A stretch of 47,699 bases of DNA from an uncultured Verrucomicrobiota bacterium (lineage in GTDB: Bacteria; Verrucomicrobiota; Verrucomicrobiia; Limisphaerales; UBA9464): the NCBI GenBank assembly GCA_903842505.1, contig CAIMMI010000140.1, positions 1 to 47,699 on the forward strand, in the 5' to 3' direction. Position 1 is the stretch's first letter, and the number at the start of each line of letters is the position of its first letter. The position numbers were made by a program, and so were the translations under genes. This document shows, in pieces, positions 1 through 47,699 of this stretch. The notes beneath the pieces are model-generated. The model saw only the letters and a program-made list of their open reading frames with translations, made no database searches and was not told the origin of the DNA.

Positions 1-247
1 AAACCGTCCCTCCTCCGCACCTCTGTCGCCCCATCCGGGGCCCGGTTGCCTATTTCGTGCGGACCCACGGCCATCGCGCGAGGTCTCCACAGCGGTGAAA
101 GAGTTTCGCGCGAAGCCGCGACGGGGCGAAGGAACTGCGGCTGGATCTACAACAATGGCAGCGACGGGAACCACGTTCCCTCTTCCCAGCGCCTCTGCGC
201 CTCTGCGGGAAACCGTCCCTCCTCCGCGCCTCTGCGCCCCCCTTCCC
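1..247. repeat. Gene-free left edge with two family-D repeats
   Basis: No convincing gene. Positions 1-32 and about 210-241 are near-identical direct copies of a GC-rich element (core CCGTCCCTCCTCCGC followed by CCTCTG). A longer run of the same word, GCGCCTCTGCGCCTCTGCGG, occupies 191-210. This is family D, found again at about 3668-3715, 9950-10000, 20985-21025, 31340-31372 and 46405-46445. The stretch between the copies has open frames on both strands, but nothing protein-like was recognised. Confidence 0.55.
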
Positions 248-475
248 TCACCGGAACTCGAACGGGTGATTGGTCTTTCCGCAGGCCGGGCACCGGCTGC
301 GCTCCACCTCGGGATCGTCCGTGTAGACCAGGCTGCATTGCTGGCATCGGAAGACCTGGTCGGGATCCCGTGCGGGCTCGAAGCTCCGGCGACGACGTTC
401 CTCGAACAGCGCCAACCCGGCGAAGATCGCCAGTCCGAGGACGACGTAGAGGAAGATCAGGTGTTCCGCGCGCAT
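248..475 (-). CDS. Small membrane-anchored zinc-ribbon protein
   Basis: A 75-residue protein of unknown function. An N-terminal hydrophobic helix (about residues 6-24, LIFLYVVLGLAIFAGLALF) is followed by a basic stretch (EERRRR) and a C-terminal zinc ribbon with two CxxC knuckles, CQQC and CPAC, about 17 residues apart. I chose the ATG at 475 because AGGA lies 6 bases upstream; an in-frame ATG at 511 would add 12 residues and overlap the preceding gene. It is the last gene of the exbB-exbD-tonB-like operon, starting 8 nt after the preceding stop, so it probably works at the membrane with that system. The zinc-binding role is inferred from the cysteine spacing only. Confidence 0.75.
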   Translation of the reverse strand: MRAEHLIFLYVVLGLAIFAGLALFEERRRRSFEPARDPDQVFRCQQCSLVYTDDPEVERSRCPACGKTNHPFEFR

Positions 476-483
476 GGCATTTC

Positions 484-1239
484 CTATCTCAAGGCCGGCT
501 GCGTGCTCCATTGGACCGCCACGCTGACCCAGTCGAGATTCGTCGAACCAAACTCCGGTCGTCGCTTCGCCCCGGGCACGGGATGGAACAGCGACTGGCG
601 CACCGCCTGCCTAGCGACGTCGTCCGCCACTTTGGACCCGCTCGATTCCGCCACCTGGATCAGCACCACCCATCCCTGCGGGTTCACCGCCACATCCAGG
701 CGCGTTGCGCCCAGCACCTCCGAACCCGTCCAGGGTCCCAGCACCGGAGCTACCTTCCAGGCCCGCGTCGCTGCCTTCCCCGTCACCTCCAGCAGTGTTT
801 GCGTCGAGACCAGTCCCCGGACCTCCGATGCCGGAAGCGCCGGTCGGGCAGCAGACAGTTCCCGACTGGCCGCCGTCACCAACGGCACCCGAACCGGCGG
901 AAGCGCCACCGGATTGGTCAGCCAGCGCGTTGGCTCGCGCCATTCCGCCAAGCGGTATTGAGCCTTCGGCAACGCACCCAGCGCCACCGCCTGGAACGCG
1001 TCGTTCCGATCCTGGGCGAGCACATCGAGGCGGGATCGAGGCACGCCCGCAAACACCTGCTCCACCAATCCTTCCTCCAGGACCAACATCGTCTGCGCCT
1101 GCCCCGTGAACACCCGCGGCGGCGCGTCCGGCACCCGCCCCACATTCACCACGACGGCGAACTGCACCCCGGTCAGGAGCGCCGCCAGCATTCCCATCCG
1201 CGTCACGGACCAACCCGACGATGTCGTGCCCGGGTTCAT
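484..1239 (-). CDS. TonB-like energy transducer (divergent)
   Basis: A 251-residue protein with one N-terminal membrane helix (about residues 10-30, MGMLAALLTGVQFAVVVNVG) and a long extracytoplasmic part. The last 80 residues resemble a TonB C-terminal domain: TRLDVAVNPQGWVVLIQV is followed by a polar helix ending SLFHPVPG, like the usual 'v.v..dG.v..v.v..ssG...ld.aa...v....f.P' pattern. The proline-rich linker of classical TonB is weak. The start ATG at 1239 overlaps the exbD stop by 4 nt (ATGA), so translation is probably coupled. By position it would transmit energy from ExbB/ExbD to an outer-membrane partner. No TonB-dependent receptor lies in the window. The TonB assignment is moderate and rests on context plus the C-terminal pattern. 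Confidence 0.65.
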   Translation of the reverse strand: MNPGTTSSGWSVTRMGMLAALLTGVQFAVVVNVGRVPDAPPRVFTGQAQTMLVLEEGLVEQVFAGVPRSRLDVLAQDRNDAFQAVALGALPKAQYRLAEWREPTRWLTNPVALPPVRVPLVTAASRELSAARPALPASEVRGLVSTQTLLEVTGKAATRAWKVAPVLGPWTGSEVLGATRLDVAVNPQGWVVLIQVAESSGSKVADDVARQAVRQSLFHPVPGAKRRPEFGSTNLDWVSVAVQWSTQPALR

Positions 1240-1649
1240 TGCGGACTGCGGGCCACGAAGAAGATCCGGTCGAGTCCCGCCTGACGCACCAGGTCCCCCA
1301 ACCGGACCACATCGCCATGCGGCACCCCGACATCCGCGTGAACCAGCACCACCGGCGTCTCCGCCATGCGGGACTTGCGCTCCCGGAGCCGGCTCACGAT
1401 CTCGGACGGGGGCACGTACAGGTTGTCGAAGTACACCCGGCCGCGAGCGTCGAGGGCCAGAACCAGACGCGGCTTCGAGGCATCCAGCCGGACGCCCGTG
1501 CTGGCCGAGGGCAGTTCCACCGACACCCCGGGCGGCAGGACGAGCTGCGAACCGAAGATCAGGAAGAACGCCAACGGAAACAGCACGCACAGGAACGGTA
1601 CTGCGTTCCAGTTGCCCTGCAGGATCCGGGTCGTCCGATGAAATCTCAT
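1236..1649 (-). CDS. exbD: ExbD/TolR-family biopolymer transport protein
   Basis: A 137-residue protein with one membrane helix (about residues 16-36) and a C-terminal periplasmic domain (VVLVHADVGVPHGDVVRLGD, then IFFVA) typical of ExbD/TolR, partner of ExbB in the inner-membrane proton channel. At the start of the helix canonical ExbD has PFIDV, with an aspartate needed for proton use; here the motif reads PFLCV (Cys21), so the acid is absent. The start overlaps the exbB stop by 4 nt (ATGA). Family membership is clear. Whether the pair still conducts protons is an open question. Confidence 0.85.
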   Translation of the reverse strand: MRFHRTTRILQGNWNAVPFLCVLFPLAFFLIFGSQLVLPPGVSVELPSASTGVRLDASKPRLVLALDARGRVYFDNLYVPPSEIVSRLRERKSRMAETPVVLVHADVGVPHGDVVRLGDLVRQAGLDRIFFVARSPQ

Positions 1650-2350
1650 GGCTTGCGCGTGGAACCGCTCTCCGTCACGAGCCGGATCGCCTCGGCACTG
1701 GCCTTCTCCATGTCCAGCGCGATGGCGTTCACGCGCCCGACCATGAAGTTGTAGGCCGTCTGGCTGATGATCGCGATGCCGATGCCCCCGGCCGCCGAAT
1801 ACAGGGCCTGCCAGAGGTGGCGGAACAGGTGCGCTGGTGCCGCGAAGCCGCCACTCGACTGCAGGTCCTCGAACACACCGATGAAACCGAACAGCGTCCC
1901 CAGCAACCCGAGCAGAGGCGCGATCTGGCCGATGGTCGCGAGCACGCCCAACCGGGCCTCCAGCCGCGGAACCTCCACCAGTCCCACTTCATCGATCGCC
2001 TCCTCGACCCGCTCGCGTCCGCCATCCCGCGCCAGGATTGCCGCCTTGACCAACCGCGCCACCGGACCCGGCGTCGCATCGCAGATCGAAAGCGCCTCCA
2101 CCACGTTGTCCCGCTTCAGGACGTTCCGCACGCCCGCGAGGAACTCGAGGACATTGATCCGCTCGCGGTGATACACGAGGTACCGGTCGACGATCACCAC
2201 CACCATCGAACCGCTCACCGCCAGCAACGGCAGCAGCATGATCCCAAACCGCGCCAGAAACCCTGGCGTCTCCGGGGTCACCCCCGTCGTCACCGAGTTC
2301 GTCAATTCCGCCAGGATCGCAGCCGACAGCATGCGTCCGTTATAGGACAT
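1646..2350 (-). CDS. exbB: ExbB/TolQ/MotA-family channel protein
   Basis: A 234-residue protein, first gene of the four-gene operon. Three membrane helices are visible: about 32-55, 131-160 (GQIAPLLGLLGTLFGFIGVF) and 178-202 (LYSAAGGIGIAIISQTAYNF), with the large cytoplasmic loop between helices 1 and 2 usual for MotA/TolQ/ExbB. The conserved GxxGTxxG motif with Thr152 is kept. In the third helix the usual 'EAL.aTa.GL' glutamate is Gln181 (WQALYSAAGG). I took the ATG at 2350; an ATG at 2332 is also possible. The 67-bp gap upstream is shared with the divergent sensor kinase gene, so both promoters must lie there. Confidence 0.88.
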   Translation of the reverse strand: MSYNGRMLSAAILAELTNSVTTGVTPETPGFLARFGIMLLPLLAVSGSMVVVIVDRYLVYHRERINVLEFLAGVRNVLKRDNVVEALSICDATPGPVARLVKAAILARDGGRERVEEAIDEVGLVEVPRLEARLGVLATIGQIAPLLGLLGTLFGFIGVFEDLQSSGGFAAPAHLFRHLWQALYSAAGGIGIAIISQTAYNFMVGRVNAIALDMEKASAEAIRLVTESGSTRKP

Positions 2351-2417
2351 CCGCCGCCGCCCCCCAACCCGATTTTCCCACTTCCCTCTGGCGCGCCGAA
2401 ACCGTCCCCTTGGGCCC

Positions 2418-3527
2418 ATGTCCGCCTCACGAAACTCCCCGGTCGTCGCCTGGTGGGCCGGAGCCTATCTCGTGGTCTGGACGGTCGTGGGGCTCGCCTT
2501 CGCCGGCCAGCACTACCTCACCTCCGCCAAGGTCGGCGTTCCGGTTGCCTGGGGTTCCGCCATCACCGGGGCCCTCGCCGATTGGTATCTCTTCGGCCTG
2601 CTGGCCCTCCCCGCGGCCCGGCTCGCGGCCCGCTTCAACCTCGCCGGTCGGCACTGGCGCCTCCGCATCGCCCTCCACCTCGTCGCCGGGGCCGTCTTCT
2701 CCCTCCTCTGGATCCTCCTCCGCGCCGCCCTTGCCCAGGTCCTCGTCCCCCTCCGCGGCGCCGAGAAACCCTTCGGCGAAGTCCTCCGATACGTCCTCGT
2801 CGCCACCTTCTTCTTCAACATGATCGTCTACTGGGTCGTCGTCACCGGCACCCACGCCTTCGCCTACTACCGCTCTTTCCGCGAACGCGAACGCAACGTC
2901 CTTGAACTCGAAGCCCGCCTGACGTCCGCCCGACTCCACGCCCTGCGGATGCAGCTCAATCCCCACTTCCTCTTCAACGCCCTCAACGGCATCGGCACCC
3001 TCATGTACCGCAATGTCGACGCCGCCGACTCGATGCTCGTGAAGCTCGCCAGCCTCCTCCGCCATTCCCTCGACCGCGGCGAGCACCTCACGGCCCCCCT
3101 GCGCGAGGAACTCGAATTCCTCGACCGCTACCTCGACCTCGAGCAGATGCGCTTCGGCGATCGCCTCCGCGTGGAACGGGACATCGATCCCTCCCTCCTG
3201 CCCCTGCCCATCCCCACCCTCCTGCTCCAACCCCTCGTCGAAAACGCCATCAAGCACGGCGTCGAACCCGTCACCCGCCCCGGCACCGTTACCCTCCGCA
3301 TCGAACGGACCGACGCCGGCCGCGTGCGACTCGAAGTCCACGACGACGGCCGAGGTGTCCCGCCCGGCGGCCCGTCGCGCGAAGGCGTCGGAACCAGCAA
3401 CACCCGTCATCGACTCCGCCAGCAGTACGGTTCCGCAGCCTCGTTCGTCCTGACGCCCCGCGAAGGCGGCGGCACCAGCGCCATCATCGAGATCCCCGGG
3501 CCGGCCGGGATCCAGGACGAAGACTGA
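2418..3527 (+). CDS. LytS/YehU-type sensor histidine kinase
   Basis: A 369-residue inner-membrane kinase. Four hydrophobic segments fall within residues 10-145, followed by a short coiled coil (about 152-175). The His_kinase box QLNPHFLFN at 179-187 carries the probable phospho-acceptor His183. The ATPase part has LVENAIKHG (N box, about 272) and DDGRG (G box, about 313). This architecture belongs to the LytS/YehU/AgrC-like kinases, which normally pair with LytTR response regulators, but no response regulator lies next to it or in the window. It is transcribed away from the exbB operon. The signal sensed is unknown, since no sensory domain other than the membrane region is visible. Confidence 0.9.
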   Translation: MSASRNSPVVAWWAGAYLVVWTVVGLAFAGQHYLTSAKVGVPVAWGSAITGALADWYLFGLLALPAARLAARFNLAGRHWRLRIALHLVAGAVFSLLWILLRAALAQVLVPLRGAEKPFGEVLRYVLVATFFFNMIVYWVVVTGTHAFAYYRSFRERERNVLELEARLTSARLHALRMQLNPHFLFNALNGIGTLMYRNVDAADSMLVKLASLLRHSLDRGEHLTAPLREELEFLDRYLDLEQMRFGDRLRVERDIDPSLLPLPIPTLLLQPLVENAIKHGVEPVTRPGTVTLRIERTDAGRVRLEVHDDGRGVPPGGPSREGVGTSNTRHRLRQQYGSAASFVLTPREGGGTSAIIEIPGPAGIQDED

Positions 3528-3795
3528 ACCGCCATTAGCCCGAGGGGTGGGGCAAGACTCTCCGTCAAGCCGCTTAGGGCGCGCCAAGCACCTCAAGGCC
3601 ACGAAACCCAGCCAGGCTGCGAGCCGTTCTTTAGCCGAAAGAAACGAAAGAGACCGAAAAAGCCCGTTTCACACCGCCCTCCTCCGCGTCTCTGCGCCTC
3701 CGCGTGAACCGCCCTTCCTGCACTGACCCCAAACCAATCCCGGCCCGGAACCAAGCTTGCGCCCGTCGTTTCCCGTCGGAAACTTGCCACTCACG
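3528..3795. repeat. Intergenic gap with family C and D repeat remnants
   Basis: No gene is seen. Positions 3546-3575 hold one end of a family-C element (GGTGGGGCAAGACTC, then CCGTCAAGCC). Positions about 3668-3715 hold a family-D element (CTCCGCGTCTCTGCGCC). The region also carries the hemL promoter, not identifiable by eye. Confidence 0.5.
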
Positions 3796-5085
3796 ATGCG
3801 ATCCCGTCCCCGCTCCGAAGCCCTGTTCGCCGAGGCCCTCCGCCACCTTCCCGGAGGCGTCAACTCACCCGTCCGCGCCTTTCGCGGCGTCGGGGGACAA
3901 CCGTTCTTCGTCGAGTCCGCACGGGGCTGCCACGTCCGCGATGTCGACGGCAACGAACTCATCGATTACGTCCTGACCTGGGGACCCGCGATCCTCGGAC
4001 ACGCGCATCCCCGCGTCATCGCCGAGGTTCAGGCCGCCGCCGCACGGGGCACCAGCTTCGGCATTCCCAATCCGGCCGAAGTCGAACTTGCCGCACTCGT
4101 CAAGGAATGGGTCCCGGGCATCGACAAGCTTCGCTTCTGCAATTCCGGCACCGAGGCCTGCATGTCCGCCATCCGCCTCGCCCGCGGGTTCACCCGACGC
4201 GACCGGATCCTCAAGTTCGACGGCTGCTACCATGGGCACGCGGATTCCCTCCTGGTGAACGCGGGCTCCGGTGCGCTGACCCTGGGCCAACCCGACTCCG
4301 CCGGCGTTCCCGCGGACCTCGCCAAGCACACCCTCGTCCTGCCCTTCAATGATCCGGACGCCCTCGAAGCCCTGTTCGCGCAGCAAGGCCACGAGATCGC
4401 CGCCGTGATCCTCGAACTCGTCCCAGCCAACGCCGGCCTCTACCTCCCAAAACCCGGTTACCTCGACCTGCTCCGCCGACTCACCCGCCAGCACGGCACC
4501 GTCCTCATCGCCGACGAAGTCATGACCGGATTCCGCCTCGGCCGGTCCGGCGCGCAGGGCGTGTTCGGCCTGTCACCCGATCTGTCCACCTTCGGAAAGG
4601 TCATTGGTGGCGGACTCCCCGTTGGCGCCCTCGGCGGACGTGCCGAGATCATGGACTATCTCGCGCCCCTCGGCCCCGTCTATCAGGCCGGCACCCTCAG
4701 CGGAAACCCGATCGCCATGGCCGCTGGCCTCGCCACACTCCGTGAGCTTGGGTCCACCGACGCCTTCCCAGCCCTCGAACGTTCCGGCGCACGACTCGAA
4801 GCCGGCATGCTCGAAATCGCCCGTCGCCGCGGTCGCCCGGTCCAGTTCCAGCGCATCGGTTCCATGTTCTGCGCCTACTTCACCGAACAACCCGTCTGGA
4901 ACCTGGCCGATGCCATGAAGTCCGATCGCGCGGTCTTCGCCCGGTTCTTCCACGCCATGCTCGACGGCGGCGTCTATCTCGCTCCGAGCCAGTTCGAAGC
5001 CGGGTTCCTCTCCACCGCCCACGCCGACGACGACATCGACCGCACCCTCGAAGCCGCCGACCACGCCTTCCAACACCTGGATTGA
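3796..5085 (+). CDS. hemL: Glutamate-1-semialdehyde 2,1-aminomutase
   Basis: A 429-residue class-III PLP aminotransferase that converts glutamate-1-semialdehyde to 5-aminolevulinate in the C5 heme pathway. The N-terminus SEALFAEALRHLPGGVNSPV, the motif FCNSGTEA, DEVMTGFR and the PLP-lysine segment TFGKVIGGGLPVGA (Lys268) are all diagnostic. Length matches the family (about 426-430). I chose the ATG at 3796 rather than an upstream ATG at 3757, because it puts the conserved SEALF motif near the N-terminus as in homologues. It is a single-gene unit, followed by a family-C repeat. Confidence 0.97.
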   Translation: MRSRPRSEALFAEALRHLPGGVNSPVRAFRGVGGQPFFVESARGCHVRDVDGNELIDYVLTWGPAILGHAHPRVIAEVQAAAARGTSFGIPNPAEVELAALVKEWVPGIDKLRFCNSGTEACMSAIRLARGFTRRDRILKFDGCYHGHADSLLVNAGSGALTLGQPDSAGVPADLAKHTLVLPFNDPDALEALFAQQGHEIAAVILELVPANAGLYLPKPGYLDLLRRLTRQHGTVLIADEVMTGFRLGRSGAQGVFGLSPDLSTFGKVIGGGLPVGALGGRAEIMDYLAPLGPVYQAGTLSGNPIAMAAGLATLRELGSTDAFPALERSGARLEAGMLEIARRRGRPVQFQRIGSMFCAYFTEQPVWNLADAMKSDRAVFARFFHAMLDGGVYLAPSQFEAGFLSTAHADDDIDRTLEAADHAFQHLD

Positions 5086-5095
5086 ACCCGAACTC

Positions 5096-5226
5096 GGTGG
5101 GGCGAGTGTCCTCACGAACCGCGGGGGAGTCCCAAGTTTCAAGATTCAAGTTTCAAGCCTGCCACTGCTTCAAACCTGGAAACTGAAAACTCCGACCTCG
5201 GAAACGGCTCGACCGAGTCTTACCTC
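5096..5226. repeat. Family-C MITE-like repeat (hemL downstream)
   Basis: Begins GGTGGGGCGAGTGTCCTCACGA, passes through an AT-richer core of TTTCAAG/TTCAAACC words, and ends GGCTCGACCGAGTC. It has the same order as the complete copy at 11594-11713; its right terminus has drifted. It lies between the convergent ends of hemL and the HAD-Nudix gene. Confidence 0.7.
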
Positions 5227-5235
5227 CCTTCCGCG

Positions 5236-6288
5236 TCACCCCAGCACCGCATCCAGCAACACCCGCGTCGGCGTGTTGAGCGGGAGTGCACGGGCCTCCG
5301 ATTCCGTCACCCATCGGTATTCCTGCGCCTCCTCATTCAATCGGACCTCCGGTGTCCCGGTCACCTGACACGTGTAGTTCATGAGCAGGAAATGGGCGTC
5401 CTTGTAGAACTCCGGCGGATGGATGGCGTCCTGGACCATCACGAAACGGATGTCCGAAACCTCCAGACCGGTCTCCTCCCACAACTCCCGTCGCAGGGCT
5501 GCTTCGCTCGCCTCACCCCACTCGATCTTGCCGCCGGGAATCCCCCACATGTCCGACCACTTTGCCGTCCGCATCAGCAGCATCCGTCCGTCCTCGCGGA
5601 AGATCAGTCCACCGACCGTCGGAATCGGGAAGCGCTTCCCCTCGGGCGGCGCGTGAAGCCGGAGTGAATTGCGCTCGAGCAGTTGCCGCAGTTCGCCCAG
5701 ATGTTCGACGATAAGGTCTGGCCGGGCCCGACGCAGTTGGTCCAACCGGTTGTAGCCCGTCAGCACGGCCACGCTCTGCACGCCACCGTGCCGGGCCGTT
5801 TCCACGTCGTGTTCCATGTCCCCGATGAAAACGGTCTCCGACGCCGACAATCCGTGATCCTCGAGGATCGACCGGATCCGCTCCCGCTTGTCGTTCACGC
5901 CGAGGTACGGGTGATGCAGATAGGGTCCGAATCCGGTGGCCTGCTGCTGGATCTCATACAGTCGGGGGTGCACCGCGCTCAGCAGGAAAGTCCGGAAGCC
6001 CTGCGCCCGACAGAACTCCAGAAAGTCCTGCGCATGCGGCAGGGCCACCACCGTGTGCTGCAACTGGCCGAAGCTCTCGTGAAACCACCGCTCCAGTTCG
6101 GGCTGCGGAACGTGGGCGACATACCGTTCGTAAAACCCGCGAAAAGGCAGCTGAAACTCGCTCCGGAACTGCTCCAGCGTCATCTCGGGCACCCCGGCCA
6201 ATCGGAAGATGTAGTTGGAGGCATTCCACACGGCAGGAAGGTCGTCCACCAGCGTCCCGGACCAATCGAAGATCACATTGCGGATCAC
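5236..6288 (-). CDS. HAD-like hydrolase fused to a Nudix hydrolase
   Basis: A 350-residue two-domain protein. Residues 1-205 are a HAD hydrolase: motif I FDWSGTLVD (Asp8), motif II Ser104 in FLLSA, motif III Lys134, motif IV FIGDMEHD (157-161), with a helical cap between. Residues 220-350 are a Nudix domain with an exact Nudix box at 253-275 (G-x5-E-x7-REL-x-EE-x-GL). Motif I has Ser10 where HAD phosphatases have the acid/base Asp (DxD). DxS/DxA is seen in phosphonatase-like branches, so simple phosphatase activity is doubtful. The protein probably acts on a phosphorylated or nucleotide-linked metabolite; the substrate is unknown. It lies downstream of fmt on the same strand. Confidence 0.88.
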   Translation of the reverse strand: MIRNVIFDWSGTLVDDLPAVWNASNYIFRLAGVPEMTLEQFRSEFQLPFRGFYERYVAHVPQPELERWFHESFGQLQHTVVALPHAQDFLEFCRAQGFRTFLLSAVHPRLYEIQQQATGFGPYLHHPYLGVNDKRERIRSILEDHGLSASETVFIGDMEHDVETARHGGVQSVAVLTGYNRLDQLRRARPDLIVEHLGELRQLLERNSLRLHAPPEGKRFPIPTVGGLIFREDGRMLLMRTAKWSDMWGIPGGKIEWGEASEAALRRELWEETGLEVSDIRFVMVQDAIHPPEFYKDAHFLLMNYTCQVTGTPEVRLNEEAQEYRWVTESEARALPLNTPTRVLLDAVLG

Positions 6289-6421
6289 GCCGCCACCGTA
6301 CCCCCGCGCTCACCGATGTCGAACCGGGGAAGAGTTGGAAGTTTTCAGTTTGAAGTCTGAAGCCACCTCCGGAGACGGGGCCTGGAAGCGGTTCTCGAAT
6401 CCCGACTCCATTCGCTCCCCT

Positions 6422-6465
6422 CATTTACATCCGGATGTCGCATATGCGACATGCCATTGCTTCAT
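6422..6465. repeat. Family-A palindromic element (copy 1)
   Basis: Centred on CATATG at 6441-6446. It contains the perfect palindromes ACATCCGGATGT and TGTCGCATATGCGACA, overlapping by three bases, within a longer imperfect inverted repeat. It ends exactly at the fmt stop codon (6466-6468 on the minus strand), so it would sit right at the 3' end of the fmt message. Further copies are at 31480, 31546 and 46355. Confidence 0.8.
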
Positions 6466-7419
6466 CTACTCAAGCCGCTCCACGGAGTGACCCGCCAGAA
6501 ATGCGGAGGCCGGGATCCGGCGTCCGCCTTCCAACTGGACTTCCGTCAACCGGAGTCCTCCCACACCGCACGCCACCACCAACTCGTCGCGCCCGGCCGC
6601 GAGCACCGATCCCGGCGTGCCCGACGCCTCGTCCACGAGCGCGACCGAATGGACCTTCAGCAGCTTGCGCGTCCCCCCGCCGGTGCCCGCCGGCAGGAAG
6701 CAGAACGCGCCCGGCCAGGGATCAAACGCCCTCAATCGGCGCCAGAGCACCCGCGCGGGCCTCGTCCAATCCAGACGACCGTCATCCCGCGTGATCTTGC
6801 GCGCGTAGGTCACCCCCTCGACCGGCTGCGGTTCCGGCTTCAACTCACCCGACAGGTACCGCCCCAGGTTTTCGACCACGACCTGACCACCGAGGATCGC
6901 CAATCGGTCATGCAACGTACGTCCCGTGTCCTGATCCGAGATCGGCGTCCGCAGCGTCGCCACCACAGGTCCGGTATCGAGGCCAGCCTCCATACGCATG
7001 AGGCACACCCCCGACTCCGCATCTCCGTCCGCGATGGCCCACTGGATCGGGGCTGCCCCCCGCCATCGGGGCAGGAGGGACGTATGGACGTTGAGGCAAC
7101 CGTGCGGAGGAACATCGAGAAGGCTCTGGGGAAGGATCTGACCGTAGGCAGCGACGAGAACGACGTCCGGTGCCCATCCACGCAGCTTTTCCAGAAACTC
7201 CGGATCGCGGGCCTTCAAAGGCTGCAGCACGGGGAATCCATGCTTCAGGGCCTCCACCTTCACGGGCGGTGGAGTGAGTTCGAGATGCCGTCCCACCGGT
7301 CGGTCCGGCTGGACCACCACACCGACGACCTCGCCGACGCCACCGGCAACCAAACGCGACAGCACCGTGGCCGCCAGGTCCGGCGTGCCCATGAACACAA
7401 TGCGGGGAGAATGAGCCAT
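6466..7419 (-). CDS. fmt: Methionyl-tRNA formyltransferase
   Basis: A 317-residue enzyme that formylates initiator Met-tRNA using 10-formyl-THF. It opens with RIVFMGTPDLA, the family's N-terminal strand. The catalytic region NVHTSLLPRWRGAAPIQ has the conserved Asn and His and the SLLPxxRG loop, followed by GLDTGPVV. A C-terminal OB-like tRNA-binding domain covers about residues 210-317. Length is normal (about 310-320). It lies 87 nt downstream of the adenylate kinase gene on the same strand. Confidence 0.96.
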   Translation of the reverse strand: MAHSPRIVFMGTPDLAATVLSRLVAGGVGEVVGVVVQPDRPVGRHLELTPPPVKVEALKHGFPVLQPLKARDPEFLEKLRGWAPDVVLVAAYGQILPQSLLDVPPHGCLNVHTSLLPRWRGAAPIQWAIADGDAESGVCLMRMEAGLDTGPVVATLRTPISDQDTGRTLHDRLAILGGQVVVENLGRYLSGELKPEPQPVEGVTYARKITRDDGRLDWTRPARVLWRRLRAFDPWPGAFCFLPAGTGGGTRKLLKVHSVALVDEASGTPGSVLAAGRDELVVACGVGGLRLTEVQLEGGRRIPASAFLAGHSVERLE

Positions 7420-7506
7420 GATTCAAAAGCCGATCCCGATCCGAAGGGAAATGCGACCGTCGGACCGGACCGCACCCACACCGCCAACTGGGTCCCCTGC
7501 CGGACG

Positions 7507-8175
7507 TCAGGACAGACTCGGAGGGGCAGCCACGGAGCCTTCGGCCGGTGCGGAAAACACCGTGCTCCCATCACTGATCGCCGGCTTCGGAATCCGGACC
7601 ACGATCTTCAGGATATCCAGCAGCACCTGCATCGGCTCCTGCGTGGAATCGATCTGGTGGATGATCTGCTCGGGGTAGCAGTCGAGGACCGCACGGGTGT
7701 CCCGCTTGTAGGTTTCCAACCGGGCCCGGATGACCTCGACATTGGCGTCGTCCAAGCGGTTCTCCTTGAGAGCCCGGCGCTGCAACCGCGAGACCAGTTT
7801 GTCCACGTGCGGGCAGAACAGGTTGAAGATCGCCTTCACCTCGATCAGGTCGGACATCAACTCGACCTGACGCGGGTTCCGCGGAATGCCATCCAGCAGC
7901 AGGGTGTCCGCCTCGGGATTGAATCGACCGACCGCGATCATGCCGAGGATCGACGACAGCCACAGCTGGATGGTGGGTTCGTCCGGCACCAACTGTCCCT
8001 TCGAGGCGTATTCCATGAACACCTTCCCCAGTGGCGAATCCACCCGGAGATTCCGGAAGGCGTCTCCGCAGGAGAAGTGCACGAAATTGGGGATCTGCCC
8101 GAGGATCTTGCCCTGCGTGCCCTTGCCGGCTCCGGGCGCGCCGAAGAGCAGGATGGCGCGGTATTTCTGGTTCAT
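7507..8175 (-). CDS. adk: Adenylate kinase, short-LID form
   Basis: A 222-residue nucleoside monophosphate kinase (AMP + ATP to 2 ADP). The P-loop GAPGAGKGTQ is at about 12-21. The NMP-binding segment FSCGDAFR and the DGIPRNPRQVE motif follow. The LID is the short type (RLDDANVEVIRARLETYK), without the zinc-finger insertion of long bacterial Adk. The last 25 residues are a low-complexity tail. I chose the ATG at 8175, preceded by AAGG; a TTG two codons upstream is less likely. No second adenylate kinase is visible in the window, so this may be the housekeeping enzyme. Confidence 0.88.
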   Translation of the reverse strand: MNQKYRAILLFGAPGAGKGTQGKILGQIPNFVHFSCGDAFRNLRVDSPLGKVFMEYASKGQLVPDEPTIQLWLSSILGMIAVGRFNPEADTLLLDGIPRNPRQVELMSDLIEVKAIFNLFCPHVDKLVSRLQRRALKENRLDDANVEVIRARLETYKRDTRAVLDCYPEQIIHQIDSTQEPMQVLLDILKIVVRIPKPAISDGSTVFSAPAEGSVAAPPSLS

Positions 8176-8207
8176 GGCCAACCTTGCTGGGGTGGATGGA
8201 TTCCGAC

Positions 8208-9137
8208 TCAGGCCTGCCGAAGCGTGACCTCAAGGATCGAGCCGTACTCCGCAGGCGACTCATCGCCACCGGCCACCTGCACGATGACTTCCGTCGCGTT
8301 CATGCGATTGATCTTCGTGGCCACGACGTGGCCCGCAGTCGTCGTGATGTCCATCGCCAGGCCGGCCGCCGCCTCGGGCGAAGCCGAAGGCAGGAACTGC
8401 TCGAACTGGGTCTCAAAGAACCGCCGATTGAAGGTGAACTCGCCCTTCCGGAAAGTCCGCGGAAGTTCTTCGCCTCCCCGACCGGATCCACCGGCACCGC
8501 CCGCACGAAGCCCCATCTGCTGCACCAATGAAGGACCGGAATCCGCGACCGACAGCGTCGTCGCGTCCATGGCCACAGCGGTGGCATTGACTTCCTCGGG
8601 CGGGGCCCACTTGGGCATGGCCAGGAAGATCAGCGGTCCGATGATGGGCAGCACGGCGGACAACCCGCAGACCAGCACGGGAGAGCGCCACCGGAAACGC
8701 GCCACCTCGAAGCCGAAGAAAATGTTGGCGAGGTACATCAAGCCCAGGAAAAACAGGCCACCCGGCGTCATGATCGCGGCGAAGGCCCCCTTGGGAACCT
8801 GCGGATGCGGCACGCGCTGGGCCTCAGCCACCTTGAACGGCTTGCGCTCGCGCCGCACTTCCTCGGCCGTCGGGAGCGTCACGTAAGGCTCCACGAACTT
8901 GGCCGCCTTGGGCTGCTTGGACATCGCGAGAAGCGATTCATCCGACAGCTTGCCCCAGTCGGTCTTGGGCGAGTACCCGCCCCCATCCAACCGGAGCACG
9001 AAGGACTCCTTGTCCGCCGAGATAAGCTCGCCGGAAAGGACGGACCCGTCGTTCAACTTGTACTCGGCTCCCAATAAACCGAGTGCGGTCACCCATCCCA
9101 ACAGGCAAACCGCTGCCAACTGCCGCAGCCAACGCAT
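8208..9137 (-). CDS. Secreted/membrane protein of unknown function
   Basis: A 309-residue protein that I do not recognise. Residues 1-24 look like a signal peptide (cleavage near LGA-EY). The next 40 residues (YKLNDGSVLSGELISADKE) form a small beta-rich module like those that describe 'gene-of-unknown' PVC periplasmic proteins. Two hydrophobic helices follow at about 123-143 and 154-175. The C-terminal 100 residues (RKGEFTFNRRFFETQFEQF) are soluble and end in a beta-rich segment. It is 32 nt upstream of adk on the same strand and may be cotranscribed, but nothing in the sequence links it to nucleotide metabolism. Confidence 0.75.
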   Translation of the reverse strand: MRWLRQLAAVCLLGWVTALGLLGAEYKLNDGSVLSGELISADKESFVLRLDGGGYSPKTDWGKLSDESLLAMSKQPKAAKFVEPYVTLPTAEEVRRERKPFKVAEAQRVPHPQVPKGAFAAIMTPGGLFFLGLMYLANIFFGFEVARFRWRSPVLVCGLSAVLPIIGPLIFLAMPKWAPPEEVNATAVAMDATTLSVADSGPSLVQQMGLRAGGAGGSGRGGEELPRTFRKGEFTFNRRFFETQFEQFLPSASPEAAAGLAMDITTTAGHVVATKINRMNATEVIVQVAGGDESPAEYGSILEVTLRQA

Positions 9138-9255
9138 GATGGGAAGACCCTGCCAAAGCCCCTGCCATGGGGCGAGGTCATTTTTGACGGAAGCCTCGAT
9201 CCCACCCTCCAGCCCAGGCTATGGCAAATTTGTCCGACCCGCAGGGTTGCCAAAG

Positions 9256-9282
9256 GGTGGGTCGAGAGTCCTCACGGACCGT
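9256..9282. repeat. Family-C repeat end fragment
   Basis: GGTGGGTCGAGAGTCCTCACG resembles the GGTGGGGCGAGTGTCCTCACGA end of family C. No core or opposite end follows; it is probably a decayed remnant. It lies in the 198-bp gap between the divergent unknown membrane protein and the DUF721 gene. Confidence 0.4.
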
Positions 9283-9335
9283 CTGGCGTTCTTGAACCTT
9301 GAATCCACCCGCATCCCCCCCAACGATTGAGGCCC

Positions 9336-9770
9336 ATGGAGGTTCCACCCACCGGCAGCACCCCTCCGCTGACCCCCGCTGAACGCCAGAAGGCTGCGAA
9401 GGCTGGGGTGGAAGCGCGCGCCCGCACGCTGAACGCATGGCGCGGGGTCGATCTCCGCCCCATGGAGGCGGCCATGCGCCGGGCGGACAAGGCCCTGTCC
9501 GACATCCTTCCCAACGTCCTCACCCGGCTCCGACTTGACCGACGTCAGTCGGAATCCCAGATCATCGAGGTCTGGAAGCGGACCATGGACCCGCTGATCG
9601 TCGCCCATGCCCACCCCACCTCCCTCGCCAAGGGAACGGTATTCATCTCGGTCGACAGCAGCGTCTGGCTTTCGGAACTCGTGCGCTATCGCCAACGCGA
9701 GATCCTCGAGAAACTCCAACTCGCCGTCGGCAAGGAAACCGTCCAGAAGCTCTCCTTCCGGATCGGCTGA
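9336..9770 (+). CDS. DUF721/DciA-family protein
   Basis: A 144-residue protein whose C-terminal 90 residues match the DUF721 (DciA) pattern: IIEVWKRTMDPLIVAHAHP, then KGTVFISVDSSVWLSEL, then QKLSFRIG. DciA proteins help load the replicative helicase DnaB in bacteria that lack DnaC. The N-terminal 55 residues are basic and variable. I chose the ATG at 9336; the TTG at 9327 is an alternative. It stands alone, followed by a complete family-C element. Confidence 0.82.
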   Translation: MEVPPTGSTPPLTPAERQKAAKAGVEARARTLNAWRGVDLRPMEAAMRRADKALSDILPNVLTRLRLDRRQSESQIIEVWKRTMDPLIVAHAHPTSLAKGTVFISVDSSVWLSELVRYRQREILEKLQLAVGKETVQKLSFRIG

Positions 9771-9789
9771 AGCCCGAGGCCTTCCCCAA

Positions 9790-9925
9790 GGGGGGGGGCG
9801 AGACTCCGTCGAGCCGATCCAGAGTTTGAAGTTTTCAGTTTCAAGTTTGAAGCGGGAGCCGGGCTTGAAACTTGAATCTTGAAACTTGGGACTCCCTGGC
9901 AGCTCGTGAGGACACTCGCCCCACC
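9790..9925. repeat. Family-C MITE-like repeat, complete copy
   Basis: A 136-bp element with terminal inverted repeats: GGGGGGGGCGAGACTCCGTC on the left and GGACACTCGCCCCACC on the right. The core alternates TTGAAG, TTTCAAG and CTTGAAAC words, AT-richer than the surroundings. Positions 9828-9869 are identical over 42 bases to 42671-42712. The copy at 11594-11713 is the same element in inverse orientation. Confidence 0.8.
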
Positions 9926-10016
9926 AGCTCCACCGAAGGCCTCAAACGGAAAACCTCTCCGCGCGCTCCGCGGCTCCGCGTGAACCCCTCCCTCTTCGCA
10001 CCTGCAGGTTCCCGTC

Positions 10017-11543
10017 TCAGAGCAACCGCATGTGGCGGCTCTCCGCCTCCAACTCGGCCACCAGGCTGCCGCCGCGCGCACGGCGCCGCTCGATGATGTG
10101 TTTGTCGAGGATCGGGTCGTACTTCACGGGATAGTCCCCGTTGTAGCAGGCGAGGCAGAAGGACTCCTTGCTCAACCCCGTCGCCTTCACCATGCCATCC
10201 TCGCTCAGGTACCCGAGTGAATCGGCGTGGAGATACTGGCGGATCTCGTCGAGCGTGTAGTTCGCCGCCATCAGCTTCGAACGTTCCGGGAAATCGATTC
10301 CGTACACGCAGGGATTCCGGTGCGGCGGACACGAGATCAACACGTGAACCTCCTTTGCCCCGGCCTCCTTGAGGCTCGTGACGCGCGCCTGACTCGTCGT
10401 CCCGCGTACGATCGAGTCGTCGATGATCACCACGCGCTTCCCCTTCACCAGGTCACCAATGAGGTTGAGCTTCACCTTCACCGCGAAGTCCCGGATGAAC
10501 TGCGAGGGCTGCAGGAAAGAGCGCCCGACGTAGTGGTTCCGGACGAAGGCCATCTCGAACGGAATCCCGCTCTGCATCGAGTACCCGAGCGCAGCGCAGT
10601 TCCCGGAGTCCGGCACCGGCACGACGATGTCCGCCTCGATGGGATGCTCACGCGCCAACTGCCGGCCCATCTCGACCCGGACCTTGTAAACGTTCCGGTT
10701 GGCGATCGTGGAGTCCGGCCGCGCGAAATAGACGTACTCGAAGATACAGAATGCTCGCCGCTGCTGCTCCGGGAAGGCCTGCATGCTCCGCACGCCGTTG
10801 GCATCGATGATCACGATCTCGCCGGGTTCGACGTCCCGGACGAACTCCGCCTGGATCAGGTCAAATGCACAGGTCTCGCTCGCCATCACCCATCCCCCGT
10901 TCGGCAGGCGACCCAGGCTCAACGGGCGGAATCCGTGCGGGTCCCGGACCCCGATCAACTCCCGCTCCGTGAGGACCACCAGTGAGTACGCGCCCTCGAT
11001 GCGCCGCACCGTGTCCACGAGCGCGCTCTCGTGGCTTCCCCGGGCCGGTTGGGCCAGCAGGTGCAGGATGATCTCGCTGTCGACCGTCGTCTGGAAGATC
11101 GACCCCTTCGCCTCGAGTTCTTCCCGGAGTTGCGAAGCGTTGGTCAGGTTGCCGTTGTGACCGATCGCGATCCGACCCTTGGCGCAGTCGACCATCAGCG
11201 GTTGCGCATTCGTGAGGTTGGACGAACCCGTCGTGGAATAGCGGGTGTGCCCGATGGCCACCGAACCGATCAACCGGTGAAGCGTGTCCCCCTGAAAGAT
11301 CTGGGGGACGAGGCCCATGCCGCGATGGACCAGGAAGCTCTTGCCGTCCGTGGTCGCGATGCCGGCGCTCTCCTGACCCCGATGCTGGAGCGCGTAGAGT
11401 CCGTAGTAGGTGAGTTCAGCAGCGTTCGGATGACCGAAGACACCGAAGACACCGCAGTAATGCCGTGGATGCGAGTTTTCTTGCACGAAGGGGGTGGATT
11501 CAGGCCTCCACACCGCGAAAACGGAAGCGGAATCTCCGGGCAT
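10017..11543 (-). CDS. purF: Amidophosphoribosyltransferase
   Basis: First committed step of purine synthesis (PRPP + glutamine to phosphoribosylamine). The glutaminase nucleophile cysteine is in HYCGVFGVFG; ALQHRGQESAG, GHTRYSTTG and GHNGNLTN are typical class-II amidotransferase motifs. The PRPP site is VVIIDDSIVRGTTS. Cysteines at SCPPHRNPC and FCLACYNGDYP fit the Bacillus-type enzyme with a 4Fe-4S cluster and a cleaved propeptide. The start is uncertain: ATG 11543 gives about 30 residues before the Cys; GTG 11486 would give a 10-residue propeptide like known enzymes; ATG 11588 lies at the edge of a repeat. It is a single-gene unit. Confidence 0.95.
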   Translation of the reverse strand: MPGDSASVFAVWRPESTPFVQENSHPRHYCGVFGVFGHPNAAELTYYGLYALQHRGQESAGIATTDGKSFLVHRGMGLVPQIFQGDTLHRLIGSVAIGHTRYSTTGSSNLTNAQPLMVDCAKGRIAIGHNGNLTNASQLREELEAKGSIFQTTVDSEIILHLLAQPARGSHESALVDTVRRIEGAYSLVVLTERELIGVRDPHGFRPLSLGRLPNGGWVMASETCAFDLIQAEFVRDVEPGEIVIIDANGVRSMQAFPEQQRRAFCIFEYVYFARPDSTIANRNVYKVRVEMGRQLAREHPIEADIVVPVPDSGNCAALGYSMQSGIPFEMAFVRNHYVGRSFLQPSQFIRDFAVKVKLNLIGDLVKGKRVVIIDDSIVRGTTSQARVTSLKEAGAKEVHVLISCPPHRNPCVYGIDFPERSKLMAANYTLDEIRQYLHADSLGYLSEDGMVKATGLSKESFCLACYNGDYPVKYDPILDKHIIERRRARGGSLVAELEAESRHMRLL

Positions 11544-11593
11544 CGGAACCCCGTACCCTGCCGCGGCATCTTGACACTGCCCCCCCATCGAGA

Positions 11594-11713
11594 GGTGGGG
11601 CGAGTGTCCTCACGAGCCTCGTCGGAGTCCCAAGTTTCAAGGCCGGCTCCCGCTTCAAACTTGAAACTTCAAACTTCGAACTCTGGATCGGCTCGACGGA
11701 GTCTCGCCCCACC
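11594..11713. repeat. Family-C MITE-like repeat, complete inverted copy
   Basis: A 120-bp element with ends GGTGGGGCGAGTGTCCTCAC and GACGGAGTCTCGCCCCACC; the core has CTTCAAACTTGAAACTTC-type words. It is the reverse complement, in part order, of the 9790-9925 copy, so purF is flanked by an inverted pair. The flank GCATCTTGACACTGCC at 11568-11583 recurs at 42608-42623 beside another copy. Confidence 0.8.
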
Positions 11714-11795
11714 CATTTCGGGGCAGGCCCAAGATGCGCTGGCACCCTGCCGCCGATGGTTTTCACCCGTGACACCTTCGAGGCATCCGGGTCGA

Positions 11796-13196
11796 ATGAC
11801 ACAAGACATGTCTGATACCCCCACACCGGGTCCGCGCCGCGGTCTCTGGCGCAAGCGTTATCTGCTCCTCATCCCCATCGGTGCATTCGCGACCCTCTAC
11901 TGGATCAGTTCCCGCTCCAGCGATGGAGTCCTCGACCGACTCCGCGCGCGGGGATACCCGACGACCTCCCTCGAACTGGACCGCTGGTACGTCAGCGTCC
12001 CCTCGGAGCAGAACCTTTCCGGGCCCATCCTGAGGGCAGCGGGCGCCTTCCGGTACCAGGCGCTCGTGGGCTCATCGATTCCCTTCCTGGCCGCGGGTGC
12101 GAACGAGCCGAGCCCCCAGATTCCTGCGCCGGCGGACGAACTCGCCCGATGGAGGCAAGTCATCGAATCGAACGCCGAGACCTGGAGCGCCTTGGCCGAG
12201 GCTCGAACGCGGACCGAGGGCCGTTACCCCATCAACCTGAGCCAGGGGATGAACACGATCCTGAATCACCTCGCCCCCCTCAAGAGCCTGGTTCAGGCCT
12301 GCGCCCTCCGCGCCCTCGTCTGCGCCGAAGAGCAGAAGCCCGCTGAAAGTCTCGAAGCCCTGCGGGACATCTACCTTGTGCGCCGCTCGATCCTTTCAGA
12401 ACCCACCCTGATCTCCACCCTCGTCGGTTTCGCCCTGGACTCCATTGGCACGCGCGCGGTCCGAGACTGCCTCGAACGAACCCGGTTCACCGACGCCCAA
12501 CTTGTCCTCCTGTCCGAAGACCTCCGTTCCATCGCGTCCACCAACTGTTCGGAGCGGGGCTTCGTCGGCGAACTCGCCAACGGCCGCAGCGTTTTCACCG
12601 GCGGCGCCGCCGCGCTGGTCTCGGTCGCTGGCCCGGGCCCTGGCGGGGCTCCATCCGCCGCCAGCCAGTTGGGAGTTGGCGTCCTGCAAGCCTCTGGAAT
12701 CCTCGCCGCGGACGAGTCCTTCTTCCTTCAGAAACTCTCGGCCTTCATCGACGCCACCCGCCAACCTTTTCCCCAGGGGCTCGATGCCGCCGAAACCGCC
12801 GAAGCAGAACTCACGGCCGACCTCGCCAAACCCTCCGGAAAGCTGAAGCTGTTCAGCCGGGTGATGCTCCCCGCCCTCGCCAAGGCCATCGCCAAGGGCG
12901 CCGCGGATCAGGCCAACCTCCGGATGACCCAGACCGCCCTCGCGATCGAACGGTTCCGACTCGCGCACGGACGGACGCCTCCCGACGCGCTGGCCGCACT
13001 GGTCCCCGAGTACTTGCCCGTCGTTCCCACCGATCCCTTCGACGGCAAGCCAATCCGGTATCGCCGGACCGATTCGGGGTACGTGCTGCACTGCATCGGA
13101 TCCGATCGGAAGGACGGCGGCGGTCTTCCGACCGTTGTGGATCAGAAGGGCCGCCCGATCGCGAATCCGGACTTCGTGTTCGAAGTGCGCCGCTGA
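11796..13196 (+). CDS. Membrane-anchored protein with pseudopilin-like C-terminus
   Basis: A 466-residue protein that I cannot name. A basic N-terminus (RRGLWRKR) precedes one membrane helix (about 25-42, YLLLIPIGAFATLYWIS), so most of it should be outside the cytoplasm. The middle is alpha-helical. The C-terminal 75 residues read like the globular end of pseudopilins: ALAIERFRLAHGRTPPDALA, EYLPVVPTDPFDGKPIRYRR and CIGSDRKDGGG (compare 'Y..d.Gg.P.sl..L.p.yl...p.DPw.g.p..Y'). It may belong to a PVC family that borrowed this fold. Start is ATG 11796, with ATG 11808 possible. It is transcribed alone and converges on the HlyD-like gene. Confidence 0.72.
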   Translation: MTQDMSDTPTPGPRRGLWRKRYLLLIPIGAFATLYWISSRSSDGVLDRLRARGYPTTSLELDRWYVSVPSEQNLSGPILRAAGAFRYQALVGSSIPFLAAGANEPSPQIPAPADELARWRQVIESNAETWSALAEARTRTEGRYPINLSQGMNTILNHLAPLKSLVQACALRALVCAEEQKPAESLEALRDIYLVRRSILSEPTLISTLVGFALDSIGTRAVRDCLERTRFTDAQLVLLSEDLRSIASTNCSERGFVGELANGRSVFTGGAAALVSVAGPGPGGAPSAASQLGVGVLQASGILAADESFFLQKLSAFIDATRQPFPQGLDAAETAEAELTADLAKPSGKLKLFSRVMLPALAKAIAKGAADQANLRMTQTALAIERFRLAHGRTPPDALAALVPEYLPVVPTDPFDGKPIRYRRTDSGYVLHCIGSDRKDGGGLPTVVDQKGRPIANPDFVFEVRR

Positions 13197-13211
13197 CGGG
13201 GAGCGCGTGGG

Positions 13212-14315
13212 TCAGTTGACCGGCCGGAGATCGACGATCTCACCCGGGATCAGGGTCAGTTCAGGCGGCACGCTGATCATCACCGGCAGGCCGTACTCGG
13301 TCACCGAGTTGCCGGAAGCCCGCAGGGGGAGCAATTCGGGAAGGATGGGTTCCATCTGGCCGCCTACGCTCACGATCTCACCGCGCGCACCGGCTCGGCC
13401 GTAGGAACGGGACCGGATTTCCATGGCCATCCCCACGCGGGGTTCCATCCGGACGGGCTGGCGCAGGTAGGCGATGATCTTCTCCGCGCGGGTGCCGCTG
13501 ATCGTGAGGATCGGCTCGCCCGGCATGACAGCCTCACCCGCTCGACGGTGGACCACGCTGACAAAGCCTGAGATGGGCGAGAGCAGGACCGTCGGATTCA
13601 ACTGCGCCTCGATGGCGTCGATCGCCTTCTGTTCGACGGCCAATGCCGCGCGGATGGAAGCCGGCAATTCATCATCCAGCTTCTTCTCGTCCGGCCCCAG
13701 CTTATCGAGGGCGAGGGAAACCTCGCTGACCAGCACGGTCTGTTCCTGGATCTGTGCCCGGAGTGAATCGAGCTCCCGCTGGGCCAACTGCAACTCCTGA
13801 ACGCTCACGAAGGGAATCCCGTTCGTCACCCGCGACAGCCGGGTCGTTCGGTCGGCCTCGGCCTCGGCATAGGTCAGTTGGGCCTTCGCGGTTGCCAACT
13901 GTACACGGGCCGAGAGCCAATCCAGGCGAAGCTTGGTGAAGTTGATGACGTTGTTCTCGCGGCGGATCTTGGGCTCGACCGTCACCCGCACGAACTCGAG
14001 ACGCGCCCGGGACAACGAGGCCTGAGCCTCGAGATACCTTGGATCCGCGGCGACCAACTCCGCCACCGGTTGACCTGCAGTCACCTGGTCCAGAGCGCTG
14101 ACCTTCAGCACCGTCAATCGCGAGGGCTGCGAGGCGCTGACAATCGTTCGGACCATCTCGACCTCACCCAACAGGGCCGAGGGACCCACATAGCTGCGCC
14201 ACGAATAAACCGTCAGGGCGACCGCACCCAGGAACGCCAGGTAGGGCAAAAAGCCGATGCGGAACTCGCGGAAGGCGGTCCCGGGAGGGCTGGGGATGGG
14301 AGGGAGCTTTTCCAT
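13212..14315 (-). CDS. HlyD-like membrane-fusion adaptor
   Basis: A 367-residue protein with one N-terminal membrane helix (about 22-42) and a periplasmic part. A lipoyl-like half motif (LTVLKVSALDQVTAGQPVAEL) is followed by about 110 residues of coiled coil (71-200), a second lipoyl half (LSPISGFVSVVHRRAGEAVMPGEPIL) and a beta-barrel, the standard order of HlyD/EmrA-type adaptors. No ABC or RND transporter or outer-membrane channel lies nearby. Instead it starts 3 nt after the DUF4956 gene, in the VTC operon, so its partner is probably that membrane protein or an unlinked system. Specific cargo is not predictable. Confidence 0.82.
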   Translation of the reverse strand: MEKLPPIPSPPGTAFREFRIGFLPYLAFLGAVALTVYSWRSYVGPSALLGEVEMVRTIVSASQPSRLTVLKVSALDQVTAGQPVAELVAADPRYLEAQASLSRARLEFVRVTVEPKIRRENNVINFTKLRLDWLSARVQLATAKAQLTYAEAEADRTTRLSRVTNGIPFVSVQELQLAQRELDSLRAQIQEQTVLVSEVSLALDKLGPDEKKLDDELPASIRAALAVEQKAIDAIEAQLNPTVLLSPISGFVSVVHRRAGEAVMPGEPILTISGTRAEKIIAYLRQPVRMEPRVGMAMEIRSRSYGRAGARGEIVSVGGQMEPILPELLPLRASGNSVTEYGLPVMISVPPELTLIPGEIVDLRPVN

Positions 14316-14318
14316 CGA

Positions 14319-15002
14319 TTAAACCTCGGATTCGTCCTCGGCCTTCAGGCTGGTCACCCGGGAAACGCCGGGAAAGGCCTTGAGCTCGGTGATCAATTCA
14401 TCCGTCCGCCCGGCGTCCCGCAGGAGCAAACGGTACGAAACATCGGCCCCGTCATATCCCTGGGCCGAGCGCTGGCTCGCAATCGCAGACCGCCGCGCAT
14501 GACGTTCCAGCAGGAGCTTGAGATCCGGAAGTTCTCCCAGGGGCCGACCCCAGTGCAGGTTCAGGATCAGGTCATACCGGTTCCGGCTGCCGAACTGCGT
14601 GAAATGCAGATACAGCATCACCCCCGCAAACAACCCGGTACCGATCGCCGCCGTACTGAACTTCTTCGTCCCCGCCGCCATTCCAACCGTGATGCTCGCC
14701 AGGATGTAGGCCGTGTCCAGGGTGTCCCTCAGGACGTTCCGGAACCGGACGATGGCGAAAACCGCCATCAGACCGAAGGCGATCAGCACGTTGTTCGCCA
14801 TCACCATCATCACCAGTGCCACGATCAGACACAGCACCAGCAACGAGTTCACAAACGACCGCGAGTAACTGAGGCCGGAGTGGCACACCATGTACACCCA
14901 AGCCACCACGTGCCCGCAAACGAAGGCCAGCATCAGACCCAGCAACATCCCCACGAGATCGTCGGGGGCGGTGCCGAAATCACCTCTCAGGATCCATTCC
15001 AT
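14319..15002 (-). CDS. DUF4956 polytopic membrane protein
   Basis: A 227-residue protein with about five membrane helices in residues 15-135 (LVGMLLGLMLAFVCGHVVAW, SLLVLCLIVALVMMVMANNV, YILASITVGMAAG) and a soluble C-terminal domain resembling an ACT-like fold (YRLLLRDAGRTDELITELKA, then GVSRVTSL). The signature IAFGLMAVFAIVRFRN is typical of DUF4956, a family commonly found beside VTC-domain polyphosphate polymerases, as here. It is 18 nt downstream of the VTC gene and 3 nt upstream of the HlyD-like gene. It may be a membrane partner or channel of the polymerase; that role is inferred from gene linkage. Confidence 0.88.
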   Translation of the reverse strand: MEWILRGDFGTAPDDLVGMLLGLMLAFVCGHVVAWVYMVCHSGLSYSRSFVNSLLVLCLIVALVMMVMANNVLIAFGLMAVFAIVRFRNVLRDTLDTAYILASITVGMAAGTKKFSTAAIGTGLFAGVMLYLHFTQFGSRNRYDLILNLHWGRPLGELPDLKLLLERHARRSAIASQRSAQGYDGADVSYRLLLRDAGRTDELITELKAFPGVSRVTSLKAEDESEV

Positions 15003-15020
15003 TCAGTTCAGTTCTCCAGC

Positions 15021-15863
15021 TCAGACGTTCGAAAGCAGCGCGGTCAATCGGTCCTGCCGTTCGCGCTTGTTGTTCTCCGATGAGGACAGTTCCACGCCTC
15101 GCGGCAACCGGAAACCCGTCCGATGAAAGTACATTTCCCCCTTGTTGGCGATGCCGTCCGCGTACTTGGACGCCGAACCCTGCCGAAGGTTGAAAGTCCG
15201 CACCAGATCCTTGAACCAGTCCGGGAACCGCCCCGTGAACTTCAATTCGAGGATCACCAGCTTACCAAAGACGCACGACGGTTCATCCATCTGCGCCGTG
15301 AATCGCGTCGTGAACTCCGGCGAGATGAACACGTTCCGGTCCATCGTCACCCGCACCGAGTTGTCCACCGGGCTGATCCACGCCTCCCGCTCGTAGGTGA
15401 CGTGCGCCGTCGGCACCGCCTGATCCCGGATCATCAACTCCACAAACCGCTGGATCGCCACCAACTGCCGCGCATCCCCGGAAACCAGATCGTCCGGCCC
15501 CGGATGCTGGCCGCCCAGAACCGACCCCACCGCGTGCCGCTTCACCCCACCCCGCTGCTTCATGATGGCGTCGTTCATCCGACGCTTGATCTCGAAGAAG
15601 ATCGGGACCTTCGGGTTGTCCTCGTAGAACCGGAGCCGCAGCTTGTACCGGTTCTTGTCCCCGTTGATCGTGCCCCAGTAGATCGCCAGATCGTCCGAAT
15701 CGAGGTACAGGTTGTGGATCGTGTAGGACAGGTTCGGCCGACCGGCCCCGTACTCGTCGAGCTCCAGGTACGGCCGGATGTATTCCCGCACCGCCAGTGC
15801 GGTCTCCTCGGGAATCACGTACTTCAGCTCCCAGCGCTGAAGCTGCATCTTGTCGTCGGCCAT
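15021..15863 (-). CDS. VTC-domain polyphosphate polymerase-like protein
   Basis: A 280-residue single-domain protein of the VTC family, the tunnel-fold catalytic domain that makes polyphosphate from ATP in yeast Vtc4. Visible signatures: QRWELKYVIPEE (about 9-20), NLYLDSDDLAIYW (51-63), the basic strand RYKLRLRFYED, FFEIKRR with downstream KQRGG, and a late acidic-basic strand ILELKFTGRFP. These supply the charged lining expected of the tunnel. It is the first gene of a three-gene operon with a DUF4956 membrane protein and a HlyD-like adaptor. Some bacterial VTC/DUF4956 pairs also occur with CotH kinases; none is seen here. Activity is inferred from family. Confidence 0.88.
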   Translation of the reverse strand: MADDKMQLQRWELKYVIPEETALAVREYIRPYLELDEYGAGRPNLSYTIHNLYLDSDDLAIYWGTINGDKNRYKLRLRFYEDNPKVPIFFEIKRRMNDAIMKQRGGVKRHAVGSVLGGQHPGPDDLVSGDARQLVAIQRFVELMIRDQAVPTAHVTYEREAWISPVDNSVRVTMDRNVFISPEFTTRFTAQMDEPSCVFGKLVILELKFTGRFPDWFKDLVRTFNLRQGSASKYADGIANKGEMYFHRTGFRLPRGVELSSSENNKRERQDRLTALLSNV

Positions 15864-16258
15864 GGCGTAACTCGAACTCCGGATCCTTAGGCTCGTTGCC
15901 CCCAGCTGTCACGCTCGCGTCATCGACCTGTCATCGGATCCAGACGACTGCGCCCGCTTCAGTACCCAAGGATGTCCGCCGTTCATAAAGCACCATCCAT
16001 GCCGGAAGCAACCCAGCGGAGCGCAAAATCTTCACCGTTGGATCCACCCCGCCCTTCCCGAGTTTCAACGACCTTTTCAAGGCCCCGGACCCGAGAGGTG
16101 GGCAAGTCCGCTCAAGAACCGGTCCTGGGATTGCCTTCTCCGTCTGGGACCTGGTGTCTGGAAACGGGGAACTCGCTGCCCCACCCATTTCCCCCAGCCA
16201 TCGAATGTTTTGACCGCCCGAACGTCCTTCGGCACGTTCGCCGAACTTCGGTCATCAC
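15864..16258. repeat. Divergent promoter gap with a family-C-like element
   Basis: A 395-bp gap between the divergent VTC operon and the cytochrome gene. About 16095-16187 is a shortened family-C-like element, with GGTGGGCAAG at the left end and CTCGCTGCCCCACC at the right. No gene is seen. Confidence 0.5.
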
Positions 16259-16657
16259 ATGAAAGCCACTGCATTCCTTCCCTTCCTCGTCGTCGTCACC
16301 GCGGCCGCCTCGCTTTCCGCCGCCGATGTCGACGTCAGCAAGCTGCCCGCGGCCTCCACCAAGACCGGGCTGAGCTTCGACAAGGACATCAAGCCCATCT
16401 TCGACAAGTCGTGCATCAAGTGCCACGGCGCCGAGAAACAGAAGGGCAAGCTCCGCCTCGACACGCTCGAAGCCACCCTCAAGGGCGGCGAGAACGGCGA
16501 GTCCGTCGTGAAGGGCAACTCCGCCAAGAGCACCCTTGTCCACACCATCGCCCGCCTGGACCCCGACGCCGCCATGCCCCCGGACGGCAAGGGCGATCCC
16601 CTCTCCAAGGAACAGATCGGCATCGTCCGCGCCTGGATCGATCAGGGCGCCAAGTAA
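16259..16657 (+). CDS. Small exported cytochrome c
   Basis: A 132-residue monoheme cytochrome. It has a signal peptide (about 1-21, ending SLSAA), then FDKDIKPIFDKSCIKCHGAE with the CxxCH heme site at 52-56, and AMPPDGKG supplying a probable distal methionine. The phrase 'D.DI.PI....C..CHG...G.LRLDT...l..GG..G' is the style of planctomycete/verrucomicrobial cytochromes (PSCyt1-like). It probably transfers electrons in the periplasm. It stands alone: a hairpin 18 nt past the stop separates it from argJ. Confidence 0.9.
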   Translation: MKATAFLPFLVVVTAAASLSAADVDVSKLPAASTKTGLSFDKDIKPIFDKSCIKCHGAEKQKGKLRLDTLEATLKGGENGESVVKGNSAKSTLVHTIARLDPDAAMPPDGKGDPLSKEQIGIVRAWIDQGAK

Positions 16658-16675
16658 CATCACGCCCCCAACCCA

Positions 16676-16707
16676 GCCGCGGGTGGCACGGTCAGGCCGC
16701 CCGCGGC
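16676..16707 (+). terminator. Possible terminator hairpin after the cytochrome gene
   Basis: A perfect 8-bp inverted repeat, GCCGCGGG (16676-16683) and CCCGCGGC (16700-16707), with a 16-nt loop, 18 nt after the cytochrome stop. There is no T-tract, so intrinsic termination is uncertain; it could simply stabilise the 3' end. The rest of the gap to argJ (16708-16915) shows nothing recognisable. Confidence 0.35.
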
Positions 16708-16915
16708 ATCCCGCGGTCGCGATGTAGGCCCATGGGACCGGTCACCGACGTTGCGCCCGTTGGCCGCACCGACTCTTTCCCAAGTCGACGAGGACGTCGC
16801 CACCCCGTTCCTGTTATCGGACCGGGGCAGTATCGGGATGCGCCCCTGTTTCGCACTCCCCCGAACTTCAAACTTCAATCTCTCGTCCCCGTCTGCTTCT
16901 ACTTGGTCCCGCAAC

Positions 16916-18262
16916 ATGAAACTGAAGCTCGCGCCCGTTGAGGGCGCCGTGGCAGCCCCACAGGGATTCCGGACCGGCGGCGTATTCTGCGACATCAAGC
17001 GCCTCGGCACCGGCAAGGGCTCCGACAAGGGACAGAAGCTCGACCTCGCGCTCATCGTCTCCGATGTCCCTTGCGCCGTCGCCGGCCTCTTCACCACCAA
17101 CCAGGTCTGCGCCGCGCCGGTCAAGGTCTGCGTCCCCCGCACCGCCAAGGGCATCGCCCAGGCCGTCGTCATCAATTCCGGCAATGCCAACGCCTGCACG
17201 GGCCGGATCGGCATGAAGGACGCCCTCGCCATGGCTGACCTCACGGAATCCACCCTCGGCATCCCTCGCGGCTACGCGCTCGTCGCGTCCACCGGCCGCA
17301 TCGGCGTCAACCTCCCCATGCCCCAGGTCCGCGCCGGCATCGCCGACTGTGCCACTCAACTGGGCCACTCGGTCGATCACGCCAATCGCGCCACCGAAGC
17401 GATCATGACGAGCGACACCAAGCCCAAGCAGGTCGCCGTCCAACTCAAGCTCGGCGGCAAGACCGTCCGCATCGGAGGCACGTGCAAGGGGGCGGGCATG
17501 ATCCAGCCCGGCATGAGCCCGACGGGTGCGCGCCCCGCCGCCCTGCCCTCCGGTGTTCCCGCTGGCCTCCACGCCACCATGCTGGGTTTCATCACCACCG
17601 ACGCCGCCGTCGAAGCCCGCACCCTTCAGAAGGCCCTCACCGAGGCCGTCGCCAATTCCTTCAACCGGATCACCGTCGACGGTGACATGTCCACCAACGA
17701 CACCGTCCTTGTCCTTGCCAATGGCCTCTCCGGCAACGACCGGATCAAGTCCACCAAACACAAGGATTTCGCCGCCTTCCAGGCCGCCCTCAACCACGTC
17801 TGCCTCTCCCTCGCCAAGATGATCGTCCGCGACGGCGAAGGCGTGCACCGCGTCGTCACCGTCCGGGTCTCCGGCGCGAAGTCCATTGCCGAAGCCGATG
17901 CCGCCGCCCGTGCCGTCGGCAACTCCGCCCTCGTCAAGACCAGCTGGCACGGCGGCGACCCGAACTGGGGCCGCATCATCGACGCCCTCGGCTACTCCCC
18001 GGCCACCCTCGTCGAGGACAAGGTCGACATCGGCTACTCCGACCCCGGTTCGAAGAAGATCCTCTGGAGCCTCCGCCGCGGGCAGCCCACCAAGGCCACC
18101 TTCGCCGAACTCTGCAAGGCCGCTGCCCCCGACGAATTCGACCTCCACATCCGGCTCAACCTCGGCAAGGGCGAAGCCGTCCTCTACGCCGCCGACCTCA
18201 CCGAGGCCTACGTCGACTACAACAAGGGCAACGTCGCCGACCCCACCACCCTTGGGGGCTGA
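16916..18262 (+). CDS. argJ: Bifunctional ornithine acetyltransferase/N-acetylglutamate synthase
   Basis: A 448-residue ArgJ, recycling the acetyl group between N-acetylornithine and glutamate in arginine synthesis. Family motifs: GLFTTNQVCAAPV, VINSGNANACTG, KGAGMIQPG, ATMLGFITTDA (self-cleavage before Thr221), NSFNRITVDGDMSTNDT and the C-terminal YNKGN. The preproprotein is normally cut at the Ala-Thr bond into alpha and beta chains. Here about 19 residues rich in Pro, Ala and Gly (201-219) separate PGM from ATML, which are normally contiguous. ATG 16916 places the conserved FRTGGVFCDIK near the N-terminus. argB follows after 153 nt that contain repeat-like AT-rich words. Confidence 0.95.
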   Translation: MKLKLAPVEGAVAAPQGFRTGGVFCDIKRLGTGKGSDKGQKLDLALIVSDVPCAVAGLFTTNQVCAAPVKVCVPRTAKGIAQAVVINSGNANACTGRIGMKDALAMADLTESTLGIPRGYALVASTGRIGVNLPMPQVRAGIADCATQLGHSVDHANRATEAIMTSDTKPKQVAVQLKLGGKTVRIGGTCKGAGMIQPGMSPTGARPAALPSGVPAGLHATMLGFITTDAAVEARTLQKALTEAVANSFNRITVDGDMSTNDTVLVLANGLSGNDRIKSTKHKDFAAFQAALNHVCLSLAKMIVRDGEGVHRVVTVRVSGAKSIAEADAAARAVGNSALVKTSWHGGDPNWGRIIDALGYSPATLVEDKVDIGYSDPGSKKILWSLRRGQPTKATFAELCKAAAPDEFDLHIRLNLGKGEAVLYAADLTEAYVDYNKGNVADPTTLGG

Positions 18263-18270
18263 GCGCGGAG

Positions 18271-18412
18271 CGCGAAGGGCGAAGTTTCAAGTGTCCAGGT
18301 TCAAGGACCGACTCGCCGGCTTGAAACTTGAATCTTCAAACTAGCTGCTTCCTTGCGACTCCTTCCTGCCCCTGCCCCGCTTGAAACTTGACCCTTTAAA
18401 CTAGCCACTCTC
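18271..18412. repeat. Family-C core fragments between argJ and argB
   Basis: Two blocks of the family-C core vocabulary (CGGCTTGAAACTTGAATCTT and CCGCTTGAAACTTGACCC) lie between the two arginine genes, each followed by AAACTAGC. The terminal inverted repeats are missing. This separates argJ from argB by more than a normal operon gap. Confidence 0.5.
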
Positions 18413-18415
18413 CCA

Positions 18416-19291
18416 ATGCAGCACTTCATCTCCAAGGCCGCGACGCTTCTTGAGGCGCTCCCCTACATCCAGCGCTTCGATGGCGCCACCTTTGTCGTCA
18501 AGTACGGCGGCAGCTTCATGGACTCGCCCGACGAGGCGATCCGCTCCGGCGTGGCACGCGACGTGGTCTTCCTCGAGGCCGTCTCCATCAATCCCGTCGT
18601 CGTCCATGGTGGCGGCAAGGCCATCACCCGTGCCCTCGAGAAGTCGGGGGTGAAGACCGAGTTCATCCAGGGCCAGCGCGTCACCGATGCCGCCTCCGTC
18701 GCCGTCGTCGATCAAGTCCTCTCCCGCGAGATCAACCCTGAGATCGTCCGGATGATCCACCAACTCGGGGGACGCGCGGTCGGCTTCGCGGGCACCGAAA
18801 TCTTCACCTGCCGCAAGCTGTTCCTGAAGGACGCCTCCGGGAACCCGGTCGACATTGGCTACGTCGGAGAGGTCACCGCCGTGAACACGGCTCCGCTTCT
18901 CGATTGCATCGAACGTGGCTTCGTCCCCGTGATCAGTCCCACCGCCCGGGGCGAGGACGGTCACGTCTACAACTGCAACGCCGACGTCGCCGCGGCGCAG
19001 GCCGCCATCGCCCTCAAGGCCCGCCGCCTCGCCTTCCTCTCCGACGTCCCGGGTCTCCTCCGTGACCCGAAGGATCCGAACTCCCTCATCTCCCACCTCG
19101 CCGTCAGCGAGGTCGACGGACTCAAGAAGGCCGGCGTCGTCGACAAGGGAATGATCCCCAAGGTCGACAGCGCCGTTGCCGCCCTGCGGGCCGGGGTCGA
19201 GAAGGTCCAGTTCATTGACGGGCGCCTCCCCCACAGCGTGCTCCTCGAGTTCTTCACCGACGAAGGCGTAGGAACCGAGGTCGTCCAGTGA
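18416..19291 (+). CDS. argB: Acetylglutamate kinase
   Basis: A 291-residue amino-acid kinase that phosphorylates N-acetylglutamate, the second step of arginine synthesis. FVVKYGGSFM (ATP-site lysine), VVHGGGKAI, GYVGEVTAVN, YNCNADVAA and FLSDVPGLL are typical. The N-terminal helix (KAATLLEALPYIQRF) is the extension linked to arginine feedback sensitivity in hexameric ArgB, which suggests allosteric control. Length is normal. Four nucleotides after its stop a GTAG-type REP unit begins. Confidence 0.96.
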   Translation: MQHFISKAATLLEALPYIQRFDGATFVVKYGGSFMDSPDEAIRSGVARDVVFLEAVSINPVVVHGGGKAITRALEKSGVKTEFIQGQRVTDAASVAVVDQVLSREINPEIVRMIHQLGGRAVGFAGTEIFTCRKLFLKDASGNPVDIGYVGEVTAVNTAPLLDCIERGFVPVISPTARGEDGHVYNCNADVAAAQAAIALKARRLAFLSDVPGLLRDPKDPNSLISHLAVSEVDGLKKAGVVDKGMIPKVDSAVAALRAGVEKVQFIDGRLPHSVLLEFFTDEGVGTEVVQ

Positions 19292-19296
19292 GTCCC

Positions 19297-19402
19297 GTAG
19301 CCGACGAGGTCACGAGGCGGGCCAGGGGAGGTTCCCAGTCCCCAGTCGCCAGTTTCCAGAACAGGAAGCTTCAGGCACAGCCTCCTCACGTCGTCTGCTA
19401 CC
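19297..19402. repeat. Family-B REP doublet between argB and rnhA
   Basis: A GTAG-led unit (19297-19321, GTAGCCGACGAGGTCACGAG then GCGGG) faces its inverse partner CCTCCTCACGTCGTCTGCTAC (19381-19401). The 59-bp spacer has CCCAGTCCCCAGTCGCCAG-type words that also occur at 31028-31100 and 46224-46258. Head-to-head pairing of REPs is the arrangement called a BIME in enterobacteria. Confidence 0.7.
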
Positions 19403-19422
19403 CCTCTTCCGAGTCCTGAATC

Positions 19423-19950
19423 TTGAAATCGGAACCCTCCAACACCCCCCCAACCCGAGCGCGGGTGACGATCTACACCGACGGCGGATGCCAGGGGAAT
19501 CCGGGGCCAGGGGCGTGGGCCTGCGTCGTGATCTACAAGGACAAGGCCTGGGAACTCGCCGGGGGCGTGCCGGCGACGACCAACAACCGGATGGAGCTTC
19601 AGGCTGCCATCCAAGGCTTCAAGGCCCTCAATCGTCCGTGCGACGTCCAGATCTTCACGGACTCGGATTACCTCCGTCAGGGAATCACGACCTGGATCAA
19701 GAACTGGCGCAAACGGGGTTGGCGGACCAAGGAAGGCGACCCGGTGAAGAACCAGGACCTGTGGAGCGAACTCGACGTCCTCGCCGGCCGTCATGAAGTC
19801 GACTGGCAATGGCTCAAGGGCCATGCCGGCCACAAGTGGAACGAACGCTGCGACCAACTCGCCACCGCGGCGATCGGAAAGATCCGTTCGCAGAACAGCT
19901 CCGCCGAACTCTCCCGGGCGCTCGAAAACTTCAAGCGCATCGAACGCTGA
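19423..19950 (+). CDS. rnhA: Ribonuclease HI
   Basis: A 175-residue RNase HI that cuts the RNA of RNA-DNA hybrids. The acidic residues are present: Asp in IYTDGGCQGNPGPG, Glu in NNRMELQAA, Asp in IFTDSDYL and Asp in ERCDQLA, with the flexible-loop His in KGHAGH. The first possible start is TTG at 19423, which lies inside repeat-like sequence (AATCTTGAAATC); GTG at 19465 would give a start more like family members. It has about 20 extra residues at the C-terminus. It ends 22 nt before the arginyltransferase-like gene, so the two may be cotranscribed. Confidence 0.95.
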   Translation: MKSEPSNTPPTRARVTIYTDGGCQGNPGPGAWACVVIYKDKAWELAGGVPATTNNRMELQAAIQGFKALNRPCDVQIFTDSDYLRQGITTWIKNWRKRGWRTKEGDPVKNQDLWSELDVLAGRHEVDWQWLKGHAGHKWNERCDQLATAAIGKIRSQNSSAELSRALENFKRIER

Positions 19951-19972
19951 TCCCCTCCATTCCCCGCTGCGG

Positions 19973-20773
19973 ATGAAGCTCCTGTTCTCCGAGACCACCC
20001 CCGACTACGGACACTACCTCTACCCGTACGTCGTCTGGAGCTTTCTCGAACCCGGAGAAACTCCGGCGGACGCCTTTGACTCCGGTTTCCTCCCCGGCAA
20101 CCCGGAGATGGAACGGTTCTACCTCGTCCGCAACCTCCGGGTCCGACTCCCGGCATGGAAACCCAGTTCCGAAAACCGGCGTATCCTCCGCAAGGGGTCA
20201 GGCATCCGGATGGAACTGATCCCGAAGACCCACTTCGCCGTCACCCCGGAACGCCGCTCCCGCTGGCTGTCGTACGCCGACGAACGCTTCGGCCAGGGCA
20301 TCCTGCACGCGGAACGCCTCGACCGCCTGCTCGCCGGCCCCGTCATCAGCCACCTGCTCCACTTCACCGAGGAAGCGGACGGACGCGAACTCGGAACCGC
20401 GCTGCTGTACCTCGATGCACCCCGCGTCGCGTATTACTACTACGCCTTCTACGATCTGGCCGAGACCACGCGGAATCTTGGAATGATCCTGATGACCCGG
20501 GCTGTCGAACACTTCGCCCAGACAGGCTACCAGCACCTCTACCTCGGCACCTGCGTCACGAAGAAGGCCCGGTACAAACTCCAGTTCGAGCCCATGGAAT
20601 TCTTCAACGGATTCCGCTGGTCGACGAATCTCGACGAACTCCGCCACCTGCTTGAGTCGGACATCCCGGGCCGTCACCGCCTCGACACCCCCGAGTTCCT
20701 CCCCTTCCAACCGGCGCCCCCCGCCGCGCTCGCCGCAGCTTCCCCTTTCGGAACACGCCCTCTCCTACCGTAG
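19973..20773 (+). CDS. Arginyl-tRNA-protein transferase-like protein without the Cys motif
   Basis: A 266-residue protein resembling the ATE1/Bpt family, which adds amino acids to protein N-termini for N-degron turnover. The first half has VRLPAWKPSSENRRILRKG, like the 'VPV..F.pS.sQRR..r' of ATE. The C-terminal GNAT-like half has LTRAVEHFAQTGYQHLYLGT and KKARYKLQFEPMEFFNGFRW, like 'YLGY...c.kM.YK..F.P.E'. The N-terminal cysteines that bind a metal or Fe-S cluster in ATE1 are missing. The family assignment is by eye and moderate; it could be another GNAT transferase. The stop TAG is part of a GTAG repeat. Confidence 0.65.
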   Translation: MKLLFSETTPDYGHYLYPYVVWSFLEPGETPADAFDSGFLPGNPEMERFYLVRNLRVRLPAWKPSSENRRILRKGSGIRMELIPKTHFAVTPERRSRWLSYADERFGQGILHAERLDRLLAGPVISHLLHFTEEADGRELGTALLYLDAPRVAYYYYAFYDLAETTRNLGMILMTRAVEHFAQTGYQHLYLGTCVTKKARYKLQFEPMEFFNGFRWSTNLDELRHLLESDIPGRHRLDTPEFLPFQPAPPAALAAASPFGTRPLLP

Positions 20774-21035
20774 AAGTCGACGTCAGGAGCCTTTGTGTGA
20801 AGGCCTGACTCCGGGGATCCACGCTCTGCCATTCACCCGCCTCATGACTTCGGCGGCTACCCCGCCCCTGTAGGTAGCCGCCGACGTAAGAAGGCGGGAT
20901 CAGGTAATGTGACGGGACGACCGGGAGAATCCAGAGTCCCTTCAGCCCCCCTTTTTCCGCAGTCTTTCGCTCTTTTCGGCTACCCCGCCCCGCCTCCGCG
21001 GCACTGCGGGAAAAACCTCCCGCTCCCTCCCCACC
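20770..21035. repeat. Intergenic block of family-B and family-D repeats
   Basis: No gene. A diverged REP (GTAGAAGTCGACGTCAGGAG) starts at 20770 and includes the preceding stop codon. An inverted pair follows: CCCGCCTCATGACTTCGGCG ending at 20860, and GTAGCCGCCGACGTAAGAAG starting at 20873, which together could form one long hairpin between the convergent genes. A family-D remnant (CCTCCGCGGCACTGCGGG) is at about 20994-21011. Confidence 0.7.
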
Positions 21036-21752
21036 TCAAACATCCATGTCGGGCGTGAAATACAGCAACCGCCCGCAATTCGTGCAGGCGGTCAGTTCAA
21101 GCTGCGCCTTGGCATGAAGGAACGTCTGCATCGGAAGCTTCACGTGACAACCGCCGCACACCACCCGGTGAACACCCACCAGCGCGTTGTCCCCTTTCAT
21201 CTTCAGGATCCGCTCATACCGCCATAGACCCGCCGGATCCGCCTTCGCCGCCAACGCGGCGCGCTCCGCAGAAACCAATTCGTGATCCTTCCGGAGGTTC
21301 GCCTCGCGCGCTGCCAAGTCCACCAACTGGCGGTCCGTCTCCGCCTTCTGTCCCGCCGCCACCTTCGCAGCCTCCGCCACGTCCCGACCCACGGCTTCCG
21401 CCTGCTCCATCAACTCGATCTGCTGGTCGTCCAGACGGGAGATCTCCGCCTGAGTCGTCTCAATCTGGTGCTGGTACGCCTTGTACTGGTCGTTGCTGCG
21501 CGTGCCCAACTGCTCCGTCCGCAGCTTGTTGATCCGCTGTTGCATCGTCACCACCTCCAATTCGAGGCGCTTGCGCTCGCTCTCGATGTGGACGTTCCGC
21601 TTCCGGACTTCCTCGAAGGCCGCCTGGGTCTTCGCCGCCTTCAACTGGAGCAACTGCCGCTGGGGCGCAACCGCCTCCAACTCCGCCTTCAGGCGGATCA
21701 GGCGGCGATCACGGTCCTGAAGTACCAGCAGAGCTTCGATGATCGGGAGCAT
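21036..21752 (-). CDS. Coiled-coil protein with C4 zinc ribbon
   Basis: A 238-residue protein of the CT398/CdsZ-like 'C4-type zinc ribbon domain' family. Residues about 10-180 form a long coiled-coil hairpin (QRQLLQLKAAKTQAAFEEV, QIETTQAEISRLDDQQIEL). A turn contains LGTRSNDQYKAYQHQ, a segment conserved in this family. The C-terminal ribbon has CGGCHVKL and CTNCGRLLYF. Such proteins are cytoplasmic adaptors; in chlamydiae a relative binds secretion-apparatus and sigma factors. I chose ATG 21752 over the GTG two codons upstream. It is transcribed divergently from the HtrA gene. Confidence 0.88.
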   Translation of the reverse strand: MLPIIEALLVLQDRDRRLIRLKAELEAVAPQRQLLQLKAAKTQAAFEEVRKRNVHIESERKRLELEVVTMQQRINKLRTEQLGTRSNDQYKAYQHQIETTQAEISRLDDQQIELMEQAEAVGRDVAEAAKVAAGQKAETDRQLVDLAAREANLRKDHELVSAERAALAAKADPAGLWRYERILKMKGDNALVGVHRVVCGGCHVKLPMQTFLHAKAQLELTACTNCGRLLYFTPDMDV

Positions 21753-21863
21753 GTACACGCGAAGCTAACCGTCCGCGGGCGGTCGTTGAAGTTCGAAGTT
21801 TGGCGTTTCCCGTCAGCGCCTTCCGATGGGTTGCATCCTCACAATGCCGGCGTAGCCTACGGC

Positions 21864-23426
21864 ATGCGTGTGTTCTCCCGCCTCCAGGCCATGGCGCTCG
21901 CCGCCGCCGTCTACGGCGCGGCCCTTCCCCACCTGTCCACCCTTGCCGCGCCTCCCGCCGGCGCCCTCGAGATCGCACGCCAACTCAACGAGGCCTTCGT
22001 CGACGTCGCCGACCGCTGCACCCCCACCGTCGTCGTCGTCCAGGTCGCCCAGAAGCTCGAATCCATCACCGAACGGTCCGACCATCCCTTCCTCCAGCAG
22101 ATGCCCGATGACATCCGCAAGCAGTTCGAGGAATACCTCCAGCGCCAGAAGCGACGCCGTGAGACCGATGGGCCCCGTTTCAATGGCGAAGGCTCCGGCA
22201 TGATCCTCCGCGAGGACGGCTACATCCTCACCAATGCCCACGTCGTAGAAGACGCCGAAAGGATCCGGGTGCGACTCCACGACGGCCGCGAGTTCGAAGC
22301 CGAGGTCCGCGGCACGGACCGCGAATCCGACATCGCCGTCCTCAAGCTCAAGGAATCCGTCCCAGGACTCCGCGCCGCCCGCTTCGGCAACTCCGACAAG
22401 GTCCGCGTCGGCGAATTCGCCATCGCCATCGGCGCGCCCTACGAACTCGAATACTCCGTCACCTTCGGCCACATCAGCGCCAAGGGCCGCGCCGGCCTCA
22501 GCGCCGACCTGATGGACGAGGATTTCCTCCAGACCGACGCCAACATCAACCCCGGCAACAGCGGCGGCCCGCTCATGAACCTCGAGGGCGAGGTCATCGG
22601 CGTGAACTCCATGATCCGCGGCGTTGGCACCGGCATCTGCTTCGCGATCCCTGCCAACCTCGCCCGCGAGGTCGCCCTGCAACTCCTCGAAACCGGCAAG
22701 TTCCAGCGCTCCTGGCTCGGCGTCGGAATCGTGGGCATCCGCGAGGATGAGTCCATGCGACGCCGTTATCCCAAGCTCACCAACGGCGTCGTCATCACGT
22801 CGATCGCCCGCAGCGGCCCCGCCGAACGCGCCGAAGTCCGCCGCGGCGATGTGGTCCTCACCGTCGATGGCCGCCCCGTCGGCACCGTCAACCAACTCCG
22901 ACGCGAGATCACCCGCAAGCGCCCCGGCACGGACGTCGCCCTCGAAGTCCATCGCGACGGCGGCACCGTCCAACTCAAGGTCCAACCCGACGCCATGCCG
23001 GACCGCGAGGAACGGCTGGCCCGGACCGAATCGCCCGGCCGCCGGGTCCCGCAAGTCGAACCGGACTCCGAACCCGAGCCAGAAATCGCATCCGAAGCCC
23101 CGAAACCCGACGCGCCCGAGGCGCATCTGGGCCTCACCGTCCGCATGCCGGACTCCGAACTCGTCAACCAGTACCACCTCGGATCCACCCCCGGGGTCGT
23201 CGTGACCGACGTGGAGGATTCCAGCCCGCTCGCCGAATACGGGTTCCGCTCGGGCGACCTCATCTACGAGGTCGACAAGCAACCCGTGAAGACCACCAGC
23301 CAGTTCGCCGAGGCGATCCGGTCCGCTTCGGAAAAGAAGAAGTTCACCCTCCGATACCAGCGTGCCGGCGTGAAACTCTCCGCTGCGATCGTCAACGAAA
23401 AGCCCCCCGCCAAATCCCGCAAGTAG
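21864..23426 (+). CDS. HtrA/DegP-type periplasmic serine protease
   Basis: A 520-residue protease. Signal peptide about 1-28; trypsin-like domain with triad His126 (TNAHVV), Asp156 (SDIAVLK) and Ser233 (GNSGGPL). The first PDZ is about 285-375 (WLGVGIVGI, VITSIARSGPAERAEVRRGD). A proline/glutamate-rich linker (about 395-415) leads to a second PDZ at about 420-515 (GVVVTDVEDSSPLAEYGFRS). An extra charged loop near 70-100 (QFEEYLQRQKRRRE) is like DegP's LA loop. It should degrade or refold damaged envelope proteins. ATG 21864 is the only start that gives a proper signal peptide. Confidence 0.95.
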   Translation: MRVFSRLQAMALAAAVYGAALPHLSTLAAPPAGALEIARQLNEAFVDVADRCTPTVVVVQVAQKLESITERSDHPFLQQMPDDIRKQFEEYLQRQKRRRETDGPRFNGEGSGMILREDGYILTNAHVVEDAERIRVRLHDGREFEAEVRGTDRESDIAVLKLKESVPGLRAARFGNSDKVRVGEFAIAIGAPYELEYSVTFGHISAKGRAGLSADLMDEDFLQTDANINPGNSGGPLMNLEGEVIGVNSMIRGVGTGICFAIPANLAREVALQLLETGKFQRSWLGVGIVGIREDESMRRRYPKLTNGVVITSIARSGPAERAEVRRGDVVLTVDGRPVGTVNQLRREITRKRPGTDVALEVHRDGGTVQLKVQPDAMPDREERLARTESPGRRVPQVEPDSEPEPEIASEAPKPDAPEAHLGLTVRMPDSELVNQYHLGSTPGVVVTDVEDSSPLAEYGFRSGDLIYEVDKQPVKTTSQFAEAIRSASEKKKFTLRYQRAGVKLSAAIVNEKPPAKSRK

Positions 23427-23446
23427 GCTCTGGGCTGAAGCCAGGC

Positions 23447-23530
23447 GGTGGGGCAAGCAGCTCGTGAAGACACTCGCTCCGCCTCGGATAGGCCTTCGAA
23501 AGGTGGAGCGGGACTCCGTCGAGCCGAGCC
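23447..23530. repeat. Family-C repeat, shortened
   Basis: GGTGGGGCAAGCAGCTCGTG, then GACACTCGCTCCGCCTC, followed by GGTGGAGCGGGACTCCGTC and GAGCCG. Both end types of family C are present but the AT-rich core is gone. It lies directly after the htrA stop and reads in frame into the next gene, so automated callers may mistake it for coding sequence. Confidence 0.65.
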
Positions 23531-23613
23531 CACCCCTCCTTTTTGGCGCCTCCGGGGCTTCCACCCGGATTGGCGGATTGCCCCAACCCGGTTCCCGCCG
23601 TGATGCTCGCGAC

Positions 23614-26028
23614 GTGTTCCAGGTCCAGAAACTTCCCTTCGCCGGGATCGCCATCGCGATCCTCGGCGTGGCTTCGTCCCTCTCCGTAGCAGCCCAGTCA
23701 CCCGCCCCTGCCGCTGCCCCGGTTTCCCGATGGGAGCGGATGGATTACGGCCCGTTTCTGCAATCCTCGGTCACCATGCCTTGGTCCACCAACGGCGAGG
23801 ACCCCAAGGACATCACCCTCCGTGGCCTGACCGTCCGCTTCGGCACCAACGGCGCCGCCACCTTCGACACCGGCCTGCTCCGCTGGTCTGCCGCCTGGAC
23901 CGGCGGATGGCTCAAACTCATGGGCACGCCCTTCGACGGCAGCCATCGTCCCCCGGAACGTTCCCGTCCCGCCGTCGCCGGCACCGTCTTCTACGCCACC
24001 TCTTCCACCCCCGGCGTCTCCCCCGACAACGATTGGCGCGATCCACGCCTCGAACCCTACATCCCGCTTCCCGCCGCCCGCGCCCGTTACTCCGGCGTCC
24101 ACGTCCGGGGCGACCAGGTCGTCATCGAATACACCATCGGACTCACCCGCGTCCGCGAGGTTCCCGGCCTGACCCACGTCGCCAACCACCCCACCTTCGT
24201 CCGCGCCTTCGACATCGATTCCCACGCCACCCCTCTCCACTGGGTCGTCGCCGAAAACCTCCTCGAACTCCGCAACCGCAAGGCCTACGACGGCACCCGT
24301 CCCTCCGATGACGGCAACCACGTCTCCTTCGGCGAACTCCATGTCGTTGCCTCCGGCCTTCCCAAGGGAGCCCGCTGGCACGTCGACCGCGGCTCCCGCC
24401 TCATCCTCGACCTCCCCGCTTCTGCCTCCGCCACGCAGTTCCACGTCGCCGTCTCGAAGGCCCCATCCACCCAACTCCTCGATTCCCTCCCCTCCCTCGT
24501 CGAGCAGACGCCCACCCCCGCCACTCTCCTGAGACGCCGCCAACCCACGACCGCCGAAGCCGTCGTCACCTCCGGCCGCAAGGGTTCCACCGGCGCCGCC
24601 TACGAGGTCGACCTCATCTCCGCCCCCGAGGAAAATCCCTCGAATTCCTGGATGCGCTTCGGCGGATTCGACTTCTTCAGCTCCGGCAACAAGGCCGCCC
24701 TCTCGACCTGGAGCGGCGACGTGTGGACCGTCTCCGGCCTCGACCAGGACCTCGAACGCCTCGAATGGCGACGCCTCGCCTCCGGCCTTTTCCAACCCCT
24801 CGGCCTCCGCATCGTCAAGGACCGCATCTACGTCCTCGGACGCGACCAGATCACCCGCCTCGTGGACTCGGACGGGGACGGCGTCGCCGAATTCTACGAG
24901 TGCTTCGCCAATGACATGACGGTCACACCGAACTTCCACGAGTTCGCCCTCGACCTCCACACCGACCCCGCCGGCAACTTTTACTTCAACAAGGGCGCCC
25001 CCCTCCTCGGCACCGACTATTGGGATCCCATCGGTCGCCACAGCGGCTCCGTCGTCCGCGTCCGCCCGGATGGCTCGGGGATGGAACGGTTCGCTACCGG
25101 CCTCCGGGCCCCCAACGGCCTGGGCGTCGGTCCCCGCGGCGAGGTCACCTGCGCCGACAACGAGGGCATCTGGACCCCCGTCTGCCGACTCAACTGGGTC
25201 CGTCAAGGGGGCTTCTACGGTGCCGTCGGACTGGATCACGGAGCCACGGATTCGCCCGCCCGACGCGCCGGCGGCTGGGACGAAGCCGACTTCACCCCCC
25301 GCTACCCGGACCCGCGCTACGACCCACCCCTCTGCTGGCTCCCGTTCGCCATCGACAACTCCGCCGGGTCCCAGGTCTGGACCGACGCCCGCCGATTTGG
25401 CCCCTTGTCCGGCCAACTCCTGCACCTGTCCTACGGCAAGTGCCGCGCCATGCAGGTCCTCCACGAGGAGGTCACCGGCATCCATCAGGGCGGCGTCGTC
25501 CCGCTCCCGTGGACGTTCGACTCCTCCGCCATGCGCGGCCGCGTCAACCCGCGCGACGGTCAACTCTACGTCTGCGGCCTCAAGGGCTGGCAGACCAGCG
25601 CTGCCCGTGATGGCGCCTTCCACCGCGTCCGCTTCACCGGCGGTTCCCTCACTCGCCTCTCGGAGTTCCACGTGCGCGCCGACGGATTCGAACTCCAGTT
25701 CAACGAACCCATCGACCGCAACCTCGCGTCCGACCCCGGCAACTGGGACGTCCAGGCCTGGAACTACAAGTGGAGCCACAAGTACGGGTCCGACCTCTAC
25801 TCGATCAAGGATCCGACCCGCACCACCGGCAAGAAGGGCGAACTCAAGGGCGACGTCCTCGCCATCAAGGCCGTGGAAGTCACCAAGGACGGCAAGAACG
25901 CCTTCATCCGCACCGCCGAACCGCCTACCCCCGCCATGCAACTGATGGTCCGGGCCAAACTCTCCAACGCTGCCGGGGTGGCCCTTCCCCTCGAATACTA
26001 CGGCACCGTCAACGCCGTCCCCCACTGA
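23614..26028 (+). CDS. Secreted beta-propeller protein, PVC dehydrogenase-like
   Basis: An 804-residue exported protein. The GTG start at 23614 gives a signal peptide (KLPFAGIAIAILGVASSLSV, then AAQ); longer readings run into the family-C repeat upstream. The N-terminal 350 residues start with YGPFLQSSVTMPW, a style seen in large PVC secreted proteins (DUF6797-like). Residues about 360-680 look like a sorbosone/glucose dehydrogenase-like beta-propeller: PLGLRIVKDRIYVLGRDQIT, LVDSDGDGVAEFYECFAND, FHEFALDL and ATGLRAPNGLGVGP. No CxxCH heme site is present, unlike many relatives. The substrate is unknown. It is followed after 66 nt by the S41-like gene. Confidence 0.8.
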   Translation: MFQVQKLPFAGIAIAILGVASSLSVAAQSPAPAAAPVSRWERMDYGPFLQSSVTMPWSTNGEDPKDITLRGLTVRFGTNGAATFDTGLLRWSAAWTGGWLKLMGTPFDGSHRPPERSRPAVAGTVFYATSSTPGVSPDNDWRDPRLEPYIPLPAARARYSGVHVRGDQVVIEYTIGLTRVREVPGLTHVANHPTFVRAFDIDSHATPLHWVVAENLLELRNRKAYDGTRPSDDGNHVSFGELHVVASGLPKGARWHVDRGSRLILDLPASASATQFHVAVSKAPSTQLLDSLPSLVEQTPTPATLLRRRQPTTAEAVVTSGRKGSTGAAYEVDLISAPEENPSNSWMRFGGFDFFSSGNKAALSTWSGDVWTVSGLDQDLERLEWRRLASGLFQPLGLRIVKDRIYVLGRDQITRLVDSDGDGVAEFYECFANDMTVTPNFHEFALDLHTDPAGNFYFNKGAPLLGTDYWDPIGRHSGSVVRVRPDGSGMERFATGLRAPNGLGVGPRGEVTCADNEGIWTPVCRLNWVRQGGFYGAVGLDHGATDSPARRAGGWDEADFTPRYPDPRYDPPLCWLPFAIDNSAGSQVWTDARRFGPLSGQLLHLSYGKCRAMQVLHEEVTGIHQGGVVPLPWTFDSSAMRGRVNPRDGQLYVCGLKGWQTSAARDGAFHRVRFTGGSLTRLSEFHVRADGFELQFNEPIDRNLASDPGNWDVQAWNYKWSHKYGSDLYSIKDPTRTTGKKGELKGDVLAIKAVEVTKDGKNAFIRTAEPPTPAMQLMVRAKLSNAAGVALPLEYYGTVNAVPH

Positions 26029-26094
26029 CCTTCTCCGGATTCCCCACAACCGGACGTTGCGCACCGCGCGTTTCCCCTCCATCCATAGCCCAGC

Positions 26095-27147
26095 ATGTTT
26101 GGACGCATCGCAGCTTGTTCCCTCCTCGCCGCCTCGGGCCTCGGCCTTCTGGCCGACAATTCTTCCCGTCCCAGCCTGCCGCCACTCGGCGAACTGCGCG
26201 ACGTCCTCCGCAAACACGTCCGCGACCTTCCCGAAGCCGAACTCGACGCCGTCGCCACCCAAGCCCTCCTCGACCGGGTGCAGGGCCGTATTCTGGCTGC
26301 GGACGAAGCCGTCAACGAGGAGAGCGATGCCGCGGCCATCGCCGAGAAACGCGTCTTCGAACCCGGGTGCCTCTACGTTCGCATCGGCCAGGTCAGCCTC
26401 GGTCTCGGCCCCCAACTCGCCGCCATCCTGCGGGACACAAATCTCGTCTCCACCACCCGCGGACTCGTCCTGGACCTGCGCTTCGCTGGCGGAAACGACT
26501 ACGCCGGCGCTGCCAACGCCGCGAATCTCCTCGTCGCCGGCGACACCCCGATCCTCGACTGGGGCGAAGGAACCCTGCGCGCCACCCCCAAGGAATCCGC
26601 CTGGGACCTGCCCGTAACCGTCTTGGTCAACCGCGAGACCACCGGCGCCGCCGAAGCCCTGGCTGCCGCCCTCCGCGCCGCCAACGTCGGACTCGTCCTT
26701 GGCAACCGCACCGCTGGCAAGGCCGCCGTCTACCGCGAGGTGCCCCTCTCCGACGGCCGCCGTCTCCGCCTCGCCGCTGCCCGCGTCCGGGCCGGCGAGG
26801 GCAATGTGCTCGGCCCCGACGGCGTCCAACCCGACATCTCCGTGAAGGTCGCCCCGGAACAGGAGCGGGCTTACCTCGCAGACCCCTACACCACCATCAC
26901 CGGCGGATCCTCCTCCCCCGCTGCAACCAACCAGGTCGTCGGCACCGTCAGCGTCCGACGCCGGATGACCGAAGCGGAACTCGTCCGCCAACGCCGCGCC
27001 GCCAACGAAGGCACGACCGTCTCCAACCTGCCCCCAACCGCCGCCACGGAAGCCCCGGCCAAAGTCATCCGCGACCCGGTCCTCGGCCGCGCCCTCGACC
27101 TGATCAAGGGACTCGCCGTACTCCAACCCACCCGTCGATCCCTGTAG
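26095..27147 (+). CDS. S41 peptidase-like protein lacking the catalytic serine
   Basis: A 350-residue exported protein (signal peptide about 1-20) of the C-terminal-processing peptidase fold: GLVLDLRFAGGNDYAGAANA, then VTVLVNRETTGAAEALAAAL, LGNRTAGKAAVYREVPLSDG and GVQPDI. In active S41 enzymes the nucleophile sits 25 residues before the lysine of 'GK'. Lys209 is kept, but the matching position is Gly184 (TTGAAE instead of SASASE). No PDZ domain is visible. It is probably a pseudoprotease or binding protein. Its stop TAG is embedded in GTAGCCGAC, the start of a family-B word. It probably shares a transcript with the beta-propeller gene. Confidence 0.8.
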   Translation: MFGRIAACSLLAASGLGLLADNSSRPSLPPLGELRDVLRKHVRDLPEAELDAVATQALLDRVQGRILAADEAVNEESDAAAIAEKRVFEPGCLYVRIGQVSLGLGPQLAAILRDTNLVSTTRGLVLDLRFAGGNDYAGAANAANLLVAGDTPILDWGEGTLRATPKESAWDLPVTVLVNRETTGAAEALAAALRAANVGLVLGNRTAGKAAVYREVPLSDGRRLRLAAARVRAGEGNVLGPDGVQPDISVKVAPEQERAYLADPYTTITGGSSSPAATNQVVGTVSVRRRMTEAELVRQRRAANEGTTVSNLPPTAATEAPAKVIRDPVLGRALDLIKGLAVLQPTRRSL

Positions 27148-27323
27148 CCGACATCGGTTCGGTACGCTGGGAAGCCAAGGCCTCCCAAATTCAGGGCATG
27201 GATCCCATGAGCGGCGTCCATGGCCATGGCCCAACGAAATCGTCCGCCCCCCCCAACACGCTCTCGACAAGGCCTTCCCCTTGGTGAAGCTGTCGTGGTT
27301 CGGATTTCCATTACCTCGCATCC

Positions 27324-27328
27324 AGGAG
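27324..27328 (+). promoter_or_regulatory. Strong ribosome binding site of the PEP-CTERM gene
   Basis: AGGAG lies 5 bases before the ATG at 27334. Most genes in this window lack so clear a site, which suggests strong translation. The rest of the 186-bp gap 27148-27333 shows only a weak imperfect stem near 27267-27299. Confidence 0.6.
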
Positions 27329-27333
27329 CGCTC

Positions 27334-28158
27334 ATGAAGAACAGCAGCATTCGATTTCTCGCCGCCCTCGCGGTTGCAGCCCCCCTCGCCCAAGCAGACG
27401 TCCTTCTCACCGAGAACTTCTCTTACGCCGACGGCAGCCTGATCACCCTCGCTGGTGGAGCCTGGCGCAATCACAGCGGCACCGCCCAACTTCAGGTCGT
27501 CAATGGCGCGGCCATCATCGACCAAGGCACCACGGCCGCCGGCAAGGAAGACCTGAACCGTCTCCTCTCGACCTCGTTCGACCCCGCCACGGACAACACG
27601 AGTGCCATCTATGGATCGTTCACCGTGAACTTCAGCTCGCTTCCCGCTGCTCCTGGCACGTTCACCGCGGGCTCCTACTTCTTCCATCTGAAGTCCAGCG
27701 CCGCGAATGAGTTCTACGGCCGCATCGGCGCCAACACCGAAGGCGCCGCCCCCGGCACGTTCCGCATCGCTCTCGCCAACGAGTCCTGGAGCTCTGCCGG
27801 CACCGTCGAGTACCCGCAGGACCTGAACCTCGGCACCTCCTACGTCGTCGCTTTCAAGTACGACCTCGCCACCGATCGCACCACGCTCTGGATCGATCCC
27901 ACCTCCGAGGCCAGCACCTCGATCACCGCCACCGACACGGTCTCCTACGCCGTCGGACGCATCGAAGCCGCTGCTCTCCGCCAAGGCACTTCCGGCACCT
28001 CCCCGAACGATGGCGCTCCCGGAGCCATCAAGCTCGACCAACTGATCGTCGGCACCACGTTCACCGAGTCGGTCACCGTCGTGCCCGAACCCTCCACCTG
28101 GGCACTCCTCGGTCTCGGCGCCGCTGGCCTGGCCCTCGCTGCCCGCCGCCGCCGCTGA
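27334..28158 (+). CDS. PEP-CTERM sorting-signal protein
   Basis: A 274-residue exported protein of unknown function. Signal peptide about 1-21 (RFLAALAVAAPLAQA). The body is beta-rich, of low-complexity LamG/jellyroll style (LLTENFSYADGSL, VVAFKYDLATDRTTLWIDPT). The C-terminus is a PEP-CTERM signal: VPEPSTWALLGLG, a hydrophobic stretch, and terminal RRRR, recognised by an exosortase that anchors or releases the protein at the cell surface. No exosortase gene lies in the window. A strong AGGAG site and a terminator mark it as an independent, well expressed gene. Confidence 0.92.
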   Translation: MKNSSIRFLAALAVAAPLAQADVLLTENFSYADGSLITLAGGAWRNHSGTAQLQVVNGAAIIDQGTTAAGKEDLNRLLSTSFDPATDNTSAIYGSFTVNFSSLPAAPGTFTAGSYFFHLKSSAANEFYGRIGANTEGAAPGTFRIALANESWSSAGTVEYPQDLNLGTSYVVAFKYDLATDRTTLWIDPTSEASTSITATDTVSYAVGRIEAAALRQGTSGTSPNDGAPGAIKLDQLIVGTTFTESVTVVPEPSTWALLGLGAAGLALAARRRR

Positions 28159-28188
28159 TCCCGGCCGAGTCCACCGAACCCTTCCCAC

Positions 28189-28226
28189 AGCCCGCCCTGG
28201 CCTACGCCGCGGCGGGCTTTCCATTT
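28189..28226 (+). terminator. Terminator of the PEP-CTERM gene
   Basis: An 8-bp perfect stem, AGCCCGCC (28189-28196) and GGCGGGCT (28211-28218), followed by a T-containing tail (TTCCATTTTCC). It lies 30 nt after the stop. This is the best rho-independent-like structure in the window. Confidence 0.7.
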
Positions 28227-28337
28227 TCCGCGCCCCCTCCCCACCAACGCCGGAGGCGTTGCAGCCGGTAACCAATACGGGTTGGCACGTCAGCGCCTAC
28301 CCGGAGACAGGCGTCTGGAATCACACACACACCGAAC

Positions 28338-28455
28338 GGTGGGGCGAGACTCCGTCGAGCCTTCTCCTCCCTCCGTTCGACTCATCGGCAGCATCCGCAC
28401 TCACCCCTCCTTGCCGCTCCCCCGCCTTGAATCTTGCCTCTTGAATCTCGAACCT
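28338..28455. repeat. Family-C repeat, split copy
   Basis: The left end GGTGGGGCGAGACTCCGTCG at 28338-28357 and core-type words (CCTTGAATCTTGCCTCTTG) at about 28423-28441 are separated by unrelated sequence. The rest of the gap 28227-28469 shows no gene. Confidence 0.5.
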
Positions 28456-28469
28456 CACACCCTCTCCCC

Positions 28470-30332
28470 ATGCCCCTGCTGCTCGACCGCAAGACGCGGC
28501 CGCAATACGACGTCATCGTCGTCGGATCCGGCGCCGCCGGAGGTCAGACCGCCTACACCCTCGCCCAGGCCGGGGCCAAGGTCCTGCTCCTCGAAGCCGG
28601 ACGGAACTACGAACCGCCGCGCGAGACCCCGATGTTCAACATCAACGGGACCGCTCCCCTCCGCGCCGCGCCCACGCCGGACAAGCACTTCGGCTTTTAC
28701 GACGCGACCGTCGACGGAGGCTGGACCGTTCCCGGCGAACCCTACACCTCCCGCCGCACCGACGATCCCTCCGGCAAGTTCCACGTCGCCCGCGACTGGC
28801 AGGCTGTCGGTTCCAAGCAGGAATGGATCTGGTGGCGTCCCCGCATGCTCGGCGGACGGGCCAATCACTGGGGTCGAATCTCCCTCCGCATGGGCCAGTA
28901 CGACTTCAAGCCCAAGTCCCGCGACGGCCTCGGCCTCGACTGGCCCTTCGACTACAAGGATCTCTCGCCCTACTACGACAAGGTCGAAGCCCTCATCGGC
29001 GTCTACGGCGCCAACCAGACCCCGGAACTGGAGAACACGCCCAACTCTTCTCCCGGCGTCCTCCTCCCGCCGCCCAAGCCCCGCGGATACGAACTGCTGA
29101 TCCAGAAGCACTGCAAGAAGCTCGGGATCCCTGTCATCCCCGCCCACATCGCCATCAAGTCTGCCCACCCGAATTACCAGAAGACCGCCGAACTCCTCCA
29201 CCCCGACGACCCCAAGGCCCAGAAGGTCTTCACCGACGACGCCAAGAAGCGTCTTCCCTGCTTCTGGTCCACCCCCTGCGGACGCGGCTGCAACATCCGC
29301 GCGAATTACCAGCCCACCACCGTCCACATCCCGCCCGCCCTCGCCACCGGCAACCTCGACATCATCACCGACGCCATGGTCCGCGCCGTGTCCGTCGATG
29401 ACAACGGCAAGGCCACCGGCGTCCATTACGTCGACAAACCCACGAAGTCCGACCAGCACGTCAAGGCTCGTGTCGTCGTGCTCGCCGCCTCGGGATGCGA
29501 GTCCGCCCGGATCCTCCTGAATTCAAGGAGCGCGCGTTTCCCCAACGGCGTCGCCAATTCCTCCGGCAAGATCGGGCGCTACCTGATGGATACCGTCGGC
29601 GCCCAGCTTCAGGGACAGATCCCCACGCTCGAAAACCTGCCCGCCTGGAACGACGAAGGCGCCGGCACCGCCATGCACCTGTACACGCCCTGGTGGCTGT
29701 ACAAGGAACAGCTCGCCGGAAAGCTCGGATTCGCCCGCGGCTACCACATCGAGATCAGCGGCGGACGCCAGATGCCGGGTGTTGGCTCCTTCAACTGGCT
29801 TCCCGAGGCCAACAACGGCACCTACGGCCGCAAGCTGAAGGAGGACGCCCGACGCTACTACGGCTCCGTCATCACCCTCGCCGGCCGCGGCGAGATGATC
29901 CCCAACGACAAATCGTTCTGTGAGATCGATCCCGACGTGAAGGACCAGTGGGGCATTCCGGTCCTGCGATTCCAGTTCGGCTGGACCGACCACGAGACGC
30001 GTCAGGCCGCCCACATGCACCAGACGTTCAAGGACATCATCGAGAACATGGGCGGCCGCGTTCTCGGCACCCAACCCCAGGCCGATGGCGCCAAGGCCAT
30101 CTACGCCGGCGGCGCCATCATCCACGAGGTCGGCACCACCTGCATCGGCAGTTCCCCGAAGGATTCCGTCCTTAACCCCTGGTGCCAGTCCTGGGACGTC
30201 CCCAACCTGTTCGTCACCGACGGTGGCCCCTTTGTCTCCAACGCCGACAAGAACCCCACCCTCTCGATCATGGCCCTCGCCTGGCGCGCCTCCGACTACC
30301 TCCTCGCCGAAATGAAGAAGGGGAATCTCTAA
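28470..30332 (+). CDS. GMC-family FAD oxidoreductase
   Basis: A 620-residue flavoprotein of the glucose-methanol-choline family. The FAD-binding Rossmann motif DVIVVGSGAAGG is at about 14-25, with LLLEAG closing the first strand-helix unit. RMLGGRANHWGRIS is a second FAD-contact motif, and STPCGRGCNIR follows. The C-terminal active site has HEVGTTCIGSSP and LFVTDGGPFVSNADKNPTLS, with the conserved His and Asn. It oxidises a sugar or alcohol; no signal peptide is visible on this subunit. The small subunit gene follows 11 nt later and carries the export signal, so the pair may be exported together. An upstream in-frame extension lies in repeat sequence and was rejected. Confidence 0.93.
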   Translation: MPLLLDRKTRPQYDVIVVGSGAAGGQTAYTLAQAGAKVLLLEAGRNYEPPRETPMFNINGTAPLRAAPTPDKHFGFYDATVDGGWTVPGEPYTSRRTDDPSGKFHVARDWQAVGSKQEWIWWRPRMLGGRANHWGRISLRMGQYDFKPKSRDGLGLDWPFDYKDLSPYYDKVEALIGVYGANQTPELENTPNSSPGVLLPPPKPRGYELLIQKHCKKLGIPVIPAHIAIKSAHPNYQKTAELLHPDDPKAQKVFTDDAKKRLPCFWSTPCGRGCNIRANYQPTTVHIPPALATGNLDIITDAMVRAVSVDDNGKATGVHYVDKPTKSDQHVKARVVVLAASGCESARILLNSRSARFPNGVANSSGKIGRYLMDTVGAQLQGQIPTLENLPAWNDEGAGTAMHLYTPWWLYKEQLAGKLGFARGYHIEISGGRQMPGVGSFNWLPEANNGTYGRKLKEDARRYYGSVITLAGRGEMIPNDKSFCEIDPDVKDQWGIPVLRFQFGWTDHETRQAAHMHQTFKDIIENMGGRVLGTQPQADGAKAIYAGGAIIHEVGTTCIGSSPKDSVLNPWCQSWDVPNLFVTDGGPFVSNADKNPTLSIMALAWRASDYLLAEMKKGNL

Positions 30333-30343
30333 CCCACACCCGC

Positions 30344-30982
30344 ATGACTCCCGAAATCTCCCGACGCGAGGCCCTCCAGTGGATCGCCTCCGCCTCGACC
30401 CTCCTCATCGCCCTGCCCGACGCCCACGGCGCCGACACCGCCTCCACGCCCGGCGGCAAGCCCTACGGCACCGATCCCAACCTCCTCAAGACCTACAAGC
30501 CCGGCGACCTCTGGCCCCTCACGCTCTCCGAACCCCAGCGCCAGACTGTCACTGCCCTCGTCGACCTGATCCTTCCCGCCGACGACCGTTCCCCCGCTGC
30601 CAGCGCTGTCGGGGTTCCGGCCTTCATCGACGAATGGATCAGCGCGCCCTACGCCGTCCAGCAGACCGACCGCCCACTCCTCCTCGAAGGCCTCGCCTGG
30701 CTCGACACCGAAAGCCGCAAACGCTTCCAGTCCGACTTCGCCGCCCTCGACGCCGGACGCCAATCCCAGATCGCCGATGACATCTGTCACGTTCCCAGCG
30801 CCAAGGCCGGATTCGAATCCGCCGCGAAGTTCTTCCACCTCTTCCGCAACCTCACCCTCGGCGGCTACTACACCTCCCCGGCCGGCATGAAGGACGTCGG
30901 CTTCATCGGCAACGTCGCCCGCACCCGCTTCGAAGGCCCACCTCCCGAAGTCCTCGCCAAACTCGGAATCGAGAAGGCCTGA
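30344..30982 (+). CDS. Gluconate 2-dehydrogenase subunit 3-like protein
   Basis: A 212-residue protein. The N-terminus SRREALQWIASASTLLIALP is Tat-like (twin Arg), with cleavage near AHGA. The body has LTLSEPQRQTVTALVDLILP, ILPADDRSPAAS-type sequence, VPAFIDEWIS and a C-terminal GGYYTSPAGMKDVGFIGN, typical of the small subunit of membrane-bound gluconate/sorbitol-type dehydrogenases. It follows the GMC flavoprotein by 11 nt and probably escorts it across the membrane. The cytochrome c subunit that usually completes the complex is not adjacent; a small cytochrome c lies at 16.3 kb. Confidence 0.9.
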   Translation: MTPEISRREALQWIASASTLLIALPDAHGADTASTPGGKPYGTDPNLLKTYKPGDLWPLTLSEPQRQTVTALVDLILPADDRSPAASAVGVPAFIDEWISAPYAVQQTDRPLLLEGLAWLDTESRKRFQSDFAALDAGRQSQIADDICHVPSAKAGFESAAKFFHLFRNLTLGGYYTSPAGMKDVGFIGNVARTRFEGPPPEVLAKLGIEKA

Positions 30983-31479
30983 AGGAGTTCCAAGTTTTCA
31001 GTTTCAAGATTCAAGCCGGGCAGAGAAGAGCCCAGTTCCCAGTCGCCAACTCCCAGTTCCCCCTCTGGAAATCTGGGATCTGGAAACTGGCAACTCCCGG
31101 TGTAGGCCGCGTGCCCCCACGCGGCGCAGGATGAGTTACCAGTTCACCGTCCCCTCCGAGTTCACGAGGCTGGGCCCAGGGCAAGTTCCCAGTCTCCAGA
31201 TCGGTCACGAGGCTGAGCCGTGTCCATGCGGTAGTAGTCTCACGCGGATCCGCGGAGGGCGCGGAAAGAGAGGCCGGTCACGACTATTCCAACGTCGGTA
31301 TCCATTCACCCAACGGTGACTGACCAGCTTGCCATCCAAGTGTCCTTTCTCCGCGTCTCCGCGTGAACCTGTCCCCGCCTTCAATCGCATGGTTACGGCT
31401 GGGCCCGCCCTCGATCCCACTCCGCCGAACCATCACCTCGATTTCGAGTAGGAGCACGAACCTGCCCACCGTCCGTGTG

Positions 31480-31516
31480 CAATCCCATGTCCCATATGCG
31501 ACATGCCATTGTAAAT
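31480..31516. repeat. Family-A palindromic element (copy 2)
   Basis: CATATG centre at 31493-31498. The right arm ATGCGACATGCCATTGTAAA is complete. The left arm (GCAATCCCATGTCCCAT) is the inverse of that same arm rather than of the TCCGGA arm. It lies 30 bp from copy 3. Confidence 0.75.
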
Positions 31517-31545
31517 GCCCTCCTCCAACGCCCCCTCACCCCACC

Positions 31546-31585
31546 CATTTACATCCGGATGTCCCATATGCGACATCCCATTGCA
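31546..31585. repeat. Family-A palindromic element (copy 3)
   Basis: CATTTACATCCGGATGTCCC, then CATATGCGACATCCCATTGC. The G-to-C changes on both sides weaken the inner 16-bp palindrome but leave ACATCCGGATGT perfect. It is in the same orientation as copies 1 and 4. Confidence 0.75.
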
Positions 31586-31696
31586 AAAAACGCCCCTCGC
31601 TCCTCGCCTTCGCGTTCCTCGCGGGAACCATCCCAGCTCCAACCTTCCACTTTGACCCTTGATTCTCCCCCGCGTCACCGGCAGAGCACTGCTGTC

Positions 31697-34600
31697 ATGC
31701 CTGTCTCCACACTGCGCCACAGCCCTGTCCCGCCGTCGCACCCGCGGCTTTCGAGGTTGCTCTGGATTCTGTTCGTCTGGATGACGCTGTCGGCCCGCGC
31801 CCAGAACCTCGTCACCAACGGCGGCTTCTTCGGCGGCGAACTCACCGGATGGCAGGGCAACCCTGGATACATCGGATACGTCCCGTCACCGGGCGGCGCG
31901 TGGATCGGGCTGGGCGGCGAACTGTATCAGGACCTCGCCACCGAACCGGGCGCGGCCTACACGATCGAGTTCTCGGTGCAACGCTTCGACCCGCAGCAAT
32001 CGTGGCGCCCCAACTCACTCGAAGTCTCCTGGAACAACCAACGACTGGCCCACTTCGACTTCGTCGATTTTGATCACCGCTGGATCCGGTCCCGTTACTT
32101 CGTCAAGGCCACCGGAGCGGTCACCCGCCTCCACTTCCTCGGCAGCCATTTCCCGTCGCTCGACAACATCACCGTCACCCGACTCGAAGGCGGATTCTAC
32201 TCCGGAGCGATGGCCGTGCCTCTCGAAGGCTTCCAGACACTCGAAGGCGACCCCATCCCGCTTCGAAGCCTGTGGACCTCCGAAGGCGGTGCCGCGATTC
32301 CCTCCACGACGACGTTCGTCCTCGGCGGGATCGTGTCGCTCGCGACAGCGCCTCAGACGGGCGGTGAGGCCAACGCGGTCTGGATCAATCCGCCGCCAGG
32401 CGTGCACTTCCTCTCCGGATCCGCCCCGGGCGGATACCAGACGCCTCCGGTTCGAGTCGTCGTGGCGACGCGCCCGAAGCTCCGGCAGGTCACTCCCTCC
32501 AACCGTCAGGTCTTCGCGCCCGGTGCCCCGGTGCGACTTGGAGCCGATCTCATCGACAACACCGGTACCAACGCCATCCGCACCGTCCGGATCCGGATCG
32601 ACGGCGAAGCCTTCGCGCGAGTTTCCCCCACGGCGAACCGCATCGAAGCCATCTGGACCGCGACCTCGGAAGGCAGCCACGCCGTCGAATTCATCGGCGA
32701 AACCGCAGACGGCAGGGACGTGGCGCGGGCGAACGTCCTGATCCACGTCCTGCCCACGGGAGAGCGGGACGTCATGCAACTGGCGGAAGGCGGCTCCGAG
32801 AGCTTCAGCACCGCAACCCGCATCGCCCAGACCTTCACGGCCGGGGTGGACGGACGGTTGGTCGCGGTCGAACTGGTGGGTGGCAGCAACAGTTCGCGAT
32901 TCGACTACTCCCTGCGCGTCGAAATCCTCGGCGTCGATCCCGTCACCCGGAAGCCCGGCACGAACGTCCTGGGCACGACCCAACTGACCCTGCTCGAAGC
33001 CTTCAATGCTTCCAGCGTGGGCATGCTCCATTTCGCCTTTCCTTCGAATCAGGTCCAACTCATTGCCGGTCGATCGTACGCCGTCGCGTGCCGCTACATC
33101 GCGCCCACGGGCGAGGAAGCCTACCTGCGAACCTCCTCCAGCGATGCGATGCCCGGCGGACAGATCTGGCGTCAATCCGGAGCGAACTGGATCCCCGTGC
33201 CGTTCGCGGGTGGCGCCGTGATCGGACACGACATCCAGATGACGACCTGGATGGTACCGGTGCCCGGACCGTCGGTGACGATGCAGTCGCCAACCCCACT
33301 GACCTCGTTCGCGGCAGGTGAAGCGATCCCGATCCGGATCCAGGCAACCCCCGGCCTTCCCGCGAATGGTCTTCAGCGAATCACGTTCCTCGCGAACGGA
33401 CTCGAACTCGGATCGCTCGACGCCCCGCCCTACGAGTTCACCTGGACGAATCCACCCGTCGGCAACCACCTCCTACAAGCCACCGCCACCGACGTCATCG
33501 GGCGCATCGGTTGGTCCGAGTCCATCAGCGTCTTCTCCGGCATCGATGCCGCGCTGCTGCCGCGCATCCGTGTCGCCGACACGGTGGCTCCCGAGGGCAA
33601 TAGCAGCCTGCCGCCGCTGGTTTTCCCGGTGACGTTGTCTGCTCCGGCCGCATCGACGGTCACGGTCCAGTTCAGCACCCGCAACCTTACCGCGATCGCC
33701 GGGGTCGACTACCTCGCCGCCTCGGGCACGCTCACCTTCGCGCCGGGCCAGACCCAGGCGTACGTGTTCGTGCGGATGTTGGGGGATTCCCGCGACGAAC
33801 CGCATCGCCGCCTCCTGCTGGAACTGCGCCTTCCCCAAGGGGCCATCCTGGATCGGGCCTCCGCCGTGGGCGACCTCCTCGACGATGAACCCGGCGCGGA
33901 CAAAGCCTCCTCCTATCGGTGGTCCGAACTGCCCTTGAGCGTGGATCCGGGCGCGCCGTTCAAGGCCCGACTGACGGTTCGGGACCCGTTTGGCAGCGTG
34001 CTGGACGCGATTCCTGGGGGAGTTGCCATCAGCGCCGTCTCCGAGATGGGCGACCCCCGGTTGTTCCAGGGTCCAACCCAGCCCACCTTGCGCACCGGTA
34101 GCGGCGGCTTCACGGCGGGCTACCGCTTCCGTCCCAAGGTGGACGTCCTCGTGACGCACCTGCGGGCGGCGGGCGGTTCCAGGGTCACGATCTGGACGGA
34201 GCAAGGTCGGGTGGAAGCCTCGGCTGCGTTCCCCGGAAACGGTGCCGCCTGGCAGGAAGTCCCACTCCCCGATGCCGTCCTGCTGAAGGCGGGAACTTAC
34301 CATCGGATTGCCTTGTACGCGGGCCAAGGATCCATCCCGGCTGGTGGCGCGGGATTCGAGGGAATCGACCTGATCGAACAATGGGGACAGTACGAAGGGG
34401 GCGGTGACGCATTCCCGCTCCAACCCAGCCAACTCGGACCCCTGGTGGATTTCCGGTTCATCCGCGTCGAGGAAAAGCCCGACCTGCTCGACGCGTTCAC
34501 AGCGGCAGACTTTTCCCGCGGCTACTGGGAAGGGACGCCGACACTCCGTTCAATGGCCCCGCGAGTCCGACTGCTGGCGCGCGATCTCCTGGGCAACTCC

Positions 34601-34846
34601 GGCGTGTCCTCCAGACTGCCCCTGCCCCAACCCAGCCTGTCGCTCAGCGTGGATCGGACCGTTCCGGGCGCTGCCTTTGTTTTCCAGGTGCCGCGCAATT
34701 ACTGGTTCCGGGTCCAGGCGAGCCCTGATCTCCAGTCCTGGACCCATGCGGGTCCGCCCATCCTTTCCAGCGGTTCCCCGATCCGGTGGCAACCGTCAGC
34801 CCCATTTCCCCCGGGGGAATTCTTCCGCCTCATCACCGTCGACTGA
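31697..34846 (+). CDS. Giant secreted protein with Ig-like, Calx-beta and DUF4082-like modules
   Basis: A 1049-residue exported protein (signal peptide about 1-36, ending SARAQ). The first 170 residues are a carbohydrate-binding-like beta-sandwich (NLVTNGGFFGGELTGWQGN). Ig-like segments follow at about 220-370 and 530-610 (FLANGLELGSLDAPPYEFTW). A Calx-beta module is at about 620-730 (VQFSTRNLTAIAGVDYLAAS, GTLTFAPGQTQ). A DUF4082-like module is at about 790-900 (YRFRPKVDVLVTHLRAAGG). The C-terminal tail is of the type FRVQASPDLQSWT ending FFRLITV, common in verrucomicrobial secreted proteins. Probably a surface adhesion or matrix protein; no catalytic domain is recognised. The next gene begins 40 nt later. 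Confidence 0.82.
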   Translation: MPVSTLRHSPVPPSHPRLSRLLWILFVWMTLSARAQNLVTNGGFFGGELTGWQGNPGYIGYVPSPGGAWIGLGGELYQDLATEPGAAYTIEFSVQRFDPQQSWRPNSLEVSWNNQRLAHFDFVDFDHRWIRSRYFVKATGAVTRLHFLGSHFPSLDNITVTRLEGGFYSGAMAVPLEGFQTLEGDPIPLRSLWTSEGGAAIPSTTTFVLGGIVSLATAPQTGGEANAVWINPPPGVHFLSGSAPGGYQTPPVRVVVATRPKLRQVTPSNRQVFAPGAPVRLGADLIDNTGTNAIRTVRIRIDGEAFARVSPTANRIEAIWTATSEGSHAVEFIGETADGRDVARANVLIHVLPTGERDVMQLAEGGSESFSTATRIAQTFTAGVDGRLVAVELVGGSNSSRFDYSLRVEILGVDPVTRKPGTNVLGTTQLTLLEAFNASSVGMLHFAFPSNQVQLIAGRSYAVACRYIAPTGEEAYLRTSSSDAMPGGQIWRQSGANWIPVPFAGGAVIGHDIQMTTWMVPVPGPSVTMQSPTPLTSFAAGEAIPIRIQATPGLPANGLQRITFLANGLELGSLDAPPYEFTWTNPPVGNHLLQATATDVIGRIGWSESISVFSGIDAALLPRIRVADTVAPEGNSSLPPLVFPVTLSAPAASTVTVQFSTRNLTAIAGVDYLAASGTLTFAPGQTQAYVFVRMLGDSRDEPHRRLLLELRLPQGAILDRASAVGDLLDDEPGADKASSYRWSELPLSVDPGAPFKARLTVRDPFGSVLDAIPGGVAISAVSEMGDPRLFQGPTQPTLRTGSGGFTAGYRFRPKVDVLVTHLRAAGGSRVTIWTEQGRVEASAAFPGNGAAWQEVPLPDAVLLKAGTYHRIALYAGQGSIPAGGAGFEGIDLIEQWGQYEGGGDAFPLQPSQLGPLVDFRFIRVEEKPDLLDAFTAADFSRGYWEGTPTLRSMAPRVRLLARDLLGNSGVSSRLPLPQPSLSLSVDRTVPGAAFVFQVPRNYWFRVQASPDLQSWTHAGPPILSSGSPIRWQPSAPFPPGEFFRLITVD

Positions 34847-34886
34847 CGCCACCCCCGCTGCCCATCCCTTCGCCAAACCCCTTCCG

Positions 34887-37800
34887 ATGAATCCCCTCAT
34901 CCACGCGGTCGCTCCGTTCCTCCGACGCGCCTTGTCCGGTGCGCTTTTGCTGGGTCTCGCCCCGCACGTCCTTGCCGGCACCACCCACGGCACGCCCTAC
35001 AGCTGGGCGCTGACGGACCCGATGGCCCTACCCGCCGACGCCACCAACATCATCGCCCTCGATGCCTCGTTGCTGGGCCCGATCGCGTTGCGCGCCGACG
35101 GAACCGTCCTCACCTGGGACGGTAGCCCGCCGCCGCCGCCCGGACTTTCCAATGTCGTCGCGATCGCCGCCGGCGACGTCTTCCACCTCGCGCTCACGGC
35201 GGACGGTCGTCCCGTGGCCTGGGGAGGTTTTCACGTCGAGGGCCTTGCCATCACCACCCCTCCCGTCTGGTTGACCAACGTGGTCGGCATCTCCGCCGGC
35301 TATTCGCACTCGGTGGCACTGACCTCCGACGGCTACCTGATTCCGTGGGGCGCGAACACGCTGGCCGTGCTCAACGCGCCCGCGCGCACCTTCAAGCCCC
35401 GCTCGTTCTCCGCCGGCCAGCAGAACGTGCTCGTGATCGAAGAGAACGGGAAACCCTTCGGATGGGGGACCGACAACAGCGGAATCCTCACCTTCCCCAA
35501 CGCGCTCTCCAACGCGGTCCAGATCTCGGCCAGTCCGTTCATGCACGGTCTCGGCCTGCGTGCGGACGGACGCGTGTTTGCCTGGGGCAACAACAGCGAT
35601 GGTCAGGCATCCGTACCCCCGGGCCTCACCAACATCGTCCAGGTCTCCGCCGGCCCACTCTGGTCCATGGCCCTCCGGGACGACGGCACCGTCCGTCTCT
35701 GGGGACAGCGTGACGTCCCCTGGACCCAACCCCCTCCCGATCCTGTCCGCTTCCTTTCCGTGGCCGCCGGCAACAACCGGAACTTCGGGCTCACCCGCGC
35801 CCCGGTGCCCCGCGACGTATTCTGGAGCACCAATCTCCCCGCCGGCTCCAGCCTCGCCCTGGGCCGCACCTTCATCGGGTCGGATCCGTTCGAAGTCCAA
35901 TGGCTCTTCAACGGCCAACCGATCCCCGGCAGCACGAACCGGATCCTGAACCTCGCCAACCTCCAGGCCACGAACGCCGGCCAATACCAACTCGTGGCGT
36001 CGAACCCGTTCGGCTCCACCACGAGCCTTCCGATCGACCTCGCAGTCACCGAGGCCCCGCCCCGCATCCTCGGCCAACCCGGTTCGATCGCGGTCAACCG
36101 AGGTGCCGACGGGTCCCTCTCCGTGCAGGCCGTCGGCTCCGATCCCCTCGCCTTCCAGTGGCACTTCAACGGTGTCCGGCTTGAAGGCCAGACCAACGCG
36201 ACCCTCCCGCTGCCCGCCGCGGGTGCCACGAACGACGGCCGCTACCACGTCGTCGTGAGCAACAACCTTGGCTCGGTCGTCAGCCGCGTCGCCTACCTCA
36301 GCACCGGCCTCCCCACGTTCACCCGCGAACCCAATTCCTTCCACGGCCTGGCGGGCCGACCCGTGCGAATCGAAACCGGAATCATCGCCCCGGAGACACC
36401 GACTCTCTCCTGGTGGCAGGGAACCAACCGGGTGGAAGGAGCCATCGGACCCTTCCTGGCGTTCGAAGCCATCCGACCCGAACTCACCGGCGAATACCGC
36501 CTCGTCGCCTCCAATTCCTTCGGGGCTGTCACCTCGCGTGTCGCGCACGTTTCCGTCCGCGAACCCCGGCGCCCACTTCCCGAACCCTTGGCGGCGATCG
36601 CCGGAAATCTGGGGCAACCCCCACCGCCTGGCTTCACCGCGGTCCTCGACGCGCGGATGAAGGCCGATACCGAAGGGGCGTTCGCCATCGGCATCCGACC
36701 GGACGGCACGCTGACCGCATGGGGCCAGAACCCGGGGACCGAAGCCCGGATGACTCCACCCCCCGGCATCTCGAATGCCGTCGCCCTCTCGATCGGCAAC
36801 ACCCACGCCGTAGCCCTCCTCGCAAACGGCACGGTCCGCGCGTGGCGTCACGAAGACTATGTCGATTACGGCCAGGCACTGGTTCCGCCGGGGCTGAATC
36901 AAGTCGTGGAGATCGAGGCAGCCAACCAGTTCAATCTCGCGCTCCGGTCCGATGGCGAGATCGTCAGTTGGCCCTACCCGGACACCTTCCCGGCAACCCT
37001 TCACGGCGTCGCTGCTGTTTCCACCCACGAATTCACCGCCGGAGCCCTGCGCGAGGACGGATCGATCTGGTATTGGGATCAGTTCAGCCCGGGCTCGCCC
37101 GCCGTCACCGAACCCATGGACGCCATCGCCATCGCCGCAGGGGGCGACTTTGTGGCCGTGCTCCGACGAAACGGCGGCGTCCGCCTTGTCTCCCGCGACG
37201 GGAGCCTCACGGACCTGCCGTCGATCGAAGGCAACCCGGACATCGTCGAGATCGCGGCCTTCGCCCAGACATTGCTTGCCCGGACGGCGGATGGGCGCGT
37301 GTGGGCGTCCCAAGCGCCCCGCTCGGGAGTCTGGGTCAACTGGACGCCCGGACTGACCCGCGTTTCCCGGCTGTCTGCGGGACTGGGCACTGCCTTTGCC
37401 TTCACGGATGCGCCGTACCTGTTCAAGCCGCCCAGCCCGGCCATGGTCGATTTGGGAAGTGCGGTGCAACTGGTCGCGGGCGCCACCTCCACGACACCCC
37501 TCCGATTCCAATGGTTGCGGAACCAATCACCCCTCGTCGGCCGCACGGGAACCACACTTTCCATTGATTCAGCGCGGTACCAGGACGACGGATTCTATTC
37601 CGTGGTCGTGTCCAACGATCGGGCTTCGCAGACCAGCGCGCCCGTGCGGATCACGGTCGTGGGTCCGCCGGGGTTCCTCGAATCCGATCCGCTCACCGTC
37701 CTGGCGGGCGATGATTTCCGTGTGCAGCCCACGGTCCTGGGACCGGGGCCGTATCAGTACACCTGGTACTTCCGCGGCCAACGGATTGCCGGAGTCACGA

Positions 37801-39707
37801 ATGCTTTCCTGCGGATCGCCAACGCGCAGTCCACCGCCGCCGGAAACTACCAGGTCGAGGTCTACAACGGCTACGGAGCCCGACGCAGCCCCCCGATTCC
37901 GGTGACGGTGGTGCCCAGCGCTCCGCGCATCGCGACTCCCGCCACCAACACGCCCTCGCTGCTCGAAGAAGCTCCGCTCCGGCTCACGGTTGGGGCCCGG
38001 GGCTCTGAACCGCTGCTCTATCAGTGGTACTTCAACGGAAGCCCGATCGTTGGCGAAACCAACGCCGTCCTCAACCGCCCGGCAGTCGCGACTGCGGACG
38101 GCGGTGCCTACGTCCTGCGCGTCGCCAACGCCCTGGGGAGTTCCGACAGTTCCCCGATCCAACTCACCATCGTTCCCACGGCCCCGGTGATTCTCGACCT
38201 CCAACCCTGGCGTCTCGCCAACACCCGCAATCCCCACGTCTGGACGCCGACCATCGCCGGTTCAGCACCCCTCTTCCGGCAGTGGAAGAAGAATGGCACC
38301 GACATCCCGGGTGCCACCAACACCACGCTTTCGTTCACGGAAATCTCCACCAACGACGCCGGGGCCTACACGCTCTACCTCTCCAATCATCTCGGAGAGG
38401 CCGTCTCGGGCCTCATGCAACTCGTCGTCCGCCCCGGCAACCGTCCCGGTGCCGTCGTCACGTGGGGACTCCCCAGGCCGTCCATGGACTTCGGCATCAT
38501 CCAGGACTTCGCCATGGGCGGAAACCACGCCCACGCACTCCTGACCAACGGTACCGTCCGAAGCTGGGTCAACGGTGACTTCAGGGAACTCCTCGCTCCG
38601 CCGGATCTCCATGACGTCGTCAGTCTCGCCGCCGGATCCAGCTACGCCATGGCTCTCCGATCCGACGGCACCGTGAGGATGTGGGGGTACACCAATGGCG
38701 GCGCGCTGAACATGCCCACCAACCTCGGTCGCGTCGTCGCGATCTCCGCCGGTGCCCAACACGCACTGGCCCTCCTGGAGAACGGGACGCCCGCCAACTG
38801 GGGAACCCTCGTGGGCTTCGGCCGCACCAACATCCCTGCCTCCGCCACCAACCTGATCGCCATCGACGCGCAGGCCGGATACAACATCGGTCTTCGACGC
38901 AACGGTACCGTTGTCGGGTGGGGCCCCAACTCCCCGGTGAACATCCCGAATTCCGTCTCCAACATCATCCAGATCGAAGCCCTCTCCCTCAGCGGCGTCG
39001 CCCTGCGCGCGGACCTTCGTCCGGTCAACTGGGGCTCCGCCCCGCCGCCGTCCGCTTCCTTCACCAACCTGCTGTCCATCGCCGGCGGCAAGGCCCACGG
39101 GCTCGGCCTCCGGACCAATGGCACCGTGGTCGCCTGGGGCGCGAGCGGGCGCGGACAAACCACAATCCCGGCCGGCCTCAGCAACGTCACCGCGATCTTC
39201 GCCGGACTCGATGCCTCCGCGGCTCTCACGCTCAGCCCGGTGGTCGCATCCCCGATGGCAGCCACGAACGTCCCGGCACAGATCGGCGAACCGGTCCGCC
39301 TGGCAGCCTCCGTGCAGGGCTTTGGTCCGATCTCGCTCCAATGGTTCGCGAACGACCAACCGATCCCGGGCCAGACGAACGCGACGCTCCTGCTCGGGCC
39401 CGCCGGACCCGCACTGGACGCCGCCTACACCCTCCGCGCCTCCAACGCCTTGCAAACCGTCGTCAGCCCAGCCATGCGGATCGCCCTGTTCGGCCCGGTC
39501 GAGTTCCGCTGGGACCTCACCAACCCCGCAAACCCGATGCCCTGGGCGCGCGTGCCGGGCCTGAACTTCATCGAACTGCAGGAATCCACGAACCTCGAAG
39601 ACTGGACCAGCCTGGGCCCGTGGGTCATCGCCCCCGAAGGTTCGAACTTCGATCTCGGCACTCCCCTTTCCCAGGACGCCAAATTCTACCGATTGATCCT
39701 CCCGTAA
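34887..39707 (+). CDS. Giant secreted RCC1-like/Ig-like repeat protein
   Basis: A 1606-residue exported protein (signal peptide about 1-31). Three RCC1-like propeller blocks (about 45-304, 571-845 and 1185-1448) consist of units of roughly 45-50 residues such as NVVAIAAGDVFHLALTADGR followed by PVAWG. They alternate with Ig-like arrays of three, four and one domain (310-561, 847-1182, 1451-1532; units of the type FQWxxNGxxI...GxYxLxVSN). The tail (FIELQESTNLEDWT ... FYRLILP) matches that of the gene upstream. Probably a surface or extracellular binding protein. ATG 34887 gives a good signal peptide. The stop TAA overlaps a GTAACCGACGACGT repeat. Base composition is like the neighbours. Confidence 0.88.
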   Translation: MNPLIHAVAPFLRRALSGALLLGLAPHVLAGTTHGTPYSWALTDPMALPADATNIIALDASLLGPIALRADGTVLTWDGSPPPPPGLSNVVAIAAGDVFHLALTADGRPVAWGGFHVEGLAITTPPVWLTNVVGISAGYSHSVALTSDGYLIPWGANTLAVLNAPARTFKPRSFSAGQQNVLVIEENGKPFGWGTDNSGILTFPNALSNAVQISASPFMHGLGLRADGRVFAWGNNSDGQASVPPGLTNIVQVSAGPLWSMALRDDGTVRLWGQRDVPWTQPPPDPVRFLSVAAGNNRNFGLTRAPVPRDVFWSTNLPAGSSLALGRTFIGSDPFEVQWLFNGQPIPGSTNRILNLANLQATNAGQYQLVASNPFGSTTSLPIDLAVTEAPPRILGQPGSIAVNRGADGSLSVQAVGSDPLAFQWHFNGVRLEGQTNATLPLPAAGATNDGRYHVVVSNNLGSVVSRVAYLSTGLPTFTREPNSFHGLAGRPVRIETGIIAPETPTLSWWQGTNRVEGAIGPFLAFEAIRPELTGEYRLVASNSFGAVTSRVAHVSVREPRRPLPEPLAAIAGNLGQPPPPGFTAVLDARMKADTEGAFAIGIRPDGTLTAWGQNPGTEARMTPPPGISNAVALSIGNTHAVALLANGTVRAWRHEDYVDYGQALVPPGLNQVVEIEAANQFNLALRSDGEIVSWPYPDTFPATLHGVAAVSTHEFTAGALREDGSIWYWDQFSPGSPAVTEPMDAIAIAAGGDFVAVLRRNGGVRLVSRDGSLTDLPSIEGNPDIVEIAAFAQTLLARTADGRVWASQAPRSGVWVNWTPGLTRVSRLSAGLGTAFAFTDAPYLFKPPSPAMVDLGSAVQLVAGATSTTPLRFQWLRNQSPLVGRTGTTLSIDSARYQDDGFYSVVVSNDRASQTSAPVRITVVGPPGFLESDPLTVLAGDDFRVQPTVLGPGPYQYTWYFRGQRIAGVTNAFLRIANAQSTAAGNYQVEVYNGYGARRSPPIPVTVVPSAPRIATPATNTPSLLEEAPLRLTVGARGSEPLLYQWYFNGSPIVGETNAVLNRPAVATADGGAYVLRVANALGSSDSSPIQLTIVPTAPVILDLQPWRLANTRNPHVWTPTIAGSAPLFRQWKKNGTDIPGATNTTLSFTEISTNDAGAYTLYLSNHLGEAVSGLMQLVVRPGNRPGAVVTWGLPRPSMDFGIIQDFAMGGNHAHALLTNGTVRSWVNGDFRELLAPPDLHDVVSLAAGSSYAMALRSDGTVRMWGYTNGGALNMPTNLGRVVAISAGAQHALALLENGTPANWGTLVGFGRTNIPASATNLIAIDAQAGYNIGLRRNGTVVGWGPNSPVNIPNSVSNIIQIEALSLSGVALRADLRPVNWGSAPPPSASFTNLLSIAGGKAHGLGLRTNGTVVAWGASGRGQTTIPAGLSNVTAIFAGLDASAALTLSPVVASPMAATNVPAQIGEPVRLAASVQGFGPISLQWFANDQPIPGQTNATLLLGPAGPALDAAYTLRASNALQTVVSPAMRIALFGPVEFRWDLTNPANPMPWARVPGLNFIELQESTNLEDWTSLGPWVIAPEGSNFDLGTPLSQDAKFYRLILP

Positions 39708-39731
39708 CCGACGACGTCCGGAGGCGGGCTG
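39704..39731 (+). repeat. Family-B REP unit overlapping a stop codon
   Basis: GTAACCGACGACGTCCGGAG then GCGGG. This is a family-B unit in which GTAG has become GTAA; the TAA is the stop codon of the giant RCC1/Ig gene. Confidence 0.55.
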
Positions 39732-39761
39732 CCCCACTTCAAAAACCCGAATCTCCCCATT

Positions 39762-40370
39762 TCAAACTCCCGCACCGATCACCACCTCGCACCCCGAGAT
39801 CTCCTCGAGAAGGTCCGCCTTCTTCCGGGCACCGAGGATCTCGGCTTCCATGCCATCCACCCCGGTCAACCCAATCCGCAAGGCCTTCCCCAACCGCACC
39901 GCCTGGACCGTCTGCACCGCCTGGATATGGCGGCGGTCCAACCCATCAGCCACCCGCAGCAACCCCGCCAGCCATCGAATCCGCCGCCGATCGTCGAGGG
40001 CCTGACGGACGAAGTCCTCGTGATCCACCTCGGACGGGATGGCCTTCCGATGATACCGGGCGACCAGCGCCACCCCTTCGACCACCGACCGCGACACCCC
40101 GGTCCACGTGTGCTCGCGGATCAGTCGGGCCGATTCCTTGTGATGCGATCTTCCGTCGGGTTGGGTGACGGCCCAACCGATGTCGTGCAGGCAGGAGGCG
40201 ACGTCGAGGATCGCGCGGTCCTCGGACGTCAGTCCAGGTTCAGCTGAGAGGTCATCGAAGAGCGTCACGGCCAGGTTCCGGACGTGCAGGACGTGGCTGG
40301 GCTCGGTCTCGAACCGGGACATCAGTTCGGCAACACCCTGCTGAAGCGCAGCCCACACCGCCTCATTCAT
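39762..40370 (-). CDS. HD-domain protein, detached Ppx/GppA C-terminal half
   Basis: A 202-residue protein matching the HD-type C-terminal domain of exopolyphosphatase/GppA. HVRNLAVTLFDDL supplies the first histidine, CLHDIGW the HD pair, HHKESARLI the next, and VARYHRKAIPS the motif typical of the Ppx C-terminal half. RVADGLDRRH and a final beta-rich segment follow. Its ATG at 40370 overlaps the end of the Ppx/GppA catalytic gene by 8 nt, which indicates translational coupling and a two-subunit enzyme. In E. coli both parts are one chain. I rejected an upstream extension that overlaps the neighbouring gene further. Confidence 0.9.
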   Translation of the reverse strand: MNEAVWAALQQGVAELMSRFETEPSHVLHVRNLAVTLFDDLSAEPGLTSEDRAILDVASCLHDIGWAVTQPDGRSHHKESARLIREHTWTGVSRSVVEGVALVARYHRKAIPSEVDHEDFVRQALDDRRRIRWLAGLLRVADGLDRRHIQAVQTVQAVRLGKALRIGLTGVDGMEAEILGARKKADLLEEISGCEVVIGAGV

Positions 40371-41304
40371 GGGCGTCCTGATCGAGGAGCGCCGCATAGC
40401 GCAGTCCCCGGGTGCTGACGCCAAGCTCCTGGATCCCCAGCACCCGCAGCGCGGCCTCGTAGATCGCCGTGCCGAACACAATCACGTCCGCCCGCTCCGG
40501 TGGCAGGCCCACCCGTTGCCGGCGCAACGGCAGGGGTTCCATCCAGAGTTCCTCCAGCAAGGCGGACAGCCGTTCCCGACCGAACCGGGCCTGGTCAACC
40601 AGCCCACGATCAAACCGTTCCGCCCGGGCCTCCATGAGCGCGAGGAGCGCCGTCGTACCGCCCACGCCCACGATCCGCTCCGGGGCATCGCCCCCCGCGA
40701 TGGCTGCTGTCAGTCCAGGAGCAACCTCACGCCGGAGGAAGTCCTCCAACCAACCCCGCAGCGCCGCCAATTCCGGGGCAACGGGCGGATCCGACGGCGG
40801 GAACTGCTCATGCAATCGGACGGAACCCAACTTGAAGCTGCGTCGATAGGTCACCTGTCCCCGCTGACCCCGGATGAACTCCGTGCTGCCGCCACCGACA
40901 TCCATGAGGAGGATCGGTCGGTTCGCGTGGGTGGGATCCGTCATCACCCCGCGAAAGCCCCACTCGGCTTCCTGGTCCCCGGAGATCACTTCGGTCGGCA
41001 ACCCGGACGCCACGCGGATCGCATCGAGGAGTTCGTCCCGGTTCACGGCATCGCGGGCCGCGCTGGTGGCCACCACGCGCACATGGATCGCGCCGCGGGC
41101 CCGGGCCTCACCCGCAAACCGCGCCACCACCGCCGCCGTCGCCGCCACGGGCTCGGCCTGCAAGCGGTGGGTCTCGTAGAAACCCCGGCCCAGCCGGGTC
41201 TGTTCACTCGTTTCCCACAGGGGCATGACCACCCCGGATTCCACCTCGGCGAGGAGGACCTTCACGGAGTTCGTTCCCACATCAATGACGGCGCGTAGCG
41301 GCAT
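40363..41304 (-). CDS. Ppx/GppA phosphatase, catalytic half
   Basis: A 313-residue enzyme of the exopolyphosphatase/pppGpp phosphatase family (hydrolyses terminal phosphates of polyphosphate or pppGpp). ASKHA-fold motifs: AVIDVGTNSVKVLLAEV (phosphate 1), VVATSAARDAVN, EVISGDQEAEWGFRGV (catalytic Glu), LLMDVGGGSTEFI (phosphate 2) and IVGVGGTTALLAL. Length equals the two catalytic domains only; the HD domain is encoded next door. Start ATG 41304 puts the AVIDVGTN motif at the N-terminus. Ppx and GppA cannot be told apart by eye. A VTC polymerase gene at 15 kb makes a polyphosphate role attractive. Confidence 0.93.
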   Translation of the reverse strand: MPLRAVIDVGTNSVKVLLAEVESGVVMPLWETSEQTRLGRGFYETHRLQAEPVAATAAVVARFAGEARARGAIHVRVVATSAARDAVNRDELLDAIRVASGLPTEVISGDQEAEWGFRGVMTDPTHANRPILLMDVGGGSTEFIRGQRGQVTYRRSFKLGSVRLHEQFPPSDPPVAPELAALRGWLEDFLRREVAPGLTAAIAGGDAPERIVGVGGTTALLALMEARAERFDRGLVDQARFGRERLSALLEELWMEPLPLRRQRVGLPPERADVIVFGTAIYEAALRVLGIQELGVSTRGLRYAALLDQDAHE

Positions 41305-41375
41305 GCGTTGACGCCCATTCAAGCCCGGCATCCCCCCGGTTCCCAGCCTCAACCTGTCCCATCCATCCCAGCCCA

Positions 41376-42536
41376 TCAGCTGCGTGCAACCTGGGCCTTC
41401 AGCACCGCGAGGATCCCGTCCATCTGGGTCCGCAGGCTGTGCCGACTGCGGAACGCCTGCTCCGCCGCCGGGTCCGGTGCAACCGTCGCCCACGAGTCGA
41501 GATCAGCCATCGCCTCGCTCAATTCCTGCACCGCCTTCCCGCTCCCGGACTCGACGTCCACCGTCCGCACCGGACGATAGCCTTCGACGATTTCCGGGAT
41601 GCCGCCCAACCGGCTGACCAGGAGCGACCGACCGAAAGCCCTCGCCTCCAGGACCGCCCCCGGCAACGGATCCGGCCAAGCCGACGGCGCCACGACCACC
41701 TGATGCCGCGCGTAAACCTCCTCCATGCCACTCGGCGGCACCGGCGGGAGCAATTGGAGTCCCGGCAGGCTGGTCGCCACGGCTCGCGCTTCTCCGGCCA
41801 TCGGCCCGTCCAGCGAGGCAATCGAAAGCGGCGGTCGGTTCGGGCAGCGACGCCAGGCTTCCAGGACCAGGTCGAACCCTTTCTCCCGGCTCAACCGTCC
41901 AACGAACAGCAGTCCCTCTCCACGCCCATGCGGTCGGGTCGGCTCCGGCGCACTGTTGTAGACCACGGTCGACGGCGGTCCCGGAGCAAATCCCTCGAGG
42001 CGCCTCAGTGTGTCCCGTGACGCCGCAATGCGATGACGGGCATGGCGGACGGCATCGCGGATGACCGCGTTGGCCCGCGCCGTCAGCACCCGGAGCAGAG
42101 GATCCCCCACTCCTCCCTGCACGGGACTCAACCGCGGCAGGGGTTCGTAGACAAACGAGACCAGCGGAAGCCCCAGAGCGCGCGCCAACCGGACGCCCAC
42201 CCCGGCACTGACCGTGTCGTGGACGACCACCAGGTTGTATTTCACTCCCTCGATCGCGCGCAGGATCTGCCGGACCGCCGAGGCATCGATGCCCAACGAC
42301 CCGGCATAGATGGCAAACTGTTTTCCCCGCAACGACCCAGCCCTCAACCCGAACGGCAGCCGCCATTCAACGCTCCGGTTCACCTGGACCGGATCCGGCC
42401 CGCCCAGAACCGCCGTATCCACCCGCCATCCCGCTTCCCCCAGACCCTCGACCACCTTCCGGGCAATGATCTCTGCTCCCCCAACGACATGATGGAGGTA
42501 ATGGCAGACAAAAAGGACACGAGGCTCAGCAGACAT
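41376..42536 (-). CDS. Family-4 glycosyltransferase
   Basis: A 386-residue GT-B fold enzyme. The N-terminal domain begins RVLFVCHYLHHVVGGAEIIA, the acceptor-side motif with the GGAE loop. The C-terminal domain has LLFVGRLSREKGFDLVLEAW and EVYARHQVVVAPSAWPDPLP, then AVLEARAFGRSLLVSRLGG, the nucleotide-sugar binding E-x7-E-type region of GT4. It probably transfers a sugar to a lipid or polysaccharide carrier. It is divergent from the YfhO-like gene; the 206-bp gap between them carries a family-C element. Donor and acceptor are unknown. Confidence 0.9.
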   Translation of the reverse strand: MSAEPRVLFVCHYLHHVVGGAEIIARKVVEGLGEAGWRVDTAVLGGPDPVQVNRSVEWRLPFGLRAGSLRGKQFAIYAGSLGIDASAVRQILRAIEGVKYNLVVVHDTVSAGVGVRLARALGLPLVSFVYEPLPRLSPVQGGVGDPLLRVLTARANAVIRDAVRHARHRIAASRDTLRRLEGFAPGPPSTVVYNSAPEPTRPHGRGEGLLFVGRLSREKGFDLVLEAWRRCPNRPPLSIASLDGPMAGEARAVATSLPGLQLLPPVPPSGMEEVYARHQVVVAPSAWPDPLPGAVLEARAFGRSLLVSRLGGIPEIVEGYRPVRTVDVESGSGKAVQELSEAMADLDSWATVAPDPAAEQAFRSRHSLRTQMDGILAVLKAQVARS

Positions 42537-42633
42537 CGGACAGCCGTGTTCCTCTCACAGTCGACTCCGGATTCCAACAAGTACGACAGAAGCCGACCGA
42601 TGTGGTGCGCATCTTGACACTGCCGCCGAAACG

Positions 42634-42716
42634 GGTGGGGCGAGACCTCCGTCGAGCCGTTGCAGAGATCGAAGTTTTCAGTTTCAAGTTTGAAGCGGGA
42701 GCCGGGCTTGAACCCG
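42634..42716. repeat. Family-C repeat in a divergent promoter region
   Basis: Left end GGTGGGGCGAGACCTCCGTC, then GAGCCG and a core with 42 bases identical to 9828-9869. The right end is missing. The upstream flank GCATCTTGACACTGCC (42608-42623) repeats that of the 11594 copy. It lies between the GT4 and YfhO-like starts, where both promoters must be. Confidence 0.75.
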
Positions 42717-42742
42717 ACAACCCGCTGGAACAATCCGCGGGG

Positions 42743-45391
42743 ATGTCGCAGCCTCCTCCGGAAATCATGAACCGGATCCTCGCATCCCTGCGGCCCTTCC
42801 TTATCGCCCTCGGGCTGATCGCGCTCCCGCTGCTGATCCTGTTTCGCGGCGGATTCTCGCCCGCGAAGATCCTGTTCGCGAACGACACGCCCTTCGGGCT
42901 GCTGAACGCCCAGGCCAGCACTGCCACCGAAACCTTCACGGGTCACTGGCGGGATCTCAACTGGGTCGGCAAGCAGGAGATTGACGCTTTCGTCGGCCCC
43001 ACCCAGGCCGCCTTCTTCGGCCTCGGGTCGCCGACCACCTTCGCCAAGTGGCATGCGCTGGTCGCGCTGTTGTTCCTCGGGTTGTCGGCCTGGTTCTACT
43101 GCCGGCGGTCTGGCTTTCACCCGGCCGTGGGCGTCATCACGGGCGTCGCCGCCGCACTGAACTCCAACGCCTTCTCCTACGCCTGTTGGGGCCTGTCCCC
43201 GAAGTGCTACGCCTTCGGTTTCGTGCTCCTTGCCCTCGGAGCCCTCCAACCCGGCCCCGGCGGCTGGCGGCAGTGGGTTCGGGTCGTCCTCGCCGGATTT
43301 GCCGTGGGCCTGAACGTCACCGAAGGCGCGGACGTCGGCGCCATCCTCAGTCTCTACGTCGCCGCCTCCGTTGTCTGGGAAACCCTCGCACGGCCTGGCC
43401 GCAAGCCCGCCGACCTCACCAGCGGCATCGCCCAACTCGCCGTCGTCGCCATGACGGCCGCCTGGATCGGCGCCCAAAGCGTCCAGTCCCTGACCGGGTT
43501 CGCGATCAAGGATGTCCAGGGAATGGACAAGAAGAGCGAGTCGAGCGCCGAGCGATGGGACTACATCACCGGCTGGAGCTTCCCGAAGCTCGAGACCCTC
43601 CGTCTCGCCGTGCCCGGGCTCCTGGGATACCGGATGGATACCCCCGACGGCGGTGCGTACTGGGGCAACGTCGGGGCCGACGGCACGCCGCAGGCGCGGT
43701 TCTCCGGTTCGGGTGAGTATGTGGGAATCCTCGTCCTGCTGATCGCTGGATGGGGCGTCGCCCGGTCGCTCTCCAAGGCTTCCGGATCGCCGTACTCCGA
43801 GGCCGAGCGGCGCCGGATCTGGTTCTGGACCGGAGCTGCCTTCCTCTCCCTGCTCCTCGCCTACGGCCGATTCTTCCCGCTGTTCAAGATCGTCTTCGCC
43901 CTGCCCTTCCTCTCGACGATCCGGATTCCGATGAAGTACCTGCACGCGCTCCACATCAGCGTGCTCGTGCTCTTCGCCCACGGACTCGAGGGTCTCGCCC
44001 GGGCCTACCTCAGCCAGGCCAGCCAAGGCTTCCAATCCACCGGAATGATCGGCCAACTCCAACTCGGGTGGGCCAGGGCAACCGGCTTCGATGCCCTGTG
44101 GAAGAAGCTCGCCGTGGGCATCGCCGTTGCCGCCGGCGGAAGCGCCCTCCTCTACTCGGTCTCCGGTTCCGCCATCCTCGCCAACATCAACGCCGCCGGG
44201 TTCAAGGGCGACGAGGCCAAGGCCGTCCTCCGCTTCAGCCTCGCCGAAGTCTGGACCGCCGTCGCCTTCCTGGGTGCCGGCCTGTTCATCCTGCTCCTGA
44301 TCGCCTCCCGCGGATTCCAGCAGGCCTCCCGCGCTTTCTGGATCCTCGGCTTGCTGGTGGCCGTCGACCTCTTCCGCGCGGACCTTCCCTGGGTCCAGTT
44401 CTACGACAAGGACTGGAAGTACCAGACCAACCCCGTCATCGAACGCCTCCAGGCCGGCACCGCGGACCACTCGCGCGTCACCGCCCGGATCTACCCGATC
44501 GGCCGGGACATGCTTTCGGCCCGCGAGGACAATTACCTGCCCGCTGTACACAACCTCTGGATCGAACATCACTTCCAGTTCTATCGCATTCCCACGCTCG
44601 ACATCATCCAGATGCCGCGCACCCCGGTCCTCGACGGCGCCTACCTCAAGGCCTTCGCTGGCTCCGGTGGCCTCGACCCGAAGCGCATCGGTCGCCTCTG
44701 GCAGTTGACGTCCACCCGGTACGTCCTCGGCGCCCTGCCAGTGGGGCCCCAACTGACCGAAGCGTTCGCTCCCGCAGGAACGCGATTCAACCCGGTGCTC
44801 TCCTTCAGCCTGCAACCCAAGCCCGGCATCACGGAGAAGGAGTTCAACCGCCCCGAAAGCCATACCGCCGCCGTCTCCACGAACGGCCCCTACGCGATCT
44901 TCGAATTCACCGGTGCCCTGCCCCGCGCCACCGTGCTCTCGCGCTGGACGGTCGAAACGAACAACGACAAGGCCCTCGAACAGATCGTCGACCCGATCTT
45001 CGATCCCACCCGCGAAGTGGTCCTGTCGGAGGCCCCCACCGGCCTCACCGCCGCTTCCGAATCCCCCCGAGGCGAGGCCACGATCACCGTGTTCAAGCCC
45101 CGGCAGATCACCGTCCAGGCCAAGGCTCCCCAGGCCGGCATCCTCCTCCTCAACGATCGCTGGCACGAACACTGGCACGCCACGGTCGACGGCAAACCCG
45201 CCCCGCTCCTCCGCGCCAACTTCCTCATGCGCGGCGTCGCTCTTCCCGCCGGCGAACACACGGTCGAGTTCCGGTTCGACCCTCCCCACGGCGCCCTTTC
45301 CGTCACATTGTCCGCCGTCGGGGTCGGCGCCGTCCTCCTGCTGGCACTCGCGTTCGTCGCGCCCAAGCCTGCCGCACCCAAGACTCCCTGA
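42743..45391 (+). CDS. YfhO-like polytopic membrane protein
   Basis: An 882-residue membrane protein with about ten hydrophobic helices: RPFLIALGLIALPLLILF near the N-terminus, and others through about residue 560. A large soluble C-terminal part (about 580-850) precedes a last helix (LLLALAF). The C-terminal motif of YfhO-family proteins is present: RWHEHWHATVDGKPAPLLRA followed by GVALPAGEHTVEFRF. In Gram-positives YfhO is needed for glycosylation of teichoic acids; the fold relates to GT-C-type transferases. With the GT4 gene and methyltransferase it suggests a surface glycan pathway. ATG 42743 or 42767 are both possible. The upstream in-frame extension is repeat sequence. Confidence 0.82.
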   Translation: MSQPPPEIMNRILASLRPFLIALGLIALPLLILFRGGFSPAKILFANDTPFGLLNAQASTATETFTGHWRDLNWVGKQEIDAFVGPTQAAFFGLGSPTTFAKWHALVALLFLGLSAWFYCRRSGFHPAVGVITGVAAALNSNAFSYACWGLSPKCYAFGFVLLALGALQPGPGGWRQWVRVVLAGFAVGLNVTEGADVGAILSLYVAASVVWETLARPGRKPADLTSGIAQLAVVAMTAAWIGAQSVQSLTGFAIKDVQGMDKKSESSAERWDYITGWSFPKLETLRLAVPGLLGYRMDTPDGGAYWGNVGADGTPQARFSGSGEYVGILVLLIAGWGVARSLSKASGSPYSEAERRRIWFWTGAAFLSLLLAYGRFFPLFKIVFALPFLSTIRIPMKYLHALHISVLVLFAHGLEGLARAYLSQASQGFQSTGMIGQLQLGWARATGFDALWKKLAVGIAVAAGGSALLYSVSGSAILANINAAGFKGDEAKAVLRFSLAEVWTAVAFLGAGLFILLLIASRGFQQASRAFWILGLLVAVDLFRADLPWVQFYDKDWKYQTNPVIERLQAGTADHSRVTARIYPIGRDMLSAREDNYLPAVHNLWIEHHFQFYRIPTLDIIQMPRTPVLDGAYLKAFAGSGGLDPKRIGRLWQLTSTRYVLGALPVGPQLTEAFAPAGTRFNPVLSFSLQPKPGITEKEFNRPESHTAAVSTNGPYAIFEFTGALPRATVLSRWTVETNNDKALEQIVDPIFDPTREVVLSEAPTGLTAASESPRGEATITVFKPRQITVQAKAPQAGILLLNDRWHEHWHATVDGKPAPLLRANFLMRGVALPAGEHTVEFRFDPPHGALSVTLSAVGVGAVLLLALAFVAPKPAAPKTP

Positions 45392-45407
45392 CCGGTCCGA
45401 CGCCCCC

Positions 45408-46184
45408 ATGACTCCCAGGTCTCCCAGCCACCTCGACCACGTCCGCAACGACGACGCCTACGCCGACATCCTCGCCGGCTGGGACGCCGCCTTCTACGCG
45501 AAGTTCACCGACACGCTCCGCCCGCAGCGCCCTGGTGGCCGGTTGCTCGACATCGGATGCGGCGTCGGTCAGGTGGTTGCAACGCTCACCCGCGAAGGCT
45601 TCGAAGCCCACGGCGTCGATGTCGCCGCTCCCAACATCGATCGAACCCGCACCTTCACCGACCGCTGCCTCCTCTACGACGGCGGGCACCTTCCCTATCC
45701 GGACAACCACTTCGACACCGTCGGCGCCCTCAACGTCGTCGAGCACGTCGAGGATCCCGAGGACTTCATCCGCGAGGCCGTCCGCGTCTGTCGTCCCGGT
45801 GGACGGATCGCCCTCAGCAGCCCGAACTTCCTCCGCTTCCTCGGATTCCGCGACTACCATCCCCGGATGCGCGGCATCGGCAACAAGTGGCGCAACCTGC
45901 ACGCCCTCCTCGAACGCCGCCGCCGCATGCGCACCGAACCCGATCAGGTGCGCTTCGAACGGATGACACCCATCATCAAGGAACCGTTCACCCCCGACGA
46001 CGACGCCATCGTCTGCACCAACTCGCTCGACATCGCCTTCTTCCTCCGTCGCTACGGGAGCACCGTTGAGCGGATCGAGTGCACCGACCGCTACGTGCCC
46101 GCGCCATTGCAGTGGCTGTTCAATGCCACGCCCCTGAAGTTCGGCCTCTTCAACGCCTTCGTCGTGGCCCGCAAGGGCAACTGA
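45408..46184 (+). CDS. Class-I SAM-dependent methyltransferase
   Basis: A 258-residue enzyme with the SAM-binding motif I LLDIGCGVGQVVATL (about 47-61), motif II Asp in AHGVDVA, GGHLPYPDNHFDTV (motif IV-like) and NVVEHVEDPEDFI. The C-terminal half (MRGIGNKWRNLHALLERRRR) is specific and probably holds the acceptor site. It begins 16 nt after the YfhO-like gene on the same strand, so the two are probably cotranscribed. A small-molecule, glycan or lipid acceptor is likely, but the substrate is unknown. Confidence 0.9.
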   Translation: MTPRSPSHLDHVRNDDAYADILAGWDAAFYAKFTDTLRPQRPGGRLLDIGCGVGQVVATLTREGFEAHGVDVAAPNIDRTRTFTDRCLLYDGGHLPYPDNHFDTVGALNVVEHVEDPEDFIREAVRVCRPGGRIALSSPNFLRFLGFRDYHPRMRGIGNKWRNLHALLERRRRMRTEPDQVRFERMTPIIKEPFTPDDDAIVCTNSLDIAFFLRRYGSTVERIECTDRYVPAPLQWLFNATPLKFGLFNAFVVARKGN

Positions 46185-46476
46185 ACTGCGGTAGCCGCCG
46201 ACGTGAGGAGGCGGGATCAATCCTGGCATCTGGAATCTGGCGACTGGCAACTCCCACAGGTCCCGCCTCCTGACGTCGTCGGCTACCGTGCGCTTCGTAG
46301 CAGACGAGGTAACGAGGCTGTGTTCTGGGGAGCGCTCGCCCACCTATGCCCGGCCATTTACATCCGGATGTCGCATATGCGACATGCCATTGTAAACGGC
46401 TCCCACCGCCACCTTCTCCGCCCTCGCTGCGCCTCCGGGTGAACCCCTTTCCCGGCTCCGCAGGCGCGGGAGTTGC
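46185..46476. repeat. Repeat stack with families A, B and D
   Basis: A 292-bp gap between convergent genes. It holds a REP doublet (46191-46215 and its inverse 46262-46287), a third GTAG unit (46297-46320), a family-A palindrome (46355-46396) and a family-D fragment (about 46405-46445). The doublet spacer has CTGGCGACTGGCAACTCCC words shared with 31040-31095. No gene. Confidence 0.75.
46355..46396. repeat. Family-A palindromic element (copy 4)
   Basis: The best preserved copy. Left arm CATTTACATCCGGATGTCGC, centre CATATG (46374-46379), right arm GCGACATGCCATTGTAAAC. The outer parts (TTTACA and TGTAAA) and inner parts (ATGTCGCAT and its complement) pair; only about five central bases in each arm do not. 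Confidence 0.8.
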
Positions 46477-47373
46477 TCAGATCGCCGCGCGCATCTCGCG
46501 CAGGAGCGCGGGGACCTTGATGTACGGATCCTCGGGCATCTCATACTCGAGGACGAACCAGCCCTGGTAACCTGCGTCCTTCAGGATCTTCACGACCCTC
46601 GGCAGATCCGTCGGCACCGCTTCCTTGGATCCCTTCGGCCGCATCAGGCCCTTGTACTGCACGTTCACGGTGTACGGCGCGCACTTCACGAAGTCCCCGT
46701 ACGGATCCGCCGTGTTGAAGTTGCCGATGTCGAGGTTGATGCCGACCCAGGGATTCTTCACCGACCGCACGATCTCGAGGAGGTCATCCGCCTCCGCGAC
46801 GATCCCGCCGTGGTTCTCCACGCCGAGGAAGATCCCGTGCTTCCCGGCCAATTCCCCCATCTCCTCCAACGCCTCGATCGTGTGGCGCTTGGCGTCGGCC
46901 TTCGACACGCCCTTCGTCGAACCCGCGAACACCCGGATGTGCGGCGCGCCCAGCACGGCCGCCCGCGCGATCCATTGGCGGGTAAGGGCCAGTTCCTTGT
47001 CCCGATCCGGACCCGCCGGATGCGTGAAGTTGTTCCCGATCGCTGAACCGCTCACGCTCACGCCCCGCAGGAAGGCGTGGCGCTGGACCCGACGCAGGTA
47101 TTCGTCAGTGGCCGGATCCTCGAAGTAGTAGCTGGTCAGTTCCGCACCGTCGCAGCCGTTCTCCACGCAGAAATCGAGGAAGCGCAACATGTCCATCTTC
47201 GCCGGGCTGCCGTCCTTGCCCTTCACGAAATCATCCCGGAACGAATAGGCCGCCAGCGACAACCGGAGCCGGGGCGGACCCTTGTGCACGATGGGCTCCA
47301 CCGCAGACAAGGCCACGGGCAGAACGGCAGCAGCGCCAAGGAACGCTCGACGCGAGACCAGACGGGGATTCAT
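46477..47373 (-). CDS. Tat-exported xylose isomerase-like TIM-barrel protein
   Basis: A 298-residue protein of the sugar-phosphate isomerase/epimerase superfamily (AP endonuclease 2 fold). The N-terminus RLVSRRAFLGAAAVLPVALS is a Tat signal. The barrel has LSLAAYSFRDDF, FLDFCVENGCDGAELTSYYF, HIRVFAGSTKG, IFLGVENHGG (metal-ligand Glu and His), VGINLDIGNFN and a final GWFVLEYEMPEDP. Acidic and His ligands for a divalent metal are therefore retained. Such exported proteins are abundant in PVC bacteria and take part in sugar catabolism; the substrate is unknown. I chose ATG 47373; an upstream extension runs through repeats. Confidence 0.9.
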   Translation of the reverse strand: MNPRLVSRRAFLGAAAVLPVALSAVEPIVHKGPPRLRLSLAAYSFRDDFVKGKDGSPAKMDMLRFLDFCVENGCDGAELTSYYFEDPATDEYLRRVQRHAFLRGVSVSGSAIGNNFTHPAGPDRDKELALTRQWIARAAVLGAPHIRVFAGSTKGVSKADAKRHTIEALEEMGELAGKHGIFLGVENHGGIVAEADDLLEIVRSVKNPWVGINLDIGNFNTADPYGDFVKCAPYTVNVQYKGLMRPKGSKEAVPTDLPRVVKILKDAGYQGWFVLEYEMPEDPYIKVPALLREMRAAI

Positions 47374-47458
47374 CGCGCCAAACCCTATCCGGCACCCGCT
47401 GCCAGTCGACCCAGAAACCGCGGGCCCGAGGAGAGTCCCCAGGCTCCAGTCCGCCTCC

Positions 47459-47699
47459 GTAGCCGACGAGGTCACGAGGCGGGACTTCTCGCCCTCCTTC
47501 AAACCTGAATCTGAAGATTTCAACCTCCCCTACCCCCGCCTCCTCACGTCGTCGGCTACCCACTTCCGTAGCCGACGAGGTCACGAGGCGGAGGCGGGAC
47601 TCCTCGCCCTCCTTCAAACCTGAATCTGAAGATTTCAACCTCCCCCACCCCGCCTCCTCACGTCGTCGCCTACCCCGCTTCCGTAGCGGGACCCCGCCC
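47459..47699. repeat. Tandem 109-bp REP doublets at the right edge
   Basis: A unit starts with GTAGCCGACGAGGTCACGAG at 47459, passes through CTTCAAACCTGAATCTGAAG, ends with the inverse REP CCTCCTCACGTCGTCGGCTA (about 47540-47559) and repeats from 47568. The second copy has a 6-base insertion near 47590 and a few changes. A third GTAG begins at 47683 and runs toward the window edge. No gene in 47374-47699. Confidence 0.8.

Follow-up and report, generated by a model that had tools for sequence, protein, structure and literature searches.

What would bring a putative polyphosphate polymerase, a DUF4956 membrane protein and a HlyD-type periplasmic adaptor together in one operon? The question is raised by a stretch of 47,699 nucleotides (the window, throughout) from an uncultured Verrucomicrobiota bacterium of the order Limisphaerales. 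Gene calls, made mechanically as the longest ORF after a stop, place three minus-strand ORFs in the order VTC, DUF4956 and HlyD/EmrA-like adaptor with gaps of 18 and 3 nt, and both the ORF coordinates and Pfam agree with the three-gene set described in a first-pass annotation of this DNA. VTC and DUF4956 each occur as a single copy in the window's own genome, and the identified flanking genes in the window are unrelated to the triad. The genes and the elements within them are as follows.

15021..15863, minus strand: VTC-domain protein with TTM tunnel fold, putative polyphosphate polymerase (280 aa, soluble)
14319..15002, minus strand: DUF4956 membrane protein (227 aa)
14739..14747, minus strand: codons of the invariant RFR motif (R86-F87-R88) of DUF4956, end of predicted helix 3
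13212..14315, minus strand: HlyD/EmrA-like periplasmic adaptor with one N-terminal membrane helix (367 aa)
14286..14297, minus strand: codons for adaptor residues 7-10 (IPSP), predicted to lie in its cytosolic tail, IPxP being invariant
13599..14042, minus strand: adaptor residues 92-239, forming the alpha-helical hairpin in the AlphaFold2 model

The arrangement is conserved within the order. Across its 146 genomes we found 103 close DUF4956 genes, of which 83 are followed directly by the adaptor, 91 have VTC upstream and 74 have both; the other nine of the 83 lack VTC just upstream. These counts use strong adaptor rows together with three partial pieces (G057, at a contig end, G138 and G140), leave aside the second part of any match that was split and HlyD rows that were weak and generic (E about 1e-10 or worse, G115 among them), and rely on spacings measured between match ends, not gene ends. 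At the genome level 99 genomes hold a close DUF4956 and a strong adaptor, 2 DUF4956 only, 5 the adaptor only and 40 neither (Fisher p 8e-28, on selected rows). The adaptor is downstream in 73 of the 80 named loci of the closest relatives, and beside none of the 47 more distant DUF4956 matches listed for the order, a lower bound on their number. Clustering of the genes in 40 regions gave no wider conserved operon in the order, the flanks of the triad varying between genomes. L172 and L257, possibly one lineage, read VTC-DUF4956-adaptor-DUF3616-OEP. Genes tagged LTD, by profile only, lie beside some triads of the order.

Outside the order VTC adjoins 57 of 61 DUF4956 genes and the adaptor 27 of 61. 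The 61 genes were taken from 60 regions, with those of G305, G401, G303 and G337:C192 left out, and outside the cases checked with Pfam, families were assigned by profiles made from the loci under study. An alternative count of 28/66 leans on hand-chosen lower rows beside DUF4956, and 27/61 is the fairer figure; G305, G401 and G303 all have the adaptor in that alternative count. The adaptor thus stays beside VTC/DUF4956 within the order and in a sizeable share of loci beyond it, and the lack of conservation that the first-pass annotation had named as counter-evidence is not what we observe. A TolC-type OEP gene comes next after the adaptor in 18 of the 27 adaptor loci, nine being without one; nine of the 18 OEPs score over the Pfam cut-off, three just under it and six were recognised by a custom profile (L304 gave no Pfam match when tested). 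In L330 the VTC, DUF4956, adaptor and OEP genes overlap one another. No OEP gene was found in the window; its genome has nine ORFs elsewhere with 17 PF02321 matches between them. Across the order, many families and several classes of the phylum the genes recur in this arrangement and orientation, which argues that the triad is more than a chance adjacency. Since 30 of the 57 VTC-DUF4956 pairs outside the order lack the adaptor, mostly lying beside CotH kinases or a porin (a Porin_O_P, 'phosphate-selective porin', gene replaces the adaptor at six loci), the adaptor does not belong to the fixed core but is one among several envelope partners.

The 280-aa protein matches PF09359 (VTC) with 140.3 bits against a cut-off of 23; its alignment to chains of yeast Vtc4 is weak (best E 0.0013). 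Nineteen columns are invariant among 26 VTC relatives, including R76, R78, E91, K93, Y157, R159 and R171, with D175, E206, K208 and K233 as further invariant residues. The window's R76, R78, R159 and R171 align with Vtc4 R264, R266, R361 and R373, Vtc4 numbers being derived from the alignment with a 3-residue tag offset. R361 and R373 of Vtc4 count among its tunnel or metal-site residues. E206 pairs with Vtc4 E426 only in a second, negative-score stretch, and is itself invariant in the 26 relatives. Vtc4 R264, R266 and E426 are named in the available part of PMC9911596. A loss of the basic tunnel residues, which would have spoken against the first-pass proposal, is not seen, as they are intact in the window and invariant over the 26 relatives. 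A Kyte-Doolittle scan revealed no hydrophobic segment in the window's protein. The enzyme is a putative polyphosphate polymerase. PPK1 is present in 112 of the 146 genomes, the window's included, independently of close DUF4956 (p 0.53; 146 genomes), so that VTC is not required for polyphosphate as such. VTC as a substitute for PPK1 was rejected for want of any association over these genomes.

DUF4956 (PF16316, 39.0 bits against a cut-off of 30.6) comprises about five predicted membrane helices (residues 16-135) followed by an ACT-like C-terminal domain at about 143-220, and its AlphaFold2 model is of moderate confidence (pLDDT 77.5, pTM 0.59). The C-terminal part matches ACT-like and ferredoxin-like domains in Foldseek and VIA, and the MgtC C-terminal domain 2lqj is among the structure matches (Foldseek rank 9, E 5e-3). 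Comparing the DUF4956 and MgtC profiles with hhalign gives a probability of 96.0-96.4 over 182-188 columns, against 0.5 and 0.2 for controls that were the adaptor and VTC families and not polytopic membrane proteins. The window's protein has no Pfam match to PF02308 (MgtC) at E 0.01, and the distant DUF4956 relative L342 reaches 22.6 bits, under the cut-off of 31.4. DUF4956 is thus probably a remote relative of MgtC/SapB, sharing with it the order of membrane helices and then an ACT-like domain; it differs in scoring under the PF02308 cut-off, in its operon partners and in the invariant RFR motif, whose residues fill three of just four columns that do not vary in a set of 18 diverse DUF4956 proteins. 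By sequence it had no match in the PDB up to E 10, and Foldseek gave no solved homologue of the membrane part at E <=0.001, the VIA rows spanning only residues 139-227. A search of plasmids for DUF4956 returned two weak partial matches only, in Nonomuraea and Planococcus. To our knowledge MgtC is not an established transporter; that DUF4956 serves as a conduit or channel for a polymer is plausible.

The adaptor matches PF13437 (HlyD_3) with 32.6 bits (cut-off 22.2), and its top NCBIfam match is the EmrA/EmrK subfamily TIGR00998 at 40.9 bits, far under the cut-off of 390.8. Its AlphaFold2 model (pLDDT 87.0) predicts the barrel-sandwich and beta-barrel with a long hairpin that characterise tripartite adaptors, the helices covering residues 92-112, 119-162, 172-214 and 219-239. 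The top Foldseek match is EmrA of EmrAB-TolC (E 1.5e-15), and VIA places HlyD, MacA and EmrA within 1 Z unit of one another. A phmmer search placed the ESCRT protein CHMP1B first (E 0.003), above EmrA (E 0.05); kinship with CHMP1B was set aside, the match being taken as coiled-coil similarity. No adaptor relatives were found in viral contigs.

The long hairpin is kept in 38 of 40 aligned adaptors, hand-picked from the named loci, and some adaptors of the order, about 240-260 aa, are hairpin-less. R-x3-L-x6-S at the hairpin tip is the TolC-docking motif. In the window the tip reads R156...L160...S171 (13803-13850, minus strand), with the serine after a longer tip than in that motif. Among the 38 hairpin-bearing adaptors the tip arginine is found in 36 and the leucine in 27, and the exact spacing in only 13 (14 with L212); the tip partly resembles that motif. 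IPxP is present in all 40 adaptors, including the two without a hairpin, and probably lies on the cytosolic side.

We therefore favour, at an even chance, a reading in which the operon is the inner half of an envelope-spanning machine that exports a phosphate polymer, comprising VTC, DUF4956, the adaptor and a TolC-type channel. VTC, a cytosolic tunnel enzyme, would make the polymer, most likely polyphosphate from ATP. DUF4956 would hold VTC at the membrane and take the nascent chain across, taking in trans the part that membrane helices play in the yeast VTC complex. The EmrA-like adaptor would be anchored beside DUF4956, perhaps via IPxP, and would extend the path over the periplasm as far as a TolC-type channel, whose gene adjoins the operon in many relatives and presumably lies elsewhere in the window's genome. 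In yeast, synthesis by VTC is coupled to membrane transit, as described in the accessible text of PMC9911596. The first-pass annotation had already suggested membrane-coupled synthesis and export; its architectural half is borne out by the conserved adaptor, the retained tunnel residues and the TolC-type channel added in relatives, and its other half, with polyphosphate as cargo, DUF4956 as channel and outward movement, stays plausible. The architecture is well supported by gene order, conservation, family assignments, tunnel residues, the EmrA-like fold and the linked TolC-type gene in relatives; we infer the polymerase activity, the polyphosphate substrate, DUF4956 as conduit, the outward direction and a physical complex.

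With the yeast Vtc1/Vtc3/Vtc4 complex the operon shares a VTC tunnel domain with its catalytic residues and a membrane partner at the enzyme, and the coupling between synthesis and passage through the membrane serves as the working analogy. Unlike the yeast complex, the enzyme here has no membrane helix and only a VTC domain was found in it, the membrane part, as we take it, is MgtC-like DUF4956 and not the Vtc1 fold, and relatives add an adaptor and an outer-membrane channel. With EmrAB-TolC and MacAB-TolC it shares the adaptor fold, the long hairpin and, in relatives, the TolC-type partner gene; in contrast to these, the conserved unit contains no MFS or ABC pump, the membrane partner being DUF4956 with the cytosolic VTC enzyme. 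VTC, DUF4956 and CotH are known as accessory genes of Gram-positive pel clusters (PMC7112168 and, for Streptococcus intermedius, PMC12345266, both in part), a literature that already notes the MgtC/ACT nature of one such membrane protein. Those hosts are monoderm and the trio is tied to Pel, and the portions available of PMC7112168 and PMC12345266 do not mention an adaptor or outer channel. The latter source, as far as accessible, reports the trio as not found outside pel loci; CotH-VTC-DUF4956 loci are present in this phylum, typed by these three families alone with pel genes left aside. The VTC-DUF4956-CotH association is thus already known, and the extension by adaptor and TolC was not found in the literature searched.

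CotH also underlies the foremost alternative, which we regard as rather unlikely: VTC-DUF4956 would deliver a phosphoryl compound, polyphosphate or shorter, over the inner membrane to secreted CotH kinases for surface-protein or exopolysaccharide modification. The adaptor/OEP or porin would be accessories, and the product would be surface protein or matrix in phosphorylated form instead of free polymer exported from the cell. Outside the order, profile matches put a CotH kinase within 1.5 kb of 27 of the 61 DUF4956 genes, 19 cases being Pfam-confirmed and eight resting on the profile (L293, L323 (first gene), L349, L351, L353, L354, L356 and L358), and CotH/LTD proteins follow the OEP in L300, L301 and L329. 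In Streptococcus intermedius the trio (SIR_1592-1594) is part of the pel locus, and strains without the MgtC/ACT or the CotH gene have less Pel and aggregate less (partial text of PMC12345266). Among 39 genomes of the order CotH occurs in all 28 with DUF4956, and DUF4956 is absent from all six without CotH (p 1.4e-4); however, CotH is abundant, with 0-45 matches per genome, so this co-occurrence is weak evidence. The window itself contains no CotH match although its genome has 17, and outside the order CotH is rare at adaptor loci, lying within 2 kb of 3/26 against 24/35 without the adaptor. The adaptor loci number 26 here and 27 above because the distance rules differ, L328 being counted differently.

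In a wider scheme, in our view unlikely, VTC-DUF4956 would be a polymerase-translocon that spins polyphosphate out across the inner membrane during synthesis. In this phylum it would have acquired interchangeable outer modules (secreted CotH kinase, adaptor with TolC-type channel, or phosphate-type porin), and outside the cell the polymer would both form surface material and, independently of ATP, donate phosphoryl groups to CotH kinases.

The similarity of DUF4956 to MgtC, which the consulted portions of PMC6658541 and PMC12345266 describe as affecting ATP synthase and the uptake of phosphate and not as a transporter, is consistent with a regulator of phosphate homeostasis. DUF4956 would then act on ATP synthase or phosphate signalling, VTC would sense or store phosphate at the membrane, and the adaptor would do no more than tether the complex to an existing pump or the cell wall. 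The hairpin-less adaptors, which would be unable to contact a TolC-type channel as adaptors normally do, would suit such a role; the OEP following 18 of 27 adaptor loci and the hairpin in 38 of 40 hand-picked adaptors argue against it, and we hold it decidedly unlikely. Improbable, too, is a conventional efflux or polysaccharide-export pump with cargo unrelated to polyphosphate and the VTC-fold protein as a triphosphate-binding regulator or hydrolase. Partners of the EmrA/OEP kind are usual in efflux, VTC-DUF4956 is present in pel clusters, and TTM-fold enzymes catalyse diverse reactions (PMC4641920, in part); yet the 40 clustered regions show DUF4956 as the recurrent membrane partner and no recurrent pump neighbour, and the residues aligning with the five Vtc4 positions are invariant. 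Chance or merely local gene order, for which the unconserved flanks might speak, is hardly credible given the recurrence over many families and several classes.

The export reading, to which we return, bears on how bacteria place polyphosphate outside the cell and on the role of bacterial VTC alongside PPK1, and a compact four-gene cassette of polymerase-type enzyme, membrane component, adaptor and outer channel makes both questions testable in a laboratory host. If the polymerase-translocon scheme were true, it would add to the tripartite exporters a new class that is driven by a polymerase, and would give phosphorylation outside the cytoplasm a new source of energy. DUF4956 acquires a set of partners and a likely relationship by fold, and secreted CotH kinases are linked to a possible phosphate supply.

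The triad lies on the minus strand of the window, where the positions of its three genes and the spacers of 18 nt (VTC/DUF4956) and 3 nt (DUF4956/HlyD-like) agree with the first-pass annotation and all three families pass their Pfam cut-offs.

Genes of the triad in the window
15863-15021, minus strand, VTC, above the Pfam cut-off
15002-14319, minus strand, DUF4956, above the Pfam cut-off
14315-13212, minus strand, HlyD-like adaptor, above the Pfam cut-off

VTC and DUF4956 each have a single match in the genome of the window, which spans 5.2 Mb in 362 contigs. Divergent from the operon, a small planctomycete-type cytochrome c (PF07635) is encoded at 16259-16657 on the plus strand. Convergent to the adaptor gene, at 11856-13196 on the plus strand, lies a 446-aa protein, whose start we picked within a 721-aa ORF and which matched nothing in Pfam and NCBIfam searches at E 0.01.

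Of 146 sampled genomes of the order, 107 carry a DUF4956 relative, 115 an adaptor match and 108 VTC. Close DUF4956 genes (identity of at least 46%; 103 genes in 101 genomes) are immediately preceded by VTC in 91 cases, immediately followed by the adaptor in 83 and flanked by both in 74. The adaptor, which the first-pass annotation noted as an addition to the known VTC-DUF4956 pair, is kept beside it across the order. Of the remaining close genes, five have a short, divergent adaptor upstream of VTC, 12 have VTC but an adaptor is absent from the surrounding 3 kb, another nine show the adaptor and lack VTC just upstream, and three have neither. More distant DUF4956 genes, among the matches listed, have VTC just upstream in 10/47 and this adaptor in 0/47. 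At the genome level close DUF4956 and a strong adaptor are paired (both in 99, DUF4956 only in 2, adaptor only in 5, neither in 40; Fisher p 8e-28). In GTDB, 317 genomes encode a relative; by our own profiles, the exact VTC-DUF4956-adaptor order is found at 63 of the best 80 named loci and the adaptor downstream at 73, an uneven sample because the closest matches were taken. Gene clustering of 40 regions revealed no conserved genes flanking the triad.

The titles of the named loci are mostly Verrucomicrobiota (Limisphaerales/Pedosphaera-type MAGs), and some read otherwise (e.g. L193, L205, L226, L236 and L262, with titles such as Akkermansia muciniphila, Balneolales and Omnitrophota). DUF4956 on such contigs is 58-93% identical to that of the window, and these taxon labels may be wrong. 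The one-contig genome G098 carries two solitary VTC genes (L085, L086), which share ~55% identity with the VTC of the window and have no adjoining DUF4956, and both of its DUF4956-adaptor pairs (L083, L084) stand without VTC just upstream. In G138 (L116) the adaptor of the triad is just a 103-aa ORF, and a full adaptor-DUF3616-OEP cassette lies elsewhere (L115).

Beyond the order, 287 further genomes of the phylum yielded 66 DUF4956 genes in 56 genomes, among the matches listed. In the 60 regions examined, which hold 61 DUF4956 genes, VTC adjoins 57 and the adaptor lies downstream of 27, and at 18 of these 27 loci a TolC-type outer-membrane channel gene (OEP) then follows. The OEP is above the Pfam cut-off at nine loci (L296, L297, L298, L300, L302, L309, L311, L329, L330) and slightly under it at L299, L305 and L306; the candidate at L304 has no match in the Pfam search, and those at L301, L303, L320, L328 and L331 were found by our own profile only. 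At L330 each of the four genes VTC/DUF4956/adaptor/OEP overlaps its neighbour. Within the order, L172 and L257, possibly one lineage, read VTC-DUF4956-adaptor-DUF3616-OEP, and L083 reads DUF4956-adaptor-DUF3616-LTD-OEP. At L070, L100, L103-L106, L108, L110, L114 and L115 a paralogous adaptor forms a cassette with DUF3616, often a lamin-tail domain (LTD), and OEP, and DUF4956 is absent. Such cassettes, with or without DUF4956/VTC, give this adaptor family a second setting, alongside lamin-tail proteins.

EmrA of EmrAB-TolC tops the Foldseek list of the adaptor (E 1.5e-15), and in the VIA list HlyD, MacA and EmrA are tied. An N-terminal IPxP is present in 40/40 aligned adaptors; 36 of the 38 hairpin-bearing members have the hairpin-tip R and 13 the exact R-x3-L-x6-S. 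The hairpin is absent from the other two and from further matches in the order; adaptors that lack it include those of L092, L093, L122, L232 and L237, all divergent and upstream of VTC, and those of G037, G081, G026, G126, G105, G145, G077 and G030. These proteins of ~240-260 aa match residues 1-93 and 240-365 of the window's adaptor, and would be unable to reach a TolC-type channel as such adaptors normally do.

DUF4956 has five predicted helices plus an ACT-like domain. Profile comparison with four MgtC proteins gave 96.0-96.4% across 182-188 columns; a pair of controls, neither of them polytopic, scored 0.5% and 0.2%. The MgtC model (PF02308) matches the DUF4956 protein of L342 under the family cut-off (E 5e-4), and the MgtC C-terminal domain ranks ninth in the Foldseek list (E 5e-3). 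Y37, R86, F87 and R88 of the window are invariant across 18 diverse DUF4956 proteins.

The VTC protein has 19 invariant columns over 26 relatives, CotH-linked members among them, including R76, R78, E91, K93, R159, R171, E206, K208 and K233. R76/R78/R159/R171 align with Vtc4 R264/R266/R361/R373 (Vtc4 numbers by counting), so that the basic tunnel residues, whose loss would have spoken against the first-pass proposal, are retained; E206 aligns with Vtc4 E426 in a second, low-scoring stretch. In PMC9911596, Vtc4 R264A/R266A/E426N is the impaired form used. A scan for a hydrophobic segment in the bacterial VTC protein found none.

Other partners occur. At L313, L314, L343, L344, L346 and L347, which come from six different genomes of the window's class, VTC-DUF4956 is directly followed by a Porin_O_P gene (PF07396, 'phosphate-selective porin O and P'), and all six matches pass the Pfam cut-off. 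Beyond the order, a CotH kinase gene, often accompanied by lamin-tail domains, is within 1.5 kb of 27/61 DUF4956 genes, 19 of them backed by Pfam. Within 2 kb, CotH is commoner where the adaptor is absent (24/35 loci versus 3/26 with adaptor), and at L300, L301 and L329 a CotH-LTD protein is located after the OEP. A search for CotH in 39 genomes of the order found it in every one of the 28 that carry DUF4956, and the six CotH-less genomes all lack DUF4956.

According to PMC7112168, the accessory genes of pel clusters in Gram-positive bacteria include cotH, poly-phosphate polymerase, DUF4956 and DUF4832. The authors of PMC12345266 describe SIR_1592 (MgtC + ACT), SIR_1593 (polyphosphate polymerase) and SIR_1594 (CotH), report lower Pel and lower aggregation on loss of SIR_1592 or SIR_1594, propose a role in phosphate metabolism and state that the trio was not found outside pel. 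SIR_1592 is probably a DUF4956 protein. VTC genes near a CotH gene are noted for one Clostridium perfringens locus in PMC2879425. Among the open PMC papers listed by our searches, we recognised none on a VTC-adaptor-TolC arrangement.

The conserved unit is a polymerase-type enzyme, a membrane protein and a TolC-type adaptor, to which a channel gene is joined in many relatives, in line with the architecture first proposed. Our preferred reading makes the triad the inner section of a tripartite machine: DUF4956 would occupy the usual place of an MFS, ABC or RND pump, and the polymerase would supply the push. We infer that the product is polyphosphate, that DUF4956 is its conduit and that this product exits the cell. 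The channel of the window would be one of its genome's unlinked OEPs (17 matches in nine ORFs). PPK1 is present in 112/146 genomes of the order independently of close DUF4956, which makes a specialised, located polymer pool likelier than general storage. The arrangement combines two known kinds, tripartite export and VTC-type synthesis, in a variant that is itself new, and there is a real chance that it represents a new class.
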